Assembly: GCF_028502605.1 (NCBI RefSeq)
Contig: NC_079234.1
Location: forward strand, 4,464,001-4,528,000
Length of the DNA: 64,000 bases
Direction: 5' to 3'
DNA from: Trichoderma breve
Lineage: Eukaryota; Ascomycota; Sordariomycetes; Hypocreales; Hypocreaceae
Under the pieces are notes generated by a model, which worked only from the letters and a program-made list of their open reading frames with translations, was not told the origin of the DNA and did no database searches. Made by a program: the position numbers and the translations under genes. This document shows, one piece after another, positions 1 to 64,000 of this stretch; position 1 is the stretch's first letter; each line of letters begins with the position of its first letter.

Positions 1-2013
1 GCCACCAACCCCCCGGGAGGTTTGTTTGGAGGCCAGGGCAACAACGCTGCGCAGAAGCCAGCTACTGGCGGGCTCTATTCAGGAAATGCCATTCCTCCAT
101 CTTCTGCTACTCCTACCACTTCGGGAGGAAACCTGTTTGGTGGAGGATCCTCGACAACTCCGGCGACAGGTGGTCTTTTTGGCGGCGCGGCCACTGGAGC
201 ATCTACCACATCGGGTGGCTTGTTTGGCAGCGCGACAACTAGCACAGCACCATCCACTGGTGGTCTGTTTGGCAACAATGCATCTACCACTCCGTCCACG
301 AGTGGTGGCTTATTCGGAAACAATGCCGGCAAGACTGCCAATGCACAGACAACTCCAACGCCTGCTCCAACTGCCGGGAATCTGTTTGGAACCGCCAACC
401 CCTCTTCACTCTTTGGGGCCAAAACACCAGCCTCTGGCTCCCAAGCTCCTACTCCGGCTACTGCCAGCACTGCCGCTACTGCAACTCCCGCCAAGCCCCT
501 GTTCTCTATGCCATCGACGACGCCGGCCGGTGTACCGCCAGCCAAACCTGCAAGCACAGGCTTGTTTGGAAACACTGGGACTGCTGCCCCATCGAGTGGT
601 TTGTTTGGCAACGCTGGGGCAAAGCCTACTGCTACTTCAACCTCAGCCTTGACTGAGAAGCCCGCGGCTGCTGCCACATCAGGATCAGGGCTGTTCAGCG
701 GTGGAACTCAGTCATCTACAAGTGGCCTGTTCGGCGCCAAACCTGCCGCCACCACGGCTGCCGCACCGAAAACCACAGGCCTCTTTGGCAATACCGCAAC
801 TACCACTGCTGCGCCGGCATCATCCACAACTGCTGCGGCGCCGACCACTGCTGGAACAACTAGCTCTCTGTTTGGAGCTAAGCCGGCTGCTACCACGACC
901 CCAGCGGCAACATCTGCGGGAGGTCTCTTCGGAACAGCCCCTGCTGCGGCCACTACCTCTGCAGCTTCTGGATCTACCGCAGCTCCCGCCGCCGCTTCTG
1001 GTCTATTTGGATTAAAGCCAACTGCCGCCACTACTGCGACTTCATCCTCAGCAGCCCCAACAACAGCCAAACCTGCTGCTTCACTGTTTGGTACCACAGC
1101 TGCTGCTGCTACTCCTCAGCCTGCCACAGCTGCAGCCACCACCGCAGCCACAACAACTGCAGCACCAGCGACCACGACGGCCACTAGCGGTGGCTTATTC
1201 GGAGCCAAACTTGGTGGCGATAAAGATGCTGCCAAGCCAGCTGCCACAACCGGTACCACCAACGCTTTGGGAGCTTCCACTACCGGCCCCCCTTCTCAGA
1301 TGGCCCGGCTAAAGAACAAGACGATGGAGGATATTGTCACGCGGTGGGCTTCAGATCTGTCCAAATACCAGAAGCAATTCAAGGAACAGGCTACCATTGT
1401 GTCCAACTGGGACAGAAACTTGGTAGACAATGGCGAAAAGATCCAGAAGCTATATCTGGACACTTTCGAAGCAGAGCGGGCCAGCCATGAGATTGAGCGC
1501 CAACTTGCCGCTGTGGAGAGCCAGCAGGAGGAGCTGGAGGCTTGGCTGAACCGTTACGAGTCAGAAGTCCAAGATATGTTTGCCAAGCAGATGGGCCCTG
1601 GCGAGCAACTTGGAGGACCTGACCAAGAACGTGAACGCACTTATAAGCTGGCGGAGAAGCTCACCCAGCAACTCGACGAGAAGTCGCGAGACTTGTCCAA
1701 GATGGTCAAGGAGATCAATGACATTTCCGGAACTTTGAGCAAAGGAGCCAAGGCAGAGGACCCCGTAAGTTTTGACGTAAATCTTCAATCTACAAAACAA
1801 GTATTTGCTAACGGTACGATGCAGCTGAGCCAAATTGTTCGGGTGTTGAACAGCCATCTTACACAGCTGCAATGGATCGATGCCAACTCCTCAGCTCTGC
1901 AAGCCAAGGTCACAGCGGCGCAGAAATCCAGCAGCAACATGGGTAGCCACTACGGAAGCGGAGAGAGCGATGTGGCAGAGAGTTTCTATAGATCTTACAT
2001 GGGACGGAGGTGA
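1..2013 (+). CDS. NSP1: Nucleoporin NSP1 (5' end cut by window), FG-repeat and coiled-coil protein of the nuclear pore
   Basis: The reading frame is already open at base 1, so the start lies outside the window. Residues 1 to about 420 are a low-complexity Thr/Ala/Pro-rich stretch with roughly 17 LFG or GLFG motifs, the disordered FG domain that binds transport receptors. From about residue 430 a helical coiled coil (LKNKTMEDIV, SNWDRNLVDNGEKIQ, EAWLNRYESEV) matches the Nsp1/Nup62 C-terminal domain, which anchors the protein in the central channel and cytoplasmic complexes. A 60-bp intron at 1765-1824 (GTAAGT donor, GCTAAC branch, CAG acceptor) is inferred; removing it joins DP to LSQIVRVLN without changing phase. 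Exons are <1-1764 and 1825-2013, giving at least 650 residues. The FG motifs are mostly LFG rather than FxFG. Confidence 0.93.
   Translation, partial: ATNPPGGLFGGQGNNAAQKPATGGLYSGNAIPPSSATPTTSGGNLFGGGSSTTPATGGLFGGAATGASTTSGGLFGSATTSTAPSTGGLFGNNASTTPSTSGGLFGNNAGKTANAQTTPTPAPTAGNLFGTANPSSLFGAKTPASGSQAPTPATASTAATATPAKPLFSMPSTTPAGVPPAKPASTGLFGNTGTAAPSSGLFGNAGAKPTATSTSALTEKPAAAATSGSGLFSGGTQSSTSGLFGAKPAATTAAAPKTTGLFGNTATTTAAPASSTTAAAPTTAGTTSSLFGAKPAATTTPAATSAGGLFGTAPAAATTSAASGSTAAPAAASGLFGLKPTAATTATSSSAAPTTAKPAASLFGTTAAAATPQPATAAATTAATTTAAPATTTATSGGLFGAKLGGDKDAAKPAATTGTTNALGASTTGPPSQMARLKNKTMEDIVTRWASDLSKYQKQFKEQATIVSNWDRNLVDNGEKIQKLYLDTFEAERASHEIERQLAAVESQQEELEAWLNRYESEVQDMFAKQMGPGEQLGGPDQERERTYKLAEKLTQQLDEKSRDLSKMVKEINDISGTLSKGAKAEDPVSFDVNLQSTKQVFANGTMQLSQIVRVLNSHLTQLQWIDANSSALQAKVTAAQKSSSNMGSHYGSGESDVAESFYRSYMGRR
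1765..1824 (+). other. Intron of NSP1 with no stop codon and length divisible by three
   Basis: The donor is GTAAGT, the branch-like element is GCTAAC, and the acceptor is GCAG. The 60 bases contain no in-frame stop, so a retained transcript would code for 20 extra residues in the coiled-coil domain. Confidence 0.8.
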
Positions 2014-2500
2014 AGCATTTCATTGGACATGGGTGATTGAAATTGGAGTTCCGGGATGGTATCAGGAAAGAATGAATCTAATAAAGGCTTTTTTTCACAT
2101 GCACAATCAATAAGGGACCTGGTGGAACACAGCACCGGGGTAGCTCCTTTTTTTCCTTTCTTTATATTATTTGTTTTTGTTTTTTCTTCGTAAGATGGAG
2201 AAGAGTTCATGTAGCTGTACAGTACCTAGGTAGGCGGCAACAGAGAAAATACGCAGCATATGAAACCAATGTATAGCGCAATTCGATCTCCAGAGGAGTT
2301 GCTTGTTCCCAAACTTCCAGTCTGAACTGCTCAGTCAATGGCCCGCATAGGCCAACATGAATCGGTTTTGTCTTCTAAGTTCATCTCATTTGTTGTCTTT
2401 CCCTCTTTTTAGTTCTGCTCGCCACCCTGTTCCTTGGTGATCTCATCGCTAAGAGAGAGCCCGGTTCATTAGTATTGGGGGTGGGTCAATTGGGGAGGGA
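2014..2500. other. Intergenic, convergent 3' ends of NSP1 and INH1
   Basis: This T-rich stretch between two converging genes presumably holds both 3' untranslated regions. I see no coding or RNA gene in it. Confidence 0.6.
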
Positions 2501-2862
2501 TTACGAGGAGGGCTGTTGCGCGTACATGTGCTTGGCAAGGCGGTCGAGGTGCTCTTGCTGCTCGGTGAGCTTCTTCCTGAGCTCGAGGAGCTTTTCCTTC
2601 TCGCGCTGGCGGATGGCGTACTCCTCTGAGGCTCTTTCGCGGCGCTGGAAAGCGTCGCTATCACAGTGCGCAGCTGGGCGTTAGATGGCGATCTCTTTCT
2701 TGTCTGATTTGGCTGCATTGAATTGGGGATTGTCACTTACCCAGGGCCGCCCATCTTGGGGGGAGCACCAGTGTCTCCTTCGCTCATGGCGCGGGCAGTG
2801 GTGGTGAAAGCGGCGCGCATGGGACGGAAGGCAGCCGTCTTGGTGAGGGTTGTGCGGAGCAT
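2501..2862 (-). CDS. INH1: Mitochondrial F1F0-ATPase inhibitor protein (IF1/INH1 family)
   Basis: This small basic mitochondrial protein blocks ATP hydrolysis by F1 when the membrane potential falls. Exon 1 (2741-2862) starts with MLRTTLTKTAAFRPMRAAF, an Arg-rich presequence without acidic residues. It is followed by a Gly-rich segment (GAPPKMGGPGDAFQRRERA), typical of the IF1 inhibitory region. Exon 2 (2501-2657) gives a charged helix (EEYAIRQREKEKLLELRKK, then EQQEHLDRLAKHM) expected to form the dimerising coiled coil. The 83-bp intron 2658-2740 has GTAAGT, a TCTAAC branch and a TAG acceptor. The product is 92 residues, normal for fungal IF1 precursors. Overlapping longer frames on this strand are artefacts of reading through the intron. 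Confidence 0.9.
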
Positions 2863-5763
2863 CTTTTGAGGGTGTTTGTTGAGCTTTCTGGGGCGGAAAG
2901 GGATTCGAGGTGTGTAGGTTGGAGGGTGGGAAATTGAGCGTGGGGGAGGGAAGTGAGGTTATAATTTGCTTGTCGCAATTGGAGCTTTTTGGCCTGAGGA
3001 GCTGAACCGCAGCAGAGAGCAGCTTGTGCTGCCGACTCGGGAGTGGCCTGAGGGGCTGAGCGTCATAGGCCGGCAATCCAGTGGTTCGATGGCCGTCAAT
3101 CGGGAATAGTGCCGTTGCTGCTTTTTTCTGGGGGCTGTGGAGAGATGGCAGATTGTTGGCGAGGCTTCCAGATGGGAATCGAAATCACAATGATGGACGC
3201 AAGGCTGCAAGTATGCTTTGTTCCAAATAAAAATCCCCAAAATAAAATTTGATATCATTACCTAGTATCTTGTCACATTTGCAGGTAATGTGTATTGAAT
3301 TGGTCAAGCTAAGTAACTGCCTACTTATGACATCGAAATCTCAGCAAGCAAGCAGCAAAGCACCAGACAGGAGCTTCTATTGGCATTGGCAAGCATTCAA
3401 CTTGCTTCATCCCACAAAACAATCGTCACTCGTCATGCGGAGACGATTCAATCCTAGAATCGTACATCACGATACGATCGGATAATGTGGTGGACTGATC
3501 AGATGCGTTGAGTTAGACTCAAGCGCAAGCAGCTGATGTGGATGCCGGGATATTTCGGTACGGATGGTTACGTACATACATTCTCCATCTACTACTAGGT
3601 AGACAGGTACAGAATCGAATAGAACCAGGCCCCAAAGTTAGAAATTTCTTCAATGGTTAACGGTGTCAAAGCATTTTACTTCACACGCTGAGCTGATAGC
3701 TTGTATTTCTTCTGTTGATGTAGGAAGAGTGTGGCTATCTAGCATGCTCTCTTGCTCTATATTACAGTATTATGTACAACCTTAAGTTAATCATGGTATG
3801 CAGATGTTGGAAGACGGGTAGCCATACCAGCAGAGGCTGAAAACCCAAGTAGAGAAAAAGTGCCGGTTTTTCAATTTCCTCTAACGACTAATCATGGATT
3901 TTCTTGGTTGCTGGGCTATTGCTATTTCACGTCTCCCTTTACTTATTCATTTGCTGGTAAACTTTGTTTCCCGGGTAAGTACTAGGTAATGTACGAGTGT
4001 CGGCTCGTAACGGTCCAGATCAGGATCGCACTCCTGCTTACTAAGGATCACGGTTCAACTGCAGGAGGTGCGAGTGGAAATTAACACCCAAGGGAGTATG
4101 ATGTAATGGTAATTTCACCCATCGCATCAACTTGGTTGGATGATCAAAAAGTACTACGCTCTCATTACCACTAGATGCTACCTAGCAGGTACGAGTGTTG
4201 CTCTTGATATTATCAATATACCTTATTTGGTTCACAGAGAGATTAGATTCTCTCCAACGCATCTCAGAGTGGGGATGTGCAAGGAGCTGGATTGCCGTCT
4301 AGGACAAAGGGAAATGAATACCCAGTACCTTAGTTCACTGCTGGACATGGCCGTAATCTCTTGCCGACCATTTGACCAGAGCCGCGTGACTGCATTGTCG
4401 GAGCCTCATCTTATCAATGATTGGGAGGGTGATGCGAATTGGCTGCATTGCCATCAGGCAGCCACCACGGCGAACAAGAACGTTGAATCGCGATATGCCC
4501 TTTGAGAAAAACTTGAACAAAAAGGCAACCAAGGCACAGGATGATGACGACCCATCACTCGATTTAGGACTAACTCAATAATACGTCAACGCCACCCACT
4601 TGGCGCATTAGGTCTCAGTTGGTGCTATTTCTCGTCCTGTAGAAGCAGCATTTGCAGGCTGGGTGCTTGTGCTTCTCTTTTGGTTGGGTGCCCCCATCCT
4701 CCCTGTATGTACCGGCAACCTGTACCTTGCCGTGGTACCTGTTCTCAGCACTGTGACGTGATGGAGAGACAGGGTAAGTGTGAGGGAGGGTACCTAGATG
4801 TACGAGATTAGCAGGCCTTTCAACTGTTCAAACAGGCGCCTACCAAGTACCCACATGTTCCTGTACTTTGCCCACCCAAGCCCTGAAAAGGGTGAGGCTT
4901 CTACGGCACGTGAGGCCCGTGGGCAAAAGCGTTCGACAACCGCTATTCGCTATTAGGACGCTTGAATCAATGCGTTGGCTAACTGGGACCCGACCTCAGC
5001 AACAGCTTAAATCTTGCAAGTTCCATTCCCTTTTCTTCTCTCTCAACGAAGCATCAACCCCCCTTTTCTCCCAGAACCGCGTCTCATCGCACGTACGTAT
5101 CTCTCCCGCCCTATGCATCCTGCCGAACTTTTCCATCACTCTCCTTTGCCCACGACAGCAGCCCATCCTCTCCCGCCCTGATAGCATTCCCGCCTCGCTA
5201 TGTGAGCGCCTTATGGCATGGCGCGCGCCCCTCCTCGCTGTCGTCATGGCCTGGCAACCCCCCGGGCACGCAAGAGACAGCGCTTCCAGAGCCCTCAATC
5301 GCGTTGGGACCGAGCAGCTGCTTGCGACTCTATCAGCGCTATTGGGCCCTGGAATCGCCTTTGTTTCCGTCGCTCGGAGGCCTGCGTGTCTGTCGCGGTA
5401 GCTGGCGCATTCGCTGTTAAACCCCTTTGGTGGGGTTTAAGGAGCGGGGGAGCAAGCCTCACTTGGGCCTTGTCGTAAAGTCAGCCCTGCGGCACTTGTT
5501 CCTGCCACGGTGCTTTCGCGCAGGATTTACTTGTTCATCTCGATGAGGCTGTGGCTGCTGCCTTGCTCCCCTTGCACTGATTTTTTTTCTTCTTCGTTTT
5601 AAATTCTTCCCATCCCCCTTTGTCAAACCCTAAACACTCGCCTTTTTGCCTGATCCAACTCTCTTACTTTCTGCGTTACGCCATCTCGGACGCGTGCAAC
5701 CTGCTGACTGATTGAGACCAGCTGCCATAAAACTCCAAAAAATCTCAAAAACCAACCGTCAAA
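2863..5763. other. 2.9-kb intergenic region and long leader of the 14-3-3 gene
   Basis: I see no convincing gene. The distal part (about 3,250-4,800) is AT-rich and contains scattered TAGGTA/TACCTA motifs. From about 4,870 the sequence turns CT-rich (for example 5,030-5,060 and 5,570-5,650), as expected for the promoter and long 5' untranslated region of a highly expressed fungal gene. Open frames here have non-protein-like composition. Confidence 0.55.
5417..5440. promoter_or_regulatory. Perfect inverted repeat upstream of the 14-3-3 gene
   Basis: The arms TTAAACCCC and GGGGTTTAA (9 bp each) are separated by 6 bases. The repeat lies about 325 bp before the 14-3-3 ATG, in the presumed promoter or 5' leader. 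It could be a dimeric transcription-factor site or, if transcribed, an RNA hairpin. The function is not known from the sequence. Confidence 0.4.
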
Positions 5764-6833
<1,070 letters not shown>

Positions 6834-7234
6834 ACTCAGGTAGGGGAGCGCAGGATGAATCTCTAGGCTTTGGTCGCTTTGGTATCGGATGGGCTGGTGT
6901 CTACGGAGTGGATGGAAGACTTCGTTTTTGATCAAGAGCTTCGGCATCGTTTAGGTAAACACGCAACTTTCGGGGAGAGAACCGATTTGGTTCCCCCTCA
7001 ACGGACTGGCAGGGAGGATTGAAGAAGAGCATATTGGAGGTTCTGCTTTTAGACTCTTGATGCGTAGCCGTCTGGACAAATAAAAACTACTAAAATTGCT
7101 TTTTAATATTATTTTACTTTTTACCAAGTAACCTTTCCATATGCTTGTTGATTGCTCGACTCCTAAAAACGCCTTGCTAATCATAGTCACGCTTCGTCTC
7201 TGTCATGAATTTTTGTGGCAAATTCTAAACGAGG
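6834..7234. other. Intergenic, convergent 3' ends of the 14-3-3 gene and DPH4
   Basis: This is presumed 3' untranslated sequence. An AT-rich stretch at 7,080-7,130 (TTTTTAATATTATTTTAC) could serve poly(A) signalling. No gene was seen. Confidence 0.5.
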
Positions 7235-7795
7235 TCAACTTGGTTCCTTTTTATTTGATGTCGACAAATGACTGTCATCTGCTTCATCTACAACGGCAAA
7301 GTGAACCTTGAGCCAAAGGCTGCAGTCGTGACAGCCAACCATGAGCACCCCCTCGTGCTCAACCTCTTCTAAATCTGACTCCTGAAAGGAGTACCCGCGA
7401 TCATTGCCACAGCGACAGGATCTATACCAGCGCTCTTCCCCTTCGTCGAACTGCAAATCGTCTAAGTCGACGTTTTCAATGCCTGTCTGAAAACGAGCTT
7501 CTGAACCGTCCCCGTTGGCTCTTGTGAGACGCAGGTTGGCGTCGTAGGTGCTGCGCTGGCGAGGCGATGAGAGAATTGTGAAGGCTTGTGTGATTTGGTC
7601 TATAGTGTAGAGCTGAGATGGGGATGAAGCTGATAGTGAGACCGATGGAGTAGCAGCAGCAGCCTTGTCGGGATGGTGACGGAGGAGGGCCCTGCGATAG
7701 GCCTGCTTTATGAGTGTGGAGGGGTCATGCTGGGAGTTGAGGAGGGTGGGGGTGAGGCCGAGAATCTCGTAGTGAGATGGCGAAGAGAGCGCCAT
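7235..7795 (-). CDS. DPH4: Diphthamide biosynthesis protein 4, J-domain with CSL/DPH-type zinc finger
   Basis: DPH4 (Jjj3) helps the Dph1-Dph2 radical-SAM step that begins diphthamide formation on elongation factor 2. It supplies a J domain and a metal-binding domain. The intronless frame gives 186 residues. The J domain spans about residues 7-90, with YEILGL, the diagnostic HPD at 41-43, and the helix ending STYDANLRL. The C-terminal domain has Cys pairs CRCG and CHDC in a setting (YRSCRCGNDRGYSF, then VGCHDCSLWLKV) typical of DPH-type zinc fingers. The first ATG is used. A palindromic ATCACGTGAT lies about 116 bp upstream of it. Confidence 0.92.
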   Translation of the reverse strand: MALSSPSHYEILGLTPTLLNSQHDPSTLIKQAYRRALLRHHPDKAAAATPSVSLSASSPSQLYTIDQITQAFTILSSPRQRSTYDANLRLTRANGDGSEARFQTGIENVDLDDLQFDEGEERWYRSCRCGNDRGYSFQESDLEEVEHEGVLMVGCHDCSLWLKVHFAVVDEADDSHLSTSNKKEPS

Positions 7796-7910
7796 GAGTT
7801 GTAAAAAAATTAAACAGGGTGAAATGCTTAAAAAGACTTATGCGTTTCTACACATGGCTTTGGATGCTGTGTTTGAAGATACTGGAGGCGGCAAATTTAG
7901 ACATGTCAAA

Positions 7911-7920
7911 ATCACGTGAT
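7911..7920. promoter_or_regulatory. Palindromic CACGTG box upstream of DPH4
   Basis: The sequence ATCACGTGAT is a 10-bp palindrome with the E-box core recognised by Cbf1-like bHLH factors. It lies about 116 bp upstream of the DPH4 start and beyond the 3' end of the mL59 gene. Its regulatory role is inferred from motif and position only. Confidence 0.45.
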
Positions 7921-8103
7921 GCTAATGAACCTTTGCGACCAGAGGCAGGATATGATGGAAAGCTGAATCAAGCACGATGAAAAAGAAAGCAGAGAGAGTC
8001 TGAAGTGAATCTGTATATTCGTTTCTCATTGTTGTACATAGAAATACACGGCGCATGTACATACTCGCCGGGATAAAGTGGTTTTTCTCCTGCATCATTT
8101 CGT

Positions 8104-8724
8104 TTATTTCGGGAACTTGGTCCAGTTTCTCTTCCCGATCTGTTGTGCGTTTTCCAGTCAGCTATGCTTCGTGATTTGTGAAAAAATAGTGAGAAAAATA
8201 GAGAGATTCTTACACTTTTCCAGGCCCGGATGAGTCTTGGCATCTCGAGCATGGCTTTCCTCCTCTGTTCCATCCTGAATGACAGTGTTAGTCTTGAGTG
8301 ATCCAATAGCACGAAGAAGATGGACAAGAAAGTGATTGACATACTTTGCAATCATGTGTCGTTCGTGGATGTGACCCTTGACCTTCTGTCCCACACCCGT
8401 ACCCTTGACTCTCAGACCATGCTCAACACGATGAGCCAGCTGGTATTCTGTTCCCTTGGTCGTCTCGGGCAGCAGCTCTTCAACGCCGTGGTCCCGCGCA
8501 AGCTTGACCAGCTGCGCCTGCCTTCGCTGTGAGTAGACGGGATCCTGCCACCGCCCAGTCACGGGGTGTTTGTAGAATCGAAAGGGATTTGGTCGTTGCT
8601 CCTGGAACGGCGTCGGAGGAGTGCCGGGTGCGACGAGCGCCGCGGGAGGCCAGCGTGCGAAGAAGCGCTGCAGCGGCTCTGGGAGGCTCTTTGCGAGCTG
8701 GACGAAGCTGGAGGGGGAGGCCAT
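8104..8724 (-). CDS. mrpl25: Mitochondrial large-subunit ribosomal protein mL59 (YmL25/MRPL25)
   Basis: This is a fungal-specific protein of the mitochondrial 54S subunit. Three exons are inferred: 8345-8724, 8214-8274 and 8104-8139 (introns of 70 and 74 bp). They give 158 residues. Diagnostic stretches are FFARWPP near residue 22, NPFRFYKHPVTGRWQDPVYSQRRQ, then the basic C-terminus EQRRKAMLEMPRLIRAW, finishing IGKRNWTKFPK. The last two exons are only 61 and 36 nt. Without splicing, the frame runs into low-complexity intron sequence that does not belong to the family. It is transcribed divergently from PRP28 across about 360 bp. Confidence 0.85.
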
Positions 8725-9084
8725 GGGCGCTATGAAGTGCCAGACACTGGCATTGGCCTGGTTCCGGAGGGACGAGGGCGGAATGGCAGGGCTGTTCTGC
8801 CGGGTATGACCTGATCGCGGGGAGGCTCTTTTTTAGAGGTTCCTAATTTGAATTCGAGATTCCCAAGGCTGAACACCCACTAACCAGGGTCCACTAATAT
8901 AAATTGCTTTAATTGGACACAAATCTTAGAGTGGGCCTGAAGCTCTCCATAATTCATAGCCTTGTCTGCTTCCTGGTTGCCCAAGTTCAACTTTCGATTT
9001 ATTTCACGTCAGAAACTAATGCATGCGGACCCTTGATTTCCCTTTTCCTTGTCTACTGAATACAACATATACCACAAACCCGAA
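8725..9084. promoter_or_regulatory. Divergent promoter region between mL59 and PRP28
   Basis: This 360-bp stretch separates two divergently transcribed housekeeping genes and presumably contains both promoters. An AATATAAATTG run near 8,896-8,906 is TATA-like. No other clear site was seen. Confidence 0.4.
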
Positions 9085-11298
9085 ATGCCCCTCGACATAG
9101 AAGAGATCCTTCGGAAAAAGAAGGCAGCTGATGCTGCTGCCGCTAAACCCAGATTTATCCCCAAGGCAGAACGCGAACGGCTAGCAGCTGAGAAGGCGAA
9201 GCAGGAGGAAGAAGAGAAGAAGCGCAAGGCGGCGGATGATTCACAAAGGCGACGGGAGGAAGAGAGAAGATGGGAAACCCGCGCAAATGGTCTACCAGCC
9301 TCTAATGGCCCCCCCAACGGCGCCCCCAACGGCATCGCGCCACCCACAGGTCCAAGGGCGATGAACCAACCGGCTGGGGGGAGCGGTAGTGGTAGAGGCC
9401 GAGATGGTCGAGATGGTCGAGACGGACGAGACGGACGAGACGGAAGAGATGGAAAGAAAAACTCAAAGACTGAAGGCGTTAAGCGATCGGCGGCGGAGAT
9501 TGAGGACTCACTGCTGCGCTCGCGGTACCTTGGCCCAGAAGTCAACCAGCAGTCAAGCTTTTCGGCCAAGAAGAAGCGAATGCGAACGACAGAAAAGAAG
9601 TTTAACTTTGAGTGGGATGCAGATGAGGACACATCGAGAGACAACGACCCGCTATACATGAGCCAGAGCGTCAACAGAGGCGGCTCCCTGGCTGGCGTTG
9701 GTGGCGAGTTCGACAAAGAAGCCGAGCAGCGGGCGCGCAAGCGAGCAAAGATGATTGAGCAGCGCGACCTAGAACATGGCAAGGAGAGAGCAATAGGAAT
9801 TATGGAAGACTTTTACAGGGCGCGCGAGAGGGCAAAGGAGAGGGCAGAGAGGACGGGCCTGGGACGGCACTGGTCGGACAAGGACCTCAACGAGATGCGC
9901 GAGCGAGATTGGCGCATCTTCAAAGAAGACTTTGGCATTTCGACCAAGGGAGGCGCAATTCCCAATCCAATGCGCAACTGGGAGGAATCCGGGCTGCCGC
10001 GACGGCTGCTTGACATTGTGGACAACGTTGGCTACAAGGAACCCTCTGCTATTCAGCGAGCAGCCATCCCGATTGCATTGCAGGCCCGTGATCTTATTGG
10101 TGTTGCCGTCACGGGTTCCGGTAAAACTGCTGCTTTCTTACTGCCCCTTTTGGTGTACATCTCCGACCTGCCGCCCCTCACAGAGGCCAACAAGAACGAT
10201 GGTCCGTACGCGCTCATCATCGCGCCAACTCGTGAACTGGTGCAGCAGATTGAGACGGAGGCGAGGAAGTTCGCTGAGCCGCTGGGCTTCAGGTGTGTCA
10301 GCATCGTTGGTGGACATTCACTAGAAGAACAGGCCTTTGCTCTGCGCAACGGTGCCGAGATTATCGTCGCTACGCCTGGTCGTCTTGTCGACTGCATAGA
10401 GCGAAGACTTCTTGTCTTGGTGCAGTGCTGCTACATCATCATGGACGAGGCTGATCGAATGATTGACCTTGGTTTCGAGGATTCGGTCAACAAGATCCTC
10501 GATGCTCTACCGGTGTCCAACGAGAAGCCGGATACAGACGACGCTGAAAACGCCCAGCTCATGAAGCGTTACGTAGGAGGCAAAGACCGATATCGTCAAA
10601 CCATGATGTACACGGCCACCATGCCTCCGCTGGTTGAAAAGATTGCCAAAAAATACCTCCGCCGTCCTGCCATCGTCACCATCGGTAATGCAGGCGAGGC
10701 CGTCGACACCGTCGAACAGCGCGTCGAGTTCGTTTCCGGCGAGGACCGGCGCAAGAAGCGGCTGCAGGAGATCCTCTCCTCGAACGCTTTTGCGCCCCCG
10801 ATCATCGTCTTCGTCAACATCAAGCGCAACTGCGATGCTGTCGCCCGCGACATCAAGTCCATGGGATGGTCCGTCGTCACGCTGCACGGATCGAAGACGC
10901 AGGAGCAGCGAGAAGCCGCTCTTGCATCCGTCCGCTCGGGCCAGACGCAGGTCCTTGTCGCCACCGATCTTGCCGGTCGTGGTATCGATGTGCCGGACGT
11001 CTCGCTCGTCATCAACTTCAACATGGCTACCAATATCGAGAGCTACACGCATCGTATCGGTCGTACTGGTCGTGCTGGAAAGAGTGGTGTGGCCATTACT
11101 TTCCTGGGCAACGAGGATGCAGATGTCCTGTATGACCTTAAACAGATCTTGAGCAAGAGCTCCATCTCAAAGGTACCCGACGAGCTCAAGAGACACGAGG
11201 CGGCGCAGTCGAGGCCGGTTCGCGGCGGAGCCAGCAAGAAGGATGAGGCTGCTGCTTCTGAAGGAGGCAAAGGGGGAGGCGGTAAAGGAAATTGGTAA
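9085..11298 (+). CDS. PRP28: Pre-mRNA-splicing DEAD-box ATP-dependent RNA helicase PRP28
   Basis: Prp28 displaces U1 snRNP from the 5' splice site so that U6 can pair there. The ATG at 9085 begins MPLDIEEILRKKKAAD, the conserved Prp28 N-terminus; a longer frame upstream would need a non-ATG start. The intronless gene gives 737 residues. The N-terminal 300 residues are charged and Lys/Arg/Glu-rich, with six GRD repeats. The helicase core follows: Q motif GYKEPSAIQ, Walker A TGSGKT (about residue 345), PTREL, DEAD in MDEADRM (about 455), TAT in place of SAT, and HRIGRTGRAGK. The C-terminus is Gly/Lys-rich. The long N-terminal extension and MPLDIEEIL separate it from other DEAD-box families. Confidence 0.93.
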   Translation: MPLDIEEILRKKKAADAAAAKPRFIPKAERERLAAEKAKQEEEEKKRKAADDSQRRREEERRWETRANGLPASNGPPNGAPNGIAPPTGPRAMNQPAGGSGSGRGRDGRDGRDGRDGRDGRDGKKNSKTEGVKRSAAEIEDSLLRSRYLGPEVNQQSSFSAKKKRMRTTEKKFNFEWDADEDTSRDNDPLYMSQSVNRGGSLAGVGGEFDKEAEQRARKRAKMIEQRDLEHGKERAIGIMEDFYRARERAKERAERTGLGRHWSDKDLNEMRERDWRIFKEDFGISTKGGAIPNPMRNWEESGLPRRLLDIVDNVGYKEPSAIQRAAIPIALQARDLIGVAVTGSGKTAAFLLPLLVYISDLPPLTEANKNDGPYALIIAPTRELVQQIETEARKFAEPLGFRCVSIVGGHSLEEQAFALRNGAEIIVATPGRLVDCIERRLLVLVQCCYIIMDEADRMIDLGFEDSVNKILDALPVSNEKPDTDDAENAQLMKRYVGGKDRYRQTMMYTATMPPLVEKIAKKYLRRPAIVTIGNAGEAVDTVEQRVEFVSGEDRRKKRLQEILSSNAFAPPIIVFVNIKRNCDAVARDIKSMGWSVVTLHGSKTQEQREAALASVRSGQTQVLVATDLAGRGIDVPDVSLVINFNMATNIESYTHRIGRTGRAGKSGVAITFLGNEDADVLYDLKQILSKSSISKVPDELKRHEAAQSRPVRGGASKKDEAAASEGGKGGGGKGNW
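9397..9450 (+). repeat. Six tandem 9-bp repeats coding Gly-Arg-Asp within PRP28
   Basis: Six consecutive units of the form GGN-CGA/AGA-GAT/GAC encode (GRD)6, starting 104 codons after the PRP28 ATG. The units differ mainly at wobble positions. The tract is in a disordered, charged region ahead of the helicase core. Confidence 0.9.
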
Positions 11299-11564
11299 CT
11301 TGATTACATTGGCCAATTTATATAATGTTTTATGCAAAAAGACGGAGTTTAGGTTCATTACTCAAATCAGATGCCAAAGAGATACTGGCCATCCTTGTTT
11401 ACTACTTTTTCTACTTTAGAAGAAATCTTGATTCTCTTAGCAACTTTTTTATTTTTGTTTTACTTCTCTGTCGTGTACTCTAGAGATCTTACTCCTTTTC
11501 CATCTACATGAGAATGTAACCCTTTAGATCTCAGGCTACTCTTTTAGCACACAGTCTATGCTGT

Positions 11565-14500
11565 CTACTCCAACTTGAGCTGCTCAAACTGCTTAATCGT
11601 CTCCTCCAAGCTGTGCTTCTCCTGCTTGGCATCAGCCAATCTCTTGAGGTCTCCCTCCTGGACGGCCGCCGACACCTTCTCCTTGTATCCAGGATCTGCG
11701 AGGAGCTTCTCCTGCTTCTGGATGTTGGTGGTGGTCTTCTCGAGCTTCTTCTGTGCCTTTGTAATTTCGGCATCCATGTCCACCCGGCCCTTGACGTGCA
11801 GGAAGACGGAGGCAGCGGTAGAAACGGGGTAAGCAACGCTACCTAGAGGTCGAGGAGCGTCGGGGCCGACGACCTCCATGGTCTTGACGCTCTTGCCGCT
11901 GAGCGACTTGATCGAAGACACTTCGTTCTTGCAAGTCTTGAGAGACTCTGGGTTGTACGCCTGGATGATGACTATTTTGGATGTCATGTTAGATAATGGA
12001 GCAGGCCGATTTGTTATAGGAATCTACTTACTCTCAGCGTCCTCCTTGATGGCATACTCTGACATGAGCGATCGGGAAGCCTTGGTGCAGTCGAGCACAA
12101 GCTCATAAGCGGCCTCTGACGCCGGGTCGTCAAGAACAGCATCGTAGGTAGGGTACTTGGCAACCATGATGGACTTTGTCTCATCGCTGGGTCTTCGGGG
12201 CATTCTCTGCCACATCTCCTCGGTGATGAAAGGCATGAAGGGGTGGATCATGGTAAGAGCTCCCTCCAGAGCAGTGTACAAAGTCTGGATAGCCGAGTTG
12301 CGCTCCTCCTCAGTGCCATCGCGGATAATGGCCTTTGAGTTTTCAATGTACACGTCACAGAGCTCGTTGTACCAGTAACGGTAAACAATGATTGAGGACT
12401 TTGAGAACTCTCGATCGGCAAGGGCGATGTTGATCTCCTTGGCGGCCTGGTTCATCTTGTGGAGAATCCATCTCTCGGCCAGAGTCTTACCAGGAACGGC
12501 ACCAGTTTTTGAGGGAACAAAGTCCTGGGGCAGACTTCCCAAGACGTACTTGGTTGCTTGGAACTAATGCTGATGTTAGCCGCAAAAGAAAGAGATCAAA
12601 AGATGCTGGATTTTCCATGACGTACAATCTTGTTGCAGAATTTTCGGTAGCCGTGAATACTAATGACGATGTCAGCGGTGTCGGGAGGAATCAACATTGA
12701 GATTTGCTTACATCTTGACTTCCAAGTTAATGTCACCACCACCGGTTGTGGCATTGATCATGGTGAAGCGGAGTGCGTCAGCTCCGCACTCAGGAATGCC
12801 ATCGGGGAAGGCAGTCTTCTGGTACTTGGTGGCCTTCTGGACCTCGCTGGGGTGCAGATTACCCTGAAGAAGCTTCGCATGCAAATCTTCCAGTTTGATA
12901 CCGGCAATGACATCGAGCGGGTCAACGACGTTACCCAGACTCTTGCTCATTTTCCGGCCCTCTGAATCTCTGACGAGACTGTGGCAGTAGACCTCCTTGA
13001 AGGGAACCTGTCCTGTTAGCTTCAAGCTGAGCATGATCATTCTGGCAATCCAGAAGAAGAGAATATCCCAGCCAGTCTCAAGGACGCTCGTAGGGAACAG
13101 CTTTTCAAAGTCAAGTGTCTTCTCAGGCCAGCCCAAAGTGCTGAACGGCCACAGACCAGATGAGAACCAAGCTATACTAGTGTTAGTGCCAAAGTAGTAA
13201 ACAGATGTATGCCGTATATAAACTCACTATCAAGGACATCTTCATCCTGCTCAAGAGTGAAGGTCTTGCCAGGGAAAGCCGCCTGGGCTTTCTTCTCTGC
13301 TTCTTCTCTGGTTCTTCCGGTAAACCAGAGCTTGTCTTCGGGGATGCCCTCAGAGCCACCCTCAATCTTGGCAAAGTATGCAGGGCATCTGTGACCCCAC
13401 CACAGCTGTCGGCTGATACACCAGTCATTGATGTCCTCCAGCCAGCGGAAATAGCTCTTTTCAGCGCTCTCGGGCTGAATCTTAATCTTGCCATCTCGAA
13501 CGGCCTGAAGAGCGGGCGCAGCGAGCTCCTTCATTCTAACCCACCACTGGGGCTTCATGATGGGCTCGATGATGTCCTTGGACTTTTCACACAGAGGAAC
13601 TTTCATGGGGTTGTCCTTCTTGTCCACATACAGCCCCTTCTCCTTCAGAGCATCCTGGATGGAGTATCTGACATCGAAGCGCTTCTGGCCCTTGTATGGC
13701 CCAGCATTCTCGTTCATCAGTCCATCGTCAGTGAGGATATTGATGAATTCCAGCTTGTGCTTCTGGCCAAGTGTGAAATCGTTGGGGTCATGGGCCGGAG
13801 TCAGCTTGACGGCTCCGGTTCCGAATTCCATGTCGACATACTCGTCGGCGATGATGGGCAGCTTGCGACCCGGGATGAATGGGTGGACGGCGTTCTTGCC
13901 AATCAGATGCGTGTATCTCGCGTCCTTGGGGTGAACAGCAATACCAGTATCACCCAGCATGGTTTCAATACGGGTAGTGGCAACCTCGACAGTCTCGTCG
14001 CTACCCTCGATAGGGTACTTGAAGTGAACAATGACACCGAATTCGACCTTCTTATCGTAACCGGGGACATCGAGGAGCGTCCTTCCAGTGAGCTCCTTGT
14101 TCTGGACCTCGAGGTTCGAAAGAGCTGTGTTAAGCTTTGTGCACCAGTTGACAAGTCTGTTGGCACGGTAAATGATGCCCTCCTCGTGAAGCTGAACAAA
14201 AGTTTCGACGACGGCCTTTGTCAAGTTGGGATCCATGGTGAAAGCTGCATATTGTTAGCCCTAAAGAAACAGAACTCCAAACCCTCGCTTGAATTGATAA
14301 TACACACCTTCCCGGCTCCAGTCAAAAGAGCTACCCAAGCTAGTCAAAGCCTTGTTGATACGCTTGTGGTAATCCTCCTTCCACTCCCAGACGGTCTCAA
14401 CGAACTTCTCTCGGCCGAGGTCATGTCTGGTCTGCTGTTTCCGTCTCCAGAGCATGTTCTCAACAACACTCTGAGTAGAGATACCGGCATGGTCGCAACC

Positions 14501-15278
14501 AGGAAGCCACAGAGTAGTCTTGCCTTGCATCCTGTTCCATCGGATCATGAGATCCTGAAGCGAGTCGCCCAGGGCGTGTCCCATGTGCAAGTTACCAGTG
14601 ACATTGGGAGGCGGGTGGACAATGACGAAGCTACCTTCGTCCTTGACGTTTCCATCTGCAGTGAACTCGGGCTTGAAAAACCCCTCCTTCTCCCACCAAG
14701 TATACCATGCGGACTCGACGGCAATGGGGTTGTATGCCTTGAAGTGAGGGTCGTCGAACGATCGGATGCGCTTCTTCTCTCCAACGGGGGTATCTTCGAC
14801 GTACTCGGGTAGCGGCTCCTCCTCTACCTTCTCCTTCTTTGCCTTTTTCTCCTTGACGGGAGCAGCGGCGGCGGCAGCAGCCTTTGCTTTTTTCGCTTCG
14901 AGTTTGGCGGCCTTTTCAGCCTTCTTGCGCTCCTTCTCTACTGAAAGGGTAAGTTAGATAGCAGCTCTTGGGAAATAAGATTGAACGTGGAGAAATTGGG
15001 ATCCCTTACACTCCTTTTCGGACTTTACTTTCGCAGGCCCCTCGGGAGCAGGGACAACGCCAGCATCTTGACCAGAGGCGTGCTCTCCAGGAGCAGCAGA
15101 TTGGGTCGAGTTGGCAATCTCTTGCTTGACCTCGCCGGAGACCTTGGGAGGCGCGGTGTTGGTTTCCTGGATACCCTCAGTCGCCGCGACTATGAACCGT
15201 CCATATTAGTGACAATCTTCAACCGCCTTGTTCTAACAGTAACGTACTGGGATTTCCTCGTCCAGAGTTGGTCGCCAT
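11565..15278 (-). CDS. VAS1: Valyl-tRNA synthetase (cytosolic and probably mitochondrial)
   Basis: This class Ia synthetase charges tRNA-Val. Eight exons are inferred: 15248-15278, 15010-15189, 14308-14940, 13228-14244, 12712-13171, 12626-12659, 12032-12563 and 11565-11971. They sum to 1,098 codons, normal for the family. The order is a Lys/Ala/Glu-rich N-terminal appendix, the HIGH-type motif HMGH in [22 protein letters not shown], the editing domain, the KMSKS motif in [14 protein letters not shown], the anticodon-binding domain, and a C-terminal coiled coil ([19 protein letters not shown]). Exon 6 is only 34 nt. The ATG at 15278 gives the cytosolic form. Upstream, 38 further in-frame codons look like a mitochondrial presequence without an ATG. 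Yeast VAS1 also makes both forms from one gene. Confidence 0.95.
12626..12659 (-). other. 34-nt micro-exon of valyl-tRNA synthetase
   Basis: This micro-exon encodes part of [13 protein letters not shown] between introns of 52 bp (12660-12711) and 62 bp (12564-12625). Both flanking introns have GTAAGC or GTACGT donors and TAG acceptors. Phase is preserved only if the exon is included. Confidence 0.75.
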
Positions 15279-15392
15279 GATTGCACGTGTGGTGGTAAAA
15301 GATCTTGCAGGATAAACTGGCCGCACTCGAAGTGCTCGAGCCGCGAATCTGAACGTCGTGCTGGATGTTCTTCGGGGAAGCCCTAGAGTGAA
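15279..15392 (-). promoter_or_regulatory. Possible non-AUG-initiated mitochondrial presequence of valyl-tRNA synthetase
   Basis: In frame with the VAS1 ATG, 38 codons upstream are open back to a TGA and contain no ATG. The encoded peptide is rich in Arg, Ser, Thr and Ala with no Asp or Glu. It includes TTFRFAARALRVRP and ends ARSFTTTRAI just before the ATG, resembling a matrix-targeting and processing sequence. Tandem ACG codons with A at -3 lie at 15354-15359, 26-27 codons before the ATG. Yeast ALA1 is known to start its mitochondrial form at tandem ACG codons. Use of this start here is inference. Confidence 0.6.
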
Positions 15393-15494
15393 TTGGCCTC
15401 CTCGTCAATCCTAAGCGTCAAAAGTTCACTTTGGAAAAGACCGGCTCTGATTGCGCTATCGGGATCCAGAGTCAAAGTTTCTTGGTCTGAAATT

Positions 15495-15501
15495 TGAGTC
15501 A
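15495..15501. promoter_or_regulatory. TGAGTCA box upstream of VAS1 (Gcn4/CPC1-type)
   Basis: TGAGTCA is the palindromic consensus of the cross-pathway (general amino-acid) control activator. It lies about 217 bp upstream of the VAS1 ATG, in the region shared with the divergent gene at 15813. Aminoacyl-tRNA synthetase genes are known targets of this pathway in fungi, so a role is plausible but inferred. Confidence 0.5.
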
Positions 15502-15812
15502 CTGCCCTTATCAGGTGGGATGTTGAGGGGTGTGGCGGTGCCGCGGGGTTCAGATCGTAATTTGGGTCCAATTTGCGATCAAGCCACAATGAGCGCCACA
15601 GACGCTCTTACATGGGCAAACCAACTTGACTAAGGAATTCCATGTAAACCGACGTTCTTCAGCATCATCATCTTTCCATGAAAACTTCTTCATTTTGGGT
15701 TTTTCCATTTAGTAATGACGCATTCATTATAAAGAACTACTTGAGAATCTGTCTTTAAAGAAATTCAGCTAGCATAATCTTGGCGCATGTTTAGCCTGGC
15801 CTCTTGTATAAA

Positions 15813-17439
15813 ATGATCATCCGGCTATCCCAACAGGCTGCGAGAGGCTTGCTTTCACGGAGAGGCTCATCAGCTTTGCGAAAAGCCTATTCAAGCTCTT
15901 CTGGTAACAGTCAAACCAGATTTACGTATGCTCCGAAAGCGGATGAGAAGGTAAGATATGTTTTTAAAATTTGTGGATATCAATTCGTTAATGGTTCTTA
16001 GATCAACTATGGAGAGCTCTTTGAGAAACTGAGAAGCAAAAAAATCTTGGAAAATGCCAACGGCCACAACGCTGCAGTGCTCCTCGCAACGCCCAGCTTT
16101 TCCAAAGACCTAGAAGATGAAAATCTCATGGGAGATTTTGCTAGATTGATGGCTGGTTCTGCGGACGTGGGGAGATTCCATGTGTTAAGCGCTGTGGTCG
16201 ACCATCTGGCAGCCCCCATAGGTTCACTGAGGCCTCTCCAGGGAGTGTCAGTCCTACGAGGCCAATTGGATGATATGTTGCCGCACCTGTGGCAGCAGAA
16301 TCCTCCAAAGTCCAAAGATGATGCAGATTCAGTGTCTGCTCTCACCTTTAGCCTGGGAGATCCCTCATTAACGCTGCCGCTGGCCAGAACTACATTCCAC
16401 AACAATAGAGCGTCTACACTTTTGCTATCTGAGTTTGATTTGACGCAAAATCCTCCTAAACTCGCTAGCCAAACAGAAAAGCACTCACAATTTGTGAAAG
16501 TCTTACTGGATAACGACCTCAAATCTTTAGCCCAACTCGACACGTGGGCGCCCCTGATGCCGTTGACGCAGCCCCGAACAGTGACCGAGAGCTTCGGTAA
16601 TATCATTCGAGGAATTGAAGTTGACGGAACCACTATTCCCGCGTCTACTGAGCTGGAAGACATTGTAAATGCACTTCATAAACAAAATGCCGAATCTGGA
16701 GTTTTATCTGGGCCTGTTGGAGTCTGGGCAATGGTTACCCCTAACCCAGAGACGTCAGGCGCATTGGAAGAATGGCTTGAAGAAGCCCCCGAGCCAATAT
16801 CGGCCCTGCCAGATGTTGATGATATCAGAGATACTGTAAAAGCCACCGCCCAACATCTCAAACTGCTTTATAGTCATGGCGGCCGTCTGTACAAGATATG
16901 TAAGTGTGAAGCTCGCAAAGATAACATGTTTCTTAAGGCAAAATGTGAGCTGATGATATGAATTAGTGAGCGGCGGCGGCGGCTGGGGAGCCAAGAAGGG
17001 ATTACTATCCCTTGATCCTCAACGAACGCATTTTTCCCTGTCAGAAGAGGAAGAGATGCAGAACTTTATACAGTCAATGAACGGTGGTGGCTTCACTCCT
17101 GAGGGCTCACAGATCCAGTTCTTCATGTCAGCACCGGCTCTTCCAGACGTTACGGAACCCTTTGTCCCTGGTGTTGCGTTTGGCATTGCTGGAGATGTTG
17201 CAGTTCCCAGAGAGCCCGAGCCAATCGAAGGCTTCATCGGACAGCATTTTGGCGCTCTTTCGAACTCGGCTGTCTATCTCTCTGGCCGGGGCCTACCTGG
17301 TGGTAAAGAAACGAAACTCAGCGTCCCACACTCACGAGTATATGGGAGGGAGCCCGAAGGGGAGTTGGGTGTTTGGGGAAACTTGACGTATGAGTTGGCG
17401 GACGTTGGAACAATTGTGTTGGCAGGACTGAAGCACTAA
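15813..17439 (+). CDS. Conserved mitochondrial protein of unknown function
   Basis: Three exons are inferred: 15813-15950, 16002-16899 and 16967-17439 (introns 51 and 67 bp). They give 502 residues. The N-terminus (MIIRLSQQAARGLLSRRGSS, then ALRKAYSSSS) is an Arg/Ser-rich amphipathic presequence, so a mitochondrial location is likely. The middle starts NAAVLLATPSF and includes a VVDHLAAP segment. The C-terminal part begins with a Gly-rich SGGGGWGAKKGLLSLDP motif created across the second splice junction, followed by GVAFGIAGDV and YLSGRGLPGG. The layout vaguely recalls FIST-type sensory domains, but I cannot assign it. It is divergent from VAS1 and converges on the dehydrogenase gene with only about 75 bp between stops. 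Confidence 0.8.
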
Positions 17440-17515
17440 CAAGGCCATTCTATCTAATAGCTGTATATATCACCTCTCATCATCAACTATATACTATCCA
17501 AATAATCGCAACTAT

Positions 17516-18556
17516 TTACTCTGTCTTCTTCTTCTTCATCTCCAGTCCCTCTGCCATCACCGTTGCAACATCATCCAAGCTAGTCCCTCTCTTCCTCTTC
17601 CCAATCTTCTCCTGCCCAAGAACCCCATCTTCGGCAACCGCCTTGTAAACCCCAGCAATGCCCTCAAACACCGTCCTATCCCAGCCGCCCTCCTCATGGA
17701 ACGTCTTGGAAATCTCCTCCATCTCCCTCACCCATCTATAGGCCTTTGGCGGCATCCCCGGCACGCCCTTTTCCGCTCTGGTTAGCATCGCCGGCACCAT
17801 CTGGTTGAGCTCTAACTTTAACTCATCCACCACACCAAGCCGATGCGCTGTCGTAAAAGACTGCGTCACCAACGCTGTGAATCCCTTTGTGATGGACGCA
17901 AAACACATCTTGAGACCGCTCGCCGCACCAATCTCCTCCGAAATGGATCGTAGCTGCAGTACGGACGCGAGCTTCTCCCCGTCCGGCAACGACGTCAACG
18001 AATGAGGCCCCGAAATGGGAATACTCGGCTGATCCCACACGGCTTCTTCGCCCTCTTGGCTAGGTTTCTTGAGACTTGGGGGTCCGCCCAGGATGCAGGC
18101 GTCGATGAACTTGACAGGCACCCTCGCCTTTTCAAAGAGCGCCACGATGCTCTTACACGTCGATGGTGCAACGGCATTCAGATCGACATAGTAAAGCGTC
18201 TCTTTCCTCGAACCACCCGACGAGGCATCAACAATTCGCTGAGCCGTGGCCTCGGCATCGCGAGGCGGGACGACTGAGAAGATGACATTGCACTGCTGGA
18301 CAAGCTCCAAATCGGACGAGAGAAGCTCGACACCGGCATTGCGGGCTCTCTCAATTGTGTCTTCGCTAAAGACGAGCTTTTAGTTCACAAATTCTATGTA
18401 GACTTGGTTCAGGTTCCTCAACACTCCTACTCACCTACGTCCTTGACAGTTTGTAGAGACGGGGAAGCCATGCGCAATTAAGAGCCTGGCAATGCCAGCG
18501 CCCATATCACCCAACGACAAAATGCCGACTTTTGTTGGCACACTGCTACTCGCCAT
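17516..18556 (-). CDS. 6-phosphogluconate dehydrogenase-like NAD(P)-binding protein with DUF1932-type C-terminus
   Basis: Two exons are inferred, 18435-18556 and 17516-18365, around a 69-bp intron (GTGAGT, CTAAAA, TAG). They give 323 residues. The N-terminal Rossmann fold has KVGILSLGDMGAGIARLL and a following VIFSVVPPRDA strand, as in beta-hydroxyacid dehydrogenases. The centre has YYVDLNAVAPST and FIDACILGGPPS, the substrate-loop region of this superfamily. The helical C-terminal half with KMCFASITKGFTAL contains the Lys expected at the active site of the family. The last residues are Lys-rich (MKKKKTE), unusual and possibly a nuclear or peripheral signal. The substrate cannot be told from the sequence. 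Confidence 0.85.
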
Positions 18557-19144
18557 TTTGATAGGTGATATCTATCCAGTAGATTTTTTTTTATTGAGAG
18601 AGGAGGGGTAGATAAGAGCGATGTGCCTACTAAACTGCACTTTATGAGTTGCAGCAATGGCGTATTAAAGATCTTAGCTGACGAAATAGTGTACATCAAG
18701 TTATATCCGGGCCGCGATATCATCTGGTTGATATGGCGCTTGTCAATGGTGGATCTACCCGGCTAATGGCTATGAATACCTAGCGAGACTCCAAACAACC
18801 AAGTTGAAGGGTATCCTTGCTATGGACCCTGCATATCAAGATAATATGTCGTCATTGTCGAGTGCGAGGCATCGTTAACTCCTATCTCTCAGAAATACGC
18901 CCATCTCTTTGGTACGCTTGAAATGCGGCCTGGGTCTACAAACTTTGGAAGTCACAGGCAATGGTGAAGCAACATGTCATAACTTGACCCGAAAAGCAAT
19001 ACATTCGTAATGACAACACACCCTGCTTAATTATATATATGCACTGTCCTCCCATGCTTCAGATGGCATTTTCTGTAAAACGAGTCCAATACTCCAATAC
19101 CCTCATAAAACACATTCCCCTTTACCAAAACATAATGATCCAGG
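18557..19144. other. Intergenic, upstream of the dehydrogenase and downstream of yra1
   Basis: No gene seen. The stretch is AT-rich and presumably holds the dehydrogenase promoter and the yra1 3' untranslated region. Confidence 0.5.
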
Positions 19145-20756
19145 TTACTCAATCATGTCAATGTCATCAGCGTTAGCGGGTGCAGTAGCCTCTCCGCTGG
19201 GCGCAGCAGCAGCTTCCGCAGCAGGCTCTGGGGCACCGCCGTTGGCGTTGAAGTAGTCCTCCATCTCGGCGTCCAGTTCCTCCTGCGTCTTCTTGAGTCG
19301 GGGTGTGTTTGTTCGTGCAGCACGGTCGCTTCCTCCGTTTCCTCCGTTTCCTCTGCCTCCCCGGCCACCACGAGCAGCATCCTGATCCCTTCCACCACCC
19401 TCTCGTCGGGCACCAGGGCGGCGCCCTCCACCTCCACCTCCACGGCGAGGCGGCATGGGGCTTCTGGAGCGACTTCCGCCTGGAACATATCGATCAATGC
19501 CCCTGCGAGCGGCATCTTCTTCATCGTATCGGCGAGGAGAGAGTGATCGAGATCTGCCACCAGGAGCAGAAATGCGTTCGGACAAAGGCTTGCCTGGCAT
19601 CACAGCAGTATCAAACGGGTTTCGAGAAGGCCCACTTGACATGATGGACAAACGAATTGGCTGGCCTATACAATCTTGTCAGTAACAAAAAACTAGACAG
19701 CGAGTTCGTTTAGAGAGATGTACCGTTCGCATTGGCACCATCGAATTGTCTCACAGCCTCTGCGGCATCGTCTTTGCTTTCATACGTTACGAAAGCTACG
19801 CCTTCGGACCGTCCAGACCGATCATAACGCAGTTGCAGCTTTGTGATGGGGCCAATTCTTCGGAAAAGTTCCTGTCATCATGTCAGCTGCGGCTTCAGGG
19901 TGTCTTTCACCCCCAAAGTGACATACATCGAGATCCTCCTCGGTGAGATCGTAGTGGATATTTTCGACTCGGAGTCGTGCGCCGCGGGCATCTCCCCTAT
20001 CAAAGAGAGTTAGCAAAAAGGGGAGGCTTTGAAGCATGGATTCTCTGATTTATGAGTAGGCTTACCCGCTGGGAGACTCGCGCCTGCGACGCGGTGCAGG
20101 GCCTCTGTTGCGATACGCTGGAAATTATGAGTTGGGTTCAATGGAGAGGAATGGGTTTAATAGAGGCAGGATGTGACTATACTGTTCTCTTCATATCGAT
20201 CATGTACCCATTCGCTGCACCAATGGCATCAGTATGTATTCGGTTGTTTGTAATATATGGCTTCTCAGGACCAACCTATCCAAGTTTCGAGGCTCGTTGC
20301 GGAGAGACTGCGCGGTCGACCAAAGAGCTGGTTAGCGAGGAAATCACAGCGTAAGATCCAGTCACGGATCGGCAAAAAACTCCGAAAATCGATTGACCGA
20401 AGGAGTGCGCAGAGCAATTGACGAAGTCGAGTGCCAGACGATTCAGAGGAAGGAGAGGAAGGGCTCAGTTTCAACCTTTGACCGAGTGGCGAGTCAGCCT
20501 CGCGTACCAGCTGGAAGCCTGCAAAGGGGACGACAACACGTACCTTTTTCACCCCGTCACGGGGATAGTCTTGACGGTCACGACGGCGGTCGCCACCGCG
20601 TCGGGTTCGAGATCCATTGCTGCGCTGATGAACGAGTTAGCCATGGTCTTGCGACTTCGGGGGAAGACGAGGCTGGCGGTATAGAAATGGGATGCGTGCA
20701 CCAACCTTGTCTGCAATGATTTCGTCGAGGCCGCGGTCCATCTTATCAGAAGCCAT
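19145..20756 (-). CDS. yra1: Yra1/ALY-REF-type mRNA export adaptor (RRM protein)
   Basis: This RNA-annealing adaptor hands spliced mRNA to the export receptor. Eight exons are inferred: 20706-20756, 20544-20624, 20276-20307, 20183-20214, 20066-20117, 19927-19996, 19724-19871 and 19145-19665. They sum to 329 codons in continuous phase. The N-terminal MDRGLDEIIADK is the conserved REF N-box. Next come an Arg/Gly/Asp-rich stretch, EPRNLDSEWVHDRYEEN, and an RRM with RNP2-like LRVENIHY and RNP1-like RSEGVAFVTY. The C-terminal half has RSRSLSPRRYDEEDAARRG, RGG-type repeats, and an acidic end (DDIDMIE). Three exons of 32, 32 and 52 nt would be missed by simple frame scanning. Its introns range from 55 to 236 bp. 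Confidence 0.88.
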
Positions 20757-21609
20757 TGCGAAGATGGAGGTAAGAGATGCTGCAGATAGATGTATACTCG
20801 CGCGGCTCTGGCCTAAGGACTCAACAGTAGAGGATGCTTGGGAGAAAAGAAACGTTTTGAGTCGTGACAACTGAAGGCGGAATTGTACCTGCTAGAAATG
20901 CACCGACGACTACTAGCGATGGAAGCCGGGAGCGGTACCACTCAGGCACATGCGCAGAGCAGGGGGGTTTCGGAGTGCCCAGTGCACTCTTAGTCTATCG
21001 CTACAGGTATTACTACAGGCGTTGGGGGACTGGATGGATCTTTTTTTGGCTCCCATCTACTTTTGTCAGGCACACACCGCATTGACCATTTACGACATTG
21101 AAGCGATTCACTCCATTCTTGGAGATAATTTTCAGATTGATCCAGAGCAGAGAGTTGCATTGACTTTTGGCAGTACCACTTTGAGTACATGTAAATTGTC
21201 AGAACTGCCCGTAGCATGCGCTGGTGTTATCAATTGATCCATCGAGAAATTTTATACCTACGATAGGCCTAGCCTGACATAATCGGAGACCCCTGATTTA
21301 GAGGCAATTGCTCGTATTTTTGACTCTGTCCTTTTCCCCAAGTACCACTTGGTACTAGCGAGGGCGTACAGTACCAGAGCACGAGCAGTTTGCTCTGCCT
21401 TCTTTCGCAACTCCTGCACAGACGACCAATCTTCAACGTCCATGCCCTGACGCTCGTTTCTGCTGGACGCATCAGTGTCTTTTTCTTCTTCTTCTTCTCA
21501 TCTATCCCTCCCATCCAAGCGCCGCGCTGCCCTCCGGTCGAATTGATCGCGATAACGAAACGAAACCAACCCTCTACACCATCACCACCGCCCGCCAAAA
21601 TCAGGCTCC
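20757..21609. promoter_or_regulatory. Divergent promoter region between yra1 and the mannosyltransferase gene
   Basis: An 853-bp region between two divergent genes. A CT-rich tract just upstream of the plus-strand gene (about 21,475-21,510, TTTTTCTTCTTCTTCTTCTC) is typical of fungal transcription start regions. No other element was recognised. Confidence 0.45.
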
Positions 21610-22791
21610 ATGGCTCGTCCCATGGGGTCAGTCCGCCTCAAGAAGGCCAATTCCTCGACGTTGATCCTGGGAGCGGTGCTTTGCATTTTCATCATCATCT
21701 TCCTCGTCTCGCCCTCGAGCCCCGCCTCTACCGGCCGCCTGTCTACCATCGTCTCGGCCCAGCATCACCTATCGCCCCCTACCTCGCCGTACCAGAGCCC
21801 GCGGTCAGGTGCTGTCCAAGGCCCTCCGCCGGTTACGCGATACAATCTCAACAAGGTCACCGTCACGTCCGATCCGGTTAGGAACCAGGAGCACATCCTG
21901 ATCCTGACGCCTATGGCCAGGTTCTACCAACAATACTGGGACAATCTCTTGCACCTCAGCTACCCCCATGAGCTGATTACTCTGGGCTTCATCCTGCCCA
22001 AGACCAAAGAGGGAAACCAGGCGACATCCCTTCTGCAGCAGCAGATCCAAAAGACCCAGCATGGCCCAGAGAAGGACCGCTTCAAAAGCATCATCATCCT
22101 GCGCCAAGACTTTGACCCTGCCGTGGCGTCCCAGGACGAAAGCGAGCGCCACAAGCTGGGCAACCAAAAGGCCCGCCGTGAGGTCATGGCCAAGGCACGC
22201 AACTCGCTACTCTTCACAACATTGGGCCCGTCCACCTCATGGGTGCTGTGGCTCGACGCCGACATCGTCGAGACTGAGCCAACGCTGATCCAAGATCTTG
22301 CGGCCTTCGACAAGCCCATCATCGTTGCCAACTGCTTCCAGAAATACTACAACCCCGAGACCAAGAAAATGGATGAACGGCCGTACGACTTCAACAGCTG
22401 GCAGGACAGCGAGAATGCGCTGAAGATGGCGGAGCAGATGGGGCCGGATGACATCCTGCTCGAGGGCTACGCTGAGCTTGCAACCTACAGAACTCTTCTT
22501 GCGTACATGAGCACTCCCGGTGGCAAGCAGGACCTGGTGGTGCCCCTCGACGGAGTTGGCGGCACCGCATTGCTGGTCAAGGCTGACGTGCACCGTGACG
22601 GAGCCATGTTCCCTGCCTTTTCTTTCTACCACCTGATTGAGAGCGAGGGTTTCGCCAAGATGGCTAAGCGATTAGGATGGCAGCCGTATGGGCTTCCCAA
22701 CTACAAAGTAAGCCACCAATCTCTTTATTTCAAGTTTCAAGCACGTCTTATCTAACATTAACTTCTCTAGGTCTACCATTATAATGAGTAA
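21610..22791 (+). CDS. ANP1: Anp1/Mnn9/Van1-family alpha-1,6-mannosyltransferase, Golgi mannan polymerase subunit
   Basis: This is a type II Golgi membrane glycosyltransferase that extends the alpha-1,6-mannan backbone of N-glycans as part of a mannan polymerase complex. Two exons are inferred, 21610-22707 and 22771-22791, with a 63-bp intron (GTAAGC, TCTAAC, TAG). They give 372 residues ending NYKVYHYNE. A short cytosolic Lys-rich head is followed by one membrane segment (about residues 19-34, LILGAVLCIFIIIFLV) and a Pro/Ser-rich stem. The catalytic domain has ILILTPMARF, the metal-binding DxD in VLWLDADIVETEP, and GGTALLVKADVHRDG. The last exon codes only seven residues. Which of the three paralogues it represents is uncertain. 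Confidence 0.88.
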
Positions 22792-23719
22792 ATTAGCATT
22801 TACATCCAATTTTTTTCTCATTTGGCAGTTCTCTCCTGTCGTTTTATTTCATTACGGTTACGGCTGTTGGGCTTAGCGTCGATGGCATTGGAGGCGGGCT
22901 CGTACGAAGAGGTGTAAGGGATCAAATGCCCACGTTGCATGATACATTCTTCTCTCTTCACAACTCTTTGGAATCGATTTTTTTCAATACAAAAATGATG
23001 CTCGGGGTGTCTTGGGTAGGAAGTCAGGGCAGGGTCAGGCACGGCGCGGCGCGACGCGGGCGTTTTCTCGTTGAAAGCATCTAACCTCTCAACCTCTGGC
23101 GTGTTGAAATTTATATAGAAAAAACCCCCCTTCCCCCTTTCTATTATATATCTTTTTCGGTCACTACTGTCGGATCGCAGGCATCAGCAGGGAGGAGGGG
23201 AAACAGGCAAACCCAAAAAAAGGGGGAGGAGAGGAGGAGGAGGCCATTTTTCAGTATTTTTTTCAGCCACACCCTTGCCTGGTCTCTTGTCATGGTGGAT
23301 GGTCTGGAACTGCTGATTTTGTTGAAAAAAGGGGAGAGGAGGTAATCAATGTTGTTTCTCAGGGGATGCTCGATGCGTTACTTTATCATATTGTCTTTTT
23401 AGTTTATGTTACTCGGGAAGGGGGTGGGCGGCAGTACAGTAGAGCCATGTTTTTACGCGAGTTGGAATAGAATCAATCAATGAATGCAATGCGCAAAAGA
23501 CGTTTTTTTTTCAGCATTTTGCATTATCCATGAAGCTCGATCCACAGCCAAGTCCCTTTGTAGCCTTCTTGCTGGTAGCATTTCGACCAGTCCATCCCTA
23601 GATATCCAAACCATTCAATATCACCACCTACCCATGTCTTCTAACAATTACAACGTTCGTACATATAAATCATCAAAATATCCGAATCCAAAAATAAAAC
23701 CAAGTCTTCTCGCACCCCC
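22792..23719. other. Intergenic, convergent 3' ends of the mannosyltransferase gene and PEX4
   Basis: No gene seen. It contains A/G-rich and T-rich tracts (for example the purine run around 23,219-23,242) and is presumably 3' untranslated sequence. Confidence 0.5.
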
Positions 23720-24301
23720 TTATGGGCCATCATATCTCCCCTCCGGCTCCGAGCACCAATATTGCACCAGCTTTCGCGTCCCCAAAACATCGCCTCCTCT
23801 AAGCAGCGCCGCGACATCGACGTTGAGCGGGCTGTCCGTCTCGGGATAGCTTAGCAGCATGCGCACGGCGCGCACGCACTGCAGCACGCTGTACGTCGGC
23901 GTCCACTTGTCCTTGAGCAGGTCGAGGCAGATCTCACCCGACTGCAGCGCAATGTTGGGGTGCACAATGGTCGTCACGAAGCGCATCTTGGGCGGCTGCA
24001 AGGGATACTGCGCGGGGATTTGGATGTGTATGAGCCAGCGGCCCTCTATTCCAATCAAAAAGAATTAGCAAAAAGGATAGGAGAAAAAAGGAAATAACAA
24101 GGAAGAAGGGCACCGAGGAAAACACAAAGACTCACCATCGTAGCCCGACCCAATCTCCCTCCCGTTGATGACGGCCTCCCACTCGAATAAATCGTCCTCA
24201 TTGATCGGACCCAGCCTCTCCACGCCCTTTTCGTCCTTGCGCTCCTTGCGCCAGCTCTCAAGCTCCTTAATGAGTCGTTTCGCTCCGCTTCTTGCGCTCA
24301 T
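23720..24301 (-). CDS. PEX4: Peroxisomal ubiquitin-conjugating enzyme E2 (PEX4)
   Basis: This E2 ubiquitinates the import receptor PEX5 for recycling from the peroxisome membrane. Exons 24136-24301 and 23720-24045 flank a 90-bp intron (GTGAGT donor, TAG acceptor) and give 163 residues, the usual PEX4 length. The UBC fold is seen in order: KRLIKELESWRKE helix 1, the FEWEAVINGREIGSGYDEGRW strand region, YPLQPPKMRF, the HPN triad at about 84-86, and active-site Cys at about residue 95 in GEICLDLL. LKDKWTPTYSVLQCV then matches E2 helix 2, and ETDSPLNVDVAALLRGGD follows. The N-terminal RSGAKRLIKELE and the variable 30-45 region fit PEX4 better than UBC4/5. Confidence 0.88.
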
Positions 24302-24908
24302 TGTAAATGTTGCGTCGATGTGCTTGTCGCTACGTTTGGTGGTGTGAGTATAGACAAAAGGGGGTATCGCGTAGTGCTGGAAGAGTATCGCTTCGCTGTA
24401 GATGCAAAATAAAAATGGACGCGAACGAGAAACGCTCCTATGTAAAATACTATTAGGTATTACGGATATGGAAATGGAAACAATAACAAATAACAAGCTG
24501 CGAGGCTGGAGCTGGAGCTGATGGCAGGGATACGATGTCACCCGCAGCCGCGGTACAATGTTAGTCATCAAGCCGAGGGTGGGTATGGCGGCAGGTCTCC
24601 CGTTTCAGCTGCTCTTAGAGGCCGCCTATTGTTTACTCTGCGCTTTATAGATATGGATCATGAAAGGGTACGGAGTACTGCTATTCTAATACGAGGTAGA
24701 GCCAGGATTTGATTGTTCCATTGTGGTAACAAGAAAAACGGATGAATCAATGGATACATAGGTAGCATGGTAATCGCTTGTAATCTTCTTGTGCTGGCAA
24801 CATTCGCACGTATGGCAACGGGTATCCTGACACAAGTATATAGTATTCATCATGATAATGCGAGCCTATTAAATCAAACTTTTCGCAGGCGGAAACAATC
24901 AGACCGAA
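24302..24908. other. Intergenic, PEX4 promoter side
   Basis: About 600 bp with no convincing gene. It presumably holds the PEX4 promoter and the 3' untranslated region of the next minus-strand gene. Confidence 0.45.
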
Positions 24909-25847
24909 TCAACGCGCCTCGCCCTCTCTCCTCTTCCTTCGCACTCCCGTAGAAGTCCCTGATCCCGTAGTTGTCCTGCTCGATGTGGTCCTCCTGGCTG
25001 GCGCCGGCTCAATCCTCTTTCTTGTTGTTGAACGTGTGCGAGACGAGGCTTTTTCACGCCCAGGAGGAGACTCGGGTTCCACCTCGACCACTATCTCTTC
25101 TCTACCCTTGACAATTTGACTCGGGCTCTCGTCCGCCAGAGCTAGCTCTTCGCTGGTCTCCTCGGAACTTTGCCGCCTTGACGATCCTTGCTGGCTCCAG
25201 CCAGAGGTTGACCCGGGTCTGCCACGGCGTGACATGGAACTCAGGTCAGACTGACCAGAGCCATGGCGCTTGGGAGCATGTGAAGCACGAGGCCCAGCTG
25301 TTTGATACTGGAAGGGGTCTTTTGATATGTCCTCATGGATGCTGGATGGTCGAGATGTAGAAATGCCAGACTTTGGCCGAGGACGCGAGCTGGAGGGAGG
25401 GGGAAAGTAGCCCATCTGAGGAGAGGCCTCGTCTTCTTCAAGTGCGTCGCTCCCGGAAGGCTGTCTTGACAGGGAGCCGGAGCCGGAAGCTTGGCGTGAA
25501 ACTGACAGTCGAGCCATTGACTCAAACTGAGCAAGCGGTATAGCCACACGCTCCTGACGCCGCCTGCGGTTTCTTCGCTCCTCCTCCTCCATGCGCCGCT
25601 GCCTCCGCTCGAGGGCCGCAACCTCTTCCTTGCTCAGTCGTACGTCAGTCCGGCCCTTGGCTTGAGCCTTTTCGATCCGATAGAGCGCCTTTTGCACCAA
25701 AGCCTCTTCCTTGTCATCCTCGTCTTGCTCGCCATCATCCGAGTAGTCCTCGTCGTAGCTATCACCAGATGAACTACCCTCTTCGTCTTCCGTGTCATAC
25801 CGCCGGTGCTTGCGGCGTACCATGCCATTTTCTCTATTTCCTTCCAT
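24909..25847 (-). CDS. Charged, low-complexity fungal protein of unknown function
   Basis: Not recognised. From the first in-frame ATG (25847) it is 312 residues. The N-terminus is acidic (HRRYDTEDEEGSSSGDSYDE, then DDGEQDEDDKEE). Next is a helix, ALVQKALYRIEKAQAKGRTD, with a very Arg/Glu-rich coiled region (RRQRRMEEEERRNRRRRQER). The rest is Ser/Pro/Arg-rich and probably disordered, with a basic tail (RRKRREGEAR). The frame is open for 51 more codons upstream, to about 26000, and reads like protein (GRPRAPKFAPQWGRPSRRG) but has no ATG. That extension overlaps the 3' end of the PRA1 gene. The real N-terminus is therefore unsettled. Confidence 0.7.
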   Translation of the reverse strand: MEGNRENGMVRRKHRRYDTEDEEGSSSGDSYDEDYSDDGEQDEDDKEEALVQKALYRIEKAQAKGRTDVRLSKEEVAALERRQRRMEEEERRNRRRRQERVAIPLAQFESMARLSVSRQASGSGSLSRQPSGSDALEEDEASPQMGYFPPPSSSRPRPKSGISTSRPSSIHEDISKDPFQYQTAGPRASHAPKRHGSGQSDLSSMSRRGRPGSTSGWSQQGSSRRQSSEETSEELALADESPSQIVKGREEIVVEVEPESPPGREKASSRTRSTTRKRIEPAPARRTTSSRTTTGSGTSTGVRRKRREGEAR

Positions 25848-25978
25848 ACCATCATCGTCCGACACCAACTCTTCAACCCTGCCTCCGTATTGCGCAGCAT
25901 CCCCACTTGTTTCCCTCCGCCCGCGCCGCGATGGTCTTCCCCATTGGGGCGCAAATTTGGGAGCTCGCGGCCGACCAT

Positions 25979-26565
25979 TTAGACCGCCTCCCCGGAAAAA
26001 GCCTCATCGATAGGCTTGTCCATGAAACTTGCGTGACCCTAGATCCAATTAGCATGTCGAGGTCGCTAAATAAGGTTCTCGTATTACTACTTACAAGAAT
26101 ACTTGCGCCGCTAGCTCCAATGAGCCACAGCAAGGTTGAGAATGGAGAGGCAATGAGACCAATGGGAATGCTGACAACCAGCAATCCAGTCCAAAGCTGG
26201 GAAGTAGTCGCCTTGAAGGTTCCAATCTCGAGGTCTCGGCCGTCGAGCTTGCTGATCAAGAACATGCCTCCAATCACAAAGATGATGTCGAAGAGCAGAA
26301 GCCAGTTGGTCAGCAGAGCGTAGATGCTGAGCATGAGGAAGAGGACGGCATAGTTGCTCGAGAAGTGGCCCAGGTTGTAGTTGACGCGGGACTGCACCTC
26401 AGCAAAGTTGGCCGGCTTGGACAGGCGCTTGAAGTCGAAGAACTCGGAAATTGGGCGCAGATTGGAGAAGCGGCCGCTCAGAGGTCCCGCGCGGAGGCCC
26501 TGGAAGCGCTCTCCAAGGTTGAGGCGGGACGTGATGAGATCGAGGGGAATCTGGATGCGAGACAT
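25979..26565 (-). CDS. PRA1/YIP3-family prenylated Rab acceptor (membrane protein)
   Basis: PRA1 proteins sit in ER/Golgi membranes and bind prenylated Rab GTPases. Exons 26095-26565 and 25979-26038 flank a 56-bp intron (GTAAGT, TGCTAAT branch, TAG) and give 176 residues. The N-terminal RPISEFFDFKRLSKP and QSRVNYNLGHFSSNY are family signatures. Two hydrophobic hairpins follow (about residues 68-98 and 117-158: AVLFLMLSIYALLTNWLLLF and LWTGLLVVSIPIGLIASPFS). The spliced tail GHASFMDKPIDEAFSGEAV is typical of the family. The stop codon TAA is directly followed by ATG. Reading through the intron instead gives a nonsense tail. Confidence 0.9.
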
Positions 26566-28921
26566 GTTGGATGGATGTTTGCTGTTCTTGTCCTTGTCTA
26601 GACACTGAAATTGTCTGTATATATAATCTGCGCGTGGGTGCGAGGAGCGATCAGGCAACAGCAACTGTTGATGCCACGGTAATCCGATATTTGGTGATGC
26701 AAGGAGCTTGGATATGCGGCTAGAGAAAAGAGGACCCCAGTTAGCGAACGGCACTTGGTAATATCGCAAGGCTTGCGTGGCCGGGTACCGAATCCAAAAG
26801 ACGGTTGCGTCAAGGCGGTGATGCCGCTATCAATTGAATTGCAGAAGCCTAGATTCCCGTGCCAAAGAAGAACAGTAAATACATACCAGAGCTGAAAGGC
26901 GCAGGTCCCTTGAAGCTGGTCGAGAACGCGGCTGGTGTATGTTTCCTTTTGGTTTAAAAGGAGTAAAAAATGTCGATCTCTAATTTTTTTTTTAGAGTTC
27001 GGAGGTTCCTGAATGCCAGGGGGTGCGAATACGTGGCAAATGGAAGCCAGAGATACGAGTGCTAGTACGTACTGCCTCAGCCACCCAAAATGTCTGTTTT
27101 GGGCAAAGCCGGGCTATTCTAGGAATCACATGTGAGTTAGAGAGCCGCACTCTGAAGGAGCCATTGAGGTCAAGACAGAAGAGAGGAAGAAGATGTTCAA
27201 AGGGATTCCAATGCGCCTGAATCCAATTCCTTTTTAGGGGTTTCAGGCTTCTTTTTGTTTTTTCGAGTCACCGACCAGCAAGACAAGACGCGAGATTCAG
27301 TCATTACGGCACAAAGTCGCATGCACGTACCTAGAGTGTCCCCGCAACCCCTCCTCAGGAAGCGCAGACCGCCACCTGATGGACTCGTCGTCTTCTATTT
27401 CCTCCTCAGGCTGAGAAAGGAAAGACGAAGAAGAGAAATGGGGAAGAAAAAAAGAAAGAAGAGAAAGGAAGGGGAAGAGAGAGAAAAAGAAGAGAAGAAA
27501 AAGAGGAGGGGACAAGCGACGTGACAGAATGGATCCGTGGGCAATCGGGCAGCTACAGGCTACAGACCGGACTCTTACCAGCAAATGTTACATGTACTGC
27601 ACTGCTACACTCTTATCCACCCCGGTGCAGCAACAGGTCACCGCTCTCTGGCTCCCGGTCAGCGAATGAGGTTGCAGACCAGCTGTCTCGCAGAAGAGAC
27701 TAAAAGCAGACCATGTCTTATATTGTTTAGCACTTGAACCTGTAAGATGGTGGTGTAATGGCAACATATCCGGGGCCTTACCTACCTGTAGTGCTCTAGT
27801 AGCAAGATCTCGGGTACCACTAAGATATTTCTAGCGCCTCTAGTTCTTGATCCGACTTCTGCGACAATGCGGTGAACACCGGCTACCTCGTATGCTAAAC
27901 TACTAGGTAGTAGATCTTGATGAATTTTCTTTCTAGATGATTCTTCTATCCCCCGAGTATCCGAACATCGAGGTTGAGATGCAACACCCCATCACGCATG
28001 TCTGTCTGATGCGAACGTGCCCACATGCCATGAATGCAATGGTGGGAACATGAACACAGCTTGGGCACCCATTAAAGCATGAGTACCTAATGAAGAGCAT
28101 GCAATCCTCATTTGTCTGCTGCACTCTTAGATCGCAGTAGCAATGCTTTTATATAGGTTACTAACGCACCTGGTCACATTGGATATGGTGTCAGAGAGCT
28201 TGCCTATGAAACTGGTGTATTCTCTGCACGGACCTTTTCGTCCATGCACGCATCTTCCCTCTCGTGGCCAGCGGAAGGAACGATTCGGCCCAGTAGATGA
28301 CTGTGACGTCTTCCTCCCTTCTGCCACACGCTCTCGTAGATTTGTACCTGTGTGTAGTAGAGACTTCTGAACAGCTTCAATTACGCCTCAGAGGAGGATC
28401 ATCGACTAGCCCTCTAAGTACCCAGTACGAACCTGAGCAGGTAGCCATCCTCATCACGTAGCATCAGCATAAAGTCGCCGAAAGCAAGCAAGAATACACG
28501 CCCTGTTGCTCCAACTCTAACCTGCACACCCAAAACGACACACAGACCCCCTTTCTAAAATATCAGGATACAGGAACCAGATGCATGGTTGGGACCGTAC
28601 CGTGACGGCCACCATGAGGATCTGCCTAGAGACGCACCGCCGCAGTCTGTGTCGTATATTAAGATCCCTTAAAAACACTCTTGCTTTCTGGAGGCCAATA
28701 TGAAGATCAAGTGTTTCGGCTAGTATTATACACTGCGCATATTATTCATAGATACACAAAGTAGAAAAAAAAGGCGTGGACCCAACGCACAACCAGTTGA
28801 TGCTCTCACTATGCCAGACCTGCCGTTCAAAGATGGGGTATATCGCAAACAAAAAGAAACAAAAAGCGACTGAGATGAACAAAGAAGAAAAGAACATCGT
28901 AAAAAAAGAGAGCCGAACAGA
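26566..28921. other. 2.4-kb intergenic region with no supported gene
   Basis: A purine-rich run (about 27,415-27,520, mostly A and G) produces artificial Lys/Glu/Arg frames. Several TAGGTA/TACCTA-type motifs and AT-rich stretches occur (27,780-27,910). I see no RNA gene or protein-like frame. The left part presumably includes the PRA1 promoter and the right end the ELMO 3' untranslated region. Confidence 0.5.
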
Positions 28922-31045
28922 TTAGACCTCATAGAAGTAGTCCTCATCGAGCCCCTCTCGGCTTGGCACGATCCCACCTCCGACAGGGGCTTCATCCATC
29001 CTCACGTTGAGCAGCCGAATCTTCAGTCCATATCCGCCCACCAGATTGACCAGTTTGCTCGTCTCGGCCGTAATCGGAGCCTGGTTGAGTATCATCAGCA
29101 TGCCATCGAGCCACTCCGAGGCCACGCTATGGCTGGTGGGCCAAAGAGCCAAAATTGGCTGTTCCTTTGCATCCGCATTGCCAGTCACAGCATCGGCAGG
29201 GTTAACGAAGCTGTAGATGGTAATCTTGGTTGTCGACTTCTCTCCACCGCTGGTGATGTTTTGGATGGTTGCCCCGCTAGCCGTCGTCTTGGAGTCGTCG
29301 GTAGACGCAGAGACATTGGATACGACAGAGCTTATAGTGGTGAGATCAATCTTCTCCTGCAGGCTATTCAGGCCAGGATCTTGCGCCATCTGCTTTTCAA
29401 AATCGGTGTAGTGCAAATATCGGCGGTTGTGAGACAGTTTGGCGAACCTCCACGGCTTCTTCTCTCCTGTCTCATCCCTCTGTGAAGCAGGCCGATGGAA
29501 CCAAGCACCCTGGAGCAGGCACCGAACCCTCTGCTCCTTGACAAACTGCAGGGCCTCCTGCTTCAAGACATCTCGCACTTGGTAGAGATGCTTGCCCCAC
29601 GTTTCCTCAAATGACATCTCAAGCAGCTCCATCTGGAGCTCCCGCAGTCTAGCTATGTCGTATTCTTGTAATTCGTCCTCCACCTCCATAACATCGCTCG
29701 TCCGGGGAGATTGGCCAGCAACCCGCTCTATCAGGATACGCACCAGCTCTGCCACCTTTTCAAAGTCTTCCTGTACGGCACCAGTAGCTTTCCAGACACG
29801 AAAGAAAGCATGCAGCCCCGCAATATGTAGTCGGGGCCACTGCAACAGTAGTGGTCGAAACACCCTGTCATAGTCCTTGGTATCGACTCCCTGATATCCC
29901 TTCATGTCCTCCATATCAGCCTTATCCACGTCAAAATGCTCATAGAGCATCATCGTCACGGCCAAGCTCGCACGGGCAATTGGACAGCGTTCATGCAATG
30001 GCTTTGTGGCCTGTTCTAACAGCAGCTTTTGAAATCGGTCCTCATTCTTGCGCACGTAGTCGGTCAAATCCATCATGCCGAGATATCCAGTCACGTCAAA
30101 GTCTTGGGCAGGGCTCTCCGTCTCGAAACCCAATCTCCTCCATTTCTCTGGGTTGTGTTTCCTCCCATCCTTCCTGGTTGCAGTCGTGTCTCCTGATCCC
30201 TCTCTGACATGGCCATTTGTTGTAGATCGGTCTGGTGCACTCGACAGATGAAGACTCTTGAGCGACCGCCTGTGCTCTGGTCGTTCTAGATCCACCCTGA
30301 CGTCCCTCCACTTTCTGAGCACGACTTTGTTCAAGTTCTGAAACTCTAGTGCAGGGTGTGCGAGATCTTGAAGACCGGAACCTTGCATCAGCTTGTAAAC
30401 CGCTTTGATCAAGCCTAGGTCTTGCAACCGCTTCATGAGCTTGGGCCACTCTTCGCCAGCACCCTTTCCATTCCCGCTTGCCATGACGCTCTTAGTCGAC
30501 AAGGCATCTCGAATTAGGGCGTTGACCAGCATAAGAGCGTTCGCACAAAGGGCATGGTCGGCACTATTGAGCTGCTGCACGACAACGTCGAAAAACTGCG
30601 GGTACACGGCCACGGCCGGCTTCAGCGCCCGAAACCCAAAGGCTCCGTGGTCTTGAGTCGGTGACTCGGGACTGCTCGACTGAGAATGTCCCACAAGGGC
30701 AACGAGAATCGACATTGCACCCCTAAGGATATTAACCAGGGGATTCGTCACAATCAATTCCACAATGCGCTCCACCAACTCGCTCGCGGTCGGCCCTTCG
30801 AAAATGTCCCAGCCCATGTCGACCTCGAGCAGCCTCGTCAGGCTCTGGAGCGAGTAGGCGAGAGTGTTGCCGCCGGAGCCCATGATGAGGCGCCGCAGGA
30901 TGACGAGACCGCCAGAGGAGATGAAGACGTCGGCGAAGGCGGGATCGTTGATGGACGACTGGAGCTTGAAGACGGCCATCTTACGGGCCGCATCTTCGGG
31001 GCTCGCCAAGCGAGAGAGCAGCGCGGGGATGTCTGCTTGATCCAT
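28922..31045 (-). CDS. ELMO/CED-12-domain protein with PH domain (Rac-activation adaptor)
   Basis: ELMO proteins pair with DOCK-type exchange factors to activate Rac for polarised growth. The intronless frame gives 707 residues, the typical ELMO length. Residues 1-200 form armadillo-like helical repeats (ISSGGLVILRRLIMGSGG, SLQSLTRLLEVDMGWD, LRGAMSILVALVG). The ELMO domain at about 340-470 is marked by HERCPIARASLAVTMMLYEH and FRPLLLQWPRLHIAGLHAFF, then FRVWKATGAVQEDFEKVAEL. A split PH-like domain at about 530-680 starts VRCLLQGAWFHRPA and includes PWRFAKLSHNRRYLHYTDFE. It ends in a Pro-poor acidic tail (GLDEDYFYEV). It is the last conserved gene before the AT-rich accessory block. Confidence 0.88.
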   Translation of the reverse strand: MDQADIPALLSRLASPEDAARKMAVFKLQSSINDPAFADVFISSGGLVILRRLIMGSGGNTLAYSLQSLTRLLEVDMGWDIFEGPTASELVERIVELIVTNPLVNILRGAMSILVALVGHSQSSSPESPTQDHGAFGFRALKPAVAVYPQFFDVVVQQLNSADHALCANALMLVNALIRDALSTKSVMASGNGKGAGEEWPKLMKRLQDLGLIKAVYKLMQGSGLQDLAHPALEFQNLNKVVLRKWRDVRVDLERPEHRRSLKSLHLSSAPDRSTTNGHVREGSGDTTATRKDGRKHNPEKWRRLGFETESPAQDFDVTGYLGMMDLTDYVRKNEDRFQKLLLEQATKPLHERCPIARASLAVTMMLYEHFDVDKADMEDMKGYQGVDTKDYDRVFRPLLLQWPRLHIAGLHAFFRVWKATGAVQEDFEKVAELVRILIERVAGQSPRTSDVMEVEDELQEYDIARLRELQMELLEMSFEETWGKHLYQVRDVLKQEALQFVKEQRVRCLLQGAWFHRPASQRDETGEKKPWRFAKLSHNRRYLHYTDFEKQMAQDPGLNSLQEKIDLTTISSVVSNVSASTDDSKTTASGATIQNITSGGEKSTTKITIYSFVNPADAVTGNADAKEQPILALWPTSHSVASEWLDGMLMILNQAPITAETSKLVNLVGGYGLKIRLLNVRMDEAPVGGGIVPSREGLDEDYFYEV

Positions 31046-31718
31046 GGTGCCGATTTCGTGAGGATATCTGAGAGAAGAAGAGAGAAGATTAGATTCACCA
31101 AACGCACGTGTCTTGGTGATGGTGCGTTGATGATAAAGTCATTGCTTTGTTTGGGAAACAAGGGCGGAAATGGGCGAGAATCAAACGATTGGGAAAGCGA
31201 TTCGTGTACGGTGATTTCGTATGGTGAAGAGTCGAGTCTCCAACGTCAGGGGATGATTAAAGGCATCGCCCAATTGAGTATAGCACCGTGATAGCTTTCT
31301 GCAGGTCCCCCAGGTTAGTGCCAATTTCAGGTAGGCGCGTCGGGGCGCGTTTCTGCAGCCCTTCCAAAAGAGTCTCGACTAAAATATCAGGGCTACTTTT
31401 CCATGCTCCATATACTAGTCTACAAGACTTAGCCTGGACACAAACATCAACTTTGCAGACACAATGGACAAGTAAATGTATGTTATAGCTAGTTTGAAGT
31501 AATGAATCCCAGATTGAATTATGCTACATCAAGTACAAAGCTGTTTAAGGACCTCTCACGGAAGATTTACAGACTAGACTAGGTACGTTGTTACCGAAGT
31601 GTCTAGCGGCTGATAACGCAGCTTAACATCGCGTGGAGACTGAGTTGGCTGCCTTAATGTTCTCAGGTACTCTACATGTAGGTATGCAAAACAATTCGTT
31701 CACTCATCATCATCATCA
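31046..31718. other. Intergenic at the left edge of the accessory block
   Basis: No gene seen. It holds the presumed ELMO promoter, then sequence turning AT-rich. A run of TCA/ATC triplets (about 31,702-31,720) abuts the next gene's stop codon. Confidence 0.45.
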
Positions 31719-33060
31719 TCAATCATCCTCCTCCTCATACTCAGGCTCGCGCTCAGGGAGTTTTCCTTCAGGAATTGCCCTGAAACTGTGATCAGGATCA
31801 TGCATGGTCTTCGCTGTCCAATAACACTTGAAACAGAAGTTAAAATCGACGCAATTCTCACACTGCCACCGCACCACAATTATAAGCTACAATATGTGTC
31901 AGTATAAATCTGCTAATCGGCGTATATGACTTACTGAGAGGAAGCAGGCATCGGCTTCTAAAAGCTTGGTGTTATTAGCAGTTCTAGATCAATATTTCAG
32001 ACGTCTTTTTGTAGTAGCCAACTCTTACCTGCGTTTAAGCCACTAGCGATAGCAAAGAAAATATGCCCGTCTTTGAGGGACTTGAATAGTTCCTTGTGTC
32101 TAAACTGTTTCGGCATATTAATCGCATGAACTAGGCCTGCCGTCGTCAAGTAACGGCTCATTGCCTGCCAGAGATATTACGTTTCGCCAGCCACAAGAAC
32201 CAAAACACATAGAAAGCGACCTATGGAATAAGCATCCTTCATTTCATCGTGAGGAAGTTGGTAGACATTGATGATGCATCGCCGTGCATTGATTTTGATG
32301 AATTCGCTCCAAAGATCTTCAAGAGAAGCTAAGAGTTGTCCGAGCTGAGTGGCCAAATCCTTCGGTGGAGACGGCAATGGGGACGAAAATAGAACATTCA
32401 AGAGTAAGTTCACCCAGCGAATAGAACGTGAAGCTTGATGAAGCATATAAACAAAAACCCGTGTTACTGTCAAAACATAAATGAACACAAGAGACGCAGG
32501 TAGATTAACTAGTCAAGTACAATCCTACGAGATACTGGAGTATGTTGCATCATTCTCGCTATGACAAGAGTCTGGAGATATGCAAGAGACATAACGCTTA
32601 TCTAGCAAGTAAGGCCTAACCTAATTGCTTTTTCTCATGATTCTTACACTGAAAGTATATGTAAAAAAAACATATTAGTACTTTTCGGTTCTGCCATAGC
32701 CAATCATTGCTTACTTATAAGAAGAACCTGAGCTCATCGTACCTAGATCTTATGCGCTGAAGACCCTTTAGGAGTGCGCTAGAAGCCTGAGTTAAGTCAC
32801 CGACTAAAAGGCAATCAACTGTATTGTTAACTTTGGAATTGAATTCCATGATGTGTGACTTAGTTTGGTTGTGAAGATGTTCAAGTCCCGCAGTCTCATT
32901 AATCGAGTCGACCATCCAATACTCACGCTGGTCTTGTCCCGTTTCGTGGACTACGATGATGCTACTCCGACTGATTAAGAGTAATAGGTAGGTAGAAAAA
33001 GTTTGGGGAGAATGCATATTGACGTATTCATACTCAAAGTCAGGAGAACTGAAGCCATCC
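31719..33060 (-). CDS. Putative multi-exon gene ending in a ZZ-like zinc-binding segment, structure unresolved
   Basis: Not confidently assignable. Three exons at the 3' end join in phase: about 32029-32148, 31935-31957 and 31719-31886 (introns 71 and 48 bp). They encode YLTTAGLVHAINMPKQFR and SLKDGHIFFAIASGLNAEAD. Then comes a Cys/His cluster, RWQCENCVDFNFCFKCYW plus HDPDH, resembling the second half of a ZZ zinc finger. The end is acidic (EPEYEEEDD). Protein-like frames upstream (32177-32400, with ATQLGQLLASLEDLWSEF; 32715-33000, with HLHNQTKSHIMEFNSKV) probably belong to the same gene, but I cannot join them in a single phase. The gene may be degenerate. It lies head-to-head with the S8 protease gene. 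Confidence 0.4.
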
Positions 33061-33080
33061 TCGGGAATATTTTCCACCTT

Positions 33081-33113
33081 CCCCCCCCCCCCCCCACACA
33101 CACACACACACAC
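33081..33113. repeat. C15 homopolymer followed by (AC)9 microsatellite
   Basis: Fifteen C residues at 33081-33095 are followed by nine AC units at 33096-33113. The repeat sits near the presumed 5' end of the minus-strand ZZ-like gene, about 475 bp upstream of the S8 gene ATG. Confidence 0.95.
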
Positions 33114-33587
33114 GTAAGTGTTAGGCTCATTTTCGCTCTTCGGTATGCTGGTATTCGAAATTTATCGGGGTAATGATATATTTCGATAGAGATCACTTAA
33201 TAATCTTTTCAAGTTCTTCTCTTTGAAGCGATAGACATAGAATGGTAATGCTTCGCTTGCTCTTTGAGCTGCCGGAGACAGAGCGGGGAAGATACGCGAG
33301 GAACCCTGACGGGATAAAGACATATGTGGTACAGAGCATACCACATATATACGAAAGACGTGCACTCCGTACAGATGGTATATATTACAATTCGTTTACG
33401 TGTACCTATAATATACCCTGTTTGTGGTCACACTGGACCACCTTCACCGTCCTCTGGTCCCCGCCATAAAGAACACAAGGCCAGCAGCCTGGCGTTATAT
33501 TTCTCCCAACATATTTCGACTTTATTTTCTCTTGACTGAAGCATCAAAAGATCTACTAGCTGCCTACATCGTTCAAAGCACGGAACT

Positions 33588-36500
33588 ATGAGTGCTTATA
33601 TTCCTACTGAGTCCACCGAGGATTGGATAAGGGCTGCAATTCAGAGGCTAGCTGATGAAGACATTTTATCCAACAGATATTCAGTCACCCCGGTCGCCGC
33701 TTTGGAGGGGTTGCTATTGCCGCAAATCAATACTGAACAGCGAGAGGCTCACATGTATGTCCTTGGATATGACGTGGGGGGTTATAGCCCAGCCAAGGAA
33801 ATCGACATTTACAATATGCACAAAAAGTTGGCAAAGAAATATCAAGAAATTAGCAGAAAGACTGAAACAGATGAAGACGTGTTGAGTGGGCTTCGGAGCG
33901 ATGAAGAAAACAAAGGAAGCCAAAAGTTCTTAGAATATCTGTTTGACCTTGGCCCTGGAGGTTCTACTGTTTTGCACGTCATCCTGGAACCCAATACTTA
34001 TGAAGGCGATGTTTTCCAGCTCGATCCGGTAAAGCCTCTCATCCGCTTCTTTCTACGCCTTTACCCAGATCTACCCACAACAACCAATTATAAGTATCAA
34101 CCGCCGATATATCTGTCCTTACGAAGTACAGGAGCCGTTAGGTTCACGCCAAATGTCAAGGAAGATATTATCCGCTTTCTATGTGAAGAGCAGGATGAGG
34201 GACTAGGGTCCGAAGCGGCTATTAAGTCTCTAGCACAGATGGTTAACGACTCCAGTGACCCCTTAGACAGATGCCACGCGATTCACAAGATTATCGAGAG
34301 CGCAAATTTTGAGATATCTGAGGCAGTAATGAGAGAATTGAGTAAGACCATGACATCAAGAGAGCTGTACAATCGAATCGACACGAATTGTTTCGAGGCA
34401 CGCGACGGTATGAGCAGAAATTGTCTGCATATAGCACTCACAGCACCTATCAACAAGCAAAAGATCTAGTGGGCTGAAAGGCTAGTTGAGATGTACCCTG
34501 ATCTACTCAAGCTTGTGTCAACCATAAAGGAAACATACAGCAATCAGGAGCAGCAGGTTACACCGCTGCAGTATTTCGCGAAGCAAAGGTTTTCAGCGGC
34601 ACAATTTGACAGAGGAGGAGAAGACAAAGAAGTCTCTTCGAGTCTTGCGGACTTAGAATCACACTTGAGGTGCCAGTGTTTGGTAAAGTTTGATTATAGC
34701 ACCTGCATGAGAATCATGTTTGATAAAGAAAGCGGTGAGTTAGTGGTTTCTATGGACATATGCTGAGGTGTTCAATACGAGGCTGACAAGAGAGCAGCAA
34801 GGCAAATTTTCCTTACACTTGACGATGACATCGTCTCTGGTGAATTTCTCGAGTCTCAAAAGTTACACTACAAGCTAGATACGACGTTGAAGAGAGTGCA
34901 CATATCCAACAGCGTTTCCTTTCAATGGGATGAACTAAGCTTGGGGGCTCTCAAGACTGCAACACGCTGGAAATGCGCCGGTAACTTCGATCTCTTTATG
35001 GTCTTTTATTGGCTTAAATACAACATCGGTGTCAAAAAGATACTCGAGGTGGTTGTTGACGACGGAGCCGGACAGGAGGAGAGCACGGGTGATGTCTCAG
35101 AGATTAAAAAAAAGCCACACAGCGACCAAGCCATTATCGAATGCCTCAAACACCTATCTGTCGAAACTCTGGATTGGAAGCGAATGGATATCCCTGCGGA
35201 AGTAATCATTGAGGGGGCAGGAAAAGATATTAAACGCCTACATTTATACTGCAGTGGCTCTCAGGCCGTGCTGCAAAGCTGGGCAGATTCAAATGGCCTC
35301 TCCAAACTTCAGAATGTAAGTAATTTCCCCCTCCACTTTACATCCAGTGGTTCTAACTATCAGAAGCTGGCACACATCTCTGTAGCGATAGACCAAGTAA
35401 GGCTATGAAAATTTTTGGGCATAGACTTGCACTTGCTGAGCTGACTTTCCCGATGTCTAGGGTCTAGAGTCATTCTACTGGGCGAATGAACACGCGGAAA
35501 AGCTTCAAACAGATTTGAAAAGAAAATTTGAGGAATTAAACCCTGGGAAAAAATCGCCGGTTGTCGATTATAGAATTATCAGACCCAAGAAAGCGCTTGA
35601 TAAATCTGCTTCATCGGAGGTTATAAATCAGGACGAACGGAAATTTGAAGAGTAGGCCTCTTGCTGGGAAGCAAGCCAGATATAAACTGCTGAAAACTGC
35701 TGACTATTCTATGCAGGCAAGATTGGCTGAAGTGTATGGATGAATTTGCCGACATCATGGAGGTAGTCGAGCAGCAGCCCGACTTCCTCAGCATAGTCCG
35801 TGAAGAAGGCCTTACTGTTTTCCCTGGATTTTCCATGAGTGAGGTTTTACTAATAAAATCATACAGGGTATCCAAAAGTCAACACACCCGATCAGGGTCG
35901 CGCTGATCGACGACGGAGTCAAGACGAGCTACGCGGGGCTGGACAACAATATTTCCACAGGCAAATCAAGTTGGAAACGGCCTGATTCTAAAAACACCCG
36001 AACAGGAAATACCCAGTGGGAACAATTTCGAAGCTACAACAGCTCCCACACTGGGCATGGGACCGTCATGGCCTACTATATCAAGCGAGTTTGCCCAAGG
36101 GTCAGTCTCTACGTAGCAAAACTCGATTGTAAACCTCACCGAGGTGGTGTCAGTGGCTATAGCGCGAATGTCACCTTCTCTATCGATTCAGTTGCCCAGG
36201 TGAGTGAACAGCCACCACCTACTACATCTACCACGTTAGAAGTTGCAGATAAAAAAAATATTGACCTTGAGATTATCATGTAGGCGATCGAGTGGGCTGT
36301 GGAACAAGAGGTCGACATCATATCCATGAGCTGGGCCATCGAGAAGAGCAATACACTGCCCTACAGGCCGCTGTGTGATGCGATTCAAAAGGCTGTGGAA
36401 AAGAAAATCATCCTTTTCTGCGCAAATCCTGATAGAGGCACGGGCTACACAGTTAATGATACATACCCGTGGTCGCTGGACCAAGTTCACATCATCTGCG

Positions 36501-37127
36501 TCGGCGCTGCTACTCAGAGCGGCGTCCCCTGGAATCAGATCGATGCCAACGATAAATCATGCCAATACCTCCTTCCCGGCGTCGAGCTCGGCATCCAGGT
36601 TGAGACGAAGCGACGCAGGAATCCGGACGGGCCCCCCCCGAGAATGGTGCGTCTCCCCCTGCCTTACTTAATCCCTTAGATCGCGATCCAAACTGATTAA
36701 CTTCTCTCTTTATATGATAGGCACACGCATAGCGGGAGCTCGTTGTCGTGCGCTCTTGCAACCGGGTTAGCGGCTATGATATTGCATTGCTCCTTGGTCA
36801 CTGGAGTTGCGACATTCGGCAGCCCGAAATGGGAGTGGTATGTTGTTCATCCTTCTTTGAGAAAATACAACTTCCAGTCATCATACGTTTTAACTCAATC
36901 ATCAGATATACATGTGCTAATACTTATTTCCGGGTAGGCTGCGGTCCCACGACGGCATATGCAGTGCGTTTAAAAAGATACAAGTCGATAAGAAGGCAAG
37001 TGGCTGGCTGCCAGTGCGTAGGTTTTTCGGGCCGGCGGTGAACAATCCGAATGAGGATAGCGACACAAAGGTGCAAGCGATCCAGAGCCTGATCAAAGAC
37101 ATCTTCCAAGGAATGCCATCCCACTAG
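33588..37127 (+). pseudogene. Subtilisin-like serine protease (S8) with long N-terminal domain, broken by a stop codon and a frameshift
   Basis: A 3.5-kb gene with the complete catalytic triad still readable: Asp in VALIDDGVK, His in HTGHGTVMAYYI, and Ser in SGSSLSCALATGLAAM. About 650 residues of mostly helical N-terminal sequence precede the protease domain, and no signal peptide is seen, so the parent protein was probably intracellular. Inferred introns are 34735-34797, 35316-35363, 35397-35460, 35652-35716, 35763-35866, 36200-36283, 36647-36720 and 36838-36937. Two lesions remain after splicing. An in-frame TAG lies at 34467-34469 between ALTAPINKQKI and WAERLVEMYPD. A one-base excess in a C8 tract at 36632-36639 puts the Ser exon out of phase. 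A TGA at 34764-34766 is harmless because it lies in an intron. Fungal proteins of this layout have been linked to NLR-like self-recognition, but that role is inference here. Confidence 0.75.
36632..36639 (+). repeat. C8 tract causing a frame change in the S8 gene
   Basis: Eight C residues follow GACGGG. With seven, the exon would end in the phase needed by the next exon (REW joined to HTHSGSSLS). As given, the downstream exon reads into TAG within four codons. Confidence 0.7.
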
Positions 37128-38237
37128 GCATCAAATATCGGGTTGAGCAGTTATGTAGCCTATTCTGGTTGACAACAAAGGGTGGTGGGACTGCTCTATC
37201 ACACCTCAAGATTGCATCAAACACTCAATATTGTATGCATACACTGCAACTTAGGTACTCTCGGAATAATTGAGAATGTCACTATTTCATTGGTTTCATT
37301 TGCATGACTTGGTCATTGTTGGAAGCATGGCCTGCATGAGGTACTACCTCATGCAGTACCTACCTTGCATCCACTACCTAAGTACGTAGGTACTTCTGTG
37401 GTTTGCTTATGTGGGTTCCAGTTTATGGGATGTGTTCAGGTGGCTTGTTCATGTGGTTGTACATCGTGTTTGGAGGCTACCTAGGTACCCACTGGGTACT
37501 TACCTACCTAGTAAGTTAGTAACTCTGCCTGGGCCTTTAACGACCATATACTAAGGTAACTGGTATATTAAACTGGTAGGTACTACTATATCTAATGAAG
37601 ATCTTGATTACTAGGCAGGTAGGCAGTAGTACTATTCAGTACATAAAACACAAATTTACCCATCAGCAGAATATCCTCGGTATTTGTTGCTGCCTACATA
37701 CCTATATCTTAGTGCCTACCGAGTAGGTACCGAGTAGTACTTGGTTGCACCTTTAGTACTAAGTACTTCTAGGTGCTTGTAAGGCATCATCTGAGGCAAC
37801 TCATTTGTGTAAAATGCTTGCTCTCGCTCAAAATGTATCATTGCAGCTTCTTGTAAAACCATAAATTTCTGGAGACAACCAACAAACGCCCAATGAAAGC
37901 TATGCACGTGTTATACCTGACGCAAATCAAGCCGAAAATACATACACCTTGGGTAGGTACACAGCTGATGAAAGAGCTAATTGGTTGTATTGATCGGGTC
38001 CCATATGTGTACTACCACATCAGAGCTTTGCGAATGACTGTTCTCTAGAAAGACGTATAGAGACCAGAAGGCGATATCCCTCTCTCTTGCTATACCTAGT
38101 AGGTACCTATATAATGGGTATTCTGGACTATACTATCAACCTTCTGTCTTCTTACGCTTATCAACAAGCAGCTTAATTACATCCGTCTCGGAGTCGAATA
38201 TCCCAGCTGGCTACTAACAAAATAGGGTACTTTCACT
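37128..38237. repeat. Intergenic region dense in TAGGTA/TACCTA palindromic motifs
   Basis: About 1.1 kb, AT-rich, with many short GTAC-centred inverted elements between 37,330 and 37,780 (CTACCTAGGTA, AGTACGTAGGTAC, GTAGGTACC). It includes the perfect palindrome at 37332-37356. Similar motifs occur in other intergenic stretches of the window. No gene seen. Confidence 0.6.
37332..37356. repeat. Perfect inverted repeat, 12-bp arms around one base
   Basis: The left arm CTGCATGAGGTA and right arm TACCTCATGCAG are exact reverse complements separated by a single C. The repeat lies about 205 bp after the S8 stop codon. It could be a protein-binding site, a transcript-end hairpin, or a remnant of a small element. 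Confidence 0.85.
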
Positions 38238-39642
38238 ATGAGAGATAATCCAGACATCAATAGGCTCCTTTCCAGCCTACAGTCTGAAGACGACACGCGC
38301 TTCGACATCGTACTTCACGACGAGGATTCTTTGAAAGATGATGGTGAAAAGGGTGCAGAGCTAAAGTCATCCTTTATCATTCAGGGGTCTAACCTCGGTG
38401 GGGGTGAGGAACAAAGCATAAGGGTGATTGAAAAAGACATCAGCAAGGATGCGCTCACAGTTCAGTGTGACCTGCCTCAGATCATTCATGGCACCATGTC
38501 AGATGGAAGAACACCCGCAACGCTGATCGTGTTCCAATTCGTGTTCATGCCTCGAGACAATCGCCAGCGCTTCAAGAAAGCTGGCATCAGCATCTGCTTT
38601 TCAGATGGCGAAGTCACTAATATCACGCCAGATGGCACCTGGGCGACGTTCCAGTCGGAGACGCAGCAAGAGCTGAGCCATAGCATTAATCCTGGCTTGG
38701 AGGCGACGCTCGGGCTAGGGAAAGCGACGGTTGGATACACATGGCAGCTTACAAAGAACACAACGATCGAAGGTCATTCAACTGTGTTAGGTTGCACTCA
38801 AATGCTGGGTCAATCAAGCAGCATGAAAAAGGCGAGAAGGAATACCATCCTATGGGTATTGCAGGAAAACGAACAAATAAAGAGCGGCATCCCGAGTTTC
38901 ATGCAGGCCGCTGCACTGTTAAAACGGGAGGGGACAGAGACGGAACCAATGGGCAAGAAGTTCAGTGCCAAGATCACTATCCGAGGTAAAGTAGGAAACC
39001 ACAAATGGGTCACAAACAAGTGGGAGGATATCAAGAAAATGTCAGGCAAGTGCAAGAAGGGGGGGGGGGGGGGAAGATATCTTCTTTGACCCGAAAATGA
39101 ACAGAGGAACGTTTGACAGCGTCAACAACTTGGGGAAGGTGGATCTGGATACCTACAAGCAATTAGTGGCCATCAGATCATGGGTGAATGGAAATGAAAA
39201 GGCCACAGATCAAGTTCTCGTGCCTGCAGAGGTAACAGAAGATGGGTTTGCGGCCCAGCCTCTTTCTCAGTTATCAGGTACGGAGCCTGTTGCTATATCT
39301 ACAGCTCTAGGAGTTGCGGCTGCTAGTACTTCTGTGGAAGATGAGACCAAAGAAATCACTCCACATATTTCGGCTGGCGACTCCCAAGAGGAGCCTTACA
39401 GGCCACAAATGGAGACAGATGCCCTCATGCTGGCAAATTCGTCGTCAGCAAGTTCAATTTCTGAAGATGGTGGGGTTGAAGATCAGGTTATACCTCTCAA
39501 CATAGAGCAGAAACGGCAGAAGCTCAAAGATTTGGAAGAAGAGCTGCTGTTGGTGAGGAATGAAACAAGACTGATAACCCAGCTGGTCATACTGGGAAGG
39601 GAGGAGAGGAGGCTCCTCAAGGAGAGCAGAAAGCTGAGGTGA
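38238..39642 (+). pseudogene. Unknown fungal protein gene interrupted by a frameshift in a G15 tract
   Basis: Not recognised. The first frame (38238-39089) gives 283 residues with a beta-rich centre: FVFMPRDNRQRFKKAGISIC, GTWATFQSETQQELS and GKATVGYTWQLTKNT. It runs into poly-Gly and stops. A second frame, offset by one base, is open from the G tract to 39642. It has EDIFFDPKMNRGTFDSV, NLGKVDLDTYKQLVAI and a C-terminal coiled coil (EQKRQKLKDLEEELLLVRNE). Together they would make about 470 residues. The 15-base G run at 39059-39073 sits exactly at the frame change. An intron at 39050-39104 would also restore phase but would delete protein-like sequence and uses a weak GTGCAA donor. Mutation or an assembly length error is possible. 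Confidence 0.6.
39059..39073 (+). repeat. G15 homopolymer inside a coding region
   Basis: Fifteen G residues lie between AAGAA and AAGATATC. The run marks the frame change between the two halves of the unknown gene at 38238-39642. Confidence 0.95.
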
Positions 39643-40092
39643 TTTCCTTGAAGAGTCAGCAATAAGCAGAGGTCACAAACAGGCTCCCCACACATATATG
39701 ATATACGAAATATGTTGAAGTTGAAGCAAGGCTCATTTCTCACAATCTTATTTCTGCCAAAGTTGATGAATGCAATACCTGATATAAGCCAATCAGGGTC
39801 CAGTTATCGAAGTTCCAGATCCGGGAACAAATCACAACTCCACAGCGCTTAAGTCAACTCCATCCTTTGACCGTTTCCAGGTGGGTCGAAGCAGTTCCAC
39901 TCAATTAATCAGCCACACACGTGACTCAGCCTCGTCCATGATTGTGGCGTTCTCATAGCTCCTAAGCCATATTGATTCTTTCCAAATCCTCCCATCAAAG
40001 CAAATCTCCCAATTGATATCATCCTCCAAAAAAAAAAATCATACATCATCACAGCCTCGTCACATTTTCTCCATTCCACCCAATAATCCACA
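39643..40092. promoter_or_regulatory. Upstream region of the U2AF35 gene
   Basis: At 39918-39928 a CACGTGAC box overlaps a TGACTCA box (Cbf1-like and Gcn4/CPC1-like cores), about 165 bp before the U2AF35 ATG. The rest shows no recognised element. It marks the right edge of the accessory block. Confidence 0.4.
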
Positions 40093-40781
40093 ATGGCCAA
40101 TTTCCTCGCCTCCATCTTCGGCACCGAGCTCGACAAGGTCAACTGCTCCTTCTACTTCAAAATCGGCGCCTGTCGCCACGGCGATCGCTGCTCGCGAAAA
40201 CACGTCAAGCCCTCGTACAGCCAGACCATCCTCATGCCGAACCTGTACCAGAACCCCGCCTACGACCCCAAGAACAGGATGAACCCTTCGCAGCTGCAGA
40301 ACCACTTTGACGCATTTTACGAGGACATCTGGTGCGAGCTTTGCAAGTACGGCGAGCTGGAGGAACTCGTCGTCTGCGATAACAACAATGATCGTATGTT
40401 TTCTCTTTTCCCCCAAACCTTCTCCCATAGCTAACATCTCTTTCTCTACAAGACCTCATTGGAAACGTATACGCCCGCTTCAAATACGAAGACTCCGCCT
40501 CCGCCGCCTGCGAACAGCTAAACAGCCGCTGGTACGCCGCGCGCCCCATATACTGCGAACTCAGCCCCGTCACCGACTTCCGCGAGGCCTGCTGCCGCCT
40601 CAATTCGGGCGAGGGCTGCGTCCGCGGCGGCTTCTGCAACTTCATCCATCGCAAGAACCCCAGCGACGAGCTCGACCGGGAACTCACGCTCAGCACCAAG
40701 AAGTGGCTCAAGATGCGCGGCCGGGACGAGCGGAGTGTGAGCCGGTCACCCACGCCGGAGCCCACCAGACGGAGGTTTTAA
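40093..40781 (+). CDS. U2AF1: U2 snRNP auxiliary factor small subunit (U2AF35/U2AF23)
   Basis: This subunit recognises the AG of the 3' splice site together with the large subunit. Exons 40093-40393 and 40453-40781 flank a 59-bp intron (GTATGT, GCTAAC, AAG) and give 209 residues. The order is: CCCH zinc finger 1 ([20 protein letters not shown]), [19 protein letters not shown], an RRM-like UHM ([56 protein letters not shown]), then zinc finger 2 ([19 protein letters not shown]). The tail is short and basic with [10 protein letters not shown] instead of a long RS domain, closer to fission-yeast U2AF23 than to animal U2AF35. The intron acceptor AAG is less common than CAG or TAG. Confidence 0.95.
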
Positions 40782-41230
40782 GAAGGGGGCATACAAGTAC
40801 GCGCAATCATTGGGATCTGTTTTGGGAATCAAGGATAATTAGGGATACATGTACTCTTGCGCTCAAGGTCTGGCGTTCCGGTGGGAATCTTCTAAAGCAA
40901 AGTTAATAAGTCATCAAGAGAGTTTACGGTTGTTAGCAACGTATCGAACGCATGAATCAAAATTGATATAGTTGATATATTTGCCAGCCCTCCCAACGCT
41001 GCCGTCCCATCGCATGCCCGTGTTAAGACCCAAAGACCTGCTCCCTGCCAACACTGAAAATTAAGCACAAATGCATCACGGTGCGCGCCCATTTATATCG
41101 TAGCCTAGCCCGATGTTGTTTGCGCCGTTATTCTGTCAAGGTATTTCCTAGCCGCCTAGCCAATGATTACTCCCAAGATTTTTCATTCGTCACACAAGAC
41201 CTTCGACCCCCATTTTTTTTTTCATAAGTC
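40782..41230. other. Intergenic, convergent 3' ends of U2AF35 and the oxysterol-binding protein gene
   Basis: No gene seen; presumed 3' untranslated sequence. Confidence 0.5.
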
Positions 41231-43129
41231 CTACAGGAGGTCGCCATCCGCCGGCAAGTCCTTTTTCAGGTCCTGAGCAAAGTCGATCAGGGGGCCTTCT
41301 GCGGGTTTGCCAGTCGCCGTGAGCATGCGCTCGATTTCGTCCGGTGACTTTGCAGCCGGTGTGGGAGCATCGTCATTACCAAAGTCAATTAGGCTATCCT
41401 CTTCCTTAGGCTTTTCGACTTCCTTGGGCTTCTCAACCACATGGTTTGTCGACTTTTTGGTCACCTTTGGCGAGGTAGCCTGTGGCGGGATGGCTGTGGC
41501 GCCGCCAGATGTCTGGCCAGCTACAATTGGGTATATGGCGAGGATCTGTTCTGTCTGCTTCTGGGGAGATGCTGTGGTATCGCTGTGGGGTGTTAGTTGT
41601 TTGACCAAAGATACTTTGTGGGGATGACACCAACATATGAGCATTGATGATCCACTCCAAGCTCTCTTCGCCTTCCTCTGGCTCTCCAGGGCCGCTCCTA
41701 ACAGCACGGAAGAGGCGCGGGAGCCATTCGACATTGTCATGGGCCCTGGCGGCAGCCTCCTCGCGCTGTCGGTCTTCAATCTTTGTCTTTTCGTCCGTGG
41801 CCAGCTCGTGGTTGCGTTCCTTAACGGCCTTGGCAGTCTTTTCCCATAGTCTTTGAGATTCTCGCTCTTCCTGCTCCTTAATTGGCCGAGCCAATGGTGG
41901 GCTGGGCTTTGACTTGGTAGCGTTAAAGAACATGTCTTGGTGGCCGGTCTTTCAAGTTACCCTTGTCAGCAAAATTCGCCTTGCTTGGAATGAGCAACTT
42001 ACCCTCAGATCCTTGATAAACATTTCTTCGCTCCATAGGCCCGAAAGCTCAAACAAGACTTCGCCAGTACTCTCCCTCTTGATTACGCCGCCAATAGCGT
42101 TGTAAGTGCCTCCAACCCAGCCTTTTGTCTTGAAATCGATGTCGGCGGTCAAATCAAGTTCGGGACACCGAACAAAGCTGTGGTCGCCAAGCTCATACTT
42201 CATTTTGCCGAATAAGATTCCTCTTGCATACATGTTGGGCTGTGTTAATATGCTACGAAAAAGTTAGCAAGTAGAATCGCCGCGTCAGATCTCTTGGGGA
42301 TGTGACTCACTATTGCTCTCCCTTGGACTTATTGCTACCCCTGTTTAACAAGGTAAGGAAAGCAATGCCCTCCATCAAGCTGGCAGCGGAATTGCCCAGG
42401 AATCTACTCCGGGGCTTGAGGGTACCATCAATTCGGATATGGTGATCGGGGGCCATGTAAAAGTAGCTTGACTTGGGAGGGTGATGTGAGGTCTGTTCGG
42501 AGATGTAGTAGGCACGCTTGTTGCCCTCAAGATCCCAGTAGCAGGAGAAGATTTCGCCCAGGATCGGATTCAGCGGTTTCTTGACTCCCCTAAAGCCTAA
42601 TCGTTAGCCAAATGCGCCCTTCCGTTAGAACAGACACACATACGGTGGGCGAATGTGCCAGCCACTCAAGTAGAATTTAACGACGGATACAAATCGCTCG
42701 GTGGGATCGTCGATGGTGGGAATATGCAGGAGCATCTCGGGGTGGCACATGAAGCTGCAACCGGGTCAGCACGGCTACCAAGTAAGCAGAGCTCAAAGGC
42801 ATACTTTGTTATCCTCTCCAGCATACTTCGGGGCTCGAGGATAAACGTGGGCAAGACCACGCGACTCAGGTCCGCGCCAGGACGCAATTGTGAGATGATG
42901 TGCGAGAGAACTGCAGTCTAGTGAGCCCTACGATTCCCATTTTTCAGAGTGATTCAAGCTCTCCATGTCGCCATGCCAAGCTTCACCTCCCCTCCCCCGC
43001 CATGGTGTTGCGCAGCTTACCATTGCCCTGATCCGGCTCCAACGACTGGCCATCGTCATCGTTATCGATCTTGCCTTCGTCGGTTGAGGATCGATTGCCT
43101 GCAGGTTGTGCAAACCAGTTGGTTAACAT
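41231..43129 (-). CDS. Oxysterol-binding protein homologue (OSH/KES1 family)
   Basis: This lipid-transfer protein exchanges sterol and phosphoinositide between membranes. Seven exons are inferred: 43021-43129, 42805-42910, 42644-42754, 42311-42589, 42003-42252, 41635-41948 and 41231-41582. They sum to 507 codons. The ORD domain covers most of it: [32 protein letters not shown], the fingerprint [21 protein letters not shown]-like [10 protein letters not shown], and [15 protein letters not shown] charged helix follows ([20 protein letters not shown]). There is no PH or ankyrin domain, as in the short OSH4 group, but the C-terminus carries an extra Pro/Lys/Glu-rich tail of about 120 residues ending PADGDLL. 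The exon 4 acceptor chosen is the second of two nearby TAGs; the first gives an immediate stop. Confidence 0.9.
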
Positions 43130-46100
43130 TTTGATTTTTTCGCAAAGCAGTTCAACAAGGGGAAATGTAGGTGTAGGGTCGTAAAGCCGCGGGAGCGCTC
43201 GGGCTCGCAGGGCAAAGGGAATTAAAATGAATGGGTATGTAGGGCAGCTCTCCCAAGTATGGGCAGACAAGGGAAAAGCCTCTGTCTCTGCTCTGTGCGT
43301 GTGTCTTGGGAAACCCCGGGGATAAGAATTTAAAAAAAAAACGAAGTCATCCAGGTGCTGAAGAAATGACGGAGGCAGAGGGGTCAAATGGCACAGGACT
43401 CACTACCAGCCGTAGACGCTCTACTCCTCCGGGGGAGAGCTAGCACGGACGAAAGCCCCATGGCCCGAAATTAAGCTACTGTAGAGCTCGCTCGCTCGGG
43501 AAACAGTGGAAAAGAGAAAAAAATCCAGCGGCCGGCAGCCCCTCTAACTCCTAAAATTTTTTAAGATTGAGCAGAGCAATGGCGAGGCTCAAGCATATAA
43601 GACGTGCGGTAGCGAAAGCAGGTATTCGAATTCCAAGATTGCAGCAGAGGAACTTGGGTTATCCTCCTCGTCTGTGACTTTTTGCACTTTGGTGGGCGCA
43701 AAAAGCAGTGCAGCGCAGAGCAGACCAAGGGTGGCGGAGCGGCGGTTACTTTGGATTGATGACTGACTTATTTCGGGGCGAGCTGTGAAGCTTAGTAGGC
43801 GCTGTAGGTCTAATGTAGTAAAAATGATGGCTCGAACCCACGACCCCGGAAGAGTGCTTAACAAAAGCGAGAAGAGGAGGGAAGCGAGGAGAAATGAGGA
43901 TAGAAATAAAAGGAAAAAGGAAGCGAAGACAAAAGGGAAGCTACGTCAAGCTAGAAAACCAGGGTATTGTCTGTCTGGTATTAGCCAAGTAAAAAAGTCA
44001 ACGTCCGTTGTACTCATACTGCGGCATGTGTGTATGAGCTGATCTACCTAGCACCAAAGAACTCGAGTTACTGGCTAACCCCATGTTCGGGCTTTTCATT
44101 TACAGGTGCCTGCAACCCCAAGGAGGTTGAATCCGTCCGGCGGATGCCACCGAACCGGCTATTGCACTTGGGCTGCGTCTTGAAAGAATACGGGTGCCTA
44201 TGAAGGAAAACGGGATACGTAAGGATATTCGTACTGGGCACCGAGCTCCTCCAGTACTTAGAAGAGACCCAACCTCTAATGATGATGCCATAGCTCCGAT
44301 TGACAATGGGCGGCAAAAAGAAAAAGCAGAGTGAGGGCCAGCCACATGTAAATCCACGCCTTTCTTTGCACGCTTTTGCGCACAATACGAGGTATCGGGT
44401 ACCTATCAGGAACCACATCATCACATGCCAATTACGTACTCTCTACATGAATCTATGACGTTGCCGCTAAACCTGTCACAGGGTCAACCAATCTAGCCGC
44501 TGTGCGATGTACTCGGTACCTACTAGGTATGATAGCTCTCACTAAGCTTCAATGTTAAATTATCTCAGCGGAACACGCACCTTAGGGCCCCGACGCCACG
44601 GGCAGCATTCGTCCTCGCCGCGTGTTGCCGTGACGAAGCATCCCCAGAGACAATTCGCATATGTCCTACATATAAACCTGCCTGCACAGGCACATATCCC
44701 TACCTACAGACGCATGTCGAGATACCTCAGCTTTGATCAAGCCGACTCACCAGCTTTTGTACTAGTTACCTACTGCTAACCTCAGCTGCTAGCTCGCGGC
44801 CACCATCAACGGCAAAGCTCTCCCAGTCAGATCTGGCATCGTGCCAATATACCGCCTTATTACTGGATCCCCCCCGAATCTCATCTCTCCAGACAGCCCA
44901 CGATACATTAGACGTGTATTTTTAAACCCCCTGTTAACAAGAAAACAAACAGAAGGAAAAAAAAAAACTGCGCAGGATTACTGTACTGTACTTTACTTTC
45001 TACATGATAATCACCCCGAGCCAGATGTTATAGCAATAAGCTGGCAGCAACAATTAACCACCTATGTACTAGGGAGCAAGACCAAGCCCATAAGCAGCCA
45101 ACAAAATCTCTTTACGGCCGTAGTTTTGTCCAAAAAATTAATAGAACATATTAGCAAATCCCAACAAAATCCCCCCCTTCCATCTCAAGCCGAAGAAGAG
45201 AGGAGAAAAAAAAAAAAAACCACCGACTTTCCCTTTTCTCAGCTTCCCCATAATACTTCGGCCGCCGGATCCCTCTCCGAGCCGCGGTCCCCAAACAGCC
45301 AACGCACCTCGGAGTCGATATAAAGTCCGGCACGACAAGGAAAACAAAGAGACGCTGTAAATAGAAAAAGAAACAAAGAGGTCATGCAAACACACACAGC
45401 GTCTTAGCACTAGAAGCTTCATATCCCGCCGCTCCCGAGTTTGGCACATGGGACGAGGCTTTGCCGCTACGGCCTCATGTAGTTTAGGGAGGGGGCCCCA
45501 GATCGGGGAGAGGCGGCTGCCTTGCTTCTTGATTATCATGGGTGAAGACACAAAAGAATTGCCACCGTCCTGATTACTATTGCTTTCTAATAACTATGTT
45601 GTTCCGGCTGACAGACATCATGATCACGACTCTACACTAGGCGGCTGTGGCGACTTCACAACGATAAAGACTAGCCCGATAATTGTGCGCGTCACACTGA
45701 GTCCTCAGAATGGTATCTCATCTGCAGACCACATGCTCCAATTATGCTAGCTTGCCCATCTGCTCTTCAAAGGGGCACCCAGTTCTAGACAAGCAGAAAA
45801 AGAAAAATCCAAACGCTCTAGGTATATACACATACTATTATCTTCATGGCTGATCCAAGGTTGCACATGGACTGCCGGGGGGAATACGAAGGGGGAAATA
45901 GTCTTTAAGCTCTCTCCGCCAATGCTTGCAAGAAAAGTACATCCATCGCTAAATTCGACCCTGCTCTTTATATCAGGTCATGCTTCCGCCCATCCTTTTT
46001 TCTTCTCTCTTGGGTATTTCATATGCGTCTCCTCGGAGCGACGGGCCGTTTGCTCTACCGGTAGATAAACCTGACCAATGGCTCTTTTCACCCCGGCGTG

Positions 46101-46336
46101 GCTCCTACTCTGCTCCCTGCTCCGCCTTTTCGTCCCTGTTAAAGGTATATCCACGATGCCAACAATCTACTCTAAATTCCGGCCCGCTACAAAGCATAGG
46201 TGCATACCGCTTTGCTGGATCGCAGCATTTAGACTGTGTGTTTGAAAGCTGAACTGCAGCGCAACCACTGCTCATGCGCATCGCTATCGGCTGATGGGAA
46301 TTGTCATGTACGTATCCGCGTTAATTGCTATCCCGC
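43130..46336. other. 3.2-kb intergenic region
   Basis: No protein gene supported. The left part is the presumed promoter of the oxysterol-binding protein gene. Around 43,829-43,839 there is an isolated tRNA B-box-like sequence. Short A/G-rich and A-rich runs (43,860-43,940; 44,945-44,970; 45,205-45,222) create spurious Lys-rich frames. TAGGTA-type motifs recur near 44,510-44,530. Confidence 0.5.
43826..43845 (-). other. Isolated tRNA T-arm/B-box-like sequence, possible tRNA relic
   Basis: On the minus strand GGTCGTGGGTTCGAGCC matches the T-arm and B box of fungal tRNAs, followed shortly by a T run that could stop RNA polymerase III. The T stem does not close properly and no A box or acceptor stem is found upstream. 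It is not a functional tRNA as read. Confidence 0.3.
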
Positions 46337-49300
46337 TCACTTCATTCGTGATATCCTCGAAGAACCCTTGATAGGGGCCGGAAGACATTGGGCAAGGCGA
46401 TCCCGATCTATGTAACAGTTAGCAACAGCTCAGATCCTGCACTGCAGTGTTTTTGGTGTACAAAAGCCCTCTGCTTGGCTTACCTTCTTCGTTTTCAAAC
46501 ATGATGGAGATATCGTCGTGCTCGCCCGGCAGATCCGGCAGATCTAGGCAGACAAAGGCCATGTCGTCGTAGTCCCCGTCTTTGTCGGCCGGCAGCCGCG
46601 GGAGCGGAAACTTGGCATCGACAAACCGAATACCTGACTTGCTGCCTCTATGGAAAGCCTCGTAAAGATCAGTGCCCTTGAGCACAAAATTCATGCAGTG
46701 CCCGTGGCTGAACTCTTCGAAGAATGCCAGTAGCTGCAGCTGCTTGTCTTCTTGCTTAATGACCTGAATTCTTGTATATCCTGCCTCCCACTTCTTGTGA
46801 ATGGGCACAACCATGCGACGCCGCGCAATGGCAAACGTGACTGCCAGCGCATCGAAAACGACTTCAAAGCCGAAGACTGCGTATTGGAAAGCATGGAGGT
46901 CCTTGAGGCTGTTGAACTCGATGGATCGTATTGTCTGGTTCATTTTGATGAGCTGCAGCGAGTCCCACATATTTCGCGGCACGTCCTTGCCCACTTGCGA
47001 TTCGGCGATTGCAATTGTCATGTCCTGCTGTGGTTGGCGAAGGAACTTGAGCACTTTGGCGTTGCTGACCTCCAGGCGCATCCGCAGCTCCCCGGGCTCG
47101 ACGTTGATTCTGTCTGTGATGGTACCGTACTGATGCTCCAGGACAATCCTCAGCCTGTCTGCAAGGACCGTGGGAGCCGCATCTCCCTCGATACCGTACT
47201 CGTCATTTACGACTCTGCCGGCCTTCCACTGCAGCCGGCTAAAGGGTGCCATGCCAAGTGGCTCGCGAAGGCTTTGGGCAATGGTAACGCTGGTAATTGG
47301 CACGTCGGCAAAGACTTTCTCGCCGGGCTCTATAGACGTGCCAGTGAGCAGCGAATGGAAGCGAGCGCGTTCTTTTTCGTCGCTAAACACCATTACCATC
47401 CGGCCTTTTTGTCGACCATTTTCAAACTTGACTGAAAAGGCAGGTAAGTCTCCCTCAGCTCTGAAGAATCCAAACTGCACTGGCAATGGCGGAGGATAAG
47501 TGTGGGACACTCCACACGCTGTCCTCGTCTTTGGCCCTGTCACAACTGCTATGCGGAGCCCAGTGTGCCAGCATCGTTGTCCCTGTGGTCCATTCTCCTT
47601 GCGGAGCTTTTCGAAGAGGGCTAGGTCACAAGAAGGTATCTGATCCTTGGGGAATGCTCGGGAGTTGGGGTCCGCATCCAGGTACTGAAAGGACTTGAGT
47701 GTGTTTCGGAATACCACCTGCTCGTCGGGCCGCGGCTGGAGCGTTTGCTGAAGCTTCGAGGCGTAGTCGTACATGTTGTAAAGCATTCTGTAGTCGCTCT
47801 GTGTCAACTGCACCGACAGCTTGAAGCCACGAGGCAGGCGCAGGTCAAAGGACGAAGTCTCAGGTCTCCAACGAATATCTTCCCAGCAAGGCCCGCCTGC
47901 GCTTGTTCGATCCTGTATCGGCAGTTGGATGTTGCCGTCCTGGCTAGAAACCACAAAGATGAGGCCGTTCTGCTTGGTAGGTCGAACCAAAGACAGCATG
48001 CAGACGAAGCGCAGCTGCTTGTTCTCTCTACCTTGCTCCATGAGGTACACCTCAGTGGGCAATCTGCCATAGCAAAACGTTTCTGCCGTATCGCCCACGG
48101 GGAAAGCGTCCAGAAGCTCGAGGTAGGTCATGGGGTGCTGCATTGCGGTCAAGCCACCACCCCAATTGCCCGTCAGCAAAGCGACCATATCCTGGCTCAG
48201 CGGAGGATATTCCACCCAAATAGACTTGTCAATGGTTTGCGGTAACACGGTATCTTCTGGTGGCAGGATTTGGTTTCGCTTCATCGAGATTGCAAGCTTC
48301 GTCAGGGCCGTCACCAGATTTTGAGCTACATCCGCAACTTCAGCGTCTGGCGCCAGACCTTGAGCCTCAACGAGGTCGGGGAGAACTTCCTGGCAGAGCC
48401 AATACGACTTGGCCAGATTGGAGTGCGCCTGCTGTCGGTCTAGTTCAAGCTGCATCTGCGACTGTGGAGTAGTAGGGCGGTCGCGAATAGCTGCCTCTAA
48501 GCCCATTCTACCTTTCAAAAACCACCAAAGACTTCCCCGTGCAAGCTGCGACTGGGAACAAGATGATAGCGGTCGTACCTGCTCGGCATGTAGACGAAAT
48601 AGCGAAAAAAGATGCCTACTTCTGGCAATAAACGTCTTGAGAGCTTCGCTGCCGGCTACCGCGTCTGTGACACGAACCGACAGCGCTCTCGAGGCCATGG
48701 AGGGTGGAGCGCGGGGCGGAGGGTCATTTTGAGAGCTGCCGCTTGGGCGTCGCGGAATCTCACGTAACGACTTTGATGCAGTTGGATTGCTCGGCGACGG
48801 GAAAGTGCTGGAATTTGTAGACATGGAGGTAACAGGGCTGTAATCGGTAGTTGGCCTGGCCTGGGCTTCGGGAGACGTAGGTTCTGGGGAATCGTTTAGC
48901 TCGCGAGATGAGGGCAGCTTCCTCTCACCCCAATCATGCTCAGATGCTGCACTGGCGGTGCGGGCAGCCTTGGCAAAGGCTCTTCCCTCAGCCAGCGCCA
49001 TCTGGGCCTGATGAATCTCGATGAAGGACTTTCTATTCTCATCAGTGTTGCCTGGGGCCCCCAAGAGGCCTGGAGATTGGTTTCTACCAGGGTTCTGTGG
49101 TTCCAAGAACGACGAATTGGTTCTCGTCTTGGGCAACGGCCTGGATTCGGGCTCAGGGCTGTAGATGGACGAGTAGCCGGTCTGGGTTCGGGATATAGGC
49201 TTAGGTACGAAGTCATCTTGCGAGGACGACAGGTCGTTGTTGGAGTAAGAGGGCCTGCTCGAAGGTGGGTTTGGCCGGCTCTGAGGCGGTGTCGGCGGGG

Positions 49301-49760
49301 GAGGTTGCTGGCGGTCCTTCTTTCTCCTCGATATCTCTATCGTTGGTGTCTCGGACTCGTCACCGCCTTCGCCCATGACCTCGGGGTATGATTCCGTGAA
49401 CCTCACCGAGAGGCCCTTGCGACTCGGTCGTGGGCTTCGCTTTGGAGATCGGACGTCATTGCCGGCGCCCGGAGCTATAGCGCGGTTCTGCTGGGCCTGC
49501 TGGTTGACAGCTAGTGCTTGGGGAAAGCGAGAGATGCTGGTGTCCAGCTTGGGCAGCGAGAGCGAGACCTGGGGAGGAATCGGTGGCGGCGGATGGGAGA
49601 CGTTGAGCGTGTCGGCAGAGCTGTGTAGGAAGGCATCTACAGATGCAGCGTTGGCCGACTCCTCAGCCTTGCGGTCCTTGCCAAACAGCTTGCCCATGAG
49701 GCGGCCTCTCTTCTTCTTGGAGTCGCCATCATCGGCCATGTAAGACTGGGTGCTCTCCAT
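46337..49760 (-). CDS. Large conserved fungal protein of unknown function (1,115 aa)
   Basis: Exons 46484-49760 and 46337-46407 flank a 76-bp intron (GTAAGC, GCTAAC branch, TAG). Splicing replaces a nonsense tail by ENEEDRDRLAQCLPAP and the end SRISRMK. The first 350 residues are disordered: a basic start (KKKRGRLMGKLFGKDRK), Pro-rich runs and Ser/Pro repeats. From about residue 350 (MASRALSVRVTDAVAGSEAL) the protein becomes ordered, with YWLCQEVLPDLVEAQGLAP and several PH-like beta segments later (RIAVVTGPKTRTACGVSHTY, KGRMVMVFSDEKERARFHSL, KKWEAGYTRIQVIKQEDKQL). I recognise the general look of a fungus-specific cytosolic adaptor but cannot name a function. Confidence 0.85.
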
Positions 49761-49798
49761 TGCTGGGTCGGCGATGCTGCTCTGCTGAAGATGCTCAG

Positions 49799-49822
49799 TC
49801 TCTCTCTCTCTCTCTCTCTCTC
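49799..49822. repeat. (TC)12 microsatellite in the 5' leader of the 1,115-aa gene
   Basis: Twelve TC units lie 39-62 bp upstream of the ATG at 49760, and read as (GA)12 in the sense direction. The position is likely 5' untranslated region or core promoter. Confidence 0.95.
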
Positions 49823-53706
<3,884 letters not shown>

Positions 53707-54095
53707 AGGGGGAGGAAACTTAATAGACAAAAGGAGGGAGACACAAGGATGCATCACGGGCGGAGTTTGGGAGGGAGGCAGCTCTTGAAATTAACGCAGC
53801 ATGAGGGATGCCCTGCGCGTGGTGACCACATCACCCATGATAAACACGAACTTACATAGTTGAGCCATTTGAGAATATGAACCAGATCCGAATACTTCTG
53901 ATATGTGTGTCTGTTTACTATCTCTCATGTATTTTATGCAGCCCACGGCCCCTCTTTTGTATTTTCTGCCTCGTCTCGACCCATTTTTTGAAGCTCTCAT
54001 ATGAACAAAATGAGATGTAGAACAGGTTACAAAAAAAAATCTCTATGTGATGGTACAATCGCTTTTTTAAAATTAACACATGTTTTCCCTCCGCT
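53707..54095. other. Intergenic, convergent 3' ends of DUS2 and the MICOS gene
   Basis: Presumed 3' untranslated regions; no gene seen. Confidence 0.5.
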
Positions 54096-54986
54096 TTACT
54101 TTCCCTGCGCAACCCAATTCTCAACCGCCTCACGGACGTTGGTGACCTTGTCGTCAACGTACTGTACACCCACTTCCCTGTGGACCTTTGCAAAATGAAT
54201 TCCCCTCTGGATACCCTCGCGCAGCTTGATGTGAGAATCGGCCACGGCGGGGAACTTTTGCTCGTACTTCCACGCCAGGTCGGACACGTTGCGCATAGTA
54301 ATGGGGAGTACCGTCCAGCTAGCACCGACGCCGAGGGCGAAGGGGAGTGTGGCGCGCAGCACGATGCTTCGGTTCCTGGTCAGGATGCTGCCAGCCATAG
54401 CAGCGACCAGGACGTAGATTCCGCCAGGCATGAGCTTCTCGCCGCTCTCTCGCGGGGGCGCCAGGGAGGCGATTGTGCGGGTGAAGGACTGCTCCAGGTC
54501 AAAGGCCGAATCCATGGTCTGGTTGACCTTGTTCTCGGCGGCCACGGCAACGTCGTAGAGGAACAGGCGCGCGCGTCCAATCTGGACGGCCAGTCGGTCG
54601 GTGGGAGTAGGGACTCGGGACGCTGGCTCTTCGTCGGCATTGTCGTTGATGGGCTGGCTGGGGAGAACGGCCGGTGGTGAGGGTGCTACGGGCAGCGGAG
54701 AGTGGAACTCGACTTCATCGTAGATTGGCTTTCTCTGCGTGTTTTGTATTGTATATTAGAAGTCGTCGTTTTTTTTTTAAAAAAACACAATAGGAGACAC
54801 GAGGTCATGGGCACACCTTGGGAGCCTCAGCAAAGACCACCGCCGGCGAAAAAGCAATTCCGCCCAGGGCGGCTGCGGCCAGCGGTGCAAAGGAGCGCTG
54901 AATCACGACTCAATTAGCTGACATGTACTACCGAACAGGATGTTGGATGCATTGCCTACCCGCTGCAGGAGCACTCTCGCGGCCAT
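54096..54986 (-). CDS. MIC27: MICOS complex subunit MIC26/MIC27 (apolipoprotein O superfamily)
   Basis: This inner-membrane protein of the mitochondrial contact site and cristae organising system stabilises cristae junctions. Exons 54960-54986, 54817-54897 and 54096-54734 (introns 62 and 82 bp) give 248 residues. Exon 1 codes only MAARVLLQR, which with RSFAPLAAAALGGIAFSPAV forms the presequence. After KPIYDEVEF comes a Pro-rich linker, then RLAVQIGRARLFLYDVAVAA. Two membrane segments follow: MPGGIYVLVAAMAGSILTRN and IVLRATLPFALGVGASWTVL. The end is an amphipathic helix with REGIQRGIHFAKVHREVGVQ. The two-helix ApoO layout and length support the call. Whether it is MIC26 or MIC27 by orthology is open. 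Confidence 0.88.
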
Positions 54987-56302
54987 GATGCAGGGCGAAT
55001 TGGTGGTCAAACTGACTTCGATGATGTATTTTTGAAAAGGCTCATGCGATCTTGCCAGGATCCCGCACTATTCCGACGGGCGGCGCCAGAGAAATTCCGG
55101 CCCCGGCGGCTAACATGCTGGGATATTGCCGCATTGGGGAGGTTTTGCTGCATGATCCAATTGGACACTGAACATAACTTTGGTCTATTTTTGTTCTGCT
55201 CTTTTCCTTTCTTTCTTAATGTTGTATCTCGTGGCAGCTTATAGAGTATTAGTCCATGATTCGAGTTTTATTTGGTTCTCTATCCCATATTGCGTTGATG
55301 GATGTTACACGCGCAGATACGAAACTGCGAGGCCAATAGAATATAGATATACAGTTCTGTCTCTGGTAGGTCGACATGTATGAAAACAATTGAATTCTCA
55401 TATACACGCAAATGTCCAGTTTTTCCATATATATCTGTGCAAGACATATACTTTCATCCAATTTTGAGTACGAAAAAACAATGAACAAGTAAAATGTATT
55501 GGTTTGGACAGTTCTATATCAGATAGTTTTCAGCACTTCTTCAATCAGAAGTCCACTGGCTTATTATAGCTGATGAGGGCCGTTCTCATCTACAAGAATT
55601 ACATTGCTCGACAATTTCCAAGAAATACACGACTAGAATCACCGGAAGAAACCCAAGTCAGTGGGATGGACAAAGATGATGAAAGTATGCCCGATCTGCG
55701 TAACGGCCTGTGTCAGTCTCCTCATATAGAACGTGCATGGCAAGCATGGACTGGCCATCCAGCCAACTCGGTAGCAATTACCCTCTCTGCTTACGGGAAT
55801 CTTGATAATCATTTTGCTTATATCCCAGAGAGCGGTAAACCTGGGCACCAGTTGGACACGAGATCAGCGATCACTTCCGTGTGTGTAAGTGAAGTGCCTC
55901 TATTTGGGAAACAATGAGGGGTCTTGGCCTGCCACAAATGAAACCCCAGTAGGTCCATTTGGAATGGAAAATGCTGTCATTAATACGTTGAAAAGATATA
56001 TATCCATCTAAGCCATGCTTATCAGCCATATCTGAGTCTCACTCCTCAATAGATCCAACTCATCTTGAGTCAATGCGAGCTTGGCGGTTGCATATATCGG
56101 CTTTCGGGATCGCTTCGGTACATCTTCAAGGTACCACATGTCGCAACTCCGAACTTCGGTTCCCACCTTGATTTTTTCTGCCTCGTTACAACACATTCGA
56201 CTGCAATTGGGACTTCCTTTGCTCGGATTCTGCGCATGATACTATGAGGACGATTAGTTCTACGTATGCCCCCAATCTCCGTCTTCATTCCCAACGCTAG
56301 CA
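54987..56302. other. 1.3-kb intergenic region between the MICOS and MIP genes
   Basis: Divergent promoters. The centre (about 55,150-55,560) is AT-rich. A 114-codon open frame at 55573-55917 has no recognisable feature and I do not call it a gene. Confidence 0.5.
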
Positions 56303-58705
56303 ATGCTCAACTCCGGGGGTTCCCGCCTCCGGGTCTGCACCCGATGCTGTCGTCGCGTGATCAAGCCTAAGCCGCATATTCGATGGGAGTCGAGCGCTTC
56401 CGCTGCTGCTGCTGCTGCTTCTGCCTCTGTGACGCCGGTAACCGATGCTTCGAAGCTGCCGGCCGATCACTTCACAAGCTCTCAACATGACGATGCGCTT
56501 CTCCGCGAGCTATTCGACGCCCCATCCGGCCGGACGTTTGCCAATTTCAGCCTGAAGAAGAGCCAAGGATTATTCAAAAATCGTTACCTGACCAGTCCAG
56601 ATGGATTCCTCGTCTTTGCGCAGAAGAACCTGCAGAGGGCGACTAGAATCGTCCACCGAGTGCTCGCCGCTTCGACAACTCATGAGTACCAATCGCTAGT
56701 ACGGGACCTCGACCGGCTGAGCGATTTGCTCTGCCGTGTCCTCGACATGTCCGACTTTGTTCGCATGACGCACCCTGATGTGCGCTTTCAACAGGCCGCG
56801 GCAGACGCCTGGTCCATGGTGTACCAGTACATGAATCAGTTGAATACTATGACCGGGCTGAGCGACCAGTTGGGAGAGGCCATGTCCCGTCCCGAAGTTA
56901 CATCGACCTGGTCCGAGGAGGAGAAGACAGTGGCAGAGCTGCTCAAGCTCGACTTCATGAAGTCTGCCGTCAACTTGCCCAAGACGGCTCGCGACAGATT
57001 CGTTGAGCTATCCTCCCGCATCAGCGACGTCGGTTCGGCGTTTGTCCAGGGCATGGAGCCGGAGCGGAAGGAGGTGACGCTGCCGTCGCATCGCTTTTAC
57101 GGCTTATATCCCGGCCTCGCCGCATCCCTCAAGGTCCGGTCCAACATTTCGGTCCCCACCACTGGCTCCGAGGCTGCAGCCGCCCTACAGAGCGTGTATG
57201 ACGAGGAGACTCGCAAGGAAATCTATCTCGCCCAGCGGAGGGCATCCGGCCGGACCATCAAGCTGCTGGAGACGATGCTCAAGCTAAGGGCAGAGCTGGC
57301 GAATCTCGCCGGCTTCCAGAGCCACGGACACATGGCGCTCAAGGACCGCATGATGGCCAAGTCGCCCGCTTCAGTGATGCAGTTTCTCCTTGCTCTGAGG
57401 GACCACAACGCTCCCATCATTCAGCAGGAGCTGAGCGAATTGACGCAGAAGAAGCAGGAGAGGCTAGCTATGCAGGACGCCACTCTCCAAGCGTGGGACA
57501 GGGACTTTTACATGGAGAAGATTCGAGCCGAGATGCGGTCCCGGGTCAGGTTTGACGATCACTTGACGGCTTACTTCTCCGTTGGCACCGTCATCCAGGG
57601 CCTGTCCCGCCTCTTCAATCGTCTCTATGGCATCCGTCTCGTTCCACGGGAGACGCTCCCGGGCGAAACCTGGCACCCCGATGTCAAGCGTCTCGACGTC
57701 GTGTCGGACAATGGCGGCCAAGTGGCCGTTCTATACTGCGATCTCTTCTACCGGCCGCAAAAGTCTCCCAACCCAGCCCACTTCACCGTTCGATGCTCCC
57801 GTGAGATCCTCCCCGACGAGATCGACGAGGTTGGCTCCGACCTCAATGGCCCCAACATGCCTGCTTTTGAATCCGCCGAGCAAGCTGCCAACGACGGCAT
57901 GGAGACGTCGTCTCGTGACGGCACCCTGAAGCAGCTGCCCACCATCGCCCTCGTCTGTGATTTCCCCAAGAACGACAACGCCAAAGAGCCGGCGTTCTTG
58001 TCCTTCTACTCGGTCGAGACGCTCTTTCACGAGATGGGCCACGCCATCCACTCCATCCTGGCGCGCACCTCGTTCCAAAACGTCTCGGGCACCCGTTGCG
58101 CAACCGACTTCGCCGAGCTCCCCTCCACCCTCATGGAGCATTTCGCCGCCGACCGCACGGTGCTCTCGCTCTTCGCCCGCCACTGGAAGACGGACCAGCC
58201 GCTGCCCTACGACCTCGTCGCCGAGCGCATCCGCGTCTCCAAGCGCTTCGAGGGCATCGATACCGAGCACCAGATCCTCCTCGCCATGGTCGACCAGGCC
58301 TACCACGCCCCCGAAGTCGCCTCCCCAGGCTTCGATTCCACCGCCGCCTTCCACGACATCCACGCCCGCTTCGCCCACGGGCCCCGCGATCCCCCTGAGA
58401 CTCGCTGGCAGGGCTTCTTCGGCCACCTGCACAGCTACGGCAGCACCTACTACAGCTACCTCTTCGACCGCGTCATCGCCGAACGGGTCTGGCGTGTCGT
58501 CTTCCGCGCCGGCGAGGACGGCGCTGCCATCGGCCGCGATAATGGCGAGCGTCTCAAGGAAAATCTTCTCAAGTGGGGTGGCGGCCGTGACCCTTGGACA
58601 TGCCTTGCCGATACGCTCCAGGACGACCGCCTGGCTCCAGGAGACGAAAAGTCCATGGCTCTCGTTGGCAGCTGGGGGCTCAGGGATGATTTACTCCGCT
58701 CTTAA
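56303..58705 (+). CDS. OCT1: Mitochondrial intermediate peptidase (MIP/OCT1)
   Basis: This M3-family metallopeptidase of the matrix removes octapeptides from imported precursors after the general processing peptidase. The intronless frame gives 800 residues. An Arg/Cys-rich presequence (RLRVCTRCCRRVIKPKPHIR) is followed by an Ala/Ser tract. The mature part has LRELFDAPSGRTFANFSLKK and GLFKNRYLTSPDGF, typical of fungal MIP. The zinc motif HEMGH starts near residue 576 (TLFHEMGHAIHS), with the downstream Glu in FAELPSTLMEHF as third ligand. C-terminal hallmarks are HLHSYGSTYYSYLFDR and a NGERLKENLLKWGGGRDP segment. GC-rich third positions make long open frames on other strands, which are shadows. 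Confidence 0.95.
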   Translation: MLNSGGSRLRVCTRCCRRVIKPKPHIRWESSASAAAAAASASVTPVTDASKLPADHFTSSQHDDALLRELFDAPSGRTFANFSLKKSQGLFKNRYLTSPDGFLVFAQKNLQRATRIVHRVLAASTTHEYQSLVRDLDRLSDLLCRVLDMSDFVRMTHPDVRFQQAAADAWSMVYQYMNQLNTMTGLSDQLGEAMSRPEVTSTWSEEEKTVAELLKLDFMKSAVNLPKTARDRFVELSSRISDVGSAFVQGMEPERKEVTLPSHRFYGLYPGLAASLKVRSNISVPTTGSEAAAALQSVYDEETRKEIYLAQRRASGRTIKLLETMLKLRAELANLAGFQSHGHMALKDRMMAKSPASVMQFLLALRDHNAPIIQQELSELTQKKQERLAMQDATLQAWDRDFYMEKIRAEMRSRVRFDDHLTAYFSVGTVIQGLSRLFNRLYGIRLVPRETLPGETWHPDVKRLDVVSDNGGQVAVLYCDLFYRPQKSPNPAHFTVRCSREILPDEIDEVGSDLNGPNMPAFESAEQAANDGMETSSRDGTLKQLPTIALVCDFPKNDNAKEPAFLSFYSVETLFHEMGHAIHSILARTSFQNVSGTRCATDFAELPSTLMEHFAADRTVLSLFARHWKTDQPLPYDLVAERIRVSKRFEGIDTEHQILLAMVDQAYHAPEVASPGFDSTAAFHDIHARFAHGPRDPPETRWQGFFGHLHSYGSTYYSYLFDRVIAERVWRVVFRAGEDGAAIGRDNGERLKENLLKWGGGRDPWTCLADTLQDDRLAPGDEKSMALVGSWGLRDDLLRS

Positions 58706-59236
58706 CGGAATAACAGGCTTATGGATGGTAAATACTATTGAGCCAAACACCCAATGAGCATGGGCATGTACGAATAATGAGGGCTGCTGATTTATCTGGC
58801 GTTAAAAGGGAATAGCAAAACATATGTCACTTCAACTCGACATGATATCAGGAACAACATATCAATTAGAGCTCCCCCCTTTCCCGTAGAAACATCACTA
58901 TAGAATTGTACGTGCCTTTTAGGGTCAAAATACTTTATTTTTCTTAACAAAAACTGTCGAGCCATCCTTCTGTCTATGGTCCCGTGTGCAACCCTTGGCT
59001 GAAGGACCTCAATTGCCCCCCGTCCTTGCCCAACCCGAAATCACACCCCATCAGCGCCTCACAAACAACAATGCTATAGACAATATTCCAGACGACTTCA
59101 ACATCGCAGGAATGGGGTATATAATACACAAGTAATACAGCGCTAGCAGGTACCAGAACTCATGAAATGCTAATTGATTTATCTTTTTTTTGTTCTTTTG
59201 TTTTTCTTTTCATCGCGATCCAGATTCATACGTCAT
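58706..59236. other. Intergenic, convergent 3' ends
   Basis: No gene seen; T-rich stretches near 59,180-59,210 are probably 3' untranslated sequence of the minus-strand gene. Confidence 0.5.
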
Positions 59237-61195
59237 CTAGATCGTCTGCGATAATGCTTGTTGAGATGCCGGAATACCACCCATCATTGTGAGCTTAGAA
59301 AGCGACAACGCCGCGTTGGGTGTGCTGAATGGTAAATCTGGGTGGTTTTCCTCGTTTAGCGTGGCAAATGATTCGGGATAGTCTTTGTCACCAGCTTCGG
59401 TGCCTATCCCAGAATCTTCAGTGTGATCTCTCCTGTAACTCAAGCCACGATCCTTTGTTACAAAGTCTCCGTTGGCGTCTCCGAAATCGAATACGGACGT
59501 TTGCCCGAGGGGGTGAGATGCGGCGTCATCTTTCGTTTGGGCGGCGCGAGTGCTAGGTAAACCTTTGGAAAGGCGACTAACCTGCCGGCTGAGTTCCATT
59601 ACTTGCGCTTCCAATGCTATTCGAGCAGCACGATCGTTCTCCATTGTTGTCAGGAGTGTATTGTAAGTTTCGTGATCCATTAGGAATGATCCAGTAGGGA
59701 AGGATTTGGAAAGCGTAGGGAGACTGGACGCAAGCGCCGGTCGCTCAGGGGTGGCAAACATGGGCTGCTTTGTTGCTTGTTGGCTTGCTGATCGTGCATA
59801 GATCGGTATCTCGCCAAACGAGAGTCTGGAAGTCCCAGAAAACTGAGCAGAAGAATGAGAAGATGGACGAACTGCCGTTGCAAAGGTAGATGGCCACGCA
59901 GGCGCAGGCGGCGCTAATCGTTCCGAGACATCGTCTGGCAATCCAGCAACTGGAGTTGCTTGGCGGGCATGCGTTAGAAGGCCTTCCACCAAGCTTAAAC
60001 GATTCTCGACTTGGCCAATTCGCGTCTCAAGATTCACGGCATCTGTAATTTTCATGCTCGTGCCGGCAAACTCTGTCATGTAAGGGATGTTGCTAAAGGT
60101 AAAAGGCTTAACAGGTGAGTCAATTTCATCCGGCAACTCTGCTTCATCATCAGTCTTAGACTCGTCGTCTGATTTGTCGCTAATGAAGGTGGCCCGCCGG
60201 TCCTCGCCATCTGGCGCCGTTGATGATATAGGGGATGCGGGTTCTTGGTCGTAGCTTTCTCGCCACCCGCGAGGAATCTCGTCGCTGCGCCGCCGTGTAA
60301 TGCTTGGGGCTGGAGTGGTTTCGATTAAAGGGATAAACGACAGGCTCCTAGACCGGCGTTTAAGACCCGTCGTAATAGCACGGCCAATCTCTTCGGGATC
60401 ATGGCTATCATCAACCAGCCTGCTTCCCCAGTCCTGAGTGCTGGCAGGACGCGGAGTCAGTCCCGTCGGCTTTACCCAGCGAGCACTGGCCGGGTGAGCA
60501 TCGCTGCCAGTTCCGGTGCGCCTTCTTACGTGGCCACTGAAGTCTTGGTTGACGGGGCTGCGCGCACTTCGGATGGCCATCACATCCTCGGGACCAACAG
60601 AATGAGACCGTAACGCCCGATCATATTCAGAAACGGGAATGGGTTCAGAGATTTTCGTAGGTGGGCTCCGGGCAGGAGAAGTGTTATTCACGGGATCCTG
60701 TTTGGTTGCATCAGTAAATCATCTATAACGAGGATAGCGGCTCCCTGATGAAGTGACTGATGCACTTACACTGTACTGCTCGTTTTGCCTATCCTCCTCC
60801 GAACCTGCTGAAGCCAGGCCTGTCTTGGGTCGGGGTCCCTTCTTGCGGCCAAATATTCTGCTAAAGGCCGTTCGGAGAACTGACCGAGATCGCTCAGGTG
60901 TGAAGGAAATGCGGCGGCGGGAAAATTCCGCTGACGGTCGTGAGGTATCCATGGAGGGTTGCGTGATGTTGGCGTGTTGAGGCATGTACCCGGAAAAGCT
61001 CACGTCTTGTGGTCTAATAGACAGCTCCTTGTCCAAGGGATCTGATATGGGTATCGGGCTTGAGATTTGGGCCCGAATTATCCTAGAGCTGGTCTGAGAG
61101 CGAACTTTGGGGTTGTTATTGCTGTTGATAGCTGCGGCGCTTGACGACCGGGGCATACCCTGGGGTGGCAGAGGTGTTGAAGATGCTCGGTGCAT
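59237..61195 (-). CDS. Ser/Pro/Arg-rich fungal protein of unknown function (628 aa)
   Basis: Exons 60770-61195 and 59237-60697 flank a 72-bp intron (GTAAGT, CTGAT-type branch, CAG), in phase 0, and give 628 residues. The start chosen is MHRASSTPLPPQG; upstream in-frame sequence is hydrophobic leader-like noise from the 5' untranslated region. The protein is mostly disordered, with phospho-site-like motifs (RRRISFTPERSRSV, RSRSLSFIP). Ordered segments are likely only around LETRIGQVENRLSLVEGLL and a coiled coil, TMENDRAARIALEAQVMELS, then RQVSRLSKG. The basic patch SRIFGRKKGPRPK could bind nucleic acid or membrane. I do not recognise a family. Confidence 0.75.
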
Positions 61196-64000
61196 CTTTA
61201 TTTGCAAAGTTGTTGAGAAATATGGAAATTCGAATAAAACAGAGTCAAGGAAAAAAAGGAAAATAAATAGATGAGAGTTATCAGAAATAAGAGAGAAGGT
61301 TGAATGAGTGTCGAGAATTGTTTGGGAGAGAAAGCACGGATGACAATGGTGAGAAGCTTCGACAGCGGTGGTGAGAAGCTTCGACAGCGGCAGGAAACCA
61401 TGGACCCAGAGAGTTTGCTTTTTACTTCTTCGCTGTCGTCCGCCCAGGCAGGAGCTCCCGGACCAGATGATGGAAGCTTCGGATTCTCCGTGTTCTACCA
61501 ATGTTAAATTTGGCGTCAGTGAGGCCGGCTGACCATGTCGGTTCAAGCAGAGGCCGTTTTTAGTCCTCGGTTCTTGGATCGTCTACCAGGTTACAAGCGC
61601 TGCGATGAGAGTAAACTTGGTCCAGGCGTTTGTCGAAGCGTCCTGTGCGGTAGCCGCGGGGCAGAAGGAAACAGCAGTAGCAAAAGATAAAGGAAATAAT
61701 AGTATCACAATTAAAACGAGGGACACGAAATAACGTCAGTGCGATCTGGCCAACGGCGCCATGGCCCAGTCGCTATAAGAAATGGAGTTGTAAAAGTTGA
61801 AGTGCCACAAAGGTGTATGGAGCAGCAATGAGATCGATTGCTCGCGGCCACGGCCGGGGCGAATTCCTTTGTGTAATAGGCCTTGGGAAGACGGAGGATG
61901 AAACACAATGGCGCCCTGGCCGTATTTTAACGGAGCCCCCAGATGGCCCCGAGCTGCAGCCAAGCTAGCGAGGGATTGGGATCGAAGCACGCCGAGGCGC
62001 ATAGCTTGAAACGCCCAGGAAGGGCAGGTCAGAAACACGCTATCCGTGGTCAAAGAGCCACCCAAGATATGAAGCGTATGGAGTACGGAGTACCGGTATC
62101 AGGACGGCCGCTCTGGTTCCCTCTACGGAGGACTGGGGTAGCAATTCCGTGCCAGGGCCCGTACAAGTACGCTCGCCGTATGTTGAGTACACTTGGTACC
62201 AGCAGCAGTAAAACCTGTAATGCAATACGGAGATCCTGGGACGCTGCCGCTACTGAACTTGTACGTACTTTACGGAGTACGGAGCACAAGCACAAACGAG
62301 AGTCGCGTGCGTGGAAATACGGCCCTCACCGGATCCAAGGATGCTGCAGCAGCGATACTGTAGCCAGGCCCCCTCCTCTGCCGTGGTGGATTGGATTGTG
62401 CTTCAACGGAACGGCCGAGGGGCAGCACACGAGTGTACTCGTACACATACAAACACAACAGACGAATCAATGGCCGGCAAGCATTGCCTCTTCATGGCCG
62501 AGACCAGCAGTCGTGCATATCGATGACGACTGGCGACTTTGCTCAACTTCGTTCGACTGGCTGGCTTGCCATGGCCGCAGCTGCCTCCAACTCGTAACGG
62601 CTCGTGCGTGCATTTTGCCCAGCAGGGCTCTCCGCCAAGAGATGCCGGCCACGTTTCTCGCAGGGGAGGGTCCATGGGGCCTCGGGATTGGACCGCACTC
62701 CGACAACAAAGAAAGGGGCTCGCGGCGGGTGCAGATTCGGTGCGTTGTCGCGGAGCCTGGGGCGGCAACATGGCGGTTTTCGCAAGCAACTGGTCGGTGC
62801 CAAAGTCGGCGACTTGACAAGGCCTCCTTGCTTTACAGGTACAAAAACCCCGTACGAATGCTTGTAAGCGACCAGACACGAACGACGCCGGGATTTCCAA
62901 TAGCGCTTGCGGTAGCAACGAGCTGTTCCAGCAGTTACTCGTAGTCGCCCAGTAGCTGCAAGGACTAGCAGGCGGCTGAAGCCGACGGGACCGCAATCAT
63001 TGACAGCCTATTGAGACCAGCAGAGCTAAAGCTGCCGCTAGTAGAGCTGCTCTTGCGTTGTGGCTTGCCAGATGGATCAAGAAAAGATGACATGATACGA
63101 GTAAGTACAAAACTCGTAACCCAGGGGGGGGGGGGGATGAAGTGAGAGACGATGATCTGCGAAGCTTCATGTCGGTGGTGAATACGTTAGGTGGGATTTC
63201 CCCAGTGCCTTAATTACAAGGTCCTACACCTGCCAGAGGTCAGTGTGAAGGAACCTGGAGAAAGGTACCATGGAACGTGCAAACAATCACCGAGCTGCAC
63301 CATGAGGATTACAAATCTGCTGGTACAAATTCCCAAGGCAGTAAAAAAAAATACTCTCCGGATACCCTCAAACTCCATTCCAAACTCCGCCACTGCTCAA
63401 TTTCACCTCCATCTCTCTTATTACCGCCTGCTGCTAATACGAGTTGAGCGTATTTGCTGTACTGTACCTGCAAGTACTCGGCCCGGCCAGCGGACTGCGG
63501 ACTAATAAAATACAGTTCAGGTACCAACGGACAGCGGGACAACACCAGCGTGTAAGCAAATCGACTCACAAATTGGCGCCAGGGTGATGTGATAACTGAC
63601 AAAATGAGCTGCGCTACCGTGCCAGATGCATGCCTGGTTCGTTCCACAGCTGCCAACGGACGTCTATCCCTTCTTCGAGGCTCTGCTCCGACCAAGCTGC
63701 AGGCTCTTTGATGCTCGAGGCACCGGCCGTTTTGTGCTTCAATTCGCGCGAGTTCCATCAAAGCAAACCTCCCCAGGAACCAAGTAAAACGAGCCCCCCT
63801 GGTCAGACCCTGCAGGCCACAAATCTCAAGGTGGAGGATGTGACTCTTCCCCGTTGGCGTTTGGAGATACCAACTCAGCAAAGTGCTTGGCAATCGCATA
63901 ACGGCCCCCAATGCCTCTTTTCTTAGCCCGTTTCATTTCCCTTTTCCCTTTTGCTTTTTGCCTTTTCCCTCTTGTTTCCTTGATCATGCGGGCACCCGAG
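61196..64000. other. 2.8-kb terminal region without a supported gene
   Basis: Left part: promoter of the 628-aa gene. It includes a 16-bp direct repeat, GTGAGAAGCTTCGACA, at about 61,349-61,388. A 333-codon plus-strand frame (61943-62944) has a composition rich in Arg, Ser, Cys and Trp and no domain signal, so I do not call it. A G13 run lies at 63124-63136. The last 80 bases are a CT-rich tract followed by ATG at 63986 (MRAPE), possibly the leader and start of a plus-strand gene beyond the window. Confidence 0.45.
63124..63136 (+). repeat. G13 homopolymer
   Basis: Thirteen G residues in non-coding sequence; the third long G/C homopolymer (13 bases or more) in the window. Confidence 0.95.

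What the first reader, a model, noticed from the sequence alone, without database searches (positions are those of the whole stretch)
15279..15392. Valyl-tRNA synthetase may start its mitochondrial form at tandem ACG codons
Seen: 38 codons upstream of the VAS1 ATG are open in frame, contain no ATG, and encode a peptide with many Arg, Ser and Thr and no Asp or Glu, ending ARSFTTTRAI. Two consecutive ACG codons with A at -3 lie at 15354-15359. Known: yeast VAS1 makes cytosolic and mitochondrial enzymes from one gene using two ATGs, and yeast ALA1 starts its mitochondrial form at tandem ACGs. Inference: this fungus uses a non-AUG start for mitochondrial ValRS, a different solution for the same gene.
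Basis: partly seen in the sequence, partly recalled or inferred. Interest (0 to 1): 0.75.

Follow-up and report, generated by a model that had tools for sequence, protein, structure and literature searches.

The report
Valyl-tRNA synthetase with hidden mitochondrial start
In this Trichoderma-like fungus the valyl-tRNA synthetase gene seems to make its mitochondrial form from a non-standard start signal (ACG ACG) in front of the annotated start, a new example of a trick already known from other fungal genes of this kind.

Summary
Upstream of the ValRS ATG (15278, minus strand) the frame is open for 42 codons (15404-15279), with no ATG, Asp or Glu, and with ACG ACG at 15359-15354 (A at -3 of both). 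Openness alone is chance-level (0.44 of shuffles); no Asp/Glu plus at least 8 Arg is not (0.004 of open shuffles). Best new evidence: the peptide aligns with annotated N-terminal extensions of two Magnaporthales ValRS (own TTFRFAARALRVRP; Gaeumannomyces TTSRLLFRALLVRP; Pyricularia TTSRLLSRALLVRP), scores 50 and 40 against 16-25 for five unrelated leader peptides; 0 of 19,296 six-frame segments match both as well. So this is probably a conserved, translated targeting leader. In the same genome AlaRS, GlyRS and HisRS each carry an upstream ATG with C or T at -3; ValRS has none, and ACG ACG is the only near-cognate placed to include the conserved block. Against the single-gene premise, a second intact ValRS lies on contig C6; its ATG-started form has no targeting leader. 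Rivals are an upstream exon or targeting from the C6 copy. Start-site use is inferred; no transcript or ribosome data were available. The mechanism is of a known kind; I found no report of this gene/codon combination in the papers searched.

The parts
15279..15404 (-). in-frame, ATG-free 5' extension of the ValRS reading frame; proposed mitochondrial leader from the ACG pair onward
   Evidence: peptide similarity to P0066 and P0088; composition
15357..15359 (-). first ACG of the tandem pair, proposed non-AUG start (context CCAGC ACG A)
15354..15356 (-). second ACG of the pair (context GCACG ACG T)
15294..15305 (-). codons R-S-F-T, resembling a fungal presequence cleavage motif (motif recalled, not from a call)
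   Evidence: for the codons; motif counted
15276..15278 (-). ATG of the annotated-type (cytosolic) ValRS, context AATC ATG G
   Evidence: 103 of 120 listed relatives begin at or within one residue of the equivalent motif
15248..15278 (-). ValRS coding exon 1
15010..15189 (-). ValRS coding exon 2
14308..14940 (-). ValRS coding exon 3
13228..14244 (-). ValRS coding exon 4
12712..13171 (-). ValRS coding exon 5
12626..12659 (-). ValRS coding exon 6
12032..12563 (-). ValRS coding exon 7
11565..11971 (-). ValRS coding exon 8 with stop codon
15383..15611 (-). best-looking candidate upstream intron (GTAAGA...CTCTAG, 229 nt) of the rival 'upstream exon' reading; not believed

Best explanation
One gene makes two ValRS proteins. 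Some scanning ribosomes start at the tandem ACG (15359-15354) and make a precursor of about 1124 aa with a 27-residue Arg-rich leader that is imported into mitochondria and probably cut near RSF/TTT. The others pass on to the good-context ATG at 15278 and make the 1097-aa cytosolic enzyme. Shown here: the open frame, no ATG in the unspliced leader, the composition of the leader, its similarity to annotated Magnaporthales extensions, and ATG-led leaders on AlaRS, GlyRS and HisRS of the same genome. Inferred: that the ACG pair is the start, that the precursor is imported, and where it is cut.
For: Leader similarity: scores 50 (P0066) and 40 (P0088), reached by 1 and 7 of 5,000 shuffles of the own leader and by 0 and 3 of 8,698 open shuffled-DNA translations; five other N-terminal leaders of this genome score 16-25 against the three; of 19,296 six-frame 41-mers 0 reach 50 against P0066, 4 reach 40 against P0088, none both. 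Composition: charge +6, no D/E, muH 0.365 and an R-x-F-T motif together in 65 of 55,474 stop-free 27-mers; no D/E with at least 8 Arg in 0.004 of open shuffles. In-frame near-cognates before the ATG are ACG, ACG, GTG (15326) and ATC (15281) only; only the ACG pair precedes the whole conserved block, and it coincides with the Thr-Thr where the similarity to P0088 begins. 334 ATG-free nt upstream. AlaRS, GlyRS and HisRS (3 of 3 examined) have upstream ATGs with C, T, C at -3 and downstream in-frame ATGs with a purine at -3. Tandem ACG is a proven start in yeast ALA1 (PMC2909995, passages).
Against: No transcript, footprint or proteomic data. No DNA of relatives could be had (0 matches), so whether Thr-Thr is ACG ACG in Magnaporthales is unknown; P0066 has its own ATG 10 codons before Thr-Thr, so an AUG start is possible there. 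Only 2 of 120 listed relatives show the leader, since most are annotated from the later ATG. The second ValRS gene could supply mitochondria. Neither ACG has G at +4 (A and T).
Confidence: 0.62

Rival explanations
1. The leader is real, but its start is an ordinary ATG in an upstream exon spliced to it, perhaps only in transcripts from an upstream promoter.
For: Four in-frame joins to an upstream ATG exist, all from donor GTAAGA at 15611; one (acceptor 15361) would give MEFLSQVGLPI before TTFRF. The Pyricularia record P0088 has an unrelated-looking prefix before VTTSRLL that could be an upstream exon.
Against: Candidate introns are 229-295 nt; the 18 introns of the two ValRS genes are 52-132 nt and 17 of 18 have a branch-like site near the acceptor, the 15349 and 15317 acceptors have none, 15361 only one at 44 nt. 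The 15383 acceptor, which has one at 22 nt, gives an acidic N-terminus (DDDAEE) unlike a leader.
Confidence: 0.14
2. The C6 ValRS copy supplies mitochondria and the window gene is cytosolic only; the extension is a relic or untranslated.
For: The C6 gene is intact (1083 aa). Its upstream frame is open for 47 codons without ATG, Asp or Glu and very basic; a 27-mer of it has charge +9 and muH 0.559, matched by 65 of 55,474 window 27-mers.
Against: No ATG-led leader; two out-of-frame ATGs lie inside that stretch (L017 minus 4975 and 5003), which the window leader lacks; its upstream peptide is not similar to the window's (2,619 of 5,000 shuffles as good). It groups with Truncatella and Pleurostoma proteins rather than with the Trichoderma ones listed, so it may be a late or patchy arrival.
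Confidence: 0.13
3. Chance: an untranslated 5' leader that happens to be open and Arg-rich.
For: Open upstream frames are common: 0.44 of shuffles; 11 of 22 long ORFs of the window have at least 38 codons before their first ATG, though many of these are later exons or non-coding frames.
Against: Similarity to the Magnaporthales leaders and the composition.
Confidence: 0.11

Closest known systems
S. cerevisiae ALA1 (AlaRS), tandem ACG(-25)/ACG(-24) (PMC2909995, passages seen)
   Different: Another enzyme. In this genome AlaRS has an upstream ATG and ValRS the ACG pair, the reverse of yeast. Use of the ACG pair is proven in yeast and only inferred here.
S. cerevisiae VAS1 (ValRS), two in-frame AUGs (PMC2909995, passages seen)
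   Same: Same enzyme, one gene for both compartments, leader before the cytosolic ATG.
   Different: Yeast uses an AUG for the long form; none is available here without splicing. This genome also has a second ValRS gene.
DualNCC aaRS genes of Cryptococcus and other fungi, e.g. Cryptococcus LeuRS ACG-AUU, ArgRS AUU (PMC7049704, sections 19-20 read, other passages seen)
   Same: Near-cognate start in good context before a leader, then the cytosolic AUG; which aaRS uses it changes between fungi.
   Different: ValRS in Cryptococcus is DualAUG. The N. crassa ValRS class is in a supplement I could not read.
N. crassa cpc-1 near-cognate N-terminal extensions (PMC5487733, passages seen)
   Same: Conserved near-cognate-led extension in Pezizomycotina, an ACG among the starts.
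   Different: Transcription factor; no targeting leader.
N. crassa cyt-20 ValRS (recalled, Kubelik et al. 1991; not read)
   Same: Sordariomycete ValRS said to serve both compartments.
   Different: Its start arrangement was not seen here; none of the 15 papers listed holds the word cyt-20.

Membership tests
Valyl-tRNA synthetase | valS profile over its curated cut-off | tested here: met
   TIGR00422 1026 bits against 612.1
Dual-localised fungal aaRS with near-cognate upstream start (DualNCC) | In-frame extension without ATG before the cytosolic ATG | tested here: met
Dual-localised fungal aaRS with near-cognate upstream start (DualNCC) | Near-cognate codon in good context ahead of the leader | tested here: met
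   ACG ACG with A at -3 of both; +4 is A and T, not G
Dual-localised fungal aaRS with near-cognate upstream start (DualNCC) | Extension encodes a mitochondrial targeting peptide | tested here: inconclusive
   Composition fits and the peptide resembles two annotated extensions; no trained predictor and no localisation data
Dual-localised fungal aaRS with near-cognate upstream start (DualNCC) | Translation starts at the near-cognate codon | not testable with these tools
   needs ribosome profiling, mutagenesis or N-terminal proteomics
Dual-localised fungal aaRS with near-cognate upstream start (DualNCC) | Single gene serves both compartments | tested here: inconclusive
   A second intact ValRS gene on C6, without ATG-led leader; the six other class Ia genes are IleRS, LeuRS and MetRS by profile
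DualAUG aaRS (yeast VAS1 type) | Upstream in-frame AUG before the leader | tested here: not met
   No in-frame ATG in the 42 codons; no ATG in any frame for 334 nt; only by the unlikely splices

The most novel reading that the evidence does not exclude
A non-AUG-started mitochondrial ValRS leader is old and shared in Sordariomycetes (Hypocreales and Magnaporthales), so annotations that begin at the MATNS ATG miss the mitochondrial isoform across these fungi; relative to budding yeast, ValRS and AlaRS have exchanged their start-codon strategies.
Probability: 0.35. Interest if true: 0.55.

Novelty: new member of a known kind. Interest (0 to 1): 0.42.

Why it matters
If true, it explains how this fungus gets mitochondrial ValRS when the ATG-started products of both its ValRS genes lack a targeting leader, and it shows that the class of start codon used for one aaRS can shift between fungal lineages while the leader peptide persists. 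It also suggests correcting ValRS annotations: 103 of 120 listed relatives are annotated from the cytosolic-type ATG or within one residue of it.

Tried and rejected
Openness of the frame as evidence: rejected, 0.44 of shuffles are open. A second ValRS with an ATG-led leader: looked for and not found; the other six genes behind the PF00133 hits pass the IleRS, LeuRS or MetRS cut-offs. Stops reported in the C6 copy by the six-frame search: explained by introns. Presence of mitochondrial tRNA-Val: could not be checked, no COX1 and so probably no mtDNA in the assembly. Region search with own leader: 49 candidates, none at E <= 10. Region search with the P0088 leader: 6 candidates, only itself at E <= 10, so even P0066 did not reach it. 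Pattern scans for the ValRS start in viral and prokaryote contigs: 0 matches. C6 surroundings as a biosynthetic cluster with a resistance copy: transporter, P450, regulator and UstYa-like genes but no PKS/NRPS-sized ORF in 77 kb, and no literature hit naming ValRS in the 15 listed of 239; left open.

Full report
What is there. The window lies in a 38.5-Mb, 9-contig fungal genome. Its ValRS is closest to Trichoderma proteins: 93% identity to records named T. evansii and T. gracile and 97% to an unnamed assembly protein. The gene runs on the minus strand from ATG 15278 to a stop codon ending at 11565, with 7 introns of 52-69 nt, and encodes 1097 aa over the valS cut-off. Upstream the same frame is open to 15404 and reads RGGQFTLGLPRRTSSTTFRFAARALRVRPVYPARSFTTTRAI before the M. 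ACG ACG encodes the Thr-Thr of STTFRF.

Is it more than chance? An open frame of this length is not: 8,737 of 20,000 dinucleotide-preserving shuffles of the last 41 codons are open. Of those, 209 lack Asp/Glu, 35 lack them and have at least 8 Arg, and 79 hold an in-frame ACG ACG. For the 27 codons from the first ACG the composition is less striking (no D/E 0.109; with at least 6 Arg 0.022). Net charge +6 without acidic residues, muH 0.365 and an R-x-[FYL]-[AST] motif together occur in 65 of 55,474 stop-free 27-mers of the window. The ATG-started N-terminus has charge 0 and muH 0.252. The 334 nt before the ATG hold no ATG; 24 of 5,000 shuffles do, with the caveat that the stretch was delimited by the next ATG.

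Conservation. Of 120 ValRS relatives listed, out of 7,996 scored, 103 begin at a MATNS-like motif or within one residue of it, 13 show no motif in the first 80 residues, and 4 matched the motif further in. Of these four, P0026 is a chance match and P0107 has a 17-residue prefix that I did not compare. The other two, Gaeumannomyces tritici P0066 and Pyricularia oryzae P0088, have long extensions. Own and P0066 share LPxxTxxTTxRxxxRALxVRP; own and P0088 share TTxRxxxRALxVRP. Scores are 50 and 40; shuffles of the own leader reach them in 1 and 7 of 5,000. Five other N-terminal leaders of this genome score 18-25 against own, 18-22 against P0066 and 16-25 against P0088; among 19,296 six-frame 41-mers none reaches 50 against P0066, 4 reach 40 against P0088, none does both. 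I read this as homology of a translated leader across two orders. It rests on two records, and a dedicated search found no third. P0066 has its own ATG 10 codons before Thr-Thr, so an AUG start is possible there.

Other aaRS of this genome. AlaRS (MRTLARSRLQ..., C at -3), GlyRS (MKPIRHLLSS..., T at -3) and HisRS (MKIALAAFRS..., C at -3) each have an upstream ATG with a poor -3 base, a leader, and a downstream in-frame ATG with a purine at -3. This is the weak-AUG pattern described for fungi (PMC7049704). Only these three were examined. ValRS has the ACG pair with A at -3 instead. A near-cognate in good context should leak much as an AUG in poor context does (inference).

Second ValRS. Contig C6 holds an intact second gene (11 introns, 1083 aa), 67% identical to the window's. 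It starts MATNSARENP with no ATG-led leader. In a FastTree of the listed hits over 950 aa it groups with Truncatella P0120 (87%) and Pleurostoma P0103 (76%) with support 1.0, while the window gene groups with the Trichoderma proteins: gain from another lineage, or patchy retention. The list was ranked by similarity to the window gene, so C6-like relatives are under-sampled. Its upstream frame is also open for 47 codons and Arg-rich without an ATG, but holds two out-of-frame ATGs and is not similar to the window's leader. The refuter 'separate mitochondrial ValRS gene' is therefore not met in its plain form, but not excluded.

Upstream exon. Enumerating in-frame joins to an upstream ATG between 15279 and 15812 (introns 45-400 nt, donor matching at least 5 of 6 consensus bases) gave four, all from GTAAGA at 15611, 229-295 nt. 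The 18 introns of the two ValRS genes are 52-132 nt, and 17 have a branch-like site near the acceptor. Of the candidates only acceptor 15383 has one at a usual distance, and that product begins with an acidic, non-targeting sequence.

Literature. PMC7049704 (sections 19 and 20 read whole, other passages seen) describes AUG/near-cognate substitution among fungal aaRS genes, with ValRS DualAUG in Cryptococcus and AlaRS DualAUG in N. crassa; its supplement was not readable here. PMC2909995 (passages) describes the ALA1 tandem ACG and VAS1's two AUGs. PMC5487733 (passages) shows near-cognate N-terminal extensions of cpc-1 conserved in Pezizomycotina. PMC9604717, PMC10576190 and PMC7214817 were seen in passages only and did not bear on the start of Hypocreales ValRS. 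Searches listed no title or abstract opening that reports a non-AUG ValRS in Trichoderma or Hypocreales; most of those papers were not read, and the library holds open-licence papers only.

Verdict. A conserved, AUG-less mitochondrial leader is likely (about 0.75-0.8). The ACG pair as its start is the best single reading (0.62). The kind is known; this enzyme/codon combination, and the swap with AlaRS relative to yeast, look new within what I searched.

Noticed in passing
L017:896-4893 (minus), genome contig C6: Second intact ValRS gene (1083 aa, 67% identical), closest among listed proteins to Truncatella (87%) and Pleurostoma (76%), so perhaps horizontally gained. Neighbours include an MFS transporter, P450, Fungal_trans regulator and a UstYa-like gene: a possible self-resistance copy, without a visible core synthase.
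   Followed up: partly
L017:4894-5034 (minus): The 47 codons before the C6 ValRS ATG are also open, ATG-free in frame, without Asp or Glu and very basic, but contain two out-of-frame ATGs.
   Followed up: partly
L037, L039, L041 (AlaRS, GlyRS, HisRS loci): All three have an upstream in-frame ATG with C or T at -3, a leader-like peptide, and a downstream ATG with a purine at -3: leaky-scanning dual-localisation design.
   Followed up: partly
window 15813-17439 (+): Divergent neighbour begins MIIRLSQQAARGLLSRRGSSALRKAYSSSS, a classic-looking mitochondrial leader; it shares the roughly 530-bp intergenic region with ValRS.
   Followed up: no
protein records P0066 and P0104: Two different ValRS-like proteins (1140 and 1053 aa) carry the name Gaeumannomyces tritici, from different assemblies; extra ValRS copies may be commoner in Sordariomycetes.
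   Followed up: no
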